DNA of 64,000 nucleotides, from assembly GCF_001294535.1 (NCBI RefSeq), contig NZ_LGIC01000007.1, positions 124,001 through 188,000 of the forward strand. The letters run 5' to 3'. Under the pieces are notes generated by a model. The model did no database searches, was not told where the DNA came from, and saw nothing but the letters and a program-made list of their open reading frames with translations. A program made the translations under genes and the position numbers. The stretch is from Cypionkella psychrotolerans. Its GTDB lineage: Bacteria > Pseudomonadota > Alphaproteobacteria > Rhodobacterales > Rhodobacteraceae. Below are positions 1-64,000 of the stretch, in pieces; positions within the stretch are counted from its first letter, which is position 1; each line of letters begins with the position of its first letter.

Positions 1-506
1 GAACCACCGCCCGAGGACGAGCCGCCGCCATAGCCGCCGCCGCTCGATCCACCCCGGCTGTAACCGCCGCCAGAAGCACCACCACCCGAGCCGCCGCCCT
101 GATCTTCATAGCGGCCGCGATCATCGTCGCCGCCACCGCCCGAACCGCCGCCATCACGACCGCCAAGCAGGGTCAACTCGCCCCGGAACTGCCGCAGCAC
201 GATTTCGGTGGTATATCGGTCTGCGCCGGATTGGTCCTGCCATTTGCGGGTCTCCAACTGGCCTTCGATGTAAACCGTCGAGCCTTTTTTGAGATATTGT
301 TCGGCAATTTTGCCGAGATTCTCATTGAAAATCGCGACCGAATGCCATTCGGTGCGCTCTTTACGCTCGCCGCTTTGCTTGTCGCGCCAAGTCTCCGAGG
401 TGGCGATGCGCAGGTTCACCACTTTGCCGCCGTTCGGGAAGTTGCGCACTTCCGGGTCGCGGCCCAGATTTCCGACGATGATCACCTTGTTGACCGAGCC
501 TGCCAT
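1..506 (-). CDS. ssb: Single-stranded DNA-binding protein (3' end outside window)
   Basis: Binds and protects single-stranded DNA during replication, recombination and repair. Read on the minus strand from the ATG at 506-504, the protein opens [20 protein letters not shown], the classic start of the bacterial SSB OB-fold, followed by [16 protein letters not shown] and a [16 protein letters not shown] segment typical of the family. The OB-fold fills about residues 1-110. After it comes a flexible Gly/Ser-rich linker with Asp/Arg patches. The acidic C-terminal tip that binds partner proteins lies beyond base 1, so the gene is truncated by the window and not by mutation. It is divergent from the lytic transglycosylase gene. 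Identification is near certain. Confidence 0.97.
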
Positions 507-723
507 CTTAGTCTCCCTGATTCCGTACATCCCCGCCAGCATCGCGACAGGTGGTTAATAATTTCTATAGACTGCCCCATCTGGCCCCGCAACCGGGCAG
601 CGGCGGCGCGGATGGCAAGGTTTTGCCGAAGTGGTCCGGCTGGGTCTGATCACGGCGCTGGAACTTGGTGCAAACTTTGGTATAGTGCCGCCAGTTTTGG
701 TCTGGGTTGAAGACAGGGTCTCC

Positions 724-1338
724 ATGCGATTTTCGCCGATGGTGTTGACGATCATGATGGCCGCAGGGCTGGCACTGACTGCCCCTATGATGGCGCAGGC
801 GGAGGCGTTGAAGCTGGGCGGCAAGAAAAACCGCGCTTCGATGCTGAAATCGCAGATGGCGCTACTGGATGGGCGGTTGGCTGTCGAATATGAGGGCTCG
901 GACCGGCTGAAGCCGAATTATAACAAGGCGGATGCGGGCGGCTCGGATGCGCCGGTGCGACGCTTTGCTGGCAAGTATAAGGGTGAGTATCTGGAGGTCG
1001 CCAAGGCCGCCGCCCGCAAGCATGGCGTGCCGGAGGATGTGTTCTTGCGGCTGGTGCAGCAGGAAAGCGGCTGGAACACCGGGGCTGTTTCGATCAAGGG
1101 CGCCACTGGCCTCGCGCAGCTGATGCCGGGGACGGCGGATCGGTTGGGGGTGGATATCAACGATCCGGGTGAGAACCTTGAGGGCGGCGCACGGTATCTG
1201 CGGATGATGTATGATCGCTTCGGGACCTGGAAGCTGGCTTTGGCCGCTTATAATGCCGGGCCGATGGCGGTAGAAAAGCACGGCGGGGTGCCGCCGTATG
1301 ATGAGACCCAGAATTACGTTTTGGCGATTTTGGGCTAA
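724..1338 (+). CDS. Secreted lytic transglycosylase, SLT domain
   Basis: Probable periplasmic peptidoglycan lytic transglycosylase of 204 residues. The ATG at 724 is preferred over an upstream in-frame GTG at 631 because it places a signal peptide (MRFSPMVLTIMMAAGLALTA, cleavage after AQA) at the N-terminus. The SLT domain occupies about residues 88-200. ESGWNTGAVS holds the probable catalytic Glu114, followed by GATGLAQLMPGTA, the GGARYLR helix and the AAYNAGP motif. This is a compact stand-alone SLT domain without LysM or other binding modules. It is divergent from ssb and is followed by two palindromes. The substrate specificity cannot be read from the sequence. Confidence 0.9.
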   Translation: MRFSPMVLTIMMAAGLALTAPMMAQAEALKLGGKKNRASMLKSQMALLDGRLAVEYEGSDRLKPNYNKADAGGSDAPVRRFAGKYKGEYLEVAKAAARKHGVPEDVFLRLVQQESGWNTGAVSIKGATGLAQLMPGTADRLGVDINDPGENLEGGARYLRMMYDRFGTWKLALAAYNAGPMAVEKHGGVPPYDETQNYVLAILG

Positions 1339-1352
1339 GGGTTTTACAGGTC

Positions 1353-1391
1353 GTCCACGCGTGGACAGGGCTTTGATTTATATAAAATCAA
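1353..1391. promoter_or_regulatory. Tandem palindromes behind the transglycosylase gene
   Basis: A perfect 14-bp palindrome, GTCCACGCGTGGAC, lies at 1353-1366. Seven bases later TTGATTT (1373-1379) and AAATCAA (1385-1391) form a 7-bp stem around ATATA. They sit 15-53 bases after the transglycosylase stop and about 105 bases before the Hsp70-like start. They could be a weak terminator, an operator or a promoter-associated AT-rich site. Only the symmetry is directly visible. Confidence 0.4.
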
Positions 1392-1496
1392 TGGGTTATA
1401 CCTGCCCCGTTCATGTTTCATTAACATTTTAGCGCGGCTTTACATCGGCTGCCTGCATCGTTACACCGCGCGTTTTGCTGAAACGCGGGGGCTGCT

Positions 1497-2747
1497 ATGA
1501 CGCTGTTTTGTGGGATCGACTTTGGCACCTCGAACTCGACGGTATCGCTGGCGGATACTGACCGGGCTTGGCTGATCGCTTTGGAAGATCAGGCGGTGAC
1601 TTTGCCCTCGGCGGTGTTTTGGGAGCAGGATGGCGGTGCGCCCGAATTTGGCCGCGCGGCGATTGCGGCTTACCTTCGCGGTGATGAGGGGCGGCTGATG
1701 CGGGGGCTGAAAAGCACGCTCGGCTCGGGGATGATTGACGAGCGCACGGCAGTTGGGTCGCGCGCGGTGTCGTTCCGTGAAGTTCTGACGCGGTTTATGC
1801 GGCATATGGTCGAGGTTCTTCGGGTCCATGCGCCGGGCGCGGACCGGGTGGTGCTGGGGCGTCCGGTGCATTTTGTCGATGGTGATACCGCGGGCGATGC
1901 CAAGGCGCAGACTGCGCTGGAGGAAATCGCGCGGGGCTTGGGCTTTCGGGAAGTGTCGTTTCAATATGAGCCGATTGCGGCGGCGTTGCAGTATGAGCAG
2001 GGCATTGCGCGCGAAGAACTTGTGCTGATCGTCGATATAGGCGGCGGTACGTCGGACTTTTCCATCGTGCGGGTATCGCCGGAGCGGGCGCGGGCGGCGG
2101 ATCGGGCTGGGGACATTCTTGCCAATGACGGTATTCGCGTCGGCGGAACCGATTTTGACCGCTTTCTCAGCCTTGCCGAAGTGATGCCGCACTTGGGCTA
2201 TAAGGCCACGACCAAGCACGGCAAGGGGTTGATGCCGAACCATTATTTCCTCGATCTGGCGACGTGGCACCGCATCAACATGCTGTATACGCAGCGCTGT
2301 CTGGCGGATTTGAAGGCGTTTCGGCGCGAGATTGATCGGCCGGAATTGCTGGATCGGTTGATGAAGGTGATCGCAGAACGCCAAGGCCATGCGGTGGCGA
2401 TGGCGGTGGAGGCGGCGAAAATCGCGCTGTCGGATCAAGAGGTTGTGCGGTTGCAGATTTCTGCGCTGACCGGGGGGCCGAACCCGATGCTGCGGCGTGA
2501 GGGCTTTGAGGCGGCGGTTTTGCCGCTGGTGGAGCGGATTTCCGAGCGGTTGGGGGCGGTGCTGGCGCAGGCCGGTGTTGGCGTCGGCGATATTGGCACG
2601 GTGTTTATGACCGGGGGATCGTCTGGTTTGCCGATTTTGCGGGCTTGCGTGCAGGCGGCGCTGCCGGGGGTTGCGATTGCTACCGGGGATATGCTTGGTT
2701 CGGTCGGGACGGGGCTGGCGCTGGATGCGCGGCGGAAGTTTTCCTAA
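1497..2747 (+). CDS. Hsp70-family (YegD-like) putative chaperone
   Basis: A 416-residue actin-fold ATPase of the Hsp70 superfamily resembling Escherichia coli YegD. The phosphate-1 motif GIDFGTSNSTVSLAD is at residues 6-20. The phosphate-2 motif VDIGGGTSDFSIV lies near residue 180 and the adenosine motif TGGSSGLP near 375. The protein ends shortly after the nucleotide-binding domain, so it lacks the substrate-binding and lid domains of DnaK and should not act as a classical DnaK. A 7-bp hairpin (CGCGTTT/AAACGCG, 1469-1487) precedes the ATG at 1497. An M20 hydrolase gene follows after 12 bases and may be co-transcribed. The cellular role is unknown. Confidence 0.85.
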   Translation: MTLFCGIDFGTSNSTVSLADTDRAWLIALEDQAVTLPSAVFWEQDGGAPEFGRAAIAAYLRGDEGRLMRGLKSTLGSGMIDERTAVGSRAVSFREVLTRFMRHMVEVLRVHAPGADRVVLGRPVHFVDGDTAGDAKAQTALEEIARGLGFREVSFQYEPIAAALQYEQGIAREELVLIVDIGGGTSDFSIVRVSPERARAADRAGDILANDGIRVGGTDFDRFLSLAEVMPHLGYKATTKHGKGLMPNHYFLDLATWHRINMLYTQRCLADLKAFRREIDRPELLDRLMKVIAERQGHAVAMAVEAAKIALSDQEVVRLQISALTGGPNPMLRREGFEAAVLPLVERISERLGAVLAQAGVGVGDIGTVFMTGGSSGLPILRACVQAALPGVAIATGDMLGSVGTGLALDARRKFS

Positions 2748-2759
2748 ATGGGGTGAAGC

Positions 2760-3905
2760 ATGATCGCGGCGATTGAAGCGTTTTTGCCGGAAGCGGTGGC
2801 GTGGCGGCGCGATTTTCATGCGCATCCTGAGTTGAGTTTTGCCGAACATCGCACGGCGGCGCGGGTGGCGGAGTTACTGCGCGGCTTTGGTTGCGATGTG
2901 GTTGAGGCGGGCGTTGGCGGCACTGGGGTTGTGGCGGTGATCAACGGGCGGGCTTCGGGGCGGCGGATTGGGCTGCGGGCGGATATGGATGCTTTGCCGA
3001 TTTTGGAAGCCTCGGGGGTGGCATTTGCCAGCACTGTGCCGGGGGTGATGCACGCGTGTGGCCACGATGGGCATACGGCGATGCTGCTGGCGGCGGCGAA
3101 ATATCTGGCAGCGTCGCGGGATTTCTCGGGGCAAGCGGTGTTGATTTTTCAACCGGGTGAGGAAGCAGGCGGCGGGGCTAAAGCGATGATTGCCGATGGC
3201 TTGCTGGAGCGTTATCCCATTGATGAGATTTACGCTTTGCACAATATGCCGGGGCTGGCTTTGGGAGCCTATGCCAGCCGCTCGGGGCCGATTATGGCGG
3301 CGGCGGATATGTTTGAGATTGTGATTTCGGGGCGGGGTGGCCATGCGGCGCAACCTCATTTGGCTTTGGATCCGGTGATGATTGCGGGGCACGTGCTGGT
3401 GGCGCTGCAGACGGTGGTTTCGCGCAATGTCGATCCGTTGAAGCCTGCGGTGTTGTCGGTCTCCACGGTGGCGAGTGAGGGGGCGGGGGCTTGTGTTGTG
3501 CCGGGGCGGGTGGTGCTGACCGGGACGGTGCGCAGCTTTGAAGTGGCGGTGCAGGATCTGCTGGAGGATCGGTTGCGCGCGGTGGTGACGGGGATTGCGC
3601 TCGCGCATGGCGGGGTGGCCTCGGTCGAGTATCTGCGCGATGCGCCTGCGACGGTGAATGATGCGGCTTGTGCGAAATATGCTTTGGCGGTGGCGCGGGG
3701 GATTTCGGACACGGTGGAGGCGGATGTTGCGCCGATGATGGTGTCGGAGGATTTCTCGGAGTTTCTCAACCTTGTGCCGGGGGCGTTCATGTTTGTCGGC
3801 AATGGCGCGGGGCCTTTGCTGCATCATCCGGGTTATGCGTTCAACGATGCGGGCCTGCCTTATGGGACGGCGTGGCTTGCGGGGATGGTCGAAGCGCGCG
3901 GCTGA
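2760..3905 (+). CDS. M20-family amidohydrolase (HipO-like), first of a tandem pair
   Basis: A 381-residue zinc-dependent amidohydrolase of the M20D group, which includes hippurate, N-acyl-amino-acid and indole-acetyl-amino-acid hydrolases. It shows the metal-site motifs HACGHDGH (Cys100 and His102 being characteristic of M20D), PGEEAGGG (Glu pair near 134-135), HNMPG and a C-terminal EDFSEF. The lid/dimerisation domain starts near GRGGHAAQPH. No signal peptide is present, so it should be cytoplasmic. A second homologous gene follows 54 bases downstream with strongly matching sequence, which points to tandem duplication. The exact N-acyl substrate cannot be assigned. Confidence 0.88.
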   Translation: MIAAIEAFLPEAVAWRRDFHAHPELSFAEHRTAARVAELLRGFGCDVVEAGVGGTGVVAVINGRASGRRIGLRADMDALPILEASGVAFASTVPGVMHACGHDGHTAMLLAAAKYLAASRDFSGQAVLIFQPGEEAGGGAKAMIADGLLERYPIDEIYALHNMPGLALGAYASRSGPIMAAADMFEIVISGRGGHAAQPHLALDPVMIAGHVLVALQTVVSRNVDPLKPAVLSVSTVASEGAGACVVPGRVVLTGTVRSFEVAVQDLLEDRLRAVVTGIALAHGGVASVEYLRDAPATVNDAACAKYALAVARGISDTVEADVAPMMVSEDFSEFLNLVPGAFMFVGNGAGPLLHHPGYAFNDAGLPYGTAWLAGMVEARG

Positions 3906-3959
3906 GGGGTTGCGGCGCGGGCGGGATTGGCTCAGGCTGCACGCAAAAGGAGAGCCATT

Positions 3960-5126
3960 ATGCCCGTGAAGAACCGATTTGCCGAGATGCTGCCCGAGAT
4001 CGCCGGATGGCGGCAGGATTTCCATGAGAACCCCGAGTTGCTTTTTGAGGTGCATCGGACGGCGGGCCGAGTGGCGGAGTTGTGCCGCGAATTTGGCTGC
4101 GATGAGGTGACCGAGGGCATTGGGCGCACGGGCGTTGTGGTTGTTATCAAAGGCAAAACTGATACTGCGGGGCGGGTGATTGGCTTGCGGGCGGATATGG
4201 ACGCTTTGCCGATCATTGAGCAGACCGGGGTGGCTTATGCCTCAAAAGTGCCGGGGAAGATGCATGCTTGCGGGCATGACGGCCATACCTCGATGCTGCT
4301 GGGGGCGGCAAAATATCTGGCGGAGACGCGGAATTTTGACGGCACGGCGGTGTTGATTTTTCAGCCGGCGGAAGAAGGCGGCGGCGGTGGGCGTGAGATG
4401 TGTGCCGAGGGCATGATGGACCGTTGGGGCATCCAAGAGGTTTACGGCATGCACAATATGCCGGGGATTCCGGTCGGGCATTTTGCGATCCGGCCGGGGG
4501 CGATGATGGCGGCGGCGGATCAGTTTGAAATCACGGTGACGGGCAAGGGTGGTCATGCCGCGAAGCCGCACGACTGCATTGATACCACGGTGGTCGCCGC
4601 ACATATCATCGTGGCTTTGCAGACGATAGCCTCGCGCGGGGTGGACCCGTTGAAGCAGGTGGTGGTGTCGGTTTGCACGGTGGCGACGGATTCGACGGCG
4701 CATAATGTGATCCCTCAGGTGGTGAAGATGAAGGGCACGGTGCGGACGATGGATTTCGGCGTGCAGGATTATGTTGAAGGCCGGGTGAAGGCGATTGCGG
4801 AGGGCACAGCGCAGGCCTTGGGGGCGGTGGCTGTTGTCGAGTATACGCGTGGCTATCCGGTGACGGTGAATGCGATCGAGAATACGGGGTTTGCAGCGGA
4901 GGTGGCGCGGGCGGTGTCGGGGCAGGTCGATACCGACACGGCACCCTTGATGGGGGCCGAGGATTTCAGCTTCATGCTGCTGGAGCGGCCGGGGGCTTAT
5001 ATTTTCCTCGGCAATGGTGACACCGCGATGGTGCATCATCCGGCGTATAATTTTGATGATAATGCGATCCCGTTTGGGTCAAGCTGGTACGCCGGGATGG
5101 TGGAAGCACGGATGCCAGCGGCGTAA
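3960..5126 (+). CDS. M20-family amidohydrolase (HipO-like), second of a tandem pair
   Basis: A 388-residue paralogue of the preceding gene, carrying the same M20D metal-site motifs: MHACGHDGHT (Cys104, His106), PAEEGGGG, HNMPG, GKGGHAAKPH and GAEDFSFML. The ATG at 3960 is chosen over an in-frame start at 3927 because AAAGGAG lies just upstream and because the first residues then match those of the neighbour. The two proteins align end to end, including near-identical ends at YAGMVEAR. The paralogues probably hydrolyse related N-acylated substrates. There is no signal peptide. Confidence 0.88.
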   Translation: MPVKNRFAEMLPEIAGWRQDFHENPELLFEVHRTAGRVAELCREFGCDEVTEGIGRTGVVVVIKGKTDTAGRVIGLRADMDALPIIEQTGVAYASKVPGKMHACGHDGHTSMLLGAAKYLAETRNFDGTAVLIFQPAEEGGGGGREMCAEGMMDRWGIQEVYGMHNMPGIPVGHFAIRPGAMMAAADQFEITVTGKGGHAAKPHDCIDTTVVAAHIIVALQTIASRGVDPLKQVVVSVCTVATDSTAHNVIPQVVKMKGTVRTMDFGVQDYVEGRVKAIAEGTAQALGAVAVVEYTRGYPVTVNAIENTGFAAEVARAVSGQVDTDTAPLMGAEDFSFMLLERPGAYIFLGNGDTAMVHHPAYNFDDNAIPFGSSWYAGMVEARMPAA

Positions 5127-5240
5127 GGGACTGCCCCCCCAGGCGGCACCCACTCGCCCACCCCACCGCCATCGGGGGGCAGTTTGGGGCGGCGGGTGGG
5201 CTGGCGGCGGTTCTGACATCTGGGCGAAGGTTGCGTCGGG

Positions 5241-5277
5241 GGAGCCTCCGGCGGGGATATTTATCGCCAATGTGAAA
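5241..5277 (+). repeat. Dispersed 3'-end motif, type I, copy a
   Basis: The core GCCTCCGGCGGGGATATTT is followed eight bases later by ATGTGAAA. The copy lies between the second M20 gene and the DUF1304 gene. It matches the copy at 53761-53797 over about 36 bases. It belongs to a six-member family in this window, all found behind plus-strand genes and in the same orientation. Confidence 0.7.
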
Positions 5278-5287
5278 GGGTCTTGGG

Positions 5288-5641
5288 ATGATTGCTTCGG
5301 TGTTGGTGGGGCTGATTGCAGCGCTGCATGGCTATATTTTGGTGCTGGAGATGTTCCTGTGGCAAGCACCACGAACGCGGACGGTGTTTGGCACTTCGGC
5401 GGAGTTTGCGGCGGCGACCAAGGTTTTGGCGGGCAATCAGGGTTTATATAACGGGTTTCTGGCGGCGGGGTTGGTTTGGGCTTTGTGGCTTGGGGCGGAA
5501 GGGCGCGGGGTGGCGTTGTTTTTCTTGGGCTGCGTTTTGATCGCCGGGATTTATGGTGCTGCGACGGTGTCGCGGCGGATTTTGTTTGTGCAGGCATTGC
5601 CGAGTGCGCTGGCGATTGGCGCGGTTTTGCTGGGGGCTTGA
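5288..5641 (+). CDS. DUF1304 family small membrane protein
   Basis: A 117-residue integral membrane protein with about four hydrophobic helices and a very short loop content. The MFLWQ segment and the GTSAEFAAATKVLAGNQGLY stretch are characteristic of the DUF1304 family, and the length is normal for it. No catalytic residues can be recognised and the function of the family is unknown. The ATG at 5288 follows AAAGGGTCTTGGG. The gene sits between two copies (5241-5277 and 5642-5672) of the dispersed GGATATTT-like motif. Confidence 0.8.
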   Translation: MIASVLVGLIAALHGYILVLEMFLWQAPRTRTVFGTSAEFAAATKVLAGNQGLYNGFLAAGLVWALWLGAEGRGVALFFLGCVLIAGIYGAATVSRRILFVQALPSALAIGAVLLGA

Positions 5642-5672
5642 GGGGGCCTCCGGCGGGAGTATTTTGAAAAGA
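5642..5672 (+). repeat. Dispersed 3'-end motif, type I, copy b (diverged)
   Basis: The sequence GCCTCCGGCGGGAGTATTTT is followed by GAAAAGAGC directly behind the DUF1304 stop. It is a diverged version of copy a (AGTATTTT in place of GATATTTA). An AT-rich orphan gene begins about 50 bases downstream. Confidence 0.55.
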
Positions 5673-5722
5673 GCAATTTGGCGTGGAATAAGATAGCTTT
5701 ATAGATCGGGAATAGGGCGAGT

Positions 5723-6823
5723 ATGTACGATTCTACGCAATCTTTTTTAGGGAGATACGTCAGATCGGGCGTGATGGTTTTGTTCTGGCTGATTTTGCTA
5801 CTGCTCGGCTTTCAGGTTTTGTCGGGGCATGGGAGATCAAAGCATAAACTGGATGTGTATAACAGCTACCTGACAAGCGATCATTTCGCTATTGTCGAAG
5901 ATCTATCAAAGGGTGCCAATCTGTTTTTTGGCACAGCGGACGGACAAGCCCTCGTAAAGGTTAAAAGCACACAAAGGCTTTCTGGTCCCGTTATTGTGAA
6001 TAGTTCAAGATTGCTGTTTGTTGAGGACGTATTGTCTCCGATTCGTAGATTCAGCCTTTTAGAATTGAACATGACGGGGTCCGAGATTTCTTGCAGCAGA
6101 TTGTTCTCAAGCGATCAATACATCGGTGTTCCAGCGATTATGTCGGGTAAACATGCGTCCGAAATTTTGTTCTTTTCTGGGCAAGTCTTTGCAGGTGCGT
6201 CTGGAAATCCTGTCCCTACGCGGCGTTTGTCATCCTACCGCGATGGAATGGTTTCAGTTTTTTATGGTTCTGCATTCTCAACCATTAGCCGTTTGGCGCA
6301 AATTGACGAGGATCGCTTTCTTGGCGTGTCCTTTTCGTATGACACGCTGACAGCAAGTGAGGCGGGTTCCTCGCCCTATAGAGATCTACAAAATAACTCT
6401 ATGCTGGCTGAGGGGCATATTCGGGATCAATCACTGGAAGTAAAGCCAGCCGCGATTGGTCGATTGAAACTCGAAAATGTTTCCGGAGTGAGTTCCAATC
6501 CTGATATTGACACGGTTATTATCAGATCAGCGGATTTTTCTAAAAATGGAAGCCATACAAGGTTTACGATTGTTCAAAATTCTCAAATCGGATCAGCCGA
6601 AAGTTTTCTGCTTCCAAAGGAATTGCGCGCGAGCGGATTGTATTTGTCGAAAGATGCCAACCAAAAAATCCGCGTTGCCATGATCACAGTGAATGAAGAT
6701 GTTCCAGACATTGATAAGAGTGCCTTAATCACGGATTATGTGGACGGCATCCCCGAAAATTCGCGGTTGATCAAATTCGATGCGGCATCGGTTTTTGACA
6801 CTAAGAACTGCCGTGCAAAGTGA
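5723..6823 (+). CDS. AT-rich orphan, membrane-anchored protein of unknown function
   Basis: Not recognised. The 366-residue protein has an N-terminal membrane anchor (about residues 16-36, rich in Leu/Ile/Val) and a hydrophilic remainder that should lie in the periplasm. It carries no metal-binding, protease or enzyme motif that I can name. Base composition is clearly lower in GC than its neighbours, and third positions lack the strong G/C bias seen around it, which suggests recent acquisition. The ATG at 5723 has only a weak GGGCGAG-type ribosome site. It lies just behind a dispersed-motif copy and convergent to moaA. Confidence 0.6.
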   Translation: MYDSTQSFLGRYVRSGVMVLFWLILLLLGFQVLSGHGRSKHKLDVYNSYLTSDHFAIVEDLSKGANLFFGTADGQALVKVKSTQRLSGPVIVNSSRLLFVEDVLSPIRRFSLLELNMTGSEISCSRLFSSDQYIGVPAIMSGKHASEILFFSGQVFAGASGNPVPTRRLSSYRDGMVSVFYGSAFSTISRLAQIDEDRFLGVSFSYDTLTASEAGSSPYRDLQNNSMLAEGHIRDQSLEVKPAAIGRLKLENVSGVSSNPDIDTVIIRSADFSKNGSHTRFTIVQNSQIGSAESFLLPKELRASGLYLSKDANQKIRVAMITVNEDVPDIDKSALITDYVDGIPENSRLIKFDAASVFDTKNCRAK

Positions 6824-6871
6824 CGGTTTGTTTCTGCGGATTGAGCGGGCTCGACGCGTAACGGTGCGCGC

Positions 6872-7879
6872 CTACCCCCCCGTATGGCTCATATGCCGGG
6901 TCATCTGGCCTTTGACCCCTTGCCGCGTGTAGTCGAAATCATGACCTTTCGGCTTGTGGCTGATCGCGCTGCGGATGGCTGCGCGCAGGGGGGCATCCTC
7001 GGGGCTGGCGCGGAGGGGCGCGCGGAGGTCGGCCATGTCTTCTTGGCCGAGGCACATGTAAAGCTCGCCGGTGCAGGTCAGGCGGACGCGGTTGCAGCTT
7101 TCGCAGAAGTTATGCGTCAGTGGCGTGATGAAGCCTACGCGTTGGCCGGTTTCCATCAGGCGGACGTAGCGGGCGGGCCCGCCGGTGCGGTCGGGGAGGT
7201 CTTGCAGGGTGTAGCGGGTGGCGAGTTCTGCGCGCAGATCTTTCAGCGGCCAGTATTGGTCGATGCGTTGGGCCTCGCCCATGTCGCCCATTGGCATGAC
7301 TTCGATGAAGGTGAGATCGTGATTTTCAGCGGCGCACCAAGTGGTTAGGCGGAACAGTTCATCCTCGTTGAAGCCCTTCAGGGCGACGGCGTTGATCTTG
7401 ACTTGCAGGCCTGCGTCTTTCGCGGCCTCGATACCATCCAGCACTTGGGCCAAGCGGCCCCAGCGGGTGATTTCGGCAAATTTTTTCTCATCAAGGGTGT
7501 CGAGCGAGACGTTGATGCGTTTGACACCGCAGGCGGCGAGGTCTTGGGCATATTTGCGCAGTTGCGAGCCGTTGGTGGTGAGGGTGAGTTCTTTCAGCGC
7601 GCCAGTTTGCAGGTGGCGCGACATCGCCTCAAAAAACGTCATGATGCCTTTGCGCACCAAGGGTTCGCCGCCGGTGATGCGGAGTTTTTCGACGCCAAGG
7701 GCGATGAAGTTGGAGCAGAGACGGTCGAGTTCTTCCAGCGTCAGCAGCTCGGCTTTCGGCAGGAAGGTCATATGCTCGGTCATGCAATAGGCGCAGCGGA
7801 AATCGCAGCGGTCGGTGACCGAAACGCGCAGGTAGGAGATTGCGCGGGCGAAGGGGTCGATGAGGGGCATCTCTGACAT
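6872..7879 (-). CDS. moaA: GTP 3',8-cyclase (molybdenum cofactor synthesis)
   Basis: A 335-residue radical-SAM enzyme that starts molybdopterin synthesis by converting GTP to 3',8-cyclo-7,8-dihydro-GTP, after which MoaC acts. The N-terminal [4Fe-4S]/SAM motif is CDFRCAYC (Cys25, Cys29, Cys32). The C-terminal cluster that binds GTP is formed by Cys259, Cys262 and Cys276 in the [12 protein letters not shown] region. The protein ends in the conserved Gly-Gly tail. The start at 7879 ([10 protein letters not shown]) is chosen because residues upstream of it are not MoaA-like; 7870 is an alternative. No other moa genes are adjacent. It is divergent from a small lipoprotein gene, 85 bases apart. Confidence 0.96.
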
Positions 7880-7964
7880 GTTGCTAAAATAGGCGCGCGG
7901 GCGGCGGGCGGCAAGGTGGAATGCGACAGTTGCGCGCCGGGAGCCGCCACGGTATCCTGAAGCT

Positions 7965-8399
7965 ATGATGTATAAGAGCTTGATCCTGATGAGCGTGGCG
8001 CTGGGGCTTTCCGGCTGCGCGATGATGAAACCATCCAAGCCGGATGCGGCGGTGGCACCGATGCAGCGCCCGGTCATTGGCGCGGGTGTTGCGGCGGCGG
8101 CGCTGGATCAGACCACGGCGGCCGAGCGGGCGGCGGCGGTTGCGGCGAAGCCTGCGGGCGGCGCGCGGGCTTTGGGGTCCGCCGTGGTGGCTTTGGGCAG
8201 CCCGGCTGAGCAGGGGCTTTGGGTGAAATCACCGCTGGTGGTGGCCAAGGGCAAGGGGCGGGTGGTGACGGAAAGCGGCGCTTCGGTGGCGGTGGATTTG
8301 TTGCCGGGAAGCGGGGCTGCATCGTTGTCGCTGGCGGCGTTCCGGGCTTTGGGGCTGGGGTTGACCGATCTGCCTGAGGTTACGATCTACGCGGAGTGA
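7965..8399 (+). CDS. Small Ala/Gly-rich lipoprotein, function unknown
   Basis: A 144-residue protein with a lipoprotein signal peptide ending in the lipobox LSGC (Cys at residue 18), so probably outer-membrane or periplasmic. The mature part is dominated by Ala, Gly and Val up to about residue 90. A more ordered C-terminal stretch follows ([16 protein letters not shown] to the end). No enzyme motif is visible. It is divergent from moaA, but nothing in the sequence ties it to cofactor synthesis. Confidence 0.6.
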
Positions 8400-8429
8400 G
8401 GCGAAGGTGCGCAGAGTGAGGCGAAGGCA

Positions 8430-8481
8430 GGGGCACTCTGCCCCTCGGCGCGGCTCACCCCTGAGGATATTTGCGCAGAGA
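8430..8481 (+). terminator. Hairpin plus dispersed 3'-end motif, type II, copy c
   Basis: A stem GGGGCA/TGCCCC (8430-8435 with 8439-8444) is followed by ACCCCTGAGGATATTTG, ending near GCGCAGAG. It resembles the copies at 15620-15665 and 61964-62015 and lies behind the lipoprotein gene, facing the convergent AlkD-like gene. It could terminate transcription for the plus strand. Confidence 0.5.
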
Positions 8482-8497
8482 GGGCGACCTGAAGCGG

Positions 8498-9187
8498 TCA
8501 GCCCAGATATTGCGCAGCTTCTTTGCGGGCGAAGCTTTTCATGCGTTCGCCGTGCTGATCGAGGAACGCGGCGGTGCGGGCGGGGTCATGTTTTGACAGA
8601 TCGCGCAACCACCAAGCGACGGCTTTCTGGATAAACCAGTCTTTGTCGTCGATGTAGACGGCGGCCCAGCCGAGCACGCGGTCGCGGATGTCCAGCTCAA
8701 ACTCTTTCGGGAAGTTTTGCTTGGTAAACGGCAGGGTGGCGACCAAAGCGGCGCGGCGGGTCCACATGTTCTCGGAGGTGGTCCAAGTCTCGACCGTGTC
8801 GATGCGGGATGGGTCGGCGGTGATGCGCTTTTGGGCGGCGATACAGACGTGATCGGCGATGGCCCAAGCGTCAAACTGCGGCACCCATTGGCAGATCAGA
8901 TCCCACGCGGCTTCATCGGGTTTGATACGGGCTTGGGTCAGCAGTTTGGCGGCAGCGACGCGAGCCTCGTGGATGTTGCTGTCCCACAGATCGCTCGCCA
9001 GTTGGATGCGGTCTTCAAGGCTGGATTCAGCGCGCCAGACGGTGGTGAGTTCCTCAATCTGCGGCACTTTCAGGCCGAGATAGGGGCGGTCGGCTTTGTG
9101 ATAGGCTTGCGCCTCAATGGCTTTTTGTGGGTCAGCGAGGGCGTTGAGTTGGGCGAGGGCCCGGTCAATATAGCTGGAGGCGATCAT
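8498..9187 (-). CDS. DNA alkylation repair protein (AlkD-like, HEAT repeats)
   Basis: A 229-residue, mostly helical protein that matches the AlkC/AlkD family of HEAT-repeat DNA glycosylases, which remove bulky N3- and N7-alkylated purines. Family-like stretches include YLGLKVPQI near residue 37, the DLWDSNIHEAR helix, VPQFDAWAIADH and, towards the C-terminus, KDWFIQKAVAWWLRDLSKHDP. The ATG (9187-9185) overlaps the glmS stop by four bases (ATGA), so the protein is translationally coupled to GlmS. An upstream extension would run into glmS and lacks family resemblance. Enzymatic activity is inferred from the family. Confidence 0.8.
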   Translation of the reverse strand: MIASSYIDRALAQLNALADPQKAIEAQAYHKADRPYLGLKVPQIEELTTVWRAESSLEDRIQLASDLWDSNIHEARVAAAKLLTQARIKPDEAAWDLICQWVPQFDAWAIADHVCIAAQKRITADPSRIDTVETWTTSENMWTRRAALVATLPFTKQNFPKEFELDIRDRVLGWAAVYIDDKDWFIQKAVAWWLRDLSKHDPARTAAFLDQHGERMKSFARKEAAQYLG

Positions 9188-10998
9188 TCGACGGTTACCG
9201 ATTTTGCGAGGTTGCGGGGTTGGTCGACATCGGTGCCTTTGGCGATGGCGGTGTGGTAGGCCAGAAGTTGCGCTGGGATCGCGTAGAGAATTGGGGCGAA
9301 GGCGTCGGACACCTCGGGCATGGTGATGGTTTTCCAGCAATCCATACCGGCCTCGGTGATGCCTTGGGCGTCAGAGATCAGCAGCACTTTGCCGTGGCGG
9401 GCCATGACCTCTTGCATGTTCGAGACGGTTTTCTCGAACAGGTGATCGCGGGGGGCGAGCACGATCGCCGGAACTTGCGGCGAGATCAGCGCGATCGGGC
9501 CGTGTTTTAGTTCACCTGATGCATAACCTTCGGCGTGGATATAGCTGATTTCTTTCAGTTTTAGCGCGCCCTCGAGGGCGAGGGGGAACATCGCACCCCG
9601 GCCGAGGAACAGCACGTCTTGGGCTTCGGAGAGTTCTTCAGCGATGGCGGCGATTGTGGTGCTGAGGGCAAGGGCGTGGTTCATCAGGCCGGGGAGGGCT
9701 GCCAGATCATTTAGATGGGCACTGAGGGCTTCGGGCGTCAGGCGACCCCGGTCTTGGGCTGCTTTCAGCGCCAGCAGGGCGAGGGTGGTGAGCTGGCAGG
9801 TGAAGGCTTTGGTCGAGGCGACGCCAATCTCGATCCCCGCCATGATCGGCAGAGCCAGATCAGCTTCGCGGGCGATCGAGGAGGTGGGGACGTTGACCAC
9901 GGCGACGATTTTCGCGACTTTCTCGCGGGTATAGCGCAGGGCGGCGAGGGTGTCGGCGGTCTCACCGGATTGGCTGACGAACAGCGCCCATGAGGTTGGC
10001 GACAACGGCGGTTCGCGGTAGCGGAATTCGGAGGCGACGTCGATCTCGCAAGGCAGGTCTGCGATTTGCTCGAACCAGTATTTTGCGACGTGGCAGGCAT
10101 AGCTGGCGGTGCCGCAGGCGACCATGGTGATGCGGTCCACGGCGGTGAAATCAACCTCGGCGGGCAGTTGTAATGCGCCGTTTTGAACGTAACGGCGCAG
10201 GGCGTCGGCGATCACCACGGGTTGCTCGGCGATTTCCTTCGCCATGAAATGCTTGTAGCCAGCCTTTTCGATGCGGGTGGCGTCGACTTGGATGCGGGAT
10301 TCAGCGCGGTTGGCGAGGCGATCCATTTCGTCATAGATCACAGCACCTTGGCGGGTGATCACCGCCCAGTCGCCTTCTTCGAGATAGGTGATGCGGTCGG
10401 TCATCGGAGCCAAAGCGATGGCGTCGGAGCCGACAAACATCTCACCATCACCGTGGCCGATGGCGAGCGGCGAGCCTTTGCGGGCGGCGATGATCAGGTC
10501 TTCTTCGCCGTCAAACAGGAAGCACAAAGCGAAGGCACCGTGCAGGCGTTTCAGGGTTTGGCGGGCGGCCTCTACGGGGGTGGCGCCACGGCTGATGTAC
10601 AGATGTGCGAGAAGGGCGACGGTCTCGGTGTCGGTCTCGGATTCTTGCGTCAGGCCTGCGGCGGCCAGTTCGGTGCGCAGTTCGCGGAAGTTTTCGATAA
10701 TGCCGTTGTGGACCACGGCGACCGGGCCGGAGCGGTGGGGATGGGCGTTGGTGGTGGTGGCCGCACCATGCGTCGCCCAACGGGTGTGGCCGATGCCAGC
10801 CTTGCCCGCGAGGGGTTCATGCACCAGCAGGTCGGAGAGGTTGACCAGCTTGCCGACGGCGCGGCGGCGGTCGAGCTTGCCATTGTTGACGGTGGCGATG
10901 CCTGCAGAATCGTAGCCGCGATATTCGAGGCGTTTGAGGGATTCGACCAGCAGGGGGGCAACCTCGTTATTGCCAAGAACGCCAACGATACCACACAT
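9184..10998 (-). CDS. glmS: Glutamine--fructose-6-phosphate aminotransferase
   Basis: Makes glucosamine-6-phosphate from fructose-6-phosphate and glutamine, the entry to UDP-GlcNAc for peptidoglycan and lipopolysaccharide. The 604 residues start MCGIVGVLGNNE, with Cys2 as the N-terminal nucleophile once Met is removed. The class-II glutamine amidotransferase domain spans about 1-220 (GIGHTRWATHG, NGIIENF). Two SIS sugar-isomerase domains follow (SQSGETADT, STKAFTCQ), and the end is PRNLAKSVTVE. The start lies immediately after the glmU stop, with no gap, and the stop overlaps the AlkD-like start. I see no glmS ribozyme, which is known from Gram-positives. Confidence 0.98.
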   Translation of the reverse strand: MCGIVGVLGNNEVAPLLVESLKRLEYRGYDSAGIATVNNGKLDRRRAVGKLVNLSDLLVHEPLAGKAGIGHTRWATHGAATTTNAHPHRSGPVAVVHNGIIENFRELRTELAAAGLTQESETDTETVALLAHLYISRGATPVEAARQTLKRLHGAFALCFLFDGEEDLIIAARKGSPLAIGHGDGEMFVGSDAIALAPMTDRITYLEEGDWAVITRQGAVIYDEMDRLANRAESRIQVDATRIEKAGYKHFMAKEIAEQPVVIADALRRYVQNGALQLPAEVDFTAVDRITMVACGTASYACHVAKYWFEQIADLPCEIDVASEFRYREPPLSPTSWALFVSQSGETADTLAALRYTREKVAKIVAVVNVPTSSIAREADLALPIMAGIEIGVASTKAFTCQLTTLALLALKAAQDRGRLTPEALSAHLNDLAALPGLMNHALALSTTIAAIAEELSEAQDVLFLGRGAMFPLALEGALKLKEISYIHAEGYASGELKHGPIALISPQVPAIVLAPRDHLFEKTVSNMQEVMARHGKVLLISDAQGITEAGMDCWKTITMPEVSDAFAPILYAIPAQLLAYHTAIAKGTDVDQPRNLAKSVTVE

Positions 10999-12348
10999 TT
11001 ATGAGCTTCCTTTCGCGGCTTTGATGGATTTGAGGCGGGCCATCAGTTTGATGGCGAGGCCCGGTTTGTTGACCTGCTTGGCACGACCCAAGGCGAGGGC
11101 TGCATCGGGGACGTTTTCGGTGATCACCGAGCCTGAGGCGGTGAGGGCGTCGTTGCCGATGCTGACGGGGGCGACCAGCATGGTGTCCGATCCGATGAAG
11201 GCGCGTTTGCCGATTTTGGTGCGGTGTTTCATCACGCCGTCGTAATTGCAGGTGACGGTGCCGGCGCCGATATTGGTGAATTCGCCGATGTCAGCGTCAC
11301 CGATATAGGTCAGGTGGCCGACTTTGACGCCTTCGTCGAGGATGGCGTTTTTTATCTCAACAAAGTTGCCGACATGGACATCTTCGGCGAGTTCGGCACC
11401 AGGGCGGAGCCTTGCGAACGGGCCGACAGTTGCACCGCGGCTGACGTGGCAGCCTTCGAGGTGGCAGAAGCCTTTGATCTCGGCGCCGGATTCGATGGTG
11501 ACAGCAGGACCAAAGATCACGTTGGGGCCGATGATGGCGTCGCGGCCGATATGGGTGTCGAGTGCAAAAAACACGGTTTCGGGGGCGGTGAGGGTGACGC
11601 CGTTTTCCAAGGCATCGCTGCGGGCGCGGGATTGGAAGGCGGCTTCGGCCTCGGCCAGCTGCGCACGGGTGTTCACACCCAAGGTTTCGGATTCGTCGCA
11701 GATGACGACGCCTGCGGAGAGGCCATCGGCGTGGGCGATTTCGACAATATCGGTCAGGTAGTATTCGGCGGCAGCGTTGCCGTTGCCGACGCGAGCGATC
11801 AGATCAAACATGGTTTTGGCAGAGGCGCAGATCACACCGGAGTTACAAAGGGTTATGCTGCGTTCTTCATCCGTGGCCTCTTGGTATTCGACGATCTTTT
11901 CCAAGGTCTCGCCAGAGGTCACCAGCCGACCGTAGAGGCCGGGGTCTTTGGCTTCAAAGCCCAGAACCACCACCGAATGGCGGGCGCGGGCGTGCAGCAT
12001 GGCCTCTAGGGTTTCGGGGCGGATGAACGGGGTGTCGCCGTAAAGCACGATAGCTTCGCCGCCCATCTCGGCCAGCAGGGGGGCTGCTTGGGCAACGGCA
12101 TGGGCGGTGCCAAGTTGCGGGTCTTGCACGACGCATTGGACCGAGACATCGAAGGCTTCGGCGGATTTGGTGACGAGGGCGGCTTCATGTCCGGTGACGA
12201 CGACGATGCGCGATGGCTCTAGGTTGCGGGCGGCGGTCAGGGCGTGGTGCAATAGCGGGGCGGCGGCTATGTGGTGCAGCACTTTCGGGGTGTCGGAGTT
12301 CATCCGGCTTCCCATGCCTGCCGCCAATATGATGAATGAAACCGACAT
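10999..12348 (-). CDS. glmU: Bifunctional GlcN-1-P acetyltransferase / GlcNAc-1-P uridylyltransferase
   Basis: Carries out the last two steps to UDP-N-acetylglucosamine. The 449 residues begin with the nucleotidyltransferase signature ILAAGMGSRMNSDTPKVLH (residues 7-25). A left-handed beta-helix of hexapeptide repeats follows from about residue 245 (RDAIIGPNVIFGPAV, VHVGNFVEIKNA) and contains the acetyltransferase site GHLTYIGDADIGEFTNIGAG. Length and domain order are normal. It is the first gene of a glmU-glmS-AlkD-like operon and is divergent from a phosphatase gene across 82 bases, where both promoters must lie. Confidence 0.98.
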   Translation of the reverse strand: MSVSFIILAAGMGSRMNSDTPKVLHHIAAAPLLHHALTAARNLEPSRIVVVTGHEAALVTKSAEAFDVSVQCVVQDPQLGTAHAVAQAAPLLAEMGGEAIVLYGDTPFIRPETLEAMLHARARHSVVVLGFEAKDPGLYGRLVTSGETLEKIVEYQEATDEERSITLCNSGVICASAKTMFDLIARVGNGNAAAEYYLTDIVEIAHADGLSAGVVICDESETLGVNTRAQLAEAEAAFQSRARSDALENGVTLTAPETVFFALDTHIGRDAIIGPNVIFGPAVTIESGAEIKGFCHLEGCHVSRGATVGPFARLRPGAELAEDVHVGNFVEIKNAILDEGVKVGHLTYIGDADIGEFTNIGAGTVTCNYDGVMKHRTKIGKRAFIGSDTMLVAPVSIGNDALTASGSVITENVPDAALALGRAKQVNKPGLAIKLMARLKSIKAAKGSS

Positions 12349-12430
12349 CTTCCACTTCCTTTTCTTTTACACCCGTTTTACCCCGGATCGGCGGGGCCGC
12401 AAGGGGTGGTTCTTCACGCAAGGTTACAGA

Positions 12431-13093
12431 ATGAAAACGGTGGTGTTTGATCTCGATGGCACGCTGGCGGATACCAGTGCGGATTTGCTGGCTGCCGCCA
12501 ATGTTTGCTTTGATCGGCTGGGGCATGGTCTGGTGCTGGATCAGCGCGACGTGTTGGTGGCGTTTCATGGCGGGCGGGCGATGCTGCGGTTGGGGTTTGA
12601 GCGGTTGGGGCTGCGGTATTCTGAGACGGATATCTCAGCGCAATATCCTGTGCTGCTGGCAGCTTATGCCGATGGGATTGATGTGCATACACGGATGTAT
12701 CCGGGGGCTGTGGCGGCGGTGGAGGCTTTGTTGAGTGCCGGGTATCGCACGGCGATTTGCACCAATAAGCCCGAGGGGCTGGCGGTGGAATTGGTGCGGC
12801 GCTTGGGGGTTTCGCATTTGTTTGGGGCGCTGGTCGGGGCGGATACGCTGCCAGTGCGCAAGCCTGATCCGGCGCCTTATGTTGAGGTGGTGCGGCGGGT
12901 TGGCGGGGCTATTGGGCACTCGATGCTGATTGGCGATACCGAGACGGATCGGCTGACTGGGTTGGCGGCAGGGGTGCCGGTGGCGCTGGTGACGTTTGGG
13001 CCGGAGGGGGCGGGGGTGTCTCGGCTGCAGCCAGAGGCGCTGCTGCATCGGTTTGAAGATTTGCCGGAGTTGGTGGCAAGGGTGCTGGTTTGA
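12431..13093 (+). CDS. HAD-family phosphatase (phosphoglycolate phosphatase-like)
   Basis: A 220-residue haloacid-dehalogenase-superfamily hydrolase closest to Gph, which dephosphorylates 2-phosphoglycolate. HAD motif I is VFDLDGTLADT with Asp7 (nucleophile) and Asp9. Motif II is AICTNKP, motif III is the KPDPAPY lysine, and motif IV is GDTETDRLTG. The ATG at 12431 is selected because motif I then starts at residue 5. A longer reading frame begins inside glmU and is not credible. The cap domain between residues 15 and 85 fits the Gph class. Substrate assignment is by family only. Confidence 0.85.
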   Translation: MKTVVFDLDGTLADTSADLLAAANVCFDRLGHGLVLDQRDVLVAFHGGRAMLRLGFERLGLRYSETDISAQYPVLLAAYADGIDVHTRMYPGAVAAVEALLSAGYRTAICTNKPEGLAVELVRRLGVSHLFGALVGADTLPVRKPDPAPYVEVVRRVGGAIGHSMLIGDTETDRLTGLAAGVPVALVTFGPEGAGVSRLQPEALLHRFEDLPELVARVLV

Positions 13094-13143
13094 CCGTTTA
13101 TGGGTGGTTTGACAGTTTTCAGGCGGCGACTTAGGTTGCGGCA

Positions 13144-14364
13144 ATGACAAAAGCACCGTCCCGCCACGCGATAATCTTTGTGTTGCTGTGTGTTCTGTTG
13201 GACATGATCGGCTTTGGCTTGATCATCCCGGTGCTGCCGCAACTGATCGAGCAGGTCGGGCAGGTCAGTCTGTCTGAGGCCTCGATCATTGGCGGCTGGA
13301 TGTTTTTCGCGTTCTCGATGGCGCAGTTCGCGTTCAGCCCGCTGATGGGTAACCTGTCGGATCGGTTTGGGCGCCGCCCGCTGTTGTTGCTGGCGATTGC
13401 GGGTCTTGGGCTGGACAATCTGTTGCAGGGGCTTGCGCCAACGCTGATCTGGCTGTTCGTGGGGCGCGTTATTGCGGGGGTATGTGGCTCAAGCTGGGTG
13501 ATTGCCAATGCGTTTATCACCGATGTGACCGAGCCTGCCGAGCGGGCGAAGTATTTCGGCATGATGGGCGGGGCGTTTGGGTTGGGCTTTGTGCTGGGGC
13601 CAGCTTTGGGCGGGGTGTTGGGCGAGTTCGGTCCGCGGGTGCCATTCTTTGTGGCGGCGGGGATTTCGGGGTTGAATTTCATTTACGGCTGGTTCGTTTT
13701 GCCGGAAACTCTGGCCCCGCAGAACCGTCGCGCTTTTAGTTTGGCGCGGTCGAACCCATTGGGTGCATTCAAGGTGTTTCGCAGCTATCACGGCGTCATT
13801 CCGATGTGCGCGGTGATGTTCTCGTTCTTCTTTTTCACCAGCGTCTATCCGGCGATCTGGCCCTATTGGGGGATGGCAAAGTTTGGCTGGTCTTCGGCGA
13901 TGGTCGGGGTGAGCCTCGCTGTGTTTGGTATTGTGATGGCGGGGTTTCAGGGCGGCTTGACCGGGCCGGGGGTGAAGCGGTTTGGCGAGCGCAATATGGC
14001 GTTGATTGGGTTGGTCTCGGCGCTGATCGCGGCCTCGGGCTATGGGCTGGCGGGGTCGTTGACGGTGGTGGTGCTGTTGATGATCGTGCATGGGCCGGAG
14101 GGGTTTATTCATCCGATGCTGACGGCGATGATGACGCATCGGGTGCCGGATGATGCGCAGGGCGAGTTGCAGGGCGGGATTTCGGCGATCATGAACGTGG
14201 CGATGTTGGCGGGGACGGTGTTTTTCAGCCAGATTTTCGGGTATTTTATGGCTCCGGGCGGCTGGCAATCGCCGGATGTGGCGTTCTTTGTCGCAGGTGC
14301 GGGGATGGCTTTGACGCTGGTTATGTTTGTGCTGATCGTGCCGGGTGAGGAGAAACGCTTGTGA
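13144..14364 (+). CDS. MFS transporter, TetA/TCR-like
   Basis: A 406-residue major-facilitator transporter with about 12 membrane helices. The first helix ends GFGLIIPVLPQL and is followed by GNLSDRFGRRPLLLL, the inter-helix 2/3 motif typical of drug:proton antiporters. The combination resembles TetA-type efflux proteins. Such chromosomal homologues are widespread in Rhodobacteraceae and do not by themselves imply tetracycline resistance. The stop codon overlaps the GTG start of the aminotransferase gene by four bases (GTGA), so the two are probably co-translated. No TetR regulator is adjacent. Confidence 0.82.
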   Translation: MTKAPSRHAIIFVLLCVLLDMIGFGLIIPVLPQLIEQVGQVSLSEASIIGGWMFFAFSMAQFAFSPLMGNLSDRFGRRPLLLLAIAGLGLDNLLQGLAPTLIWLFVGRVIAGVCGSSWVIANAFITDVTEPAERAKYFGMMGGAFGLGFVLGPALGGVLGEFGPRVPFFVAAGISGLNFIYGWFVLPETLAPQNRRAFSLARSNPLGAFKVFRSYHGVIPMCAVMFSFFFFTSVYPAIWPYWGMAKFGWSSAMVGVSLAVFGIVMAGFQGGLTGPGVKRFGERNMALIGLVSALIAASGYGLAGSLTVVVLLMIVHGPEGFIHPMLTAMMTHRVPDDAQGELQGGISAIMNVAMLAGTVFFSQIFGYFMAPGGWQSPDVAFFVAGAGMALTLVMFVLIVPGEEKRL

Positions 14365-15596
14365 TTGAGGAACGGTTTGAGGGCAGTTTCACGCAGCAGG
14401 AACCTATTCCTGAAGCCGGGATCGAGGCGGCTGTGGCGGTGCTGCGGCATGGGCGGTTGCATCGGTATAACACGGCTGCGGGCGAGGTCGCCGAGGCGGC
14501 TTTGTTGGAGGAGGAATTCGCGGGCCTGATGGGGGCGAAATACTGCCTTGCGGTGGCTTCGGGCGGTTATGCGTTGGGCTGTGCCTTGCGGGCGGTGGGG
14601 GTGCAGGCGGGCGAGCCTGTGTTGACCAATGCGTTTACTTTGGCCCCGGTGCCGGGGGCGATTGCGAGTGTCGGGGCGCGTCCGGTGTTTGTTGAGGTGA
14701 CGGAACAGCTGGTGCTGGATTTTGGCGATCTGGAGGCGAAGGCGCGCGCTACAGGGGCTAAGGTGCTGATGCTGAGCCATATGCGCGGGCATCTGTGCGA
14801 TATGGAGGCTTTGGTGGCGTTATGTGCGCGGCTGGGTGTGCTGATCATTGAGGATTGCGCGCATACGATGGGGGCGGCTTGGAACGGCGTGGCCTCGGGG
14901 CGGTCGGGGTTGATCGGCTGCTATTCGATGCAGACCTATAAGCATATCAATTCCGGCGAGGGCGGCTTTCTGATCTCGGATGACGAGGCGGTGATGGCGC
15001 GGGCGGTGCTGCTGTCGGGGTCGTATATGCTGTATGGGCGGCATCGGGCGGCCCCGAGTGCGGCGGCGTTTGAGGCGGTGCGGATGGAAACCCCAAACAT
15101 CTCGGGCCGGATGGACAATCTGCGGGCGGCGATTTTGCGGCCTCAGTTGGGGTTGCTGGCGGACCGTGTGGCGCGGTGGGGCGAGCGCTATCAGGCGTTG
15201 GAGGCGGGGTTGCGCGGGGTGCCGGGGTTACGGTTGGTGGAGCGTCCGGCGGAGGAAACCTATGTCGGGTCGTCGTTCCAGTTCCTGCTGCCGGATTGGT
15301 CTGCAGCGCGGGTGGGTGCGCTTCTGGGCCGGGTGTTGGCGCGTGGGGTCGAGTTGAAGTGGTTCGGTGCCGCCGATCCGGTGGCGTTTACCTCGCGTTA
15401 TCAGCATTGGGGCTATGCCGAGGTGCAGAACCTGCCGCAGACCGACCGGATTTTGGCGGGGCTGGTGGATATGCGGGTGCCTTTGACGTTTTCGGTCGCG
15501 GATTGTGCGCAGATTGCACGGATCATCAAGGGAGAGGCCTTGGTGGTGGGGCAGGGGCCGGAGCCTGAGGCGGTGGTGCTGCCAATTATTCAGTAA
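14361..15596 (+). CDS. DegT/DnrJ/EryC1-family aminotransferase
   Basis: A 411-residue PLP-dependent aminotransferase-fold protein of the DegT/DnrJ/EryC1/StrS family, which usually makes amino sugars for surface glycans or antibiotics. The PLP Schiff-base lysine is Lys194 in SMQTYKHINSGEGG. The cofactor-binding Asp165 lies in IIEDCAHTMGAAW, and AVASGGYALGCAL forms the phosphate-binding turn. The start is a GTG overlapping the MFS stop. No sugar-nucleotide dehydratase or glycosyltransferase lies nearby, so the substrate is unclear. Pairing with an exporter suggests that a transported small molecule is made or modified here. Confidence 0.82.
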   Translation: MIEERFEGSFTQQEPIPEAGIEAAVAVLRHGRLHRYNTAAGEVAEAALLEEEFAGLMGAKYCLAVASGGYALGCALRAVGVQAGEPVLTNAFTLAPVPGAIASVGARPVFVEVTEQLVLDFGDLEAKARATGAKVLMLSHMRGHLCDMEALVALCARLGVLIIEDCAHTMGAAWNGVASGRSGLIGCYSMQTYKHINSGEGGFLISDDEAVMARAVLLSGSYMLYGRHRAAPSAAAFEAVRMETPNISGRMDNLRAAILRPQLGLLADRVARWGERYQALEAGLRGVPGLRLVERPAEETYVGSSFQFLLPDWSAARVGALLGRVLARGVELKWFGAADPVAFTSRYQHWGYAEVQNLPQTDRILAGLVDMRVPLTFSVADCAQIARIIKGEALVVGQGPEPEAVVLPIIQ

Positions 15597-15619
15597 CGGG
15601 TGGTTTTCTGTGCCGATCG

Positions 15620-15665
15620 CTGGGGGTTTCACATCCCCAGACCCCTGTGGGATATTTGAGCACAG
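15620..15665 (+). terminator. Hairpin plus dispersed 3'-end motif, type II, copy d
   Basis: A stem CTGGGGG/TCCCCAG (15620-15626 with 15634-15640) around TTTCACA is followed by ACCCCTGTGGGATATTTGAG. It lies directly behind the aminotransferase stop. Compared with copy f at 61964, the second stem pair changes from C-G to T-A, so pairing is preserved. It probably acts as a terminator. Confidence 0.6.
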
Positions 15666-15809
15666 AGGATGATAATTTTAGGTACAATTTAGCGGGTTTG
15701 GCCGCTCTTGGCGGGATTACGCAGGTCGTTTGACGCGGACTTTGAGGAATCCGCGGGGCTGTGGTAGGCTGCTGGCATTTAAGACGACCAACCAATTTTG
15801 GAGACAGTC

Positions 15810-16757
15810 ATGGGCTTGCAGGCACAGCTTTATCCGTTTCATTATGTCAATCGGCTGCGGTCTTTGGTGGTGCCGGGCTACACTGGCTATCCCGGCGGGG
15901 TGGTGGCGATCACCCGCTATGTCTCGGCGAATACGTTGTTTGGCGGGGCGAATTTGGCCTCGGTGCTGCGGCAGGCTTTGGCCACGGCGGGGACGGCGGC
16001 GGATCGCAGCACTTTGGCGGGCGAGGGCGTCGGCCGGGTGTTCACCGGGCAGGGTATGCCGGATGATTTTGTCACCGTGCTGAGCATGGTCGACCGCTTG
16101 GCGGCACCATTGGCGAAGAATGCGACGCTGGCGCCGTTCTTCAAACAGACCGACTACTTGCAGGCGATGCTGGATGCCTCGGTTCTGGGGCAGGATTGTA
16201 TTGGCTTTGTCGGCACTTATCTCGCGACGGCGGGGATCGAGGCGGGTTATGTCGGGCGCAGGCCGCTGGATTATGCCGCCAAGTTCAAGCCGGTGGGCAA
16301 ACTGGCCGATGTCGATGTGGGATCGGTGCTGATGCTGACCAATGGCATGCATATTCAGATCGTCGATTGGATCTGGGAGCGATCAGAACGCCAGTTGGTG
16401 ATCGACATTTGCCAAGCGTCGAGCATGAAGGATCATGACGATTCCAAGGGGCCGCAATGCAATGCGCGGGTGACCTTGACGGCGGGCGGCGGGGATTTTC
16501 TGCCGATTGAGAAGTTCCGGGCGGCGAAGGACAGCAAGTCTGACTGGGCCGCCTATGCTGCCGAAGAGGCCAATCCGACCGACAATGGCTATGAGATGTA
16601 TCTGCGCAAGAAGATGACCCAACACGGTACGGCCACGGGCTATCTGAATGGCGCGATTTTTCAGCTGTCGGGTGGCGGTACGCCGGGCAATCCGGTGGCT
16701 GGATCGGTCTATGCGGGCACCCTGCCGGGGCTGACGATGGCGGCGGCGTTGGCTTAG
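15810..16757 (+). CDS. NlpC/P60-like cysteine peptidase fold protein (putative)
   Basis: A 315-residue protein without a signal peptide. Residues 128-137 read GQDCIGFVGT, like the D-C-x-G-F-V nucleophile motif of NlpC/P60 peptidases (Cys130). About 50 residues on comes VGSVLMLTNGMHIQIVD, like the G-D-l...H-V motif with His181. The resemblance is limited to these motifs, and about 125 residues before and 130 after are unassigned. The ATG at 15810 is preferred because GGAGA sits seven bases upstream; a TTG at 15798 is the alternative. The stop overlaps the convergent creA stop by four bases. It may hydrolyse peptidoglycan peptides or be an inactive relative. Confidence 0.5.
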   Translation: MGLQAQLYPFHYVNRLRSLVVPGYTGYPGGVVAITRYVSANTLFGGANLASVLRQALATAGTAADRSTLAGEGVGRVFTGQGMPDDFVTVLSMVDRLAAPLAKNATLAPFFKQTDYLQAMLDASVLGQDCIGFVGTYLATAGIEAGYVGRRPLDYAAKFKPVGKLADVDVGSVLMLTNGMHIQIVDWIWERSERQLVIDICQASSMKDHDDSKGPQCNARVTLTAGGGDFLPIEKFRAAKDSKSDWAAYAAEEANPTDNGYEMYLRKKMTQHGTATGYLNGAIFQLSGGGTPGNPVAGSVYAGTLPGLTMAAALA

Positions 16758-17209
16758 GGTTTCGCCGGGTTATACAGCGGCACCGTCGAGATCGACATTT
16801 TCGCTGAACCATCGCTGAGTTCGGTGGCATGGGTCAGATAGACCAGCACTTGGTTTTTCTGATCGAAGATGCGGGTGACGTTCAGCGATTTGAACACCAA
16901 CGAGCGGCTTTCGCTGAACACGGTCTCGCCAGACTCGGAGGTGTCTATGTCGCCAATGGTGATCGGGCCGGTTTGACGACAGGCGATGGAGGCGTTCGAC
17001 GGGTCTTCGAACCAGTTGCCTTTGGAAAGCCGGTCCCACATCGAGCGTTCGAAATAGCTGATGTGGCAGGTGACGCCTTGGACTTTCGGGTCGGGGATCG
17101 CCTCAATGATGATGTCATTGCCAACCCAATCGACACCGACTCGGCCGATTTCTTCGGCGTGGGCGGTGAGCGGCAACAGGCTGAGGGCGAGGAGGGCGAA
17201 CAGGCGCAT
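16754..17209 (-). CDS. creA: CreA family protein
   Basis: A 151-residue exported protein of the CreA family, whose role is unknown. The start at 17209 gives a clear signal peptide (MRLFALLALSLLPLTAHA). The family core follows: EEIGRVGVDWVGNDIIIEAI, DPKVQGVTCHISYF, the two Cys in CHIS and IACRQTGPI, and a C-terminal VPLYN. Length and motif order match the family. The stop overlaps that of the convergent NlpC/P60-like gene. It is not next to creBCD, as in many alphaproteobacteria. Confidence 0.88.
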   Translation of the reverse strand: MRLFALLALSLLPLTAHAEEIGRVGVDWVGNDIIIEAIPDPKVQGVTCHISYFERSMWDRLSKGNWFEDPSNASIACRQTGPITIGDIDTSESGETVFSESRSLVFKSLNVTRIFDQKNQVLVYLTHATELSDGSAKMSISTVPLYNPAKP

Positions 17210-17372
17210 GAGGAGGGCTTTCGAGCGATTTCTGCCTGTTAGATGGGCAGTTTGCTGCGCTTGCACAAGAGGGGGGTGGCAGCGCTAATTCCTTAGTGAA
17301 ATACTCATGAATTAGACCGCAAAAACCAATGAGTTAGCGGGTCGAAGCGGCATCTTTTCCTGCGGGCTTTGG

Positions 17373-17401
17373 TTGACCCCGCCGAGGGGCCGGAGTAAAC
17401 G
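17373..17401 (+). promoter_or_regulatory. Candidate promoter of the nuo operon
   Basis: TTGACC (17373-17378) is separated by 17 bases from TAAACG (17396-17401), about 66 bases before the nuoA start. The -35 box fits sigma-70 well; the -10 box is poor. No other strong pair is visible in the 258-base gap between creA and nuoA, so this is the best candidate, not a proven promoter. Confidence 0.3.
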
Positions 17402-17467
17402 GATCAGCAAGAGCGACGGGAGCCAAAGCGCTTGCGACGCGGTTTGCCAGCTGAAGGAGCGCTTCGC

Positions 17468-18357
<890 letters not shown>

Positions 18358-18366
18358 GGGGGCGAT

Positions 18367-18963
18367 ATGGCTGATTTTGTTGAACTCGCCGCCTATCTGA
18401 CGGAAAAGCGCCCGGATGCGGTGCTGGGCACGGAACTGGCGTTTGGTGAATTGAATGTGACAGTGGCGCTGCCTGCGCTGGTGTCGTTCATTGGCTTTCT
18501 GACGGTCGATCCGGCCTGCAAGTTTTCCTCGCTTGTCGATATCACTGCGGTGGATCACCCCGAGCGGGTGGAGCGCTTTGACGTGATCTATCACTTCCTG
18601 TCGATGTACACCAACGCCCGCATCCGGCTGAAGGTGGCTGTCAGCGAGGATGATATGGTGCCGTCGATCCATCTGGTGCATCCGTCTGCGAATTGGTTTG
18701 AGCGTGAAGTGTTCGATATGTTCGGGATTTTGTTCTCGGGTCATCCCGATCTGCGGCGTATTTTGACCGATTACGGCTTTCGCGGTCATCCTTTGCGTAA
18801 GGATTTCCCGACCACGGGCTATACCGAAGTGCGCTACGACGAGGTGCAAAAGCGGGTGGTCTATGAGCCTGTCAATCTGGTGCAGGAATACCGTCAATTT
18901 GATTTCATGTCGCCGTGGGAGGGTGCCAAGTACATCCTGCCGGGTGATGAGAAAAAGGCCTGA
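18367..18963 (+). CDS. nuoC: NADH-quinone oxidoreductase subunit C
   Basis: A 198-residue peripheral-arm subunit (30-kDa subunit homologue). The family signature [28 protein letters not shown] lies at about residues 112-139 and is followed by [13 protein letters not shown] and D are separate genes here, unlike the fused NuoCD of Escherichia coli. A sulfotransferase gene, not nuoD, follows five bases after the stop, which is unusual. Confidence 0.97.
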
Positions 18964-18967
18964 TCTG

Positions 18968-19861
18968 GTGAGCAAAGATCCGACATTGCTGTTTTGCGTG
19001 GGGGCGACGAAAGCGGGGACATCCTGGCTTTACGATCACCTGTCTAAGCATCCGCAATGTCATTTCCGCAGCATCAAAGAGTTGCATTATTTCTCGTTGA
19101 AGAGTGCAGCACAGTTTGACGGCGCTTTGCGTGGGGTGGATCGCAAGATTGCCGAAATGCAGGCACGTTTGGGCGTGGTGCCGGATGAGCGCAAGCCCAT
19201 CGTGGCGCAGCGTTTGGCTGATCTGATCGAATGGCGGGCTGTTTTGGCCCATCGGGCGATTGATCTGCCGGCTTATCGCGCGTATCTGACCGCAAATGCG
19301 GGGCAGGCGCGGCTGGTGGGCGATGTGACCCCGGCCTATGGGCTGATGTCGCAGGCGGATTTGACGCGGCTTTCGCAGGTGGCGGCGGACACGCGTTTTG
19401 TCTATCTGATCCGCGATCCGTTGGCGCGACTTTGGAGCCACGTCCGGATGATTGCTGCGCGCGCGGCACCCGACCGCTTTGCGCAGGTCGCCGAAGCGCA
19501 GATGGCGGCAATTCTGGATGGCGATCTGTCGGGCGAGGGCAAGGGCATTGTGGTGCGCGGTGATTATGCCGCGATTTTGGAAAAGCTGACGCGGGCGGTG
19601 CCAGTGAAATCTTTGCTGGTGCTGTTCCAGGAAGAGTTGATGACGCTGCCGGGGATCGCAAAGCTGTCGGCGCATCTGGGGCTGACGCCTGTGGCGGCTG
19701 ATCTGGGTCGCTGGGTGCATGAGGGCAAATCTCTGGCCCTGCCCGAGGCTTTGCGGACGCGGGCTTTGCTGTGGCTTAGACCGCAATATGAATATGTCGC
19801 TACGATGTTTCCGGCTTTGCCGCAGGCATGGCTTAAGAATATGGAAAAGGGCTTCGCATGA
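18968..19861 (+). CDS. Sulfotransferase-family protein inside the nuo operon
   Basis: A 297-residue P-loop sulfotransferase-fold protein. The N-terminal PAPS 5'-phosphosulfate loop is [21 protein letters not shown] (Lys15, Thr18, Ser19). The 3'-phosphate-binding segment is [17 protein letters not shown] near residue 145. KELHYFS is shared with Stf0/heparan-type enzymes. The start is a GTG at 18968, five bases after nuoC. The stop overlaps the nuoD start as ATGA, so its translation is coupled to complex I. No PAPS-synthesis genes are nearby. The acceptor (lipid, glycan, protein or small molecule) is unknown, and nothing in the sequence links it chemically to complex I. Confidence 0.8.
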
Positions 19862-21096
19862 TGGACGGCGATATCCGCGTGAACACCTATGACGATGGCA
19901 CGACTGACACCCTGCCCGGTGAGCAGCGCATCCGCAACTTCAACATCAACTTCGGCCCACAACACCCTGCGGCGCATGGGGTTTTGCGTTTGGTGCTGGA
20001 GTTGGACGGCGAGATTGTCGAGCGCTGCGATCCGCATATTGGTCTGCTGCACCGTGGCACTGAAAAGCTGATGGAAAGCCGGACCTATCTGCAAAACCTG
20101 CCGTATTTCGACCGCCTCGACTATGTGGCGCCGATGAATCAGGAACATGCCTGGTGTCTGGCGATTGAGCGTCTGACGGGCACCGCCGTGCCGCGCCGCG
20201 CCTCGCTGATCCGGGTTTTGTATTCGGAAATTGGCCGGATTCTGAACCATTTGCTGAACACCACGACGCAAGCCATGGACGTGGGGGCTTTGACGCCGCC
20301 GCTGTGGGGCTTTGAAGAACGCGAAAAACTGATGGTGTTTTACGAGCGTGCTTCTGGCGCGCGTCTGCACGCGGCCTATTTCCGGCCCGGTGGCGTGCAT
20401 CAGGATCTGACGCCCGATCTGATCAATGATATTGAGGCTTGGACCGAGACCTTCCCGCAGGTGCTGGAAGACCTGCACGGGCTTCTGACCGAAAACCGCA
20501 TCTTCAAACAACGCAATGCCGATATTGGCGTGGTGACGGAAGACGACATTCTGAAATACGGATTCTCGGGCGTGATGGTGCGCGGATCGGGTCTGGCGTG
20601 GGATTTGCGGCGCTCGCAACCCTATGAATGTTATGACGAGTTTGAGTTCAAAATCCCGGTCGGCAAGAACGGCGATTGCTATGATCGCTATCTGTGCCGG
20701 ATGGAGGAGATGACTCAGTCGCTGCACATCATGCGGCAGTGCATTGTGAAGCTGCGGGCCGAGCCGGGCGAAGTTCTGACGCGTGGCAAGCTGTCGCCAC
20801 CGAAACGCGGTGAGATGAAAACCTCGATGGAGGCTTTGATTCACCACTTTAAACTTTACACCGAGGGCTTCCATGTGCCCGCCGGAGAGGTTTACGCGGC
20901 GGTTGAAGCGCCGAAGGGTGAGTTTGGCGTTTATCTGAAGGCGGATGGGTCGAACAAACCCTACCGCGCCAAAATCCGCGCTCCGGGGTTCCTGCATTTG
21001 CAGGCGATGGATTATATCTGCAAAGGCCACCAACTGGCCGACGTTTCTGCAATCATCGGCACGATGGATATCGTGTTCGGGGAGGTCGACCGCTAA
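19858..21096 (+). CDS. nuoD: NADH-quinone oxidoreductase subunit D
   Basis: A 412-residue subunit (49-kDa homologue) that forms the quinone-binding pocket with NuoB. Conserved stretches include [44 protein letters not shown] and the C-terminal DIVFGEVDR. It lacks the metal-binding cysteines of the related hydrogenase large subunits, as expected. The start overlaps the sulfotransferase stop by four bases, and the stop overlaps the nuoE start by one (TAATG). Confidence 0.98.
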
Positions 21097-22313
21097 TGCT
21101 TCGCCGTCTGCACAAAGAACAACCCGCTTCGTTTGCTTTTACCCCGGCCAATTTGGCTTGGGCCGAGGGGCAGATTGCGAAATACCCTGAGGGGCGTCAG
21201 GCCTCGGCGATCATTCCGCTGTTGTGGCGGGCTCAGGAACAGGAGGGATGGTTGACCCGTCCGGCGATTGAGCATGTCGCGGATAAGCTGGGGATGGCTT
21301 ATATCCGGGCGCTGGAAGTGGCGACGTTTTACTTCATGTTCCAGCTGCAACCTGTTGGAAGCGTTGCACATATCCAGATTTGCGGCACCACGTCCTGTAT
21401 GATTTGCGGGGCTGAGGAGTTGATCGCGGTTTGTAAGGAACTGGTCGCGGATAAGGCGCATGCTTTGTCGGCGGATGGCAAATTCAGCTGGGAAGAAGTC
21501 GAATGTCTGGGCGCTTGCACCAATGCGCCGATGGCGCAGATCGGCAAGGACTATTATGAGGATCTGACGGCGGACAAGCTGCGCGCGTTGATCGGGCGGT
21601 TCTCGAAAGGTGAGGTTCCGGTGCCGGGGCCGCAGAATGGCCGTTATGCGGCGGAGCCTTTGTCGGGGCTGACCTCGTTGAAATCACATGAAGCGGGGCG
21701 GAAGCCTTATAATGCAAGCGTGCAGGCGGCGGTGGATATTGGCGATACGGTGAAGCGGATTGATGGCACCGAAGTGCCGTTGCTGACACCGTGGATTGCA
21801 AAATCGGTGTCGGCTGACCCAAAACTGGCGGCGATGCCGGAGGCCGTGACGCCAGCGGTTGGCGTGGCCGTTGAACCGAAACCCGGTGCGGCAGCCGTTG
21901 CGGATAAGACCGGCGTGACTGTGCAGGAAGCGCCAGCGATGGCGAAGGGAAAGCCGGTGGCAGAGGGCAACGCGCCAGAGGCCACCCCGCTTGCGACGCC
22001 AGAGGCGAAAGTGTCGGCAGCGGGGCCGCAAAGCCAGCCCGTAGCGCTTGCGGCGCCGCGCAACGGTTTGGGTGATAATCTGCAAAAAATCGAAGGTATC
22101 GGCCCGGTGATCGAAAAGCTGTGCCATGGCTTGGGGATCTTCCACTTTGACCAGATCGCCAGCTTTGGGCCTGCGGAAATTGCGTGGATGGATGGCAATC
22201 TCAAAGGTTTTCGGGGCCGTGTGACGCGCGACAAATGGGTGGCGCAGGCCAAGTTGATCGGTGAGATTGGGCTGGAAGCCTTCCTGATCCGCGCCAAGAC
22301 CAATGAGTATTGA
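21096..22313 (+). CDS. nuoE: NADH-quinone oxidoreductase subunit E with a long C-terminal extension
   Basis: The first ~170 residues are the 24-kDa subunit, holding [2Fe-2S] cluster N1a through Cys96, Cys101, Cys137 and Cys141 (CGTTSC and CLGAC). The protein is 405 residues, more than twice the common ~165. The extra part has an Ala/Pro/Glu-rich linker (about 225-320). It then has a compact domain, [20 protein letters not shown] onward, that looks like a helix-hairpin-helix module of the kind found behind other alphaproteobacterial complex I or ribosomal proteins. The extension is in frame with no sign of fusion error. Its role is unknown. Confidence 0.95.
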
Positions 22314-22321
22314 GGGTTATA

Positions 22322-22579
22322 ATGGACCACGCACATGATCACGATGCAGTTGATGGGCCTTGGGCTGGCGGCTGGCTTGTTGCTGTTCTGGCCGCTTTGA
22401 TGGCGGTTGGGCTGGCGCGCTGGCTGGGTGAGGTTGGCGGCTTTGCGGCGGTGATCGTGGGCCTTGTGGTGTTCGGGGTTTACGCCGTGCTTCTGGGCAA
22501 TGGCGGTGTGGAATTGACCGAGGCGCATGGCCATGACGGCGATGATCACGGCCACGATCACGGGCATGGGCAGCACTGA
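22322..22579 (+). CDS. Small His-rich membrane protein in the nuo operon
   Basis: An 85-residue protein not assigned to a named family. It starts MDHAHDHDAVDGPW, contains two hydrophobic segments (about 18-34 and 40-60) and ends with a tail of alternating His, Asp and Gly (from EAHGHDGDDHG to the end). The two charged His-rich ends would lie on the same side of the membrane and could bind a transition metal; that is inference. The ATG at 22322 follows GAGGGTTATA. It is one of two small membrane proteins between nuoE and nuoF. Confidence 0.7.
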   Translation: MDHAHDHDAVDGPWAGGWLVAVLAALMAVGLARWLGEVGGFAAVIVGLVVFGVYAVLLGNGGVELTEAHGHDGDDHGHDHGHGQH

Positions 22580-22580
22580 G

Positions 22581-22799
22581 ATGGCGGCTCCGGGGCCTCA
22601 GGATAAATCGGCGCGGCAGACCAGAGTTGTGGCTTTGGTGATTGCGGGCACGATGATCTTGTGGATGGCGGGTCAACAGATTGGCGCGGAGCTGGGCTTG
22701 CCGCTGAAATACACGTTTCTGCTCGATCTCGCGGCTTTGGCCGGGTTCATCTGGGCGATGATCGTGACGTATCAAATTTGGCGCGCGCGCCGCACGTAA
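22581..22799 (+). CDS. DUF5337-like small membrane protein
   Basis: A 72-residue protein with two transmembrane helices (about 16-35 and 43-63), a basic end (IWRARRT) and a charged start ([13 protein letters not shown]). It resembles DUF5337, a Rhodobacterales family found in nuo operons. The start ATG at 22581 follows the preceding stop by one base. The topology fits an assembly or accessory factor for the membrane arm of complex I, but there is no direct evidence for that. Confidence 0.65.
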
Positions 22800-22809
22800 G
22801 GAAGCAGCT

Positions 22810-24105
22810 ATGCTCGACGATAAGGACCGCATCTTTACCAACCTTTACGGGATGCACGACCGTTCTTTAGCGGGCGCACGGGCGCGCGGCCATTGGGATG
22901 GAACGGCCGAGATTATTGCGCGCGGCAAGGATACGATTGTCGAGCAGATGAAGGCCTCGGGGTTGCGCGGGCGCGGTGGGGCAGGCTTTCCGACCGGGCT
23001 GAAATGGTCGTTCATGCCGAAGCAATCGGATGGCCGGCCGTCTTATCTGGTGATCAACGCCGATGAGTCCGAGCCGGGCACCTGTAAAGACCGCGAGATC
23101 ATGCGGCATGACCCGCATACGCTGATTGAGGGCGCTTTGATTGCCTCGTTCGCCATGGGGGCGAATGCCTGCTATATCTATATTCGCGGCGAATATATCC
23201 GCGAGCGTGAGGCTTTGCAGGCGGCTTTGGACGAATGCTATGACGCTGGGCTGCTCGGCAAGAATGCCGCGAAATCCGGTTGGGATTTTGATTGCTACCT
23301 GCATCATGGCGCGGGCGCTTATATCTGCGGTGAAGAAACCGCTCTGTTGGAAAGCCTTGAGGGCAAAAAGGGGATGCCGCGGATGAAGCCGCCGTTCCCG
23401 GCAGGCTCGGGGCTGTATGGCTGCCCGACCACGGTGAACAACGTGGAGAGCATCGCGGTGGTGCCGACGATTTTGCGGCGCGGGGCGGCTTGGTTTGCGG
23501 GTTTTGGTCGGCCTAATAATGCGGGGACCAAGCTGTTCGGGATTTCCGGCCATGTGAACAACCCTTGTGTGGTTGAAGAAGCGATGTCGATCACTCTGCG
23601 CGAGTTGTTGGATGTGCATTGCGGTGGCGTTCGGGGCGGCTGGAAGAACATCAAGGCGGTGATCCCCGGCGGGTCTTCGGTGCCGATGCTGAATGCGGCG
23701 CAATGCGAAGATGCGATCATGGATTTCGACTGGCTGCGTGAGCAAAGGTCCGGTCTGGGCACGGCGGCGGTGATCGTGATGGATCAATCGACGGACGTGA
23801 TCAAGGCGATCTGGCGGCTGTCAAAGTTCTACAAGCACGAGAGCTGTGGCCAATGCACGCCTTGCCGCGAAGGCACTGGCTGGATGATGCGGGTGATGGA
23901 CCGTCTGGTGCGCGGCGAGGCTGAGGTTGAGGAAATCGACATGCTGTTGTCGGTGACCAAACAGGTCGAAGGCCACACGATTTGCGCTTTGGGCGATGCG
24001 GCGGCTTGGCCGATCCAAGGTCTGGTGCGGCACTTCCGCGAGGAAATCGAGGACCGGATCAAAGCGAAAAAAACTGGCCGTATGGGCGCGATGGCGGCGG
24101 AGTAG
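22810..24105 (+). CDS. nuoF: NADH-quinone oxidoreductase subunit F
   Basis: The 431-residue NADH-oxidising subunit (51-kDa homologue) carrying FMN and [4Fe-4S] cluster N3. The NADH/FMN loop is [19 protein letters not shown], the second FMN segment is [17 protein letters not shown], and the cluster ligands lie in [15 protein letters not shown] plus a downstream Cys (HTICALGD). The C-terminus GAMAAE and its DNA (ATGGCGGCGGAGTA, 24091-24104) recur at the ends of the DUF3291 gene and nuoG. The next gene starts directly after the stop. Confidence 0.98.
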
Positions 24106-24420
24106 ATGATGCGTTTCGGTTTGGCATTGGCACTCGGGATGGTTCTGGCTCCGCTTCATGCGGGTGCCGAGGCTTATCCGGGGTTGAACGTGCCTGCCGA
24201 GCATAAGGGCATCAAATATATGGTAGAAATCACGGCTGAGAGTAAAGCTGGACCGTTCGACGCGCGGGTGTGGCGGATCGACGGCAGCTCGATGTCTTAT
24301 GAGCGCAAGATTGGCCGGGACTTGGTGAAGGAAGCTTGTGCCTCCGAGGGTTATGCGGTGGGCAACACCAAATCCAAGCTGGTCAACGGCCAGTTGATCT
24401 TTACGGGGGGCTGCCAGTGA
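24106..24420 (+). CDS. Small exported protein with a C-terminal Cys motif (nuo F-G cassette)
   Basis: A 104-residue protein with a signal peptide (MMRFGLALALGMVLAPLHAGAEA), so the mature form is periplasmic and about 80 residues. It is not recognised as a named family. Its C-terminus EACASEGYAVGN...LIFTGGCQ resembles that of the next gene (AFCASRGASVN...WLFKGSCA), giving two Cys that could form a disulfide. The ATG lies immediately after the nuoF stop; a second ATG is at 24109. The stop overlaps the next start by one base. Confidence 0.65.
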   Translation: MMRFGLALALGMVLAPLHAGAEAYPGLNVPAEHKGIKYMVEITAESKAGPFDARVWRIDGSSMSYERKIGRDLVKEACASEGYAVGNTKSKLVNGQLIFTGGCQ

Positions 24421-24734
24421 TGCGGGCCTTTGCGATGATCAGCATGGCGGGGCTGAGCGCTTGCGTCAGTGGTGCGCGCCCGATGGCTTTGGCGGAAAGC
24501 GGCCCGGTTGCGGTGGAATTGGCGGGGCGGTCTTACATTGCTGATCTGCAGCCCAGTGAAAGCGGTGCGGTTTTGGCGATGACGCGGGATGGCGCCGGGT
24601 TTGGCAATTTTGAAGGGGCTGAGGCGAAACGCGCGGCAGAGGCGTTTTGTGCCTCGCGTGGGGCATCGGTGAACCGTGCGGCTTACGGCCATTACGCCGG
24701 CGGCGCTTGGCTGTTCAAAGGGAGCTGCGCATGA
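24420..24734 (+). CDS. Small lipoprotein related to the preceding protein
   Basis: A 104-residue protein with a short lipoprotein-type leader (MRAFAMISMAGLSAC, lipobox LSAC, Cys15). The mature domain ends CASRGASVNRAAYGHYAGG then LFKGSCA, sharing spacing and the two terminal Cys with its upstream neighbour. This suggests that the two arose from one ancestral domain. There is no known function. The start overlaps the previous stop by one base, and the stop (TGA at 24732-24734) overlaps an upstream in-frame ATG of the next gene. Confidence 0.62.
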   Translation: MRAFAMISMAGLSACVSGARPMALAESGPVAVELAGRSYIADLQPSESGAVLAMTRDGAGFGNFEGAEAKRAAEAFCASRGASVNRAAYGHYAGGAWLFKGSCA

Positions 24735-24841
24735 TCTGGGCGGCTTTGATGGGCGATAACATGCACAAGACACGGTGTTGTCATGGGATATCAGGGGCTT
24801 CGCGGGATATGGTCCGGGCAGTTGATGCCAAGGAGGCCAAA

Positions 24842-25249
24842 ATGACGAAGATTTTCCGCAGTTTGACGCTGGTTGCTGTGATGGCGGCAAGCCCCGCGCT
24901 GGCGCTGGAGCCGTTGAATAAAGATGCGCATGTGACCGAATCTTTGGTGGCGGTCCGGGTTGGCGACACCATTCGCAACACCTGCCCCTCGATCAGCGCC
25001 AAAATGTTCACGGTTCTGGCAAAGTGGAACGAGCTGAAGACCTATCTGCGCGGCAAAGGCTACACCGAGGACGAGGTGGAAGCTTTCCGCAAGGATAAGA
25101 CCGAAAAGGCCCGCATCAAAGGCTTGGCGGCGGATTATCTTAAGCAGGCCGGCGTGGTTGATGGCGATGTCGAAAGCTACTGCAAAGTTGGCCGCGATGA
25201 GATCGCCAAGGGCACGCTCGCGGGCAGTTTGCTGAGGTCGTACAAATGA
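24842..25249 (+). CDS. DUF5333-like exported protein
   Basis: A 135-residue exported protein resembling DUF5333, a Rhodobacterales family of unknown function. The signal peptide is MTKIFRSLTLVAVMAASPALA. The mature part is helical, with Cys in IRNTCPSISAK and VESYCKVGRDEI. The ATG at 24842 is favoured by AAGGAGG just upstream and by the signal peptide. An in-frame ATG at 24731 overlaps the previous stop but would bury that signal behind 37 residues. The stop overlaps the next gene by four bases (ATGA). Confidence 0.7.
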   Translation: MTKIFRSLTLVAVMAASPALALEPLNKDAHVTESLVAVRVGDTIRNTCPSISAKMFTVLAKWNELKTYLRGKGYTEDEVEAFRKDKTEKARIKGLAADYLKQAGVVDGDVESYCKVGRDEIAKGTLAGSLLRSYK

Positions 25250-25749
25250 CCAACATGCCCGGATATCATCTCGCCGAATTGAACGTGGGGCGCCTGTTGG
25301 CCCCCACCGACGATCCGCGCGTGGCGGAGTTCATGGGCGCTTTGGACCGGGTGAACGGGCTTGGCAAGCGCATGCCGGGGTTCGTTTGGATGATGGAAGG
25401 TTCGGGCGAGCCGGGAACCGGCAATACCGAAGCCAAGATCGGCGGCGATCCGCAGTTTGTCTCAAACCTGACGGTTTGGGAAACGGCGGAAACGCTGGAG
25501 AATTTCGTGTTTGGCACCGTGCATCGGGTGTTCTACGAGCGCCGGGCCGAGTGGTTTGAGGTTTTGGGCAAGATGCATTTCGTGATGTGGTGGGTGCCGG
25601 TTGGGCACAAACCCTCGCTGGAAGAAGCCCTTGCGCGGCTTGCAGATGTGCAAGCAAACGGCGATACGGACCAGGCGTTTGGTTGGTCTTATTTGAAAGA
25701 AGCGCAGGGGATGCAAATCCGGTCCTGTGCCCCAATGGCGGCGGAGTAA
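25246..25749 (+). CDS. DUF3291 domain protein
   Basis: A 167-residue cytoplasmic protein of the DUF3291 family, related in fold to small heme- or antibiotic-monooxygenase-like barrels. The family-typical start is [14 protein letters not shown]. It continues with [29 protein letters not shown] and [19 protein letters not shown]. The final residues APMAAE and the bases GCCCCAATGGCGGCGGAGTA (25729-25748) nearly match the 3' end of nuoG. It begins with a four-base overlap on the previous gene and is followed by nuoG after four bases. The function is not known. Confidence 0.75.
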
Positions 25750-25753
25750 GCGG

Positions 25754-27763
25754 ATGTCGAACCTCAAGAAAATCAGCATCGACGGGATCGAAGTTGAAGT
25801 CGATGGCGCGATGACGATCATTCAGGCGGCGGAAGTCGCAGGGGTGGCCATTCCGCGGTTCTGCTATCACGAGCGGCTGACGATTGCGGGCAACTGCCGG
25901 ATGTGTCTGGTTGAGGTCGTCGGCGGTCCGCCGAAACCTGCGGCGTCTTGTGCGATGCAGGTGCGCGACCTGCGGCCCGGCCCGAATGGTGAGGCCCCGT
26001 TGGTGAAGACGACTTCGCCGATGGTGAAGAAAGCCCGTGAGGGCGTGATGGAATTTCTGCTGATCAACCACCCGCTCGATTGCCCGATCTGCGATCAGGG
26101 CGGCGAGTGTGATCTGCAAGATCAGGCGATGGCGTTTGGCGTCGATTTCAGCCGCTACCGCGAGCCGAAACGGGCGTCTGAGGATTTGAACCTTGGGCCG
26201 CTGGTGGAAACCAAGATGACGCGGTGCATTTCCTGCACCCGTTGTGTGCGGTTTACCTCGGAGGTGGCGGGCATCTTGCAGATGGGTCAGACTGGGCGCG
26301 GTGAGGATGCCGAGATCACCTCGTATCTGAACGCCACACTGGATTCGAACCTGCAAGGCAATATCATTGATCTTTGCCCGGTGGGGGCTTTGACATCAAA
26401 GCCTTACGCCTTTACCGCGCGTCCGTGGGAGTTGACCAAGACCGAAAGCATCGACGTGATGGATGCTTTGGGCAGCAACATCCGCGTTGATACCAAGGGC
26501 CGCGAAGTGATGCGGATCCTGCCGCGCAACCATGATGGCGTGAATGAAGAATGGATATCGGACAAGACCCGTTTCATCTGGGATGGCTTGCGCCGTCAGC
26601 GTCTGGACACGCCTTACATCCGTGAAAACGGTCGTCTGCGCAAAGCGGGCTGGGGTGAGGCTTTGGCTTTCGCCGCCGCAGCGGTGAAGGGCAAAAAAGT
26701 GGCTGGTCTGGTCGGTGATCTGGCTTCGGTTGAGGCGGCGTATTCGTTGAAGGCTTTGATCGAGTCGCTGGGTGGCAAGGTCGAGTCCCGCACAGATGGC
26801 GCGCGGTTGCCGATGGGCAATCGCTCGGCTTATGTCGGCACGGCAGCGATTGGGGATATCGACAGCGCGAAGTCGATCCTGCTGATTGGCACCAATCCGC
26901 GCGTTGAATCCCCGGTTCTGAACGCGCGTATCCGCAAGGCGTGGTCGGCGGGCGCGAATGTTGGGCTGATCGGCGAAGCGGTCGATTTGACCTATGATTA
27001 CAAGCATATGGGCACGGATCGCGCCGCTTTGGCTGATCTGGTTGGCAAAGTGACCGAGAAGCCGAATACCATTGTGATCGTTGGCCAAGGGGCGCTGAAC
27101 GAGGCAGATGGTGAAGCAGTTCTGGCCCATGCGATGGCCTATGCGCAGGGCGCTGGTGGTAAGTTGCTGGTCTTGCACACCGCGGCGGCTCGCGTCGGCG
27201 CGATGGATGTCGGCGCCGTGACAGAGGGCGGTCTGGCTGCTGCGACGGATGGGGCTGAGGTGATCTATAACCTCGGCGCGGATGAAGTTGAGATCGCGGC
27301 GGGTCCGTTCGTGATCTATCAGGGCAGCCATGGCGACCGGGGTGCGAACCGCGCCGATATTATCTTCCCGGCGGCGGCTTACACCGAAGAGAGTGGGCTG
27401 TTCGTCAACACCGAAGGCCGGCCACAACTGGCGCAGCGTGCGGGGTTTGCTCCGGGTGAGGCGAAAGAAGGCTGGGCGATCTTGCGGGCGTTCTCGGCGG
27501 AAGTCGGCAAGACCCTGCCGTGGGATAGTCTTGCGGCTTTGCGTCGCGCGCTTATCGCGCAGCATCCGCATCTCGGCATGGTCGATCATGTGCCTAGCAA
27601 TGACTGGCAGCCGGTGGCTTTGCGCGATATGGGCAAGGCCACGTTCCGCAATGCGTTCAAGGGTTTCTATCTGACCAACCCGATTGCCCGCGCCAGTAAA
27701 GTGATGGGCGAACTCGCGGCGATGGAAGCGGATCGCGCCAAAGCCCCGATGGCGGCGGAGTAA
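25754..27763 (+). CDS. nuoG: NADH-quinone oxidoreductase subunit G
   Basis: The 669-residue largest peripheral-arm subunit (75-kDa homologue). The N-terminal [2Fe-2S] cluster N1b is held by Cys37, Cys48, Cys51 and Cys66. [17 protein letters not shown] carries the ligands of the His-coordinated N5 cluster, and [10 protein letters not shown] plus a downstream Cys (LCPVGALT) those of N4. The remainder is a molybdopterin-oxidoreductase-like domain without a cofactor site. The ATG at 25754 follows AAGCGG. Mitochondrial-type length fits alphaproteobacteria. The tail is KAPMAAE. Confidence 0.98.
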
Positions 27764-27766
27764 GAC

Positions 27767-28168
27767 ATGCGGCTTCTCGCCCCCCTTCTGATCGGATTGG
27801 CTGCCTTTGGCGGTCTGTTCGCTTGCGCAGGCGAGAAACCTAAGGCCGATGTCGCGTTCAACCCGGCCTATAAGGGGATTGAGACGATCCTGCTCGACGG
27901 CGATCTGGTGAATTTCCGGGTGGCGATGACGGGCGCGCGGGATGACAAAGATGTGGCGGCTTATGCGGCCTGTGCGGCGGCGCAATATGCGCTGATCCGG
28001 GGCTTTGGATTTGCGCGTCATGTGCGCACGAACGTGGCGATAAAGGCTGGCGTTTGGCGGGGGGATGCAGTTTACACCATCTCGGCGTCGCTGCCGCGCG
28101 GTGTGAAAACGATAGATGCCGAAGTGACCGTGCGCGATTGTGGTGCGCAGGGAATACCGACGGTTTAA
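27767..28168 (+). CDS. Small lipoprotein in the nuo operon (G-H)
   Basis: A 133-residue protein with a lipobox-type leader (MRLLAPLLIGLAAFGGLFAC, Cys20), then a beta-rich mature domain (AFNPAYKGIETILLDGDLVNFRV, GDAVYTISASLPRGVK) and a final Cys (VRDCG). I do not recognise the family. It starts three bases after the nuoG stop and is followed by 43 bases before nuoH. Position and secretion suggest an envelope factor, but no partner can be named. Confidence 0.65.
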   Translation: MRLLAPLLIGLAAFGGLFACAGEKPKADVAFNPAYKGIETILLDGDLVNFRVAMTGARDDKDVAAYAACAAAQYALIRGFGFARHVRTNVAIKAGVWRGDAVYTISASLPRGVKTIDAEVTVRDCGAQGIPTV

Positions 28169-28211
28169 GGCCTAAGATAAGGCCGCTTAAGTTAAGGGAA
28201 CGTGAGGGATC

Positions 28212-29755
<1,544 letters not shown>

Positions 29756-29760
29756 ATGGC

Positions 29761-30171
29761 ATGACAGACGCATTCAACCAGATCTTCAAGCAGATGATGG
29801 AGCAGGGCCAGAAGATGGCGCAGGCTTTCACACCGGGTTTGGAGGGCGTCGATGTGAAGGCGTTCGAAAAGCTGTTCCCGGCGATGCCGAAGGAAATGCT
29901 GGAGGCGTTCTTTGGCAAGACCTTCAACCCTGAGGGTCTGGATGCCCGCACCCGGTTTCTGGTCACCATCGGCGCTTTGACGGTGCAGGGGCCAATCGGT
30001 GAGCCGCAAATGCGGGTGACGGTGAAGAACGCTTTGGCCGCCGGGGCCACCAAACGCGAGATCGCCGAAGTGATCTGGCAAATGTCGATGTTCGGCGGCG
30101 TGCCCGCCATGCAAAAAGCACTGGAAACCGCTCAGGCGGTCTTTGCTGAAACCGAGGAGAAAGCGCCATGA
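29761..30171 (+). CDS. Carboxymuconolactone decarboxylase-family protein in the nuo operon
   Basis: A 136-residue small helical protein of the CMD family. The core is [42 protein letters not shown] and [15 protein letters not shown]. It lacks the CxxC pair of AhpD-like peroxidase partners, so a redox role of that type is unlikely. A GTG at 29752 would overlap the nuoI stop, but the ATG at 29761 is the simpler start. The stop overlaps nuoJ by four bases (ATGA). The role next to complex I is unknown. Confidence 0.8.
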
Positions 30172-30782
30172 GCGTTGCAGATCTGGCCTTTTACGCGTTT
30201 TCCACCGTCACCATTGCAGCGGGTTTGCTGGTGACGCTCAGCAAAAATCCGGTGCATTCGGTGCTGTGGTTGATCTTGGCCTTCCTGTCCTCGGCGGGGC
30301 TGTTCGTGCTGCTGGGCGCGGAATTCGTCGCCATGCTGCTGATCATCGTCTATGTCGGCGCGGTCGCGGTGCTGTTCCTGTTCGTGGTGATGATGCTGGA
30401 CATCGACTTTGCCGGGTTGAAGGGCGAGATGTCGCGCTACATGCCTCTCGGCCTGCTGGTCGGCGTCATCATCATCATGCAACTGGTGCTGGGCGTTGGC
30501 GCTTGGGTGCAGGCCGATGGCGCGATGGGTCTGCGCGCGGCGGTCACGCCGGACCTTGCGCAGATGGAGAACACCCGCGCGTTGGGCCTGCTGATCTATG
30601 ACAAATATTTGGTTCTGTTCCAACTGTCGGCTTTGGTTTTGCTGGTCGCGATGATCGGCGCGATCCTTTTGACTCTGCGCCACCGCAAGGACGTGAAACG
30701 CCAGAACGTGCTGCACCAGATGTGGCGCGACCCGGCGAAAGCGATGGAGTTGATGGACCCGAAACCGGGGCAGGGGCTGTAA
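30168..30782 (+). CDS. nuoJ: NADH-quinone oxidoreductase subunit J
   Basis: A 204-residue membrane subunit (ND6 homologue) with five helices. The third helix carries the conserved [26 protein letters not shown] stretch, with its pi-bulge Tyr/Gly region. The ATG at 30168 overlaps the preceding stop. The gene ends 108 bases before nuoK, the largest gap inside the operon, which contains two palindromes. Confidence 0.97.
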
Positions 30783-30784
30783 AG

Positions 30785-30828
30785 CGATTTCTGCGCGGAA
30801 ATCGTGCACGAAATTCGCGCGAATTTCG
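30785..30828. repeat. Two adjacent palindromes between nuoJ and nuoK
   Basis: CGATTTC (30785-30791) pairs with GAAATCG (30798-30804) around TGCGCG. Four bases later CGAAATTC (30809-30816) pairs with GAATTTCG (30821-30828) around GCGC. Both stems are perfect and neither has a T-run behind it. They may be an RNA processing or stability site or a REP-like intergenic repeat. I find no further copy in the window. Confidence 0.6.
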
Positions 30829-30890
30829 AGAAGTTATCGCAGGGCAACCTGCACCAAGAGAGTAACGGGCAACGACCCGGAGGGACGAAA

Positions 30891-31196
30891 ATGGTAGGAC
30901 TGGAACATTACCTGATTGTGGCGGCGGCTTTGTTCGTCATCGGGATCTTTGGCATCTTTCTGAACCGGAAGAACGTCATCGTCATTCTGATGTCGATCGA
31001 GTTGATGCTGCTGGCGGTCAACATCAACTTCGTCGCCTTCTCGTCGCAGCTTGGCGATCTGGTCGGGCAGGTGTTCACCATGTTCATCCTGACGGTGGCG
31101 GCGGCAGAGGCTGCGATTGGCCTTGCGATCTTGGTGGTGTTCTTCCGCAACCGCGGCACCATTGATGTCGAAGATGTTAACGTGATGAAGGGCTGA
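30891..31196 (+). CDS. nuoK: NADH-quinone oxidoreductase subunit K
   Basis: A 101-residue membrane subunit (ND4L homologue) with three helices. The channel glutamates lie in the helices [17 protein letters not shown] and [18 protein letters not shown]. The ATG at 30891 is preceded by CGGAGGGACG. An in-frame extension into the palindromic gap would add 29 residues that do not fit the family. Four bases separate it from nuoL. Confidence 0.97.
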
Positions 31197-31200
31197 GATC

Positions 31201-33312
31201 ATGGATATGCAACTCAGCGCGCAGATTATTCTGTTTGCACCTTTGGTGGGCGCAATCCTTTGCGGTTTCGGCTGGCGGCTGATCGGCGAGAAGGCGGCGA
31301 CGTGGCTGACGACACTGCTGCTGTTCGTCGGCGCTATCCTGTCGTGGTATATTTTCCTGACCTTTCAGGGTGATACCCAGCACATCACCGTGCTGCGCTT
31401 CATCGAAAGCGGCACGCTTTCCACCGAATGGGGCATCCGGCTGGACCGGATGTCGGCGATCATGCTGGTGGTGGTGAACTCGGTGTCCGCGCTCGTGCAT
31501 CTCTATTCGCAAGGCTACATGGCGCATGATGAGAATTGGGCGCCGGGTGAAAGCTACCGCCCGCGCTTCTTTGCCTATCTCTCGTTCTTTACCTTTTCCA
31601 TGCTGGCGCTGATCACCTCGGACAACCTTGTGCAGATGTTCTTTGGCTGGGAGGGCGTTGGCGTTGCCTCGTACCTCTTGATCGGTTTCTACTACCGCAA
31701 GCCAAGCGCCAATGCCGCCGCGATAAAGGCATTTGTGGTCAACCGCGTCGGCGACTTCGGCTTCGCGCTGGGGATTTTCGCGCTGTATTACCTGACCGAC
31801 AGCATCAAGTTCGATGAGATTTTCGCAGCCGCGCCACAACTGGCACAAACGCAGCTGCATTTCCTCTGGACCGACTGGAATGCTGCCAACCTGATCGGTG
31901 TGCTCTTGTTCATCGGCGCTTGTGGTAAGTCGGCGCAGCTGTTCCTGCACACTTGGTTGCCCGACGCGATGGAAGGCCCGACGCCGGTTTCCGCGCTAAT
32001 CCATGCAGCAACCATGGTGACGGCGGGGGTGTTTCTGGTCTGCCGGATGTCGCCTTTGTATGAATACGCGCCGGATGCCAAGACGATGATCGTGGTGATC
32101 GGGGCGACCACGGCGTTCTTTGCGGCGACGGTGGGTCTGGTGCAGAACGACATCAAACGGGTGATCGCCTATTCGACCTGTTCGCAGCTGGGCTATATGT
32201 TCGTGGCCGCAGGCGTTGGCATGTATCCGGTGGCGATGTTCCACCTGTTCACCCATGCGTTCTTCAAAGCGATGCTGTTCCTCGGCGCAGGCTCGGTGAT
32301 CACCGCGATGCATCATGAGCAGGATATGCGCAATTACGGTGGCCTCAGGAAGAAGATCCCGCTGACGTTCTGGGCGATGATGATCGGCACTTTGGCGATC
32401 ACTGGCGTCGGGATTCCGCTGACGCATTACGGTTTTGCTGGTTTCCTGTCGAAAGATGCAGTGATTGAAAGCGCTTGGGTTGGCTCGAACTATGCCTTCA
32501 CTTTGTTGGTGATTGCGGCGTTCATGACCTCGTTCTACTCGTGGCGGCTGATGTTCATGACCTTCTACGGCAAGCCAAAGGGCGACACGCATGCCCATGA
32601 TCATGCGCATGAAAGCCCGGCGACGATGCTGATCCCGTTGGGGTTGCTGGCTTTGGGTGCCGTGTTCGCTGGCATGGTCTGGTACAACAGCTTCTTCGGC
32701 GATGAGGCCAAGATGCGGGCGTGGTTCAACATGGAACCAGCGCATGAGGAGATGGCCGAGGCGGCAGAGGCCCCGGCAGCCGTGGCTGACGCGACTGCGA
32801 CAGCCGAGGTGGCTTCGACCACGGAGCCTGCTGCCTCCGTTTCTCTGGAACCGGGCATTGCTCCGAAAGGCGCGATCTATCTTGGCGCGGATAACCACGT
32901 TCTGCACCACGCGCATGAGGCCCCGAACTGGGTCAAGGTTTCGCCTTTCATCGCTATGGTGTTGGGCTTCCTGCTGGCGTGGAAATTCTACATCCGCAGC
33001 CCGGAATTGCCCGGCAAACTCGCGGCACAACAGCGCCCTCTGTATCTGTTCCTGCTGAACAAGTGGTACTTTGACGAGCTGTACAATGTGATCTTCGTGA
33101 AGCCCGCGTTCTGGCTCGGCAATTTTCTGTGGAAGAAGGGCGACGGTGTGGTGATTGACGGTGCGCTGAATGGTGTGGCGATGGGGATCATTCCGTTCTT
33201 CACCAAACTCGCCGGGCGCTGGCAATCGGGCTACGTCTTTACATATGCCTTCGCGATGGTGCTGGGGATTGCTGCCCTGTTGACCTGGATGACGCTTACG
33301 GTGGGGCACTAA
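31201..33312 (+). CDS. nuoL: NADH-quinone oxidoreductase subunit L
   Basis: A 703-residue antiporter-like proton-pumping subunit (ND5 homologue) with about 16 helices, including the lateral helix near the end. Conserved regions include [23 protein letters not shown], the [24 protein letters not shown] loop and the [14 protein letters not shown] region. A His-rich loop ([10 protein letters not shown]) occurs near residue 463. An Ala/Glu/Thr-rich insert follows at about 517-550, then [14 protein letters not shown]. Such an insert is an elaboration of an otherwise standard NuoL. Confidence 0.98.
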
Positions 33313-33316
33313 GAGC

Positions 33317-34840
33317 ATGACTTACCTTCTTTCCATCATCATCTTCCTGCCCGCAGTGGCCGCTGCCATCATGGCGCTGTTCCTGCGTGGCTCGAATGAG
33401 GCCACCGCCAATAACGCGAAATGGCTGGCATTGATCGCCACTACGGCGACGTTCATTGTGTCGTTGTTCGTGCTGAAAGGCTTCGATGCCAGCAACGCCG
33501 GCTTTCAGTTTGTCGAAGAGGCCAGTTGGATCGTCGGGCTGAAATACAAGCTGGGCGTCGATGGCATCTCGATCCTGTTCGTGATGCTGACCACCTTCCT
33601 GATGCCGATCACCATTCTGTCGTGCTGGTCGGTGACCGACCGCGTGAAGGAATACATGATTGCCTTCCTGCTCTTGGAAACGCTGATGCTCGGCGTGTTC
33701 TTGGCGCTCGATCTGGTGCTGTTCTATCTGTTCTTCGAGGCCGGTCTGATCCCGATGTTCCTGATCATCGGCATCTGGGGCGGCAAGGACCGCATTTATG
33801 CGGCGTTCAAGTTCTTCCTTTATACCTTCCTCGGCTCGGTGCTGATGCTGGTTGCGATGATCGCGATGTATTGGGCGGCGAAGACCACCGATATTCCGAC
33901 GCTGATGGCGTTTAAGTTCGACTCTGCGCCGATGGTGGTGCTGGGGATGAGTATTACCGGCGGATTGCAAACCCTGCTGTTCCTTGCGTTCTTCGCCAGT
34001 TTTGCGGTGAAAATGCCGATGTGGCCGGTGCATACTTGGCTTCCCGATGCCCACGTTCAGGCCCCGACGGCGGGTTCTGTGGTGCTGGCGGCGATCCTGT
34101 TGAAAATGGGCGGCTACGGCTTTTTGCGCTTCAGCTTGCCGATGTTCCCGGTGGGGTCAGAGGTGCTGTCGGGGCTGGTGTTCTGGATGTCGGCGGCGGC
34201 CATCGTCTATACCTCGCTGGTGGCGCTGGCGCAGTCGGATATGAAAAAGCTGATCGCCTATTCCTCGGTGGCGCACATGGGCTATGTGACGATGGGGATT
34301 TTCACGGCCAACCAACAAGGCGTGGATGGCGCGATTTTCCAGATGATCAGCCACGGCTTTATCTCGGGCGCGATGTTCCTGTGTGTTGGCGTGATTTATG
34401 ACCGGATGCACACCCGCGAGATTGACGCCTATGGTGGCTTGGTGAACCGGATGCCCGCCTATGCTTTGGTGTTCATGTTCTTCACCATGGCCAATGTCGG
34501 CCTTCCGGGCACTTCCGGTTTCGTCGGCGAATTCCTCGTGCTGGCCGGGATCTTCCAAGTCAACACTTGGGTTGCAGCCGTCGCCACTTCGGGCGTGATC
34601 TTCTCGGCAGCTTACGGGCTTTACCTGTATCGCCGCGTCGCCTTCGGTGCTCTGGTGAAAGAAGCCCTCGCGACCATCCAAGACATGAGCCGCCGTGAGC
34701 GCGCGATCTTCGCGCCGCTGATCGTGATGACCTTGCTGCTTGGCGTCTATCCGGCGCTGGTGACCGATATCATCGGGCCATCGGTGAAGGCGCTTGTTGA
34801 TAACTACCAAACGGCCGTGACGGCCTTTGCTGCGAACTAA
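33317..34840 (+). CDS. nuoM: NADH-quinone oxidoreductase subunit M
   Basis: A 507-residue antiporter-like proton-pumping subunit (ND4 homologue) with about 14 helices. The conserved Glu of helix 5 is in [20 protein letters not shown]. The central channel Lys and neighbouring motifs lie in [33 protein letters not shown] and [13 protein letters not shown]. It starts four bases after nuoL and ends 12 bases before nuoN. Confidence 0.98.
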
Positions 34841-34852
34841 GGGACAGACCAG

Positions 34853-36289
34853 ATGAACGCTTTAGACTTTCATATCGTCCTGCCCGAGGTTTTGCTGGCG
34901 CTTTACGCGATGGCAGCGCTGCTGGGTTGTGTTTACGCGAGCAAAGATGCGCTGACAGGCGCTGTGACTTGGGCCACCGCAGGGGTGTTCGTGGCGCTGG
35001 CCGCCTATATCGGCTTTGCGGGTGATGGCGCGAATGTGGCCTTCGGTGGCATGTTCATTGACGACGCCTTCGCGCGCTTTGCCAAAGTGGTGATCCTGCT
35101 GTCGGCGGCGGGTGTGCTGCTGATGTCGCAAGACTACCTTGCGCGCAACGACATGGGGCGGTTTGAATATCCGATCCTTGTGGCGCTGGCGGTGATCGGC
35201 ATGATGTTCATGGTGTCGGCGGGCGATCTGATGCTGCTGTATCTGGGGCTGGAACTGCAATCCTTGGCGCTTTACGTCGTGGCTGCGATGCGTCGCGATG
35301 ATGCGAAATCGACCGAAGCCGGGTTGAAGTATTTCGTCCTCGGCTCGCTGTCCTCGGGCTTGCTGCTCTACGGGGCGTCGCTGGTCTACGGCTTTGCAGG
35401 CACCACCTTGTTCAGCGGCATTCTCTCCACCTTGGGCGGAGAGGTGCAACTTGGTCTGGTGATCGGTCTGGTGTTCCTGATTGCGGGTATGGCGTTCAAG
35501 GTGTCTGCGGCTCCGTTCCATATGTGGACGCCGGACGTCTATGAAGGTGCGCCCACACCCGTGACGGCCTTCTTCGCCACCGCCCCGAAAGCCGCCGCGA
35601 TGGCGATGATCGCCCGCGTGGTGTTCGATGCTTTCGGTGCCATCCCGGCGCAGTGGGGGCAGGTTCTGGCGGCGCTCGCCGTGCTGTCGATGTTCCTTGG
35701 GGCTGTTGCCGCCATCGGGCAGCGCGATATCAAGCGGCTGATGGCCTATTCTTCGATCGCGCATATGGGCTATGCCTTGGTCGGTCTGGCCGCTGGCACC
35801 GTTGAGGGCGTCCAAGCCATGCTGATCTATATGGCGATTTACGTCACCATGAACCTCGGTACCTTCGCCTTCATCATGTCGCTGGAGAAGGACGGCAAGT
35901 CGATCAGCGATATCGACAGCCTGAACATGTTCTCAAAACGTGAGCCTTTGAAGGCGCTTGCCGTGCTGATCCTGATGTTCAGTTTGGCGGGCGTGCCGCC
36001 GATGCTGGGCTTTTTCGGGAAGTTCTATGTGCTGAAAGCTGCCGTCGATGCGGGCATGACATGGCTGGCGCTGGCGGGGGCGGTGGCCTCAGTGATCGGC
36101 GCGTTCTACTACCTGCGGATCGTGTTCTTCATGTATTTCGGTCGTGACACCGAGGGTGCTTCCAGCCGGATGGTCCCGGTGCAATGGCTAATGCTGGTGG
36201 CGGTGGCGGCGGTGATGCTGCTGGGTGTCGTCAACCTGTTCGGCATTGAAGCGGTGGCGCAGACTGCGGCGCAAGCGCTTGTCGGCTAA
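34853..36289 (+). CDS. nuoN: NADH-quinone oxidoreductase subunit N
   Basis: A 478-residue antiporter-like subunit (ND2 homologue), the last of the 14 core genes. Channel residues lie in [19 protein letters not shown] (conserved Glu), [26 protein letters not shown] (Lys) and [16 protein letters not shown]. The end overlaps the birA start region, so the transcript probably continues into birA, coaX and the RNase J gene. Confidence 0.98.
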
Positions 36290-37037
36290 ACCGACATGGC
36301 CCGCAAGTGTGGCGCGCCACGTCCTGCAAACGGTCGATAGCACCAATGCTTTTGCCTTGCGCATGGCCCCGGAGATACCGGGGCCTGCGTGGTTTTTGGG
36401 GCTGGAGCAAACCGCTGGCCGGGGCAGGCGGGCGCGGCCTTGGGCCTCTCCACGGGGTAATTTCTACGGAACGCTCCTGCTGCACCCGAGTGAGCCGCCC
36501 GAGCGAATCGCCCTGCGCAGCTTTGCCGCCAGCCTCGCGCTGCGCGATGCCTTTGTATCCATAACTGGACTGCCCGGCGCTTTCGCGCTGAAATGGCCGA
36601 ATGACGTGCTGCTGAACGGCGGCAAAGTGGCGGGGATTTTGCTGGAAAGCTCTGCCAACAAACACGGCGGCTTCGATCTCGCCATCGGCATCGGCGTTAA
36701 TCTGATTGGCGCGCCGGATGTGTCGGCGGTGGAGCCGGGGGCGGTGATCCCGGTCAGCCTGCTGAATGAGACCGGACTGCGCATTACGCCCGAGGCGTTC
36801 CTTGATGCCCTCGCCCCGGCCTATGCGGCGTGGGAGGCGGCTTTTGTTAACCAAGGTTTCACCGCCTTGCGTCAGGAATGGTTAAGCCATGCCGCGCGGC
36901 TTGGTGACACCATCCGCGCCCGCACCGGCACCCAAACCCGCGAGGGCGTGTTTGAGACCATTGATCCTGCGGGAAATCTGATCCTGCGGATGTCCTCCGG
37001 CCCTGTCGCAATCCCTGCGGCAGAGGTGTTCTTCTAA
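36279..37037 (+). CDS. birA: Biotin--[acetyl-CoA-carboxylase] ligase
   Basis: Attaches biotin to the carboxyl-carrier protein of acetyl-CoA carboxylase and other biotin enzymes. About 252 residues hold the catalytic core: [11 protein letters not shown], the biotinyl-AMP loop [36 protein letters not shown] and a C-terminal SH3-like domain. The N-terminal helix-turn-helix of Escherichia coli BirA is absent, so it is a ligase only, not a repressor. The start is uncertain: TTG at 36279 (11-base overlap with nuoN, keeps the WP motif) or GTG at 36309. Position right behind nuoN suggests read-through transcription. Confidence 0.9.
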
Positions 37038-37047
37038 GGGGCGCGCC

Positions 37048-37821
37048 ATGCTTCTGGCTATCGACTGCGGCAACACCAACACCGTGTTTTCCATCTGGAA
37101 CGGCGAAAAGTTCATCACCACCTGGCGCATCGCCACCGATCACAAGCGCACGGCGGATGAGTATTTCGTCTGGCTCTCCAGCCTGCTGATGCTGACCAAA
37201 ACCGAAGCGCAGATCACCGAGGCCATCATCAGCAGCACGGTGCCGCGCGTGGTGTTTAACCTGCGCGTGCTGTGCAGCCGTTATTTCGACTGTCGCCCGC
37301 TGGTGGTGGGCAAGCCGGAATGTAACCTGCCGGTGCCGCCTCGGGTGGATCAGGGAACGACCGTTGGCCCCGACCGTTTGGTCAATACGGTGGCAGGTTT
37401 TGATCGCCACGGCGGCAATCTGATCGTGGTCGATTTCGGCACCGCCACCACCTTCGACGTGGTGGATCACGACGGCGCTTACGTCGGCGGCGTCATCGCC
37501 CCCGGCGTTAACCTCAGTCTTGAGGCGCTGCATATGGCCGCCGCCGCCCTGCCGCATATCGACATCGCCAAGCCTGCAAGGGTGATCGGCACGAATACGG
37601 TGGCTTGTATGCAGTCGGGCGTGTATTGGGGCTACATTGGCTTGATCGAAGGCATCGTCCGGGAAGTGCGCCGCGAGCGTGATCTTGGGATGAAAGTAAT
37701 TGCCACCGGCGGCCTGGCATCATTGTTTGCTCAGGGAACTGAGCTATTTCACAAGGTTGAGGACGATCTGACCATGCATGGCCTTGTCCTCATCAACAAC
37801 CACAACAAGGAAACGGCATGA
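37048..37821 (+). CDS. coaX: Type III pantothenate kinase
   Basis: Catalyses the first step of coenzyme A synthesis, phosphorylation of pantothenate. The 257-residue acetate/sugar-kinase-fold protein starts MLLAIDCGNTNTVFSIWNG (phosphate loop with Asp6). It has DQGTTVGPDRLVNTVAGF, VDFGTATTFDVVD and the GGVIAPGVNLSLEAL segment. Length is normal. The stop overlaps the RNase J start by four bases (ATGA), giving a birA-coaX-rnj run common in this group. Confidence 0.96.
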   Translation: MLLAIDCGNTNTVFSIWNGEKFITTWRIATDHKRTADEYFVWLSSLLMLTKTEAQITEAIISSTVPRVVFNLRVLCSRYFDCRPLVVGKPECNLPVPPRVDQGTTVGPDRLVNTVAGFDRHGGNLIVVDFGTATTFDVVDHDGAYVGGVIAPGVNLSLEALHMAAAALPHIDIAKPARVIGTNTVACMQSGVYWGYIGLIEGIVREVRRERDLGMKVIATGGLASLFAQGTELFHKVEDDLTMHGLVLINNHNKETA

Positions 37822-39494
37822 GCGGTGAGCGGCTGATCTATCTACCATTGGGCGGGGCCGGCGAAATCGGCATGAACGCTTATGTTTACGGCTATGGCCC
37901 GAAGGGGCGCGAGCGGCTGATCTTGGTCGATCTCGGCGTGGCGTTCTCGGATATGGATACCTCGCCGGGCGTCGATCTGATCATGCCGGATATCTCGTGG
38001 CTGGCCGATAAACTCGATCGGCTAGAGGCGATTTTCATCACCCATGCGCATGAAGACCATATCGGCGCTTTGGCGCATCTATGGCCGTCATTGCGCAAAC
38101 CGATCTATGCGCGCAAATTTACCGCCACCATCGGGCGGCTGAAGTTTGAAGAATATGGCCTGCCGAAAGATGCCATCACCACGGTTGAATCGCGCCCACA
38201 CACGGTTGAGGCTGGGCCGTTCAAGGTGCAGTTCGTGCCTGTGGCACACTCGATCCCGGAATCCGGTGGCCTTGTGATCGACACGCCTGCGGGTCGGATT
38301 TTCCACTCCGGCGATTTCAAGCGCGATGCCACGCCGATTGTCGGCGAAGGCTGGGATGATGCGGTGATGGAGGCGATTGCTGCCGAGCGCCCGATCAAGG
38401 CGCTGATGTGCGACAGCACCAACGTATTTTCGCTGCATGAAGGTCGCTCGGAAAGCACGCTGAAAGCCCCGATTGCCGAGCTGATCAAATCGGCGGGCGG
38501 CATGGTTGTGGCGACCACGTTTGCATCTAACGTCGCCCGCCTGAAAACCTTGGCCGAAGCGGGCCGGATGGCGGATCGCTCGGTCTGCCTTTTGGGCCGG
38601 GCGATGAAACGGATGGTGTCGGCGGCGGAAGAATCTGGCGTGCTGAAAGACTTCCCGCCAGTGATCACGCCAGAACAAGCGCTGGAAGTGCCGCGCAAGA
38701 ACCTGATGCTGATCGTGACGGGATCACAGGGCGAACGCCGCGCGGCCTCGGCACAGCTAAGCCGTGGCAAGTATCTGGGGATCGAGCTGAAAGAGGGAGA
38801 TACGTTCCTGTTCTCCTCCAAAATCATCCCCGGCAATGAACGCGGCGTCTATGCGATTGTGAACGCGCTTTCTGAAAAAGGCGTAGATATCGTTGATGAT
38901 AACAACGGTCTTTATCATGTGTCCGGCCACGCCAACCGCCCGGACCTAGAGCATGTGCATCGCTTGTTCCTGCCCGATATGCTGATCCCGATGCATGGCG
39001 AGCACCGCCACCTGCGCGAACATGCCCGCATTGGGCTTGAGGCTGGCATCGCCTCGGCGGTCGTCACCAACGGCATGATGATGGACATTACTGGCGATGT
39101 GCCGAAACTGGCCGAGCATATCGAGGCTGGCCGCACCTACCTAGACGGTTCCGTGTTGATCGGCGCGCTGGACGGCGTGGTGCGCAACCGTATTCGCATG
39201 GCGTTGAATGGTCTCGCGATGGTGACGGTGATCATGGACGAGCAGGATCAACCCTTGGGCGAGGCTTGGGTCGAGTTGATGGGCCTGCCGGAAACTGGCA
39301 AAGGCGGGCGGAACTTGGCGGAGGTGCTGGAAACCGAGCTGACCGAATTCCTTGATGGCGCCGGCCGCAAGCTACTGTCGAACGATGACAAGATGGACGA
39401 GGCTTTGCGCAAGATCGTCCGTCAAGTCTCGATGGAAGAGATTGGTAAAAAGCCCGAGGTGATCGTGGTAGTCAGCCGTCTCGCCGCTGAATAA
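37818..39494 (+). CDS. rnj: Ribonuclease J
   Basis: A 558-residue metallo-beta-lactamase/beta-CASP ribonuclease with 5'-exo- and endonuclease activity in mRNA and rRNA processing. The metal-binding motif is THAHEDHIG (His76, His78, Asp80, His81). Beta-CASP motifs include VTGSQGERRAA and SSKIIPGNE, and MHGEHRHLREH holds a later His ligand. Residues after about 450 form the C-terminal domain. The name RNase J follows family usage. It ends the rightward operon, with a strong terminator 26 bases after the stop. Confidence 0.95.
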   Translation: MSGERLIYLPLGGAGEIGMNAYVYGYGPKGRERLILVDLGVAFSDMDTSPGVDLIMPDISWLADKLDRLEAIFITHAHEDHIGALAHLWPSLRKPIYARKFTATIGRLKFEEYGLPKDAITTVESRPHTVEAGPFKVQFVPVAHSIPESGGLVIDTPAGRIFHSGDFKRDATPIVGEGWDDAVMEAIAAERPIKALMCDSTNVFSLHEGRSESTLKAPIAELIKSAGGMVVATTFASNVARLKTLAEAGRMADRSVCLLGRAMKRMVSAAEESGVLKDFPPVITPEQALEVPRKNLMLIVTGSQGERRAASAQLSRGKYLGIELKEGDTFLFSSKIIPGNERGVYAIVNALSEKGVDIVDDNNGLYHVSGHANRPDLEHVHRLFLPDMLIPMHGEHRHLREHARIGLEAGIASAVVTNGMMMDITGDVPKLAEHIEAGRTYLDGSVLIGALDGVVRNRIRMALNGLAMVTVIMDEQDQPLGEAWVELMGLPETGKGGRNLAEVLETELTEFLDGAGRKLLSNDDKMDEALRKIVRQVSMEEIGKKPEVIVVVSRLAAE

Positions 39495-39519
39495 AGCCAG
39501 TAAGGCGCTGAAATGCAAA

Positions 39520-39550
39520 GGGCCTCGCAGATTGCGAGGCCCTTTTTTTT
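39520..39550 (+). terminator. Rho-independent terminator behind the RNase J gene
   Basis: A perfect 10-bp stem GGGCCTCGCA/TGCGAGGCCC (39520-39529 with 39533-39542) with a three-base loop is followed by eight T residues (39543-39550). It closes the long rightward unit and lies between convergent genes. The A-rich left side may help stop the opposing helicase transcript as well. Confidence 0.92.
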
Positions 39551-39565
39551 ATTGTGGGGAAAGCC

Positions 39566-41221
39566 TTAGCCTTCGGTGCCGGTCGCCGGAGCGTCTTCGG
39601 GTTCATCCGCCGTGCTGGTGGTGATCGCAAAGCTGCGCAGCAGGAAATCGGGCATATGATCACCCATGCCCACCACACGCTCGCCATTGTCGCGGCCACC
39701 ACGATAGTCGCGACGATCATCGCGGCGGGGTTCATTGCGGGTATCGGCGCGGGGTTCGTGGCGCTGTTCAGAACGGCCCTCGGAAAATCGGCTGTCCGGG
39801 CGACCTTCTGCGCGTTGCTCGCCACGCGGCTCGGAACGGCGATCATCTTCGCGACGCGGGCGCTCTGTGCGCTCGGGGCGGGCGGTTTGTTCAACGCGGA
39901 CAGGTTGCTCAGCCGCCGCTTCCACAACCGGTGCCGCAACAGAAACGGCTTCCACTGGCTTGTCCTCACGCGAGCCACGCTCGCGCGGACCACGACCGCT
40001 GCGGCTGCGTGGCGATGCGGAAGACCGGTCTTCGCGGGCGCGCTCAGGCGCATCCGACGCGCCTTCCAGCGCACCTTCTGGCACTTCGCCACGCGGAATC
40101 GGCTGTTTCACCAGCGCTTCAATCGCGTTGATATATTTGTCATCCGATGGCACCGCGATCGAATAGGCTTTGCCCAAACGCCCAGCCCGACCGGTGCGGC
40201 CAATGCGGTGGACGTAATCTTCCGGATGCGACGGCACGTCAAAGTTGAACACATGGCTGACGGCGGGGATATCAAGGCCTCTCGCTGCCACATCCGACGC
40301 GACCAGCAAATGCACGGAGCCGTCGCGGAAGCCGTCCAAAGTCTTGGTGCGCACCGATTGATCAAGATCACCATGGATCGGCGAGGCATTAAAGCCATGC
40401 TGTTTCAACGACTTCGAGACCACATCGACATCCATCTTGCGATTGCAGAAGATGATCGCGTTGGTGCAGGTCTCACCCTCGGCCTTGATCAGCGCCCGCA
40501 GCACAGCGCGCTTTTCGGCGAAGCTCTTATCCTTGCGCGACGGCGTGAACTGGATCAGCTTTTGCTCAATCGTTAGCGACGCCGTGGCCTGCCGCGCGAC
40601 TTCGATCTTGACCGCATTTGACAGGAAGGTGTTGGTGATCCGCTCAATTTCCGGTGCCATGGTGGCGGAATAGAAGAAGGTCTGCCGGGTGAACGGCGTC
40701 AGGCTGAAGATGCGCTCAATATCCGGGATGAAACCCATGTCGAGCATCCGGTCGGCCTCATCCACTACCATGATCTGCACGCCGGTCAGCAACAGTTTGC
40801 CGCGCTCGTGGTGATCGAGCAGGCGGCCCGGTGTGGCGATCAGCACGTCAACGCCACGGTCAATCAGCTTGTCTTGTTCACCAAACGACACGCCGCCGAT
40901 CAGCAAAGCTTTGGTCAGCTTGGTGTATTTGGCGTAAGTTTCAAAGTTTTCCGCTACTTGTGCTGCGAGTTCGCGGGTAGGGCATAGCACCAGTGAGCGC
41001 GGCATCCGGGCTTTGGCGCGGCCTTGGCCCAGCAAAGTCACCATCGGCAGCACGAAGCTGGCGGTCTTGCCAGTGCCGGTTTGGGCGATGCCCAGCACGT
41101 CTTTGCCTTGCAAGGCGTGCGGGATGGCTTGGGCTTGGATCGGAGTTGGGGTTTCGTAGCCGGCTTCCGCCACGGCCTTGAGCACGCGGGGGTCCAGCGC
41201 GAGATCTGAGAATTTGGTCAT
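39566..41221 (-). CDS. DEAD-box RNA helicase (RhlE-like)
   Basis: A 551-residue ATP-dependent RNA helicase. Motifs in order: Q-motif upstream of TPIQAQAIPHAL, motif I AQTGTGKTASF, motif Ia PTRELAAQ, motif II VDEADRML, motif III SAT, motif V ARGLDIPAV and motif VI HRIGRTGRAG. From about residue 385 comes a low-complexity tail rich in Arg, Glu, Ser and Pro, with repeated RSEQR/RxEPR segments, that should bind RNA. The family acts in ribosome assembly and RNA decay. Neighbouring rnj is convergent, so the two are not co-transcribed. Long open frames on the other strand across the tail are compositional artefacts. Confidence 0.95.
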   Translation of the reverse strand: MTKFSDLALDPRVLKAVAEAGYETPTPIQAQAIPHALQGKDVLGIAQTGTGKTASFVLPMVTLLGQGRAKARMPRSLVLCPTRELAAQVAENFETYAKYTKLTKALLIGGVSFGEQDKLIDRGVDVLIATPGRLLDHHERGKLLLTGVQIMVVDEADRMLDMGFIPDIERIFSLTPFTRQTFFYSATMAPEIERITNTFLSNAVKIEVARQATASLTIEQKLIQFTPSRKDKSFAEKRAVLRALIKAEGETCTNAIIFCNRKMDVDVVSKSLKQHGFNASPIHGDLDQSVRTKTLDGFRDGSVHLLVASDVAARGLDIPAVSHVFNFDVPSHPEDYVHRIGRTGRAGRLGKAYSIAVPSDDKYINAIEALVKQPIPRGEVPEGALEGASDAPERAREDRSSASPRSRSGRGPRERGSREDKPVEAVSVAAPVVEAAAEQPVRVEQTARPERTERPRREDDRRSEPRGEQRAEGRPDSRFSEGRSEQRHEPRADTRNEPRRDDRRDYRGGRDNGERVVGMGDHMPDFLLRSFAITTSTADEPEDAPATGTEG

Positions 41222-41305
41222 CTGCGTCCTAATGATGCGGGTTCGGCCCGCATGAAATGAAGGGACGCTGCTTTTCCGGGCGCCCCGGCGTCTGGGCGCT
41301 ACGGC

Positions 41306-41339
41306 CCTTCCGCGCGCATAGCGGAATACGCGCGGAAGG
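41306..41339. promoter_or_regulatory. 11-bp inverted repeat upstream of the helicase gene
   Basis: CCTTCCGCGCG (41306-41316) is exactly complementary to CGCGCGGAAGG (41329-41339) around a 12-base loop, 85 bases before the helicase start. A shorter stem ATGCGGG/CCCGCAT lies nearer the gene around 41234-41252. No T-run follows. It could be a structured 5' leader of the helicase mRNA or an end structure of the ALDH transcript. Confidence 0.45.
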
Positions 41340-41352
41340 TCAAGGATTGTGG

Positions 41353-41379
41353 ATAAAACGGCGGTTTACCCCGCCTGTT
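41353..41379 (-). terminator. Rho-independent terminator behind the ALDH gene
   Basis: On the minus strand GGCGG and CCGCC (positions 41371-41375 and 41360-41364) form a stem with a six-base loop, followed by GTTTTAT. It begins within a few bases of the ALDH stop. The mirrored AAAAC/GTTTT flanks make it partly bidirectional. Confidence 0.65.
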
Positions 41380-42891
41380 TTAGCCGATATCGAAGCTCAC
41401 ACCCTGCGCCAGTGGCAAAGTGGTGCCGTAGTTAATGGTGTTGGTGGCGCGGCGCATATAGGCCTTCCACGCATCCGACCCGCTTTCACGCCCGCCACCG
41501 GTTTCCTTTTCGCCGCCAAACGCGCCGCCGATTTCGGCACCCGAAGGGCCGATATTGACGTTGGCAATGCCACAATCGGAACCACGGGCACAGAGAAAAG
41601 CCTCAGCCTCGCGCAGATCATTGGTGAAGATCGACGAGGACAGGCCCTGGGGTACTTCATTGTGTTTCTCAAGAACGTCGTCGAAGTCCTTGTAACGCAT
41701 CACATAAAGGATCGGCGCAAAGGTTTCATGCCCCACGGGGCCGATTTGCGCAGGCATCTCAACCAGAGCCGGATGCGCGTAGGCTCCGCCCAGACCCGTC
41801 ACCGACGCGCCACCATGCACGGTACCGCCAGCGGCGCGGGCTTGGTCCAGTGCCTTCGCCATACCGTCCAATGCGCCGTCATCAATCAGAGGGCCGATCA
41901 GCACGCCGGCTTCCAAGGGGTTGCCGACTTTCACGCTCGCATAGGCGGCTTTCAGGCGGGGCAGGAAAGCGTCGTAAATGCTGTCGTGCAGAAACAGGCG
42001 GCGCAGGGTGGTGCAGCGCTGGCCCGCTGTGCCCATCGCGGAAAACGCCACGCCGCGCAGGGTCAGGTCAAGATCGGCCGAGGGGGTGACAATAGCGGCG
42101 TTGTTGCCGCCAAGTTCCAAAAGAGAGCGGCCAAAGCGGGCGGCGACTTTCGGGCCAACCTCGCGGCCCATCCGGGTCGATCCGGTGGCGGAAACCAGTG
42201 CGACCTTGGGGCTATCAACCAAAGCCTCACCCAAAGCGCGGCCACCGATCAGCAGGCTCGACAGGCCCTCGGGGGCGTGATGGCCCGCATCCGCGAAACG
42301 TTTCAGGGCGCGTTCCAGCAGGGCGTGGGCGGCGAGGGCCGAGAGCGAGGCCTTCTCGGACGGCTTCCAAACCACCGCATTGCCGCAGACCAAAGCCAGC
42401 GCCGTATTCCACGACCACACCGCGACCGGGAAGTTGAACGCCGAAATAACCCCAATGACACCAATGGGATGCCAGGTTTCCATCATGCGGTGGCTGGGGC
42501 GCTCGGACGCAATCGTATAGCCGTAAAGCTGCCGCGACAGACCCACGGCGAAGTCGCAGATGTCGATCATCTCCTGCACTTCGCCCAAACCCTCGGACAC
42601 CACCTTGCCGACCTCTATCGACACCAAACGGCCCAAAGCGGCCTTGTTGGCGCGCAGCTCCTCACCCAAAAGCCGCACCAATTCGCCACGCTGCGGCGCG
42701 GGCACATTGCGCCACTCGCGATAGGCGCGGTGGGCGGCTTGGATCGCGGCTTCTGCCTCGGCGGCGGAATGTTCGGCGATGGGGCCAAGCGATTCACCCG
42801 TGATCGGGGTGCGGGTCGGCATCGGGCCGACTTTTGGGGTGACGCCAAGCTGAGCCAGCAGGGTTTGCACTTCGGTATTCAGCGACATCAT
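41380..42891 (-). CDS. Aldehyde dehydrogenase, ALDH7 (aminoadipate-semialdehyde dehydrogenase) type
   Basis: A 503-residue NAD(P)-dependent aldehyde dehydrogenase. The catalytic Cys293 lies in GTAGQRCTTLRR, a form characteristic of ALDH7/antiquitin enzymes that oxidise 2-aminoadipate-6-semialdehyde in lysine breakdown. The general-base Glu259 is in LLELGGNN, and the cofactor segment is ISAFNFPVAVWSWN. IGPSGAEIGGAFGGEKETGGGRESGSDAWK near the end is also ALDH7-like. Two ATGs (42891, 42888) are possible starts. No lysine-catabolic partner genes are adjacent, so the pathway is inferred from the family. Confidence 0.87.
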   Translation of the reverse strand: MMSLNTEVQTLLAQLGVTPKVGPMPTRTPITGESLGPIAEHSAAEAEAAIQAAHRAYREWRNVPAPQRGELVRLLGEELRANKAALGRLVSIEVGKVVSEGLGEVQEMIDICDFAVGLSRQLYGYTIASERPSHRMMETWHPIGVIGVISAFNFPVAVWSWNTALALVCGNAVVWKPSEKASLSALAAHALLERALKRFADAGHHAPEGLSSLLIGGRALGEALVDSPKVALVSATGSTRMGREVGPKVAARFGRSLLELGGNNAAIVTPSADLDLTLRGVAFSAMGTAGQRCTTLRRLFLHDSIYDAFLPRLKAAYASVKVGNPLEAGVLIGPLIDDGALDGMAKALDQARAAGGTVHGGASVTGLGGAYAHPALVEMPAQIGPVGHETFAPILYVMRYKDFDDVLEKHNEVPQGLSSSIFTNDLREAEAFLCARGSDCGIANVNIGPSGAEIGGAFGGEKETGGGRESGSDAWKAYMRRATNTINYGTTLPLAQGVSFDIG

Positions 42892-43087
42892 GGCCTCGTT
42901 TTGCAGGAATTTGGCGCAATAAGCAGACCTACGCGAGCGCGCGCAAGGGGGCGGCTGAGCGGGGGCATTGCGGGTGTGCTGCGAATTTAAAGCATATCGC
43001 CGGAATCATCTGGCATTATGTAGGGCAATTCCCTGCGGATCGCCCAAGGTCTCCGGCGAAAAACAGCAAGCTGTCCGGTGGAAAAAT

Positions 43088-43984
43088 TTAACCCAAACGC
43101 GAAAAGATAAGGCCAAGCCCCAGCACCGCCAATGCAGCACCTGCCCAACTGAGGGCGGTCGGGCGCTGCCCCGTGCGCAGCCACAGCAAGGGTAGGATGA
43201 TCACGGGAGAGGTCGCCGAAAGTGTCGCGATGATGCCGGTTTGCGAGCCTTGCAGCGCATAAAGGAACAACGTCATGCCAACCAGCAAGCCGATAAAGGC
43301 GGTGGCAGCGGTCCAGAGCAGCGGCTTGCGGCTGAATTCTGGCGTCGGCGGGGCCAATGGGGTGGCGGCGAGGGCACCCATCGCAAGACCCGAAGCGCCA
43401 ACCCGGAACAACGAGGCGAGGTAAGGGTCCATCCCCGCCATCATCACCGGGCGGGCGATCAGTGAACCTGCGGCTTGGCCGAAAGCGGCGCCAAGGCCGA
43501 ACAGGACGCCAATGATTGCAGTGCCTTGCAGGGTTTCCAGCCGATGCGCATTAGCGCTAGGGCGGCCGAGGATGGCCAAGGCCACGCCACTGGCAGTCAG
43601 GCCGATGCCGACGATGGCGCGCCACGGCAGCGCCTCGCCCAACAGCGCCCAGCCCATCAGCGCGGCCATCGGGGCGTTCAGCGCGAACACCGCACCCGCA
43701 CGACGGGGGCCGATGCGGCCGACGGCTGCGAAGTTCAGTGTGTCGCCAAGCAGGATGCCGATCACGCCCGAGACCGCGAGGGTCAGCAGGGCTGCGCTAT
43801 CCGGCACGCCGAAGCCGCCTGTCGCCAGCACGATCAGCCCCAGCAGCAGGGTGACGAACACCTGCCGGATCAGGTTGAAGTGAAACGCGCCAAGGCTGCG
43901 CACCGCATCGGCGGCAAACAGCCCCGTGGTGGCCCAGCAGGTCGCGGTGCCAAGGGCTGCGAGTTCATGCAGGGGCAGGGCCAT
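43088..43984 (-). CDS. EamA/DMT-family transporter
   Basis: A 298-residue membrane protein with ten predicted helices arranged as two EamA repeats (about 1-140 and 150-290), the layout of drug/metabolite transporters. The substrate cannot be read from the sequence. The ATG at 43984 is preceded on its strand by CGGAG, and this ribosome site can pair with CTCCG 13 bases upstream (minus strand, 43991-44008). It lies downstream of prfC with a 64-base gap. Confidence 0.82.
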   Translation of the reverse strand: MALPLHELAALGTATCWATTGLFAADAVRSLGAFHFNLIRQVFVTLLLGLIVLATGGFGVPDSAALLTLAVSGVIGILLGDTLNFAAVGRIGPRRAGAVFALNAPMAALMGWALLGEALPWRAIVGIGLTASGVALAILGRPSANAHRLETLQGTAIIGVLFGLGAAFGQAAGSLIARPVMMAGMDPYLASLFRVGASGLAMGALAATPLAPPTPEFSRKPLLWTAATAFIGLLVGMTLFLYALQGSQTGIIATLSATSPVIILPLLWLRTGQRPTALSWAGAALAVLGLGLIFSRLG

Positions 43985-44048
43985 TGTGATCTCCGAATTT
44001 TGCCGGAGTTTTAGGCAGATATCAGGAACATTGCAAGAACTGCGGCGC

Positions 44049-45647
44049 CTAAACCATCATTTCTTTCGTCGCCGTTAACTTCACTTCGGGATAATCGCGC
44101 TCAATGCGGTCGATGTCCCATTTCAGGCGGGTCAGGAAAACCGTGTCGCCGTCATTGTCCAAGGCGATATGACCCTTGTTGACGTTGACGAATTTTTCGA
44201 CCTCGGCCTTGGCCCCCGACACCCAGCGTGCGGAGGTGAATTGACTGGGCTCGAACCGCACGGGCAGGGAGTATTCTTGCTCGATCCGGCTGGCCAAAAC
44301 CTCAAACTGCAACGGCCCGACCACGCCGACGATAAAGCCCGAGCCGATCATCGGTTTGAACACTTTCGCAGCGCCTTCTTCGGCGAATTGCATCAGCGCC
44401 TTTTCCAGATGCTTGGCCTTCATCGGATCGCCTGCGCGCACCACTTGCAACAGCTCCGGCGCAAACGACGGGATGCCGGTAAAGCGCAGGGCCTCACCCT
44501 CGGTCAGTGCATCGCCAATCCGCAGCTGGCCGTGGTTCGGGATGCCGATGATGTCGCCAGCCCAAGCTTCCTCGGCCAGTTCGCGGTCAGCAGCGAGGAA
44601 CATCACCGGGTTGGCGATGGCCATTTGCTTTTTGCTGCGCACATGCAGCAGTTTCATGCCGCGCTGAAAATGCCCCGAGGCCATGCGCACGAAGGCGACG
44701 CGGTCACGGTGCTTGGGGTCCATATTGGCCTGCACCTTGAAGACAAAACCTGTAACCGTTTGTTCTTCTGGGTCAATCTGGCGTTCTTTGGCCTTTTGCG
44801 GTTGCGGCTCGGGGCCATATTCGCCCATGCCGTCCATCAATTCCTTCACGCCAAACGAGTTGATCGCCGAGCCAAACCAGATCGGCGTCATCGAGCCGTT
44901 CAGGAAAGCCGCGCGGTCAAAGGCGGGCAGCAAAGCTTTCGCCATTTCAAGCTCTTCGCGCAGTTTCTTCAACTGCTCGGGCGCAATGTGATCCGCCAGT
45001 TTCGGGTCATCAAGGCCAGAGATCTGGATGGTTTCCGCGACCTTATTGCGGTCGGCGCGGTCCATGATTTCCAATCGGTCGTGTAGCAGGTCATAAGCGC
45101 CGACGAAATCGCGACCCATCCCGATGGGCCAAGAGGCGGGCGTCACATCAATCGCCAGATTCTCTTGGATTTCATCAATGATATCAAAAGTATCCCGCGA
45201 TTCCCGGTCCATCTTGTTACAGAAGGTCAGGATCGGCAGGTCGCGCATCCGGCAGACCTCGAACAGCTTTTGCGTCTGACTTTCGACGCCTTTCGCACCG
45301 TCAATCACCATGATCGCAGCGTCAACAGCGGTCAAAGTGCGGTAGGTGTCTTCGGAAAAATCCGAGTGGCCGGGGGTATCGACCAGATTGAAGCGATACT
45401 GCCGGAAATCGAACGACATAGCCGAGGCAGACACAGAAATCCCGCGCTCTTGCTCCATCTTCATGAAATCCGAGCGGGTGCGGCGGGCTTCGCCCTTGGC
45501 GCGCACTTGGCCCGCCATCTGAATGGCCCCCCCAAACAGCAGGAATTTTTCGGTGAGCGTGGTTTTGCCAGCGTCGGGGTGCGAAATGATCGCAAAGGTC
45601 CGGCGGCGGGCGATTTCGGGCGGAAGGGGGGCGCGATTGTCAAGCAT
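44049..45647 (-). CDS. prfC: Peptide chain release factor 3
   Basis: A 532-residue translational GTPase that recycles release factors 1 and 2 from the ribosome. The P-loop is SHPDAGKTTLTEK (about residues 18-30), G2/G3 are in RGISVSASAMSF and VDTPGHSDFSED, and G4 is FCNKMDRE. EF-Tu-like domains follow, then the RF3 C-terminal domain (GPLQFEVLASRIEQEY). Length and domain order match the family. The start at 45647 (MLDNRAPLPPEIARRRTFAI) is well supported. Confidence 0.97.
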   Translation of the reverse strand: MLDNRAPLPPEIARRRTFAIISHPDAGKTTLTEKFLLFGGAIQMAGQVRAKGEARRTRSDFMKMEQERGISVSASAMSFDFRQYRFNLVDTPGHSDFSEDTYRTLTAVDAAIMVIDGAKGVESQTQKLFEVCRMRDLPILTFCNKMDRESRDTFDIIDEIQENLAIDVTPASWPIGMGRDFVGAYDLLHDRLEIMDRADRNKVAETIQISGLDDPKLADHIAPEQLKKLREELEMAKALLPAFDRAAFLNGSMTPIWFGSAINSFGVKELMDGMGEYGPEPQPQKAKERQIDPEEQTVTGFVFKVQANMDPKHRDRVAFVRMASGHFQRGMKLLHVRSKKQMAIANPVMFLAADRELAEEAWAGDIIGIPNHGQLRIGDALTEGEALRFTGIPSFAPELLQVVRAGDPMKAKHLEKALMQFAEEGAAKVFKPMIGSGFIVGVVGPLQFEVLASRIEQEYSLPVRFEPSQFTSARWVSGAKAEVEKFVNVNKGHIALDNDGDTVFLTRLKWDIDRIERDYPEVKLTATKEMMV

Positions 45648-45679
45648 GCGCGGGCTTTAGCCGAAAGCAACCGTAACGT

Positions 45680-46696
45680 CTACCGTTGCCGCGCAGGCAC
45701 GGTGCGGGGTGTTTTGAACAAAGCCTCTGGCCCGATGGAATCGAGAAATTGCCGACCCGCTTCGGTGCCGAAATGCTGGTTCTGGCTGAGGCCGGGGAAG
45801 CGCGCCTTCACATCCTCGGCCAGTTCCACCGGCAGGCGGTTCACGGTGGCATCATTGACCATCAGGCTTTCGGCAGGCACGCCTTCCGCATAGATGATTT
45901 CGTGGTGATCAAACACGATGCTGAAGAAATCGACAAAGCCGCCTTCTTGGATGAAAACAGATTTATGATCCACCAGATAGCGCGCCTGCACCAACAGCTC
46001 GGATGTGGGCAGCCCTGCGCTGCGCTGGCGTTGATAGAGAAACATCCGGTGGTGCTGGCTGACCAAAAGATCGCCGGAATTGCCCAAAGTGCCCGCAGTG
46101 ATTACCACCGGGGCAAAGGCCCCCACCGCGCGCAGGGTGGTGGAGCCGATCCAGCGGATTTCCTGCCCGCCATGATCGCGGCTGAGAACCTTATCCCCGA
46201 TCTGTAGCGACTCAATCGCACGCTGCTGACCCGAAGCGAGGGTGATCATGGTGCCGCGCGCGAAGGACACGCACAAAAGGTCAGCCAGCCCGGTGTCTTG
46301 CGGCGCGTCGTCAATTTTCAGCAACGTGTAGTCGTTTAAGCCCGCCATTGGCGACAGTGGCAGCACAAACCGCGCGCCATCCGGCAGTGAGATCAGCACC
46401 AAATCGACCTGATCGCCGTCGCTGCTCATCATCGTATAGCGCGCCTCAAACAGCAAAGCATCGCCGACTTGGCCCACGGCCGAGCCCGCGCCCACCCGCT
46501 GTTGGCCCTCGGCGCGCGTCACCACAAGCCGCAAGGGCTTTTGGCTTTCATCCAGCGCGTAAAGATCGCCGGGGCAGACCTCCTCCGGGCCCATCAAGCC
46601 GTCACCCATATTCACCCCGTTGATCACATAAATCGCATCGGCTGCCAGAACTTGGCAGGCGTGGCCGGGTGCGGTTTGGGTTTGTTTGGCTGTCAT
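45680..46696 (-). CDS. Hint-domain (Hedgehog/intein-type) protein
   Basis: A 338-residue protein with an N-terminal region of unknown type (about 1-140) and a Hint_2-like domain from residue 144: SFARGTMITLASGQQRAIESLQIGDKVLSRD, then a DLLVSQHHRMFL histidine motif and ARYLV. Such domains autoprocess in inteins and hedgehog, and in Rhodobacterales are common in secreted or surface proteins. The usual Cys nucleophile of C-F-x-x-G-T is Ser144 here, with Cys142 two residues before. No signal peptide is visible, so any export would be non-classical. Confidence 0.8.
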   Translation of the reverse strand: MTAKQTQTAPGHACQVLAADAIYVINGVNMGDGLMGPEEVCPGDLYALDESQKPLRLVVTRAEGQQRVGAGSAVGQVGDALLFEARYTMMSSDGDQVDLVLISLPDGARFVLPLSPMAGLNDYTLLKIDDAPQDTGLADLLCVSFARGTMITLASGQQRAIESLQIGDKVLSRDHGGQEIRWIGSTTLRAVGAFAPVVITAGTLGNSGDLLVSQHHRMFLYQRQRSAGLPTSELLVQARYLVDHKSVFIQEGGFVDFFSIVFDHHEIIYAEGVPAESLMVNDATVNRLPVELAEDVKARFPGLSQNQHFGTEAGRQFLDSIGPEALFKTPRTVPARQR

Positions 46697-46878
46697 GCTG
46701 TGAAGGCTACCGAATAATGGTTAAGTCTGCATATGAACCGCGCTGGGGCGGCGGCTCAAGCCAGTAGAGACCAAAATTAGGGTTAAATTTTGGCTGGGCA
46801 CTGGATTTGATGTGATTGCTTTGGCTTACACCCCGCTGCATCGGCTGCTAGGCTGGCGCAAATGAAGGAGATGTGGCG

Positions 46879-47655
46879 ATGGATTTGGGGATCAAAGGCA
46901 AACGGGCACTGGTCTGTGCGGCGTCAAAGGGCTTGGGTCGTGGCTGTGCGATGGCTTTGGCGGAAGCCGGGGTCAATCTGGTGATCAACGCGCGCGGGGC
47001 TGAGGCGCTGGAGGCGACGGCAGCCGAGTTGCGCAAATTTGGCGTGAATGTGGTGGCGGTTGCGGCTGACATTACCTCGGAAGACGGGCGTGCGGCGGTG
47101 CTGTCGGCGGCGGGGTCGGTGGATATTCTGGTGACCAATGCGGGCGGCCCACCTCCGGGGATCTGGTCGGATTGGGAGCGTGCGGATTTCATCAAAGCGC
47201 TGGATGCCAATATGCTGACGCCGATTGCGCTGATGAAAGCGCTGCTGCCGGGGATGATTGCCAAAGGCTGGGGTCGGGTGGTGAACATCACCTCGCAATC
47301 GGTGAAATCGCCGATCCCGCAACTGGGGTTGTCGAACGCGGCGCGAGCGGGGTTGACGGGGTATGTGGGGGGTACTTCGCGGCAGGTTGCGCCATTTGGT
47401 GTTATTATCAATAATTTGCTGCCCGGTATTCATGCAACCGATCGCGCGGTGTCGCTGGATACCGGCGTGATGAAAGCGCGCGGCATCACCATGGAGCAAG
47501 CGCAGGCGGAGCGTGCGGCAGAGATCCCGGCGCGGCGCTACGGCACGGCGACAGAGTTCGGCGCAACCTGTGCGTTTATGTGCAGCCAGTATGCGGGCTA
47601 TATGGTCGGGCAGAACATCTTGCTCGATGGCGGCGCGATGAACGCGACGATGTGA
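46879..47655 (+). CDS. SDR-family oxidoreductase with altered active site
   Basis: A 258-residue Rossmann-fold short-chain dehydrogenase/reductase. The cofactor loop is CAASKGLGRGCAMALAEAG (residues 13-31), followed by NARG, AADIT and TNAGGPPPG (86-94). The catalytic Ser139 is kept in VVNITSQS. The YxxxK motif is replaced by S-N-A-A-R (Ser152 to Arg156), as in a known non-canonical BKR-like SDR subgroup. The C-terminal NILLDGGAMNATM is normal. The ATG at 46879 with GAAGGAG upstream is preferred over a GTG at 46873. The substrate is unknown. Confidence 0.85.
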   Translation: MDLGIKGKRALVCAASKGLGRGCAMALAEAGVNLVINARGAEALEATAAELRKFGVNVVAVAADITSEDGRAAVLSAAGSVDILVTNAGGPPPGIWSDWERADFIKALDANMLTPIALMKALLPGMIAKGWGRVVNITSQSVKSPIPQLGLSNAARAGLTGYVGGTSRQVAPFGVIINNLLPGIHATDRAVSLDTGVMKARGITMEQAQAERAAEIPARRYGTATEFGATCAFMCSQYAGYMVGQNILLDGGAMNATM

Positions 47656-47706
47656 ACTTGTCGTGCTTTGGGGCGGCTGGTAGGGAAGTCTGGAAAAATC
47701 GCCGGG

Positions 47707-48813
47707 ATGAGTATGGCCACCGCATCTGAACGCCTTGAAGTGCCAGAACGTCTGGAAGCGCTGGGGCTTACCCGCTCATTTGGCGGGCGGGCGGTGGTTT
47801 CTGACGTGTCGTTGCAGGTGGCGGCTGGGCAGGTGATGTGCCTGCTGGGGCCGTCGGGCTGTGGGAAATCGACCACGCTGCGGATGATTGCAGGGGTGGA
47901 AACCCCGGATCAGGGGCGGATTCTGATTGACGGCCAAGAGGTGTTCGGGCCGGGGGGGAACCTGCCGCCCGAAGCGCGCGGCGTTGGGCTGATGTTTCAG
48001 GATTTCGCCCTGTTTCCGCATTTGACCGTGGCGGGGAATGTGGCGTTTGGGCTGGCGGGCGACAAGGCTGCCAAGATGCGGCGTGTCGATGAACTGCTTG
48101 AAAAGGTGAACCTTTCCGGCTTTGGTGTGAAGCACCCGCATGAGCTTTCGGGCGGTGAGCAGCAGCGCGTGGCCTTGGCGCGGGCTTTGGCACCGCGTCC
48201 GCGCGTGATGCTGATGGACGAGCCGTTTTCTGGCCTCGACAATCGGTTGCGCGATGGCATCCGCGATGCAACGCTCGAGGTGCTGAAGGCCGAGGGGGCT
48301 GCGGTGTTGCTGGTGACGCACGAGCCGGAAGAAGCGATGCGGATGGCGGACGAGATAGCGCTGATGCGGGATGGCAAGATTGTGCAGCGCGGCGCACCCT
48401 ATAACGTCTATAACGCGCCGGTGGATCGGGCGGCGGCAGCTTTCTTCAGTGATATCAATGTGATACGGGGCACCTCCCGGGGCGCGCTGACCGAAACGCC
48501 GTTCGGGGCATTTCTGACGCCGGGCCATGCCGATGGCGGCGAGGTGGATATCGTGATCCGCCCGCAGCATCTGAAAATCGACTTTGACCGGGCGGGGCGC
48601 GGGCCGTATCCGACGATGTCCGAAGGCACGCCCGCACGCGGCGTGGTGCAGCGGGCGCGGTATTTGGGCCATGCCAGCCTTGTGGAATTTCGCATGGAGT
48701 TTGACGGCTCGATCCTGACGGCCTCGGTGCCGGGGGTGTTTTTGCCGAAAGCCGAGACGCCGTTGTGGCTGATGATCCGACGGGATCGCTGTTATGTGTT
48801 TCCGGCCAGCTAA
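47707..48813 (+). CDS. ABC transporter ATP-binding protein (FbpC/PotA-like), orphan
   Basis: A 368-residue ABC ATPase of the iron(III)/spermidine/sulfate importer class. Walker A is LGPSGCGKSTTLRM, the signature is LSGGEQQRVALARALAPRP, Walker B is VMLMDEPFSGLD and the switch His lies in LLVTHEPEEAM. A C-terminal TOBE-like domain (about 250-365) follows. No permease or binding-protein gene is adjacent, so its transporter partners must be elsewhere. The start at 47707 (ATG; 47713 is also possible) precedes a short variable leader. Confidence 0.86.
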   Translation: MSMATASERLEVPERLEALGLTRSFGGRAVVSDVSLQVAAGQVMCLLGPSGCGKSTTLRMIAGVETPDQGRILIDGQEVFGPGGNLPPEARGVGLMFQDFALFPHLTVAGNVAFGLAGDKAAKMRRVDELLEKVNLSGFGVKHPHELSGGEQQRVALARALAPRPRVMLMDEPFSGLDNRLRDGIRDATLEVLKAEGAAVLLVTHEPEEAMRMADEIALMRDGKIVQRGAPYNVYNAPVDRAAAAFFSDINVIRGTSRGALTETPFGAFLTPGHADGGEVDIVIRPQHLKIDFDRAGRGPYPTMSEGTPARGVVQRARYLGHASLVEFRMEFDGSILTASVPGVFLPKAETPLWLMIRRDRCYVFPAS

Positions 48814-48830
48814 ATCTTGGGCACGCTGCG

Positions 48831-49520
48831 TTAAGCTGGATCGCGAATCGTCTCAGCGTCCAGCCGCGCGCGGTAGTCGGGCAGGGTGCGACCGGGCTCG
48901 TCCGGGTAACGTTCGCCCGTCAGGGTCACCGCCACGATACGATCAACACGAAAGCTGCGGAAATCACCGCGCGCCTCACAAAACGCCGCGAGGGTAGAGA
49001 TTTTCGCGTGTTTTTCCAGTGCCAGCGGCCGGATGTCGCGGTGGCTCTCGGTGCCACGCGGGTCGATATAGGTGATGGCGACGCGTTCATGGGCCTTGAT
49101 GGCGCGGCGCAGCGCGGGCAGGTGTTTCGGCGCGCGGTTATCGGTGGGGCCGGGGAAGGCGAACAGATCGCCGGGGTCGTGCGTGGGCGCAGGCGTCACT
49201 GCCGCAATACGCTTGGCCAAAGCGCGGGCGGCTTTGGCAAGTGTCGCCTCGGGCCCTTCGGCCGCAAGGCGCAATCCAAGCCGCAGCGCCTCTAATTCCA
49301 CTGCATTCAGGATCATCGGCGGCAGGGTGATCGGCGCGCGCAGGATGTAGCCAACGCCGCGCTCGCCTTCGACCGGAAGCCCCGAGGCCATCAGCGTGTT
49401 CATGTCACGCCAGATCGTGCGGATCGAGACGCCCAGCCGCGTCGATATCTCGGACGCGCGGTGCAAACGGCCATCGCGCAGGATCTGGATCAGGTCAAAC
49501 AGGCGGTCGGTGCGGCGCAT
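48831..49520 (-). CDS. HTH/WYL-domain transcriptional regulator (YafY-type)
   Basis: A 229-residue regulator. The N-terminal winged helix-turn-helix is DLIQILRDGRLHRASEISTRLGVSIRTIWRDMNTL (about 7-41). A linker and a WYL-type domain follow (AFPGPTDNRAPKHLPALRRAI, VAITYIDPRG, RPLALEKH and the C-terminal RSFRVDRIVAVTLTGE). WYL regulators bind small ligands or nucleic acids and often control repair or stress genes. A 17-bp palindrome lies 41 bases upstream of the start, suggesting autoregulation. It is convergent to the orphan ABC ATPase gene and divergent from tatA. Confidence 0.85.
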   Translation of the reverse strand: MRRTDRLFDLIQILRDGRLHRASEISTRLGVSIRTIWRDMNTLMASGLPVEGERGVGYILRAPITLPPMILNAVELEALRLGLRLAAEGPEATLAKAARALAKRIAAVTPAPTHDPGDLFAFPGPTDNRAPKHLPALRRAIKAHERVAITYIDPRGTESHRDIRPLALEKHAKISTLAAFCEARGDFRSFRVDRIVAVTLTGERYPDEPGRTLPDYRARLDAETIRDPA

Positions 49521-49555
49521 GGGCTTCTATCGCTGGATTTTTCGACAAGAGCAAC

Positions 49556-49577
49556 TGACATATAGCTGTCAGCTATA
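49556..49577. promoter_or_regulatory. Overlapping palindromes upstream of the WYL regulator
   Basis: TATAGCTG-T-CAGCTATA (49561-49577) is a perfect 17-bp palindrome. It overlaps a second inverted repeat, TGACA (49556-49560) with TGTCA (49567-49571), six bases apart. The pair sits 36-57 bases before the WYL gene start, where its promoter should be. It is the natural candidate for the regulator's own operator. Confidence 0.55.
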
Positions 49578-49684
49578 GCGGAGAATAGCGGCGGTTTACA
49601 GGAATTTCCGGTTTCATTCCGCCGGGTTCCCTGCCTAAGTCAGTGCCAGACCTGCCGCAGAGGCGGCTTTATGGAGGATTGATC

Positions 49685-49912
49685 ATGCATCTAAGCCCGT
49701 TGCACCTGCTGGTGGTGGCGATTGTTGTGCTTGTGCTGTTTGGCAAAGGCAAAGTCTCGAACCTGATGGGCGAGTTTGGTCGCGGCATCACGGCGTTCAA
49801 GAAGGGCGTGTCGGATGGCACCTCTGAGATTGAAAAAGAAGCGGCGGCCAAGGCTGCGCGCGATGTAACGCCCGCCGAAGCGCCAGTTGAGGCCGATAAA
49901 GACAAGGTCTGA
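49685..49912 (+). CDS. tatA: Sec-independent protein translocase subunit TatA
   Basis: A 75-residue TatA, which polymerises to open the membrane for folded proteins. It has one helix (SPLHLLVVAIVVLVLF), the FGKGKVSNLMGEFGRGITAFKKG hinge and amphipathic helix, then an acidic tail. The ATG at 49685 follows TGGAGGATTGATC. First gene of a complete tatABC set. Confidence 0.95.
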   Translation: MHLSPLHLLVVAIVVLVLFGKGKVSNLMGEFGRGITAFKKGVSDGTSEIEKEAAAKAARDVTPAEAPVEADKDKV

Positions 49913-49993
49913 GGCTTGCGGCTTTTGCTGTGATCTGATGTCTGTCTGACGAGAGGCCATTAGGGCCGGGTGCCGCGAAGGGGCTTGCTTTAG

Positions 49994-50668
49994 ATGTTTG
50001 GGGATATCGGCTGGGCCGAATTGGTGCTGATCGGCATCGTGGCGCTGATTGTGATCGGGCCGGAAGATCTGCCGGATATGTTCCGGCAGTTGGGCCGCTT
50101 CACCGCCAAGCTGCGGCAGATGTCGCGCGAGTTTTCCCGCGCGATGGAGCAGGCGGCGAAAGACTCCGGCGTCAAGGATGTGGCGGATGATCTGAAGGGC
50201 ATGACCTCGGCCAAGTCGATGGGCCTGAACAAGGTGAAAGAGGCGGCGGATCGGTTTGAGAAATGGGATCCGATCAAGAATGCGGCCAAGCCTACGGTGG
50301 CGTCCAGTGTCGGCAACAAGCCACTGGTGCCGCCGCCGATGCCTGCGGCGGTTCCGACTGTGGGGACAGAGCCTGCAGCGGTTGTCGAAACTGTCGCTGC
50401 AGTGGAGCCTAAAATTTTGGGTCCGGAAACGCAGGCTTTGATGGATAAGCAAGCGGCGAAAAAGGCGATTTTGGCCGAGACGGCGCAGAAGCTGAAGGCG
50501 GTTGATAGCGGGATTGCGGCCTCGAAAGCCGAGGTGAAGCCCGCCGTGAAGCCGCGTGTGCGCAAGCCTGTGGCGGCTGTCGAAGTGGCCGAGGCCAAGC
50601 CCGCACCGAAACCCCGCGCCCCCCGAACCACACCCCCGCGCAAGACCAAGAAGGCGGATGAAGCATGA
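49994..50668 (+). CDS. tatB: Sec-independent protein translocase subunit TatB
   Basis: A 224-residue TatB, which receives twin-arginine signal peptides together with TatC. The N-terminus is [20 protein letters not shown] with the conserved Glu9, then [26 protein letters not shown] as the amphipathic helix. The remainder is a long variable Ala/Lys/Pro-rich tail, common in Rhodobacteraceae. It overlaps tatC by four bases (ATGA). Confidence 0.95.
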
Positions 50669-51519
50669 GCCATACTGATGATGTGGACGCAAGCGCCGCG
50701 CCGCTGATCGAGCATCTGAAAGAGCTGCGCAACCGGATTCTGGTTTCGGTCGCGGTGCTGGGCGTAGGCTGTTTGATCGGCTATCTGCTGTGGATTCCGA
50801 TCTTTCATGTGCTGTCGATTCCGATGTGCAACGCGATGGCGGATTACGGCCAAAAGTGCCAATTCGTGCTGATCAAGCTGCAGGAAGGCTTCTTTGTCGC
50901 GGTGAAAATCGCGGTCTGGGCCGGATTTGCGATGTCTTTCCCCGTGATCGCGTTCCAGCTCTGGCGTTTCGTGGCACCAGGGCTGTATCGCAATGAAAAG
51001 AGTGCGTTTTTGCCGTTTCTACTGGCGTCTCCGGCGATGTTCATCGCGGGGGCGGCGTTTGCCTATTACATGATCTTGCCGGGGGCATTTCACTTCTTCC
51101 TGTCGTATCAGGGCGATTTCTCGAAGGCGATGAATCCGGGGGCTGTGCCGGTGGCACCCTCGATCACCAGTGCGGCGGCGGGGGTGCTCTATCAAGGCTC
51201 GGTGGAAAGTTTCCTGTCGCTGACCATGCAATTTATCATGGCGTTCGGGCTGTGCTTTCAGCTGCCGGTGCTGCTGACGCTGATGGGCAAGGCGGGCATG
51301 ATTTCGTCCTCTGGTCTGCGGGCGACTCGGAAATATGCGGTGGTGGCGATTTTGACGGTCGCTGCGGTGGCAACCCCGCCGGATGTGATGAGTCAGCTGA
51401 TCATGTTTTTCGCGATTTACCCGCTGTACGAGCTGTCGATCTGGATGATTGCCGGGTTCGAGAAGAAGCGCGAAGCGCAAGAACGCGCGGATGGCACTTG
51501 GGTGGACCCGGAAGAATGA
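50665..51519 (+). CDS. tatC: Sec-independent protein translocase subunit TatC
   Basis: A 284-residue six-helix TatC, the core receptor for twin-arginine signals. The cytoplasmic N-terminus has [16 protein letters not shown], the first periplasmic loop [12 protein letters not shown], and the conserved [12 protein letters not shown] and FQLPVLL stretches follow. The stop overlaps the DUF815 gene start by four bases (ATGA), so the two are coupled. Confidence 0.97.
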
Positions 51520-52349
51520 CCGACGCGCTCACGCGGATTGCCGAGGCTCTGGAGCGGTTGGCTCCTGCGGCGATGCCTGCCCCTGATTTTTCGGCGGAGG
51601 CGTTTGCTTGGCACACCGGGCCGGATCGGCTGGAGCCTGTGGCCAAGGTGAGCCGCGTCGATATTGGCCTGCTGATCGGGGTGGATCGCTCGCGAGATAC
51701 TTTGCTCGCGAACACGCGTTTCTTTGCGCGGGGTTTGCCTGCCAATAACGCGCTGCTTTGGGGCGCGCGGGGCATGGGGAAATCGTCGCTGGTCAAGGCG
51801 ATCCATGCGTCAGTGCGCAAGGAAGGCCATGATCTGAAGATCGTCGAACTGTCGCGCGAGGACCTACCATCGGTGCAGCGCTTGCTCGCGCATCTGCGGG
51901 CGGCACCTCATCAGTTCATCTTGTTCTGCGATGATCTTTCATTCAGCCATGACGACCAGCACTACAAATCGCTGAAAGCGGTGCTGGATGGCGGCATTGA
52001 AGGGCGACCCGAGAATGTGCTGCTCTATGCCACCTCAAACCGCCGCCACCTGATGCCGCGCGATATGATTGAAAACGAACGCTCCACCGCGATTACGCCG
52101 GGGGAAGCGGTTGAGGAGAAAGTCTCGCTGTCAGATCGGTTTGGGCTGTGGCTGGGATTCCATCCCTGCTCGCAGGACGAATATCTGGCGATGATCCGGG
52201 GTTATGCGGACGCGCATGGCGTGGTGGTCGATGCCGATACCCTGCGGGCTGAGGCGATTGAGTGGCAGGCAACGCGCGGCAGCCGCTCGGGCCGGGTGGC
52301 GTGGCAATTTTTCTGCGATCTGGCGGCGCGTCACGGGGTTTCTTTGTGA
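51516..52349 (+). CDS. DUF815 AAA-type ATPase
   Basis: A 277-residue P-loop ATPase of the DUF815 family (AAA-like). Walker A is [15 protein letters not shown] (Gly83-Lys89), Walker B is [11 protein letters not shown] near residue 137, and sensor-1-like [15 protein letters not shown] follows. A C-terminal helical part carries [11 protein letters not shown]. The family is often near tatC in alphaproteobacteria. Its function is not established. Translation is coupled to tatC through ATGA; a longer frame upstream lies inside tatC and is not used. Confidence 0.85.
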
Positions 52350-52391
52350 CCCCTTGCCATTTCTGCGTGTGAGCCTGATCTTAGCGGCATC

Positions 52392-53663
52392 ATGATCATA
52401 GAAATCCTTGTTCTCGCTGCGCTGATCGTTCTGAACGGCGTGCTCTCGATGTCAGAAATGGCGATCGTCTCGGCGCGCCCTGCGCGGCTGAAATCGCTGG
52501 AGGGCAAAAGCAAGGGTGCTGCTGCAGCCCTGCGGTTGGCAGAAAATCCGGGTCGGTTTTTGTCGACGGTGCAGATCGGCATCACCATGGTCGGGGTGCT
52601 GTCGGGGGCTTTGTCAGGGGCGACCTTGGGTCTGCGGCTGACGAATTGGCTGGTCAAGATGGGGATGGATGCCGATTGGGCCTCGACCGTGGGCGTCGGC
52701 GGGGTGGTGGTGTCGATCACCTATGTCTCGCTGATCATTGGCGAACTGGTTCCCAAACAACTGGCGCTGCGCAATGCCGAAGGCGTGGCCATCCGGGTGG
52801 CTCCGGCGATGGCTGTGCTGAGCACGGTGACGACTCCGGTGGTGTGGCTGCTGGACTGGTCGGGCAAAACGGTGCTGTGGCTGCTGGGCCAGCGCGGTGT
52901 TGGCGGCAATAAGGTGACGGAGGAAGAAGTCCACACCCTGCTGACCGAGGCGCATGAGGGCGGTGTGCTGGAGGATGGCGAGCGTGAGATGATGGCGGGG
53001 GTGATGCGTTTGGGGGACCGGACTGCCCGCGCCCTGATGACGCCACGCCATGAGGTGCAGATGCTGGAGCTGGAGGCGACCTCGGCCGAAGCGGTGGCGA
53101 TGATCCGTAAGATCGCGCGGCCACGGATGCTGGTGCAAAGCCGCGTGACCGGGGAAGTGGTGGGGATTGTCACCCTCGCCGATGTATTCAACGTGGTCTC
53201 ACGGCGCGAGGCCTTGGATTTGAAGGCGCTGGTGGTCGATGTGCCGGTGGTGTCGGATCAGGCAGATGCTTTGGATGCTCTGGTGGTGCTGCATAAATCG
53301 TTGCATCACATCGCGCTGGTTTACGATGAATACGGCCACTTCGAGGGCATCATCACCACCGATGACGTGCTGGAAGCGATCACTGGGGCGGAAAGCTCGG
53401 CGGATGCGGATGAGCCTGCTTTGCTGGTGCGGGGCGATGGCAGTTTGTTGGTGTCGGGGTGGATGCCTGCGGATGAGTTCTGTGATCGGCTGGGGCTGTC
53501 GCGCGGGCTTGCGGGGGAATACGATACCATCGCGGGGTTGGTGCTGCATCAGCTGCGGCGGATGCCGGTGCTGGGGGATACTTTTGTCGCCGAGGGTTAC
53601 AAGTTTGAGGTGATCGACTTGGATGGGCTGCGGATTGATAAGATTTTGGTCAGCGAGGTTTGA
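52392..53663 (+). CDS. CNNM/CorC-type membrane protein (hemolysin family)
   Basis: A 423-residue protein in the order DUF21/CNNM membrane domain (about 1-180, four helices), a linker with TEEEVHTLLTEAHEGGVL, two CBS domains (about 205-330) and a C-terminal CorC_HlyC domain (about 340-420, MPADEFCDRLGL). Relatives are Mg2+ or Co2+ transport or efflux proteins and were once called hemolysins. There is no evidence of haemolytic activity. A rho-independent terminator lies nine bases after the stop. Confidence 0.9.
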   Translation: MIIEILVLAALIVLNGVLSMSEMAIVSARPARLKSLEGKSKGAAAALRLAENPGRFLSTVQIGITMVGVLSGALSGATLGLRLTNWLVKMGMDADWASTVGVGGVVVSITYVSLIIGELVPKQLALRNAEGVAIRVAPAMAVLSTVTTPVVWLLDWSGKTVLWLLGQRGVGGNKVTEEEVHTLLTEAHEGGVLEDGEREMMAGVMRLGDRTARALMTPRHEVQMLELEATSAEAVAMIRKIARPRMLVQSRVTGEVVGIVTLADVFNVVSRREALDLKALVVDVPVVSDQADALDALVVLHKSLHHIALVYDEYGHFEGIITTDDVLEAITGAESSADADEPALLVRGDGSLLVSGWMPADEFCDRLGLSRGLAGEYDTIAGLVLHQLRRMPVLGDTFVAEGYKFEVIDLDGLRIDKILVSEV

Positions 53664-53671
53664 GGTTGGGG

Positions 53672-53699
53672 TGGTCCCAACTCGGGACCATTGTTTTTA
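53672..53699 (+). terminator. Rho-independent terminator behind the CNNM gene
   Basis: TGGTCCC (53672-53678) pairs with GGGACCA (53684-53690) around AACTC and is followed by a T-rich run (53691-53699, TTGTTTTTA). The stop codon is nine bases upstream. Confidence 0.88.
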
Positions 53700-53760
53700 T
53701 TGGGTTATTTCGCAGGGTTTTGGTTAAGGTTAACGGGGTGTGAACACTTCGGGGTGCTGA

Positions 53761-53797
53761 GGGAGCCTCCGGCGGGGATATTTGGGCCATTGTGAAA
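53761..53797 (+). repeat. Dispersed 3'-end motif, type I, copy e
   Basis: The core GCCTCCGGCGGGGATATTT is followed eight bases later by TTGTGAAA, nearly identical to copy a at 5241-5277. It lies behind the CNNM terminator and about 65 bases before an AT-rich orphan gene. Confidence 0.7.
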
Positions 53798-53861
53798 TTG
53801 TTTATTGGGCGCAAACTACGGCAAGGCTTGGGTCTTTAGATATAGAAAAGCAACCTTACCC

Positions 53862-54284
53862 ATGAGCAAACGGCATCTGAACTGTCCAAGAATTGTGGCG
53901 ATCATAATCTCGTTCGGCCTTGTTTCAGCATGCGAAGATGAATGTGAGAACACAATTCTTCAATCTTCGGAATCTCCTGACGGGCATAGTCGGTCGGTTC
54001 TGTTCGAAAGAAGCTGTGGGGCGACCACTGGCTTTTCAACGCAGATTTCAATCCTGAAGGATGGGGAAACACTTCGTGGATCGGGAAATATCTTTGCGGT
54101 TGACGACAATCGTGGTTCGGCAAAATCAGAAATTTGGGGAGGGCCGTGGGCGGAGTCAGAATGGATATCCAATGACACATTGATTGTGTCATACGACGCA
54201 AATTCTCGGGTTTTCAAAACTGAGAAGCAAAAACTCGGTGTCAAAGTAATATTCGAGGCCGTTAGTCACCCAGCACGCGAATAG
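53862..54284 (+). CDS. AT-rich orphan lipoprotein
   Basis: A 140-residue protein, not recognised. The leader ends in a lipobox-like SAC (Cys at about residue 25) followed by EDECENTIL, so it is probably a lipoprotein. The mature part has further Cys (RSCGATTG) and a beta-rich look (STQISILKDG, VKVIFEAVS). GC content is well below the neighbourhood. The ATG at 53862 follows a weak ribosome site. It sits just downstream of a dispersed-motif copy and converges on the nlpD gene. Confidence 0.55.
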   Translation: MSKRHLNCPRIVAIIISFGLVSACEDECENTILQSSESPDGHSRSVLFERSCGATTGFSTQISILKDGETLRGSGNIFAVDDNRGSAKSEIWGGPWAESEWISNDTLIVSYDANSRVFKTEKQKLGVKVIFEAVSHPARE

Positions 54285-54392
54285 CATGAATTTCTAATGT
54301 CTAGATTGGGTTCAAATCGACGCTCAAAACTGGGCAAGTCTGCTTGGCTCAGTGGCCATGTTTGAACCTGAACATTCTGGGTAAACCGAAAG

Positions 54393-54417
54393 GCAGCGCC
54401 CCACTCGGGAGCGCTGC
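54393..54417 (-). terminator. Terminator hairpin behind nlpD
   Basis: GCAGCGC and GCGCTGC (54393-54399 with 54411-54417) form a 7-bp stem with an inner CCC/GGG extension. On the minus strand it is followed by CTTTCGGTTT. It lies six bases after the nlpD stop and probably ends the surE-pcm-nlpD transcript. Confidence 0.6.
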
Positions 54418-54422
54418 ACCTG

Positions 54423-55565
54423 TTACTGCAAATACGCCATCGGATCGACGGAATCGACGCCTTTGCGGATCTCGAAATGCACGAAGGCGGGGTCTCCGGC
54501 GCGGACGACGGCGATGGCTTGGCCTTTGGTGACTTTGTCGCCTTTGGCGACTTTCAGGCCATCGACGCCAGCGTAGACCGTCAGGATGCCGTCAGCGTGG
54601 CGGATCACCACGATGGGGGTGCCTTGGGTGTCTTTGGTGACAGCGGCGACGGTGCCGTCGGCTGCGGCTTTCACCGAAGACCCTGCGGCGGCAGCAATGT
54701 CGATGCCGTCATTCTTTTTCTTCACATAGGCGCGGATCACCTTGCCGCTGACTGGCATGGTAAAGCGTGAGGCCGAGGCGGCGGTGCGGTCTTTTCCAAG
54801 ATCAGCGGCAGGGGCAGGTTTTTCGCTGGCTTTGGCGGGTTTCTCTGCGGGCAGTGGTTTTTTCGCCGAGGGCGGCTCGGGCGTGGGCGAGCCTGCGCCG
54901 GGCACCGTGGTAACCGCGACCGGGTCTTTCGGCGGCGGCGAGGCATTGGCGGTGGGGATGATCAGGAACTGGCCTTCGCGGACTTCCAGATCGGGGCCAA
55001 GGCCGTTCCAATCGGCAATCGAGCGGGCAGAGATGTTGTAGATGCGGGCAATCGAGAACGCGGTCTCGCCGCGTTTGACTTGGTGGCGGATTGGCTCGGT
55101 GCCTGTGGGTTTGCTCGGCTTCGCGGCGGCGGGCGTGGTGGTGCCGACACGGTCAAGTGCTGTGGTGGCGATGGAGGAGACATCGACCGCGCCGGGGGTG
55201 GCGGTGCTGCCTGCGGGGGTTGCGGCGACGCGGGCCGGCAAAGCAAGGGTTTCGCCTTCGCGCAAGCTGTCACCGGGGTTCAGGCCGTTATACTTCGCCA
55301 CTTGATCAGCGGGCAGACCGACACGGGCAGCAACGGAGGCTACGGTATCGCCGCGCTGTGCGACTGCGGCTTGGTAATTTGGGTAAGACAAAACACCGTT
55401 GGCATCGGCTGCGGGGCGCGGGTCGGTGGCGCGCAGGGCGGCATCCGACGTATCCAGCGCGCCATGGCCCGCGCGCAGGTCCCAGTCAAACGGCTTGGTT
55501 TTGCCGCAGGCGGAGACCATCAGCAGGGCGGATAGGCCAAGAATGGGAAGGCGCGATAGGGTCAT
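54423..55565 (-). CDS. nlpD: LysM / LytM-type lipoprotein (NlpD-like amidase activator)
   Basis: A 380-residue lipoprotein (leader to LLMVSAC, Cys20) with two LysM peptidoglycan-binding modules (about 50-105, GDTVASVAARVG, and 155-205, VKRGETAFSIARIYNIS). A Pro/Lys-rich linker and a C-terminal LytM/M23 domain (about 270-380) follow. Two zinc-site positions of active M23 enzymes are lost: NDGID instead of HxGxD, and YAGVD instead of YAHL. VHFEIRKG is kept. This pattern fits NlpD/EnvC-type activators of cell-wall amidases rather than an active endopeptidase. Third gene of surE-pcm-nlpD, as in Escherichia coli. Confidence 0.85.
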   Translation of the reverse strand: MTLSRLPILGLSALLMVSACGKTKPFDWDLRAGHGALDTSDAALRATDPRPAADANGVLSYPNYQAAVAQRGDTVASVAARVGLPADQVAKYNGLNPGDSLREGETLALPARVAATPAGSTATPGAVDVSSIATTALDRVGTTTPAAAKPSKPTGTEPIRHQVKRGETAFSIARIYNISARSIADWNGLGPDLEVREGQFLIIPTANASPPPKDPVAVTTVPGAGSPTPEPPSAKKPLPAEKPAKASEKPAPAADLGKDRTAASASRFTMPVSGKVIRAYVKKKNDGIDIAAAAGSSVKAAADGTVAAVTKDTQGTPIVVIRHADGILTVYAGVDGLKVAKGDKVTKGQAIAVVRAGDPAFVHFEIRKGVDSVDPMAYLQ

Positions 55566-55612
55566 GCTTGCCTCTGTACCTTGCCCGGTTGGTCCGGGCG
55601 TCTTGTTGCGTT

Positions 55613-56278
55613 CTAGTCTGCACTGATGCCCTCTACCAGTGGCACAAACCGCACTGGGCGAAGTTCTTCGTAATCGTAGCCTGTGGCCAGCCTAGTGACT
55701 TTGATCAGGTGCTGCACTGTATCAGATTGGCCGACAGGCACCACCATGATACCGCCAACTTTCAACTGCGCCAAGAGCGGGCCGGGCGGGTCTTCGGCGG
55801 CGGCCGTCACGATGATGCGATCAAACGGCGCTTGGTCGGGCAGGCCGAAGCTGCCGTCTGCGGTCATTGCGACGATATTGACGAGGCCCATATCGCGGAA
55901 CAGGTCTTGCGCCTCGCGCACAAGGCGGCGGTGGCGGTCGACGGTGTAGACGCGTCGCGCAAGGTGGGCGAGGATGGCGGCTTGGTAGCCGGAGCCAGTG
56001 CCGACCTCTAAGACCGTATCGCGCGGGCTGATGTTGAGGGCTTGCGTCATCAGGCCGACCACGGAAGGCTGGCTGATGGTCTGACCGCAGGCGATGGGCA
56101 GCGGCATGTCTTCATAAGCGCGTTCGGCGAACAGGCCACGCACGAACTGGCCACGATCCACCCGCTCCATCACGGAAAGCACGCGGGCGTCGGTCACACC
56201 TTTGGATCTGAGGGCAAACAGGAATCGCATCTTGCGCTCGGCCGCCGTCTCATCTTCGGGCAGGCCGTTCTCCATCAT
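55613..56278 (-). CDS. pcm: Protein-L-isoaspartate O-methyltransferase
   Basis: A 221-residue SAM-dependent methyltransferase that repairs isoaspartyl residues in damaged proteins. Typical stretches are [29 protein letters not shown] and the SAM motif [18 protein letters not shown] (about 82-99). The start overlaps the surE stop by four bases (ATGA). A gap of 47 bases separates it from nlpD. Confidence 0.96.
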
Positions 56279-57060
56279 CCCAACCGCTTTGTGAGGTCGG
56301 CGATGGTGTCGTGGGCGGTCAGATCGCAGCGCAGGGGGGTGATCGAGATATAGCCGTCAAGGTTCACGGCGGCATCGGTGCCGGGCAGGGTGGGGGTGTG
56401 CTGCGGGCCGCCCTTGATCCAGAGGAAGCGTTTGCCGGAAGGGGCGGTGTAGGGTTGGATGCCAAAGCTGGTGTCGCGGCGGAAACCTTGCGGCGCAACC
56501 CTGTGGCCCTTGACGGCCTTTGCGGCGCAGGGCGGGAAGTTGACGTTGTAGAAGATGCGGTAATCGTCGGTGGTCCAGATGGCTTTATCCAGCAGGGCGC
56601 GGATGATTTTGGCGCCATGGGTCGCGGCGGCCTCGAACGGATCGTCTAGATCTTCGGTGTCGTGGCCCATGTATTGCGACAGCGCAATGGCGGGGATGCC
56701 GTGCAGGGCGGCTTCCATAGCCGCACCGATGGTGCCGGAATAGAGCACGTTTTCGGCGGAATTGTTGCCGCGGTTGACGCCGGACAACACCAGATCGGGT
56801 TTCGCGCCTTCCAGCACGTCGTAGACTCCGGCCAGCACGCAATCGGCGGGCGAGCCTTCGACGGCATAGCGGCGGTCGGCCAGTTTGGCGTTGATCATCG
56901 GGTGGGTGTAGCTGATGCAATGGCCGACGCCGGATTGCTCAAACGCGGGGGCGACGGTCCAGACTTCGCCCTTGGGTCCGGCGATTTCCTGCGCGATGCG
57001 GGTCAGCGTGACAAGGCCGGGGGCGTTGATGCCGTCGTCGTTGGTGATCAGAATGCGCAT
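56275..57060 (-). CDS. surE: 5'/3'-nucleotidase SurE
   Basis: A 261-residue metal-dependent phosphatase acting on nucleoside monophosphates. The metal site is [15 protein letters not shown] (Asp8, Asp9), with a conserved Ser in GSPADCV and Asn in [27 protein letters not shown]. First gene of the surE-pcm-nlpD unit, starting 77 bases after the flavodoxin-fold quinone reductase gene. Confidence 0.96.
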
Positions 57061-57137
57061 CGGTCTGCCCTTTTATTATGGGGCATTGATAAACGCTTGG
57101 GGCGCGGGCGGCAAGCAGTGCTGGTGGGTCGGGTGCG

Positions 57138-57728
57138 TTAAACCGCAATCTGTGCTATGCGTGCCGCTATTTTCGCAAGGTGGGCGGCGCGGGAGGCTTC
57201 GGTGCTGCTGGCTACGGCATAATGGGCGAGCCAGAGGGTTTTGCACTGGCGGTTGGTGCAGGCGCGCAAGGACCGCAGGAATTGGCGGCGTCCGGGGGCG
57301 GCGAGGAGGAGGTTGTATTGCAGGCTTGTCGCGCCAAGGCTGGTGAGCACACCGAGCAGGCGGATGTTGGGCAGGCCGGGGCGCAGGGTTTTGCCGTCGA
57401 CGTGGAAGGCGATGCCGGGGCGGAATGTGCGGTCGAGCCAGCCCTTCAGGATGGCGGGCGGGCCGCTCCACCATGTCGGGTGGGTGAAGATCAGGCCCTC
57501 GGCCCATTGCAGGGCTTCGATGTGGGGGGAAAGGGCGTCGTCTATGGCATCGGGGTCGGGGTAGCTGAGCCACTCGTCGGGGGTTAGGTTCGGTTGGAAG
57601 TTCTCGGCGTAGAGGTCGATGAGTTTGGTTTCGTGACCTTTTGCCGTCGCGGCTTGAATGGCGGTATCGCGGCAGGCGGTGGTGAAGCTGTCGGCATGGG
57701 GATGGGCGTGGACGAACAGCAGGCGCAT
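57138..57728 (-). CDS. NAD(P)H-dependent flavodoxin-fold oxidoreductase
   Basis: A 196-residue protein of the NQO1/KefF-like quinone reductase family. The FMN phosphate loop is MRLLFVHAHPHADSFT, followed by DLYAENFQP and EGLIFTHPTWWSGPPAILKGWLDRTF, the typical central motif. It probably reduces quinones or acts as a regulatory subunit. The start overlaps the DMT transporter stop by one base, so both are in one transcript. Confidence 0.85.
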   Translation of the reverse strand: MRLLFVHAHPHADSFTTACRDTAIQAATAKGHETKLIDLYAENFQPNLTPDEWLSYPDPDAIDDALSPHIEALQWAEGLIFTHPTWWSGPPAILKGWLDRTFRPGIAFHVDGKTLRPGLPNIRLLGVLTSLGATSLQYNLLLAAPGRRQFLRSLRACTNRQCKTLWLAHYAVASSTEASRAAHLAKIAARIAQIAV

Positions 57729-58639
57729 CAGGCGGAGTTGGCAGAGTTTGAGCCGCGTTGGCTTTGCGCCAGTTTCAGCAGGGTGTGGGCGGTGATCGCG
57801 ATCAGGATCACGCAGCCGCCGATCAGGGTTTTCGTGCCCGGATTCTCGCCGATGAACAGCCAGACCAGCAGCGGGCCTGCGATGATTTCCAGCATGGTGA
57901 TCATCGAAACCTCGGCGGCGGGCAAGTAGCGCGGACCGATTTGCAGCAAAGCGCAGCCTCCGGCGAGGATGACGCCACCGGAGATGAAGATCAAGGCGGC
58001 TTGCTGGAGGTCAAGCGGGGCCATGGGCGCGAAGGGGTAGGCGATGGCGGACGTGAGCAGGTAGCCGATGGCGATGGCGGGCATCAGATTGCCTTGCGGG
58101 GCCATGCGGATCACAACGTAATAGGCGGCGATGACGACGGCATTGGCCAGCGCAAAGAGGTCGCCTGACAGGTGACCGCCGCCCAAGCTGCCCGCGCCGA
58201 TGATGCCGACGCCCGCGAACACGGTGAAGATCGCGCCCCATGTCGGGGTGTCGATCCGCTCGCGCAGGATCGCCCATGACATCAGGGCGGCGATGAACGG
58301 GGCGGTGGCGAGGATCAGCAGGGCGTTGGCGGCGGAGGTTTGGCCCAAGGAGGCGAGGAAGAACACCGAGCCTATGCCTTGCAGGAAGATCATCGCGAGC
58401 GACGGCCAGCGCAAGAGTTCGCGCCAATGCGGCAGACTGGCGCGGCCGAAGATTGCCAGACCTGCGAAGGTGGTGACGGCGGCGGCGATGCCGCGCCAGA
58501 CCGCGATGGTCATGGTGTCAGTGTCGATCAGGCGCACCACCAAAGCGTCGGGGAAGAAGAACAACGCGCCCAGCAGGGTGACAGCAAAGCCATAGGCTTG
58601 CGGGTTGCGGGCGGAAAGTGGTGGGCGGGCGGTGGTCAT
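57728..58639 (-). CDS. EamA/DMT-family transporter
   Basis: A 303-residue membrane protein with ten helices in two EamA repeats (about 15-150 and 160-290). Distinct from the DMT protein at 43088 in sequence. The substrate is unknown. It is the first gene of a leftward run and lies 451 bases from the divergent orphan gene, a gap that contains the first structured repeat. Confidence 0.82.
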   Translation of the reverse strand: MTTARPPLSARNPQAYGFAVTLLGALFFFPDALVVRLIDTDTMTIAVWRGIAAAVTTFAGLAIFGRASLPHWRELLRWPSLAMIFLQGIGSVFFLASLGQTSAANALLILATAPFIAALMSWAILRERIDTPTWGAIFTVFAGVGIIGAGSLGGGHLSGDLFALANAVVIAAYYVVIRMAPQGNLMPAIAIGYLLTSAIAYPFAPMAPLDLQQAALIFISGGVILAGGCALLQIGPRYLPAAEVSMITMLEIIAGPLLVWLFIGENPGTKTLIGGCVILIAITAHTLLKLAQSQRGSNSANSA

Positions 58640-59090
58640 GGGTGTCTCCTCTGCCGGGGTTATAGGGGATTGGTGAGGCGGGGGAAGGTCTGGGGGCGAC
58701 AGGGGGAGGGGTGGAATTGGGGGGTGTATGGAGGTTTGGTATCCGCTGCCATGTTTCTCAGGTTTTCTATGTCTTAGTCATTGCAAGCAAACAACCCGCC
58801 CGGATTCAAGGCGCTTTAGCGCCGCCGGGCAGCGCCTGACCGCCCCCACGGGCGGGCGCTTCTGCGCTGTCTCGCTTAGAACTTCTGGGGGATTTGCTGA
58901 AGCATAAAGTGCCTAGAACATCTGTGGCTGCGCCCACCCGGCGGTCTGGCGCTGCCCTATGTTGTGCATGTAAAACGCAGTTGATCTAATAACTTGGCGG
59001 ACATTGCAAGCAAGTCTTTTCTGAAATACCGTAGTCCTGATTAATGTTGCATAGGAACCCATCACCTAATTTCTGATCAGAAGAGAACCG
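58640..59090. other. 451-base gap with structured repeat copy A and flanking direct repeats
   Basis: No gene is seen. The segment holds a 12-base direct repeat CATTGCAAGCAA at 58779-58790 and 59002-59013, bracketing the structured repeat described at 58798-58980. Promoters for the flanking divergent genes should lie near the edges. The first ~140 bases are G-rich and the last ~110 AT-rich. Confidence 0.7.
58798..58980. repeat. Structured intergenic element, copy A
   Basis: Four pairings are visible: GCCCGG/CCGGGC (58798-58803 with 58825-58830) enclosing GGCGC/GCGCC; the long-range stem GGGCAGCGCC/GGCGCTGCCC (58827-58836 with 58948-58957); the hairpin CGCCC/GGGCG (58841-58854); and a partly mismatched stem 58877-58886 with 58915-58924 around a 28-nt loop. 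The loop contains GAAGCATAAAGTGC. Copy B at 59802 has the same plan with compensating changes. The first pairing and the long-range stem share bases, so they exclude each other. Strand is undecided. Confidence 0.65.
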
Positions 59091-59744
59091 ATGCGAATTT
59101 GCGATCTCGCAGGCTACTTGTCCGCACTTTGGGTTACAGGTTCTGTTCCCGCTTTTGCAGACAATCCTTTGCCACTTGTAGAGCACGCTGGAACAATCGG
59201 TGCTCCTGAATTCATTGCAGTCTTCAAAAATTTTTGCCTTGAGCACTTTGCGAATTTCCCCGCAATAAAAGCTGCATTCAACAATAATGGGTTTGATGTA
59301 ACCCCTCGTTTTGATGACTGTCCTTGGCCGACTTGGAAAGTCACCGATGATCGTAAAGGCATCTTAGGGCTATTCGGATTCAGCAAGGGGTATGACGATT
59401 ACGACTACGATGTTTGTGTGATCGAAGCATATGTGATCGACCCAGAGACAATGGATAGAAAGACTCTCGCCGCGGACCTGGCTGCCGGCGCTCCAGTTCG
59501 CCAAAGTCCGCCAATTTCTCGCTGGGCGAATGGTTTTGAAAGCACTTTCACGCGATGTGCTGCGGACGGCAATGAGGCAGAAATATCCTTGGAATGGCCA
59601 GACCTTTGGGTGCATAAGCCTTCCGGTCAAACCGCTTCACAACGTGAGCGGAAGAAGTTCACCCTGAGTATCACACGAAAATTAAAGTACATTGGGTCGG
59701 ACCTTAGCAAGTTTAAACGCGAGGGGGAGCGAACACCCTGTTAG
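59091..59744 (+). CDS. Orphan exported protein between two structured repeats
   Basis: A 217-residue protein, not recognised. It has a short signal peptide (MRICDLAGYLSALWVTGSVPAFA). Several Cys in the mature part (FCLEHF, DDCPWPTW, CVIEAY, TRCAAD) could form disulfides, and there is an acidic DYDYD patch and a basic C-terminal third. Base composition and codon use are less GC-biased than the surroundings. It lies between structured repeat copies A and B, its start 111 bases after A and its stop 58 bases before B, which suggests arrival as a unit. No enzyme motif is visible. Confidence 0.6.
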   Translation: MRICDLAGYLSALWVTGSVPAFADNPLPLVEHAGTIGAPEFIAVFKNFCLEHFANFPAIKAAFNNNGFDVTPRFDDCPWPTWKVTDDRKGILGLFGFSKGYDDYDYDVCVIEAYVIDPETMDRKTLAADLAAGAPVRQSPPISRWANGFESTFTRCAADGNEAEISLEWPDLWVHKPSGQTASQRERKKFTLSITRKLKYIGSDLSKFKREGERTPC

Positions 59745-60102
59745 CAATGCTGGCGCAGTCGAGCTCGCAGATATCTGACACTACTTTGGCGTTCCCCTCT
59801 TGCCCGGAATCAAGGGCGAAGCCCGCCGGGCCGCGCCCGCCCTCCCGCCGGGAGGGCGCGATTGCCAAGGTCACCAGCAGAAGTTCTGGGGGAGTGCTTG
59901 AGGCATAAAGTGCGTAGAACTTCTGTTGGCGCGTCCTCCCGAGGTCGGGCGCGGCCCTGTGTTGGTGATCAAAAACTGCACAAATATCGGCCATCACTTG
60001 CCTGCGTTTGCGATTGCGCTCTTGAAGCCTGCTTCGGCAAGGGTCAATAAGGGACGCAAGTTTGCGCATCGCTTGCGGCGCGCCATAGCCAGAGGATCAG
60101 CC
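59745..60102. other. 358-base gap before ilvD with structured repeat copy B
   Basis: No credible gene is seen. The segment holds the structured element at 59802-59980 and about 120 bases of leader before the ilvD start. An open frame reaching back from ilvD to 59926 has no ribosome site and no family resemblance. Confidence 0.7.
59802..59980. repeat. Structured intergenic element, copy B
   Basis: Same plan and orientation as copy A. GCCCGG/CCGGGC (59802-59807 with 59826-59831) encloses GGGC/GCCC. The long-range stem GGGCCGCGCCCG/CGGGCGCGGCCC (59828-59839 with 59946-59957) is perfect over 12 bp. A 9-bp hairpin CGCCCTCCC/GGGAGGGCG spans 59838-59858. A 14-bp stem (59874-59887 with 59916-59929, one wobble pair) encloses a 28-nt loop containing GAGGCATAAAGTGC. 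Sequence is most conserved in the loop and most variable in the stems. Confidence 0.68.
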
Positions 60103-61941
60103 ATGCCTGTTTATCGTTCCAGAACCACCACTCACGGCCGCAATATGGCGGGTGCGCGCGGGCTTTGGCGTGCGACGGGGATGAAGGATGGCGACTTTGG
60201 CAAGCCGATCATTGCGATTGTGAACTCGTTCACCCAGTTTGTCCCCGGGCATGTGCATCTGAAAGACCTCGGGCAGATGGTGGCGCGCGAGGTCGAGCGG
60301 GCTGGTGGCGTGGCGAAGGAATTCAACACCATTGCGGTGGATGATGGCATTGCGATGGGGCATGACGGGATGCTGTATTCGCTACCGTCGCGGGAATTGA
60401 TCGCGGATTCGGTGGAATATATGGTCAACGCCCATTGCGCGGATGCGATGGTGTGTATTTCCAACTGCGACAAGATCACTCCCGGCATGCTGATGGCGGC
60501 GATGCGGCTGAACATTCCGGTGGTGTTTGTGTCGGGCGGGCCGATGGAGGCTGGCAAGGTGGTGATCGACGGCAAGGAATTGGCGCTCGATCTTGTCGAT
60601 GCGATGGTCTCGGCGGCGGATGAAAGCGTGTCGGATGCGGATCTGGCGAAGATTGAGGCAGCGGCTTGCCCGACGTGTGGGTCATGTTCGGGGATGTTTA
60701 CGGCCAATTCGATGAACTGTCTGACGGAAGCTTTGGGGCTGTCTTTGCCGGGCAATGGCTCGACTTTGGCGACGCATTCGGCGCGGCAGGGGTTGTTCCT
60801 TGAGGCGGGGCGGGTGATCGTCGATATCACCAAGCGGCATTATGAGGGCAACGAGAAGGGCCTGTTGCCGCGCGAGATTGCGAGCAAAGGCGCGTTTGAA
60901 AATGCGATGGCGCTGGATATTGCGATGGGTGGGTCCACCAACACTGTGCTGCACATCTTGGCTGCGGCGCACGAGGGTGGCGTCGATTTCACCATGGCCG
61001 ACATTGATGCTTTGAGCCGCAAGGTGCCGGTGTTGTGCAAGGTGGCCCCGGCCAAGCAGGACGTTCATATGGAGGACGTGCATCGCGCGGGCGGGATCAT
61101 GGCGATCTTGGGTCAGTTGGATGCGGCGGGGCTGTTGAACCGCGATTGTCCGACGGTGCATGCGCCGACGTTGGGGGCGGCGATTGACCATTGGGATATT
61201 TCGCGCAGCAATCATCCAGAAGTGCGCGAGTTGTTTTTGGCGGCACCGGGTGGGGTTCCGACCCAAGTTGCGTTCAGCCAGAGCCGGAAATGGGCGGAGT
61301 TGGATACTGACCGGGCGAAGGGGGTTATTCGTTCGGCGAAGACTCCGTTCTCGAAGGATGGCGGCTTGGCTGTGCTGTCGGGGAACATTGCGCCAGAGGG
61401 CTGTATTGTGAAGACCGCTGGGGTGGATGACAGCATTCTGGTGTTCGCAGGCCCGGCGCGGGTGTTTGAATCGCAGAACGCCGCCGTGGAGGCGATCCTG
61501 TCGAACTGGATCAAAGAAGGCGATGTGCTGGTGATCCGCTATGAGGGGCCGAAAGGTGGGCCGGGGATGCAGGAGATGCTGTATCCGACCTCGTATCTGA
61601 AATCGAAGGGGCTTGGCAAAGCCTGTGCACTGCTGACCGATGGGCGGTTCTCGGGCGGCACTTCGGGTCTGTCGATTGGGCATGTCTCGCCTGAGGCGGC
61701 TTCGGGGGGGCTGATTGGCCTTGTGGAAGAAGGCGACCGGATTGAGATCAACATTCCGGCGCGGACCATTCATTTGGCGGTGTCGGAGGCGGATCTGGCG
61801 GTACGGCGGGCGGCGCAGGATGCCAAGGGTTGGAAGCCGGTGAAGCCGCGGGCGCGGAAAGTGTCTCAGGCGCTGCGGGCTTATGGGTTGTTTGCGACTT
61901 CGGCGGCGACGGGGGCTGTGCGGCGGTTGCCGGGCGAGTAA
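60103..61941 (+). CDS. ilvD: Dihydroxy-acid dehydratase
   Basis: Dehydrates 2,3-dihydroxy-3-methylbutanoate and -pentanoate in valine, isoleucine and leucine synthesis. The 612 residues include [19 protein letters not shown] at the start, [13 protein letters not shown], the iron-sulfur Cys motif [28 protein letters not shown] and the C-terminal [19 protein letters not shown]. The ATG at 60103 is selected because it is the normal family start. A type II dispersed motif with hairpin follows. Confidence 0.97.
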
Positions 61942-61963
61942 GGGCGGTTTGCTGCAGGGAGCG

Positions 61964-62015
61964 CCGGGGGTTTCACACCCCCGGACCCCCGTGGGATATT
62001 TGAGCCAAGATGAAA
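61964..62015 (+). terminator. Hairpin plus dispersed 3'-end motif, type II, copy f
   Basis: A perfect 7-bp stem CCGGGGG/CCCCCGG (61964-61970 with 61978-61984) around TTTCACA is followed by ACCCCCGTGGGATATTTGAG and GATGAAA. It begins 23 bases after ilvD and probably ends its transcript. It shares loop and downstream sequence with copy d at 15620. Confidence 0.65.
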
Positions 62016-62115
62016 GCAAATTTTAGATAAATTTTAGGGGCTTTCCCGATCTAAACGAGTGCCGCGCCGCTATAGGTTAGTTCTGGCGGCTTTTCGGGGC
62101 CTCACTGCGCTGGCG

Positions 62116-62928
62116 TTACGGCGCGACTGCTTGTTTCAGGAAGCTTTGCGGCGGGGTGCCGAATTCTGCGCGGAAGGCGGCGGTGAAGGCGCTGGGGCTG
62201 CGGTAGCCCAGGGCATAGGCGATGGTGGCGCTGCTTTGGCCGCGCGTCAGCCGTTCAATGGCGAGCAGAAGGCGCTGGCGGGCGCGCCATTGGCGGTAGC
62301 TGAGGCCGGTTTCGGCGCGGAATAGACGCTCTAGGGTGCGGGAGCTGGCGGCGGTGCTGCGGGCGAGGTCGGGCAGCGGGCTTGGATCATCGGGATGGTT
62401 GATCAGGTGACGGGTCAGACGCACAAGGCGGGGATCGTGGCCGCCGGGCAGATGCAGCGGGGCTTCGGGCAGGGTTTCGATCTCATCGGCGATCACAGCA
62501 CACAGGCGCAGCAGGCGGGGTGAGAAGGCTGCGGTGGTGTCTTCACCGTGCAGCCGCAGGATCAGCGCGCGCATCAGCGGGGTGAGGGTGAGGACGGCGC
62601 AGGTCTGGTTGGTGGCGCGCAGCGGCAGCGCGGGGTCGATGTAGAGGTTGCGGATATCGGTTTCAGTATCCGATTGCACCTGATGCGGCACATCGCCGGG
62701 GATCCAGACGGCGTGGCTGGGCGGCACGATCCAAGTGGCATCGGCGGCACGGATGCGCAACACGCCCCGCAGCGCCCATAGCAGTTGCGCGCGGGGATGA
62801 TGGTGCGGGGCGATGCCGTCTTGGGGACGCATGGTGCGGCCATAGGCGAGGATTGGGCGATTGGGGTCGCGCAGGAAGCCAGTGGCACTGGGGGCGTGGT
62901 TTGGCGTATGGGCGATATGTTCTGGCAT
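62116..62928 (-). CDS. AraC-family transcriptional regulator
   Basis: A 270-residue regulator with an N-terminal cupin-like sensor domain (about 25-110, RPQDGIAPHHHPRAQLLWALRG and WIVPPSHAVWIPGDVPH) and a C-terminal AraC DNA-binding domain (about 165-265) with two helix-turn-helix units. The first unit includes ARSTAASSRTLERLFRAETGL, and the second ends GYRSPSAFTAAFRAEFGTPPQSF. It is divergent from the SLC13-type transporter gene by 45 bases, so it may control that gene. Confidence 0.9.
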   Translation of the reverse strand: MPEHIAHTPNHAPSATGFLRDPNRPILAYGRTMRPQDGIAPHHHPRAQLLWALRGVLRIRAADATWIVPPSHAVWIPGDVPHQVQSDTETDIRNLYIDPALPLRATNQTCAVLTLTPLMRALILRLHGEDTTAAFSPRLLRLCAVIADEIETLPEAPLHLPGGHDPRLVRLTRHLINHPDDPSPLPDLARSTAASSRTLERLFRAETGLSYRQWRARQRLLLAIERLTRGQSSATIAYALGYRSPSAFTAAFRAEFGTPPQSFLKQAVAP

Positions 62929-62973
62929 GATGGTGGTCTAACGCATAGTGGCGGTTTCGGCTAGGGTCGCAGC

Positions 62974-64000
62974 ATGAACAATGTGGAGCGGGCGATGCAG
63001 CGGGTTGGATTTTCGGTGAAACAGGGGGTGGTGGTGGCTTTGGTGGCGGCGGCGCTGGCGTTGGCTTTGTTGCCGCCTGCGGGGTTGAGTGCGGCGCAGG
63101 CGCAGATTCTTGCGGCGGTGCTGGTGACGCTGGGGTTGTGGGCCAGTGGCGTGGTGCCGAATTACTTCGCCAGTTTGATCTTGTTTGCGGTGGTGTTGGT
63201 GTTGGGCCTCGCTCCGGCGGATCTGGTGTTTGCGGGGTTTGGCTCGACCGCCGTTTGGTTGATCATTTCGGGCTTTGTGATTGGGGCGGCGATCAGTGCT
63301 TCGGGGCTCGGCGTGCGGATGGCGCAGGTGTTGGGGCCGCTGCTGGATGGCAGTTATGCGCGGATGATCTTTGGGCTGACGTTGGTGGCGATGGCTTTGG
63401 GCTTCATCATGCCGTCTTCGGTGGGGCGTGCGGTGGTGCTGGTGCCGATTGGTATGGCCTTGGCGGCGCGGGCGGGGTTTCAGCCGGGGTCAAATGGGCG
63501 GATTGGCATTGCGGTGACGTTGGCGATTGCCTGCAACATGCCGAGTTTTGCGATTCTGCCCGCGAATATCCCGAATATGGTGCTGTCGGGGGCGGCGGAG
63601 ACGATCTACGGCGCGCATTTTGGCTATACGGCCTATCTATGGCTGCATTATCCGGTGTTGGGCATCGTGAAGTCGGCGCTCACTGCGGGGATGGTGTTGC
63701 GGATGTTTCCGGCAGAGGTGGCACCGCATGTGGTGGCGGCCTCGGCGGCTTCGGACCCTGCCAACAGGTCGGCACAGCTGCGGGTGGCTGGTGTGCTACT
63801 GGTGACGCTGCTGCTGTGGATGACAGATTCGGTGCATGGGGTAAATGCGGCTTGGGTGGGGCTTGCTGCGGCTGTGGTGTTGCTGAGCCCCGGATTTGGC
63901 GTGGTGACGCCTGCGCTGTTCAAGGCTTCGGTGGATTTCGGGCTGCTGTTGTTTGTGGCGGGGGCGCTGGCGGTGGGAGCACTGGTCAACAGCTCCGGTC
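62974..64000 (+). CDS. SLC13/DASS-type anion:sodium symporter (partial, 3' end outside window)
   Basis: The first 342 residues of a polytopic transporter, open at the window end. The order of hydrophobic helices and the stretches LGLWASGVVPNYFASLILFAVVLVLGLAP, AVWLIISGFVIGAAISASGLGVRMA, FIMPSSVGRAVVLVPIGMALA and MPSFAILPANIPNMVLSGAAE match the divalent-anion:Na+ symporter (SLC13) group, which carries dicarboxylates, sulfate or similar anions. The ATG at 62974 is 45 bases from the divergent AraC gene. The substrate cannot be assigned. Confidence 0.8.
   Translation, partial: MNNVERAMQRVGFSVKQGVVVALVAAALALALLPPAGLSAAQAQILAAVLVTLGLWASGVVPNYFASLILFAVVLVLGLAPADLVFAGFGSTAVWLIISGFVIGAAISASGLGVRMAQVLGPLLDGSYARMIFGLTLVAMALGFIMPSSVGRAVVLVPIGMALAARAGFQPGSNGRIGIAVTLAIACNMPSFAILPANIPNMVLSGAAETIYGAHFGYTAYLWLHYPVLGIVKSALTAGMVLRMFPAEVAPHVVAASAASDPANRSAQLRVAGVLLVTLLLWMTDSVHGVNAAWVGLAAAVVLLSPGFGVVTPALFKASVDFGLLLFVAGALAVGALVNSSG

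Follow-up and report, generated by a model that had tools for sequence, protein, structure and literature searches.

A small palindromic repeat of Rhodobacteraceae with two rival folds and turnover of its copies at kept gene-end sites

Results

Two copies of a structured element at the locus

The window, that is the whole stretch of 64,000 nt that was analysed, comes from the genome of Cypionkella psychrotolerans (G000; C7:124001-188000) and contains two of the 12 copies of a structured element in that genome, here called A and B. An orphan gene lies between them, and downstream of copy B follows a gene which, from its protein, we take to be ilvD-like. The features are as follows.

58798..58965, + strand: core of copy A, AGCGCC-stem subtype (genome search and covariance model; 12 full copies in G000)
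58798..58830, + strand: hairpin P1 of copy A (letters checked)
58827..58957, + strand: long-range stem P2 of copy A, 58827-58844 / 58940-58957 (complementarity, folding, column alignment, letters)
58854..58935, + strand: P4 of copy A, 58854-58859 / 58930-58935, closing the variable domain (folding, alignment, letters)
59091..59744, + strand: orphan ORF between the copies, 217 aa, set apart from the element (frame, GC)
59802..59965, + strand: core of copy B, CGCGCC-stem subtype (search, fold, model; ilvD-side counterparts in four related genomes)
59828..59957, + strand: P2 of copy B, 59828-59844 / 59941-59957 (complementarity, folding, letters)
60103..61941, + strand: presumed ilvD-like gene, the anchor for locating copy B in relatives (frame, ATG, relatives)

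An earlier note on this DNA had placed two copies of a folded element here in the same orientation, and both were located there. The starts it gave hold, whereas the ends do not: the cores stop near 58965 and 59965, not at 58980 and 59980. P1 of copy A consists of the outer arms GCCCGG (58798-58803) and CCGGGC (58825-58830) with the inner hairpin GGCGC-TTTA-GCGCC at 58810-58823, and holds a CCGGAATCAAG-type motif. The motif ATAAA is found at 58904-58908 in copy A and at 59905-59909 in copy B. The long-range arms are 94% complementary in copy A and likewise in copy B, and the exchange of an A-T for a C-G pair in this stem between the copies is present as had been described. Compared with 200 dinucleotide shuffles each, both copies showed a better fold than all of them (z -4.0 for A and -5.4 for B), and the fold of the reverse strand of copy A likewise beats all of its shuffles (z -4.0). 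GGGC at 58827-58830 takes part both in the helix GCCCGG/CCGGGC (58798-58803/58825-58830) and in the long stem, which compete for it. The proposal of two mutually exclusive pairings via this GGGC was borne out by the letters, in which both helices are found, and by the alignments described below, which support both states.

The stretch of the orphan gene has a GC content of about 0.47-0.51, compared with about 0.59-0.67 around it; 59091-59744 is AT-rich and, as judged by eye, begins with a possible signal peptide. No match to the protein was seen in Pfam, plasmids or viral contigs, and no relative in the ilvD loci of G001, G005, G007 and G009 compared (the G005 contig ends close behind the element). 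Copy B itself precedes the ilvD-like start (60103) by about 138 nt. In these four genomes it has counterparts on the upstream side of ilvD, as a tandem pair in G009 (L128) and decayed, with broken stems, in G001 and G007. A model search of the corresponding ilvD loci in G002, G003, G004, G014, G016 and G021 returned no element. Because copy B has ilvD-side counterparts in four relatives, in which the DNA compared around them lacks the orphan gene, this gene looks incidental to the element, and the special link between the two that had been suspected was not upheld. A two-copy composite carrying the orphan gene was rejected on the same grounds, and also since copies A and B are different subtypes and the orphan protein is unmatched in the collections named above. 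In another genus, an element of Alloyangia (L344; G411:C20:211848-212016) lies upstream of what we presume to be ilvD from its first residues, in an orientation to the gene opposite to that in the window.

Range and copy number of the family

A DNA search of G000 gave 14 places, and a covariance model made from 12 copies gave 12 copies. When applied to 61 genomes (G000 included), this model matched 27, all of the same family (Rhodobacteraceae), and none of the 24 genomes of other families. A second model, made from 29 copies of G029 (Rubricella aquisinus DSM 103377), found the element in 126 of 199 Rhodobacteraceae genomes, one per genus and G000 included, and regained the window copies at E 8e-23 and 1.5e-22. 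Among 192 genomes sampled from the class five were matched, two Rhodobacteraceae and three outside the family (of at most 189 alphaproteobacteria), these three being marginal and close to chance (E 6.6e-4 to 9.3e-4). A contig scan with one P1 pattern yielded at least 120 loci; among the matches listed, the 80 with titles belong, by genus name, to Rhodobacteraceae/Paracoccaceae or to an unplaced alphaproteobacterial contig.

In addition to the 12 in G000, the model matched G005 at 37 places, with 19 long forms among them, G029 at 44, and the two Alloyangia genomes G411 and G412 at 33 and 52, these five counts including some short or partial matches and reverse-strand duplicates. In several genomes of the 199-genome search all 14 scored candidates were matches, that is at least 14, so that copy numbers there are probably higher than counted. 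A sensitive plasmid search with copy A returned 143 records (128 from Pseudosulfitobacter, 10 from Leisingera, 5 others), and a near search with the same query returned none. A phage origin was discarded: copy A was unmatched in phage records and two P1 patterns were unmatched in viral contigs.

Several variant forms were seen. The G005 loci L078-L087 (e.g. G005:C7:321125-321212) make up a shorter dispersed family of about 88 nt with the same P1/P2 architecture without the ATAAA domain, and several of its members have common flanks (AAACCGCTTCAAGCA...) and similar distances to stop codons. A hairpin-rich insert of about 69 nt occupies the same P2/P3 point in L070 and L072 (G005) and L047 (G004), which are different loci, and other inserts lie near that point in L071 and in the G007 copy beside ilvD. 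Besides the pair in G009, three tandem copies in one orientation were found at G005:C24:161598-162372.

Architecture and covariation of the stems

Motif counts were made on a set of 103 copies (30 from G029, 16 from G005, 10 of the 12 from G000, 30 from Alloyangia and 17 others), with 12 short G005 matches (about 70-90 nt) and the two G000 copies that lie close to a contig start excluded. The element is about 165 nt long and comprises, 5' to 3' on the strand described here, P1, P2, H1/P3, P4 and a variable domain, followed by the 3' arms of P4 and P2. P1 is a hairpin with arms NNCCGG/CCGGNN enclosing a smaller hairpin and an unpaired AATCAA. P2 is a long-range stem of about 15-18 bp, the first bases of which double as the 3' arm of P1; hence the 3' arm of P2 duplicates the 5' arm of P1, and these two arms compete for the middle segment. 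In addition, one motif (AGCGCC, CGCGCC, GCGGCC and others) is common to both arms of P2 and both arms of P4, so that the 5' arm of P2 can pair either with the 3' arm of P2 or with the 5' arm of P4 (H1), and the 3' arm of P4 with the 3' arm of P2 (H2). The variable domain of 60-70 nt is almost free in sequence, nearly constant in length, and contains ATAAA, which is in the expected place in 87 of the 103 copies and anywhere in 95; the corresponding counts for TCAAG are 78 and 80. A 28-nt loop that had been reported as conserved proved so inside the genus but not beyond it, as in 29 copies of another genus its letters are close to random apart from ATAAA.

All pairs of columns were tested against each other in a sequence-only alignment of 29 G029 copies, with no structure supplied and L094 (incomplete 5' end) left out. 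The top values ran from 38.7 down to 23.0, compared with maxima of 16.8-20.7 in 20 column shuffles. The best pairs were 13-40 (P1), 40-176 (P2), the identity 13/176, 25-33 (inner P1), 51-165 (P2), 47-68 (H1) and 47-169 (P2), with the P4 pair 68-153 a little lower. Columns 13/40/176 and 47/68/153/169 covary as groups. Values above the shuffles also include same-base links between arms (e.g. 47-153, 68-169) and stem columns that simply set one stem subtype apart from all others (50, 54, 65, 162, 166).

Both pairing states were upheld by this alignment. With P1, H1 and H2 formed, 92.7% of the cells are paired and 13 of 27 pairs show double changes; with inner P1, P2 and P4 formed, the values are 91.7% and 17 of 27. 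For neither state was any of 500 shuffles as good, and sliding the partners by 1-3 columns left 28-51% paired; this control keeps the relatedness of the copies, which the column shuffles ignore. Pairing was 98.9% in outer P1, 98.0% in H1, 89.9% in the long-range P2 and only 75.3% in H2. A wider alignment comprised 137 matches, of which 132 are distinct and some are partial or lie on the reverse strand; in it 95.5% of the cells pair and 22 of 26 pairs show double changes, the alignment being model-fitted and leaning towards the structure. The 12-copy G000 alignment had double changes in only 3 of 31 predicted pairs and a covariation term near zero, and G000 by itself is therefore insufficient to prove covariation. 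Across the larger sets the stems covary. The compensating stems reported from the two window copies are in this way matched by many further copies from the covariance-model search with many compensating changes; uncompensated changes, which had been named as a refuting sign, do occur in some decayed copies, many others being compensated.

The strand on which the fold may act

Non-Watson-Crick transition cells in the stems were counted on the described strand in 98 rows (the best 103 of the 137 aligned matches minus duplicates and rows under 140 nt). A.C cells exceeded G.T cells by 66 to 22, distributed as 20 to 4 in Rubricella, 24 to 7 in Alloyangia and 22 to 11 in the rest (p 0.08). For the count within the 29-row G029 alignment 20 rows were used, the nine rows of other stem types, at least some of which were out of register by one column in P2, being dropped. 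At equal opportunity the A.C excess gave p 1.6e-4 for the 3' arm and 8e-4 for the 5' arm, values that are too small because cells were treated as independent whereas the copies are related; counted by column pairs, the excess is weaker (13 to 7). Mutation was rejected as its cause, since the interior base skew (G>C and T>A on the described strand) runs in the opposite direction. As A.C on the described strand corresponds to a G.T wobble on the other, the count suggests that the fold under selection is that of the complementary strand, either as RNA or as single-stranded DNA.

Placement at gene ends

Genes were called by a home-made hexamer model that regains the neighbours of the window copies and misses the AT-rich orphan gene. 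Among the matches listed from the contig scan, 3 of 124 midpoints fell inside called genes. The 99 element-bearing gaps among these matches were convergent in 44 cases, codirectional in 51 and divergent in 4, compared with 74, 356 and 116 element-free control gaps of the same loci. Among the matches listed, convergent gaps are thus enriched for the element (odds ratio 5.1, p 2.6e-11) and divergent gaps depleted of it (odds ratio 0.16, p 8.8e-6), and the element sits at the 3' ends of genes: the nearest facing stop codon lies at a median of 47 nt (95 gaps, likewise among the matches listed). In G029 the medians on the two sides are 13 and 12.5 nt; over G029 and G411 they range from 12.5 to 19 nt, and they are longer in the other sets.

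No preference for a transcript strand was found. In codirectional gaps the complementary strand was mRNA sense 53 times and the described strand 44 times (p 0.42), in sets that overlap in organisms with possible double counts and with 21 elements omitted for which both neighbours had not been called. Any host role would therefore be orientation-free. A simple scan found terminator-like hairpins within 90 nt outside 24 of the 103 copies, compared with 8.0 in shuffled flanks; at L319/L325 and L326/L333 such a hairpin lies directly behind the element. A T-rich 3' edge was seen in 27 of 103 copies on the described strand and in 15 on the other, counted without a shuffled control, and H1 is directly followed by TTTT in 17 of 103.

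Persistent sites with changing occupants

Sites stay occupied for long. At least 7 of the 12 G000 copies have a counterpart beside the same genes in a related genome (fetched loci, two of them by one flank only). Identity within 18 pairs of within-genus positional counterparts is 0.72-0.94, and the intergenic DNA around several of them is largely unalignable (partly alignable for L023/L067 and L005/L065). In only 1 of 15 comparable pairs was the positional counterpart closer than the best paralogue in each of the two genomes, a comparison that contained just two copies each from G001 and G007. At the L024/L061 site the occupants are in opposite orientations, as judged from the directions of the flanks.

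That occupants are replaced, and often by a copy of opposite orientation, is clear in one genome pair, Alloyangia pacifica DSM 26894 (G411) and Alloyangia strain KcN7-14 (G412). The comparison comprised 15 of the 33 G411 matches, 7 via flank comparison and 8 via flank query. All 15 sites have a counterpart in G412; it is occupied by an element except at L340, where there is a palindromic remnant. Of the 14 readable sites, seven are occupied in the same direction (L319, L321, L330, L332, L334, L336, L344) and seven in opposite directions (L315, L318, L323, L326, L328, L338, L342); the G412 occupants at L338, L342 and L344 are rearranged, lie outside the model matches and were read by eye. The five opposite pairs that were measured have identities of 0.73-0.79, as in unrelated copies (550 other pairs: mean 0.75, sd 0.06, highest 0.86). 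Being no more alike than unrelated copies, these occupants were replaced and not flipped, and flipping of one element in place is ruled out for the five. Six same-facing pairs were measured, of which three (0.87, 0.92, 0.95) exceed the background maximum and three (0.81, 0.76, 0.66) do not. In other species, the contig-scan loci among the matches listed gave four same-facing and three opposite readable cross-species sites; two of the three opposite pairs have L196 in common, and most of these sites rest on one flank.

No clean empty site was present among the 15 Alloyangia sites. L340 was considered as one and discarded, as the gap in G412 is shorter yet the palindromic remnant is still there. 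By eye this remnant (C14:34299-34485) resembles a deletion between the two P2 arms, which is the expected behaviour of long palindromes.

Discussion

The element is widespread: with one genome taken per genus of a large and mostly marine family, 126 of 199 contain it. The family of copies is apparently unnamed: there was no Rfam match where tested, and a search of the openly licensed PMC literature found no paper describing it. Two properties are unusual. Several strands of one element change together in such a way that both rival folds are preserved, and a given gene end goes on carrying an element even as one copy is exchanged for another in the reverse direction.

The reading to which we give somewhat better than even chances is that of a short, non-autonomous repeat, peculiar to Rhodobacteraceae and of the REPIN/BIME kind, whose copies are replaced and reversed at kept gene-end sites. 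The palindromic hairpins H1 and H2 face each other across the variable spacer, and the same strands can fold either as two separate hairpins (together with P1) or as one long-range stem (P2 with P4). The element might spread or be exchanged as a folded single strand, probably the complement of the described strand, handled by a cellular or transposon enzyme, and new copies would land at, or overwrite, existing ones. At gene ends the copies may be tolerated or even useful, since the fold there would work in either orientation. Rather than by insertion, the turnover could have come about by gene conversion among copies or through loss from a pair present in the ancestor.

Three other readings were weighed against this one. 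The element could be a host 3'-UTR structure, an RNA fold that works both ways and protects or ends the mRNAs of convergent genes, kept by selection site by site with no recent mobility. The location of copies between convergent genes, few to some tens of nt from the stop codons, would agree with this, as would the folding of both strands and the persistence of copies at orthologous sites whose flanking DNA can in large part no longer be aligned. We nevertheless hold it to be rather unlikely. A different copy in the other orientation at 7 of 14 sites (identity measured for 5) needs a copying process, and the strand-specific motifs (ATAAA in 95 and TCAAG in 80 of 103 copies) would be superfluous for a symmetric fold; furthermore, several copies have terminator-like hairpins just outside them (24 of 103 against 8.0 shuffled), while TTTT directly after H1 is found in only 17 of 103. 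We regard as distinctly improbable a family of independent small RNA genes with many paralogues, transcribed from the complementary strand into an RNA with a switchable fold. Strong covariation and the excess of A.C over G.T on the described strand, that is of G.U on the other, speak for such a transcript. Against it stand about 40 members in a single genome whose variable domain is constant in length with almost no sequence conservation, a combination that is unusual for a trans-acting RNA, and the lack of a matching Rfam family, two hits being at chance level.

The least probable of the three, in our estimate, would be a site acting at the level of DNA, where a cruciform or a bound protein such as gyrase might absorb torsion between convergent genes. 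E. coli BIMEs have been proposed to act likewise. Such a site would account for the convergent enrichment and the orientation-free placement, and REPs, which favour convergent genes, are binding sites of gyrase, Pol I and IHF (PMC1525189). However, codirectional gaps make up about half of those with an element (51 of 99, among the matches listed), and a cruciform would yield no strand bias of imperfect pairs.

Returning to a mobile repeat of the REPIN/BIME kind, a bolder form of it, which might be called a 'homing hairpin', is unlikely in our view, though a little less so than the readings just discussed. Here the complementary single strand would be the unit of copying, with two exclusive folds both kept by three- and four-strand co-variation; it would overwrite copies at gene 3' ends, re-entering in either orientation, with the help of an enzyme unlike the REP transposases known so far. 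If true, this would in the extreme make the element a SINE-like element of bacteria. The questions raised are what copies a palindromic repeat into the same sites without a REP transposase, and what the cell might gain from a fold that works in either direction.

Comparison with known systems

With the structured RNAs of Rfam the element shares a covarying fold that is recognised across genera by covariance models. A known RNA family was rejected, as none of 4227 families (Rfam 15) reached its gathering score in the window; at E<=1, 12 loci with copies gave no match, and a further Rfam search gave the two chance-level hits. Integron attC sites were likewise rejected: the core-site motif (RYYYAAC, GTTRRRY) is at the ends of 0 of 103 copies.

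ERIC/RU-type and MITE-like repeats are similar in size (units of 127 and 168 bp, PMC2759123) and in intergenic dispersal, but the former are enterobacterial. The CGTC-tagged REPs of alphaproteobacteria, units of 20-40 bp with an unpaired CGTC at one end, are also alphaproteobacterial palindromes without a known dedicated transposase (PMC3733652). They differ in being much shorter and in bearing the tag at one end; CGTC occurs in 69 of 103 copies of the element, most commonly in the 5-nt bin 45-49 (28 hits), which is in the P2/P3 stem region and not at an end.

The closest likeness is to REPINs and BIMEs, which PMC8049555 describes as two inverted REPs with a diverse spacer between them, moved by a RAYT. 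Two inverted palindromic units around a short and very diverse spacer, dispersed extragenic positions, a preference for convergent genes and long persistence are common to the element and to REPIN/REP doublets (PMC8049555, PMC1525189). The element differs from them in having no fixed GTAG tag (GTAG is scattered over 16 of 103 copies), an extra P1 hairpin that competes with the long stem, fixed CCGGAATCAAG-type and ATAAA motifs, and orientation turnover at fixed sites. With 12 to 52 matches per genome in five genomes, it also stays below the usual numbers of REPs, given as more than 100 in PMC2817692. The Y1_Tnp domain (PF01797) scored over the cut-off in G029, G021 and G154; in G000 and G005 its scores were weak and did not exceed the cut-off, and there was no match in the element-bearing G017, G023, G024, G032, G411, G412, G204 and G085. 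Mobilisation of the RAYT/IS200 type was rejected, as the presence of PF01797 does not track the element. Because neither a GTAG tag nor a consistent genomic Y1 transposase accompanies the element, it is better described as working like a REPIN than as being one.
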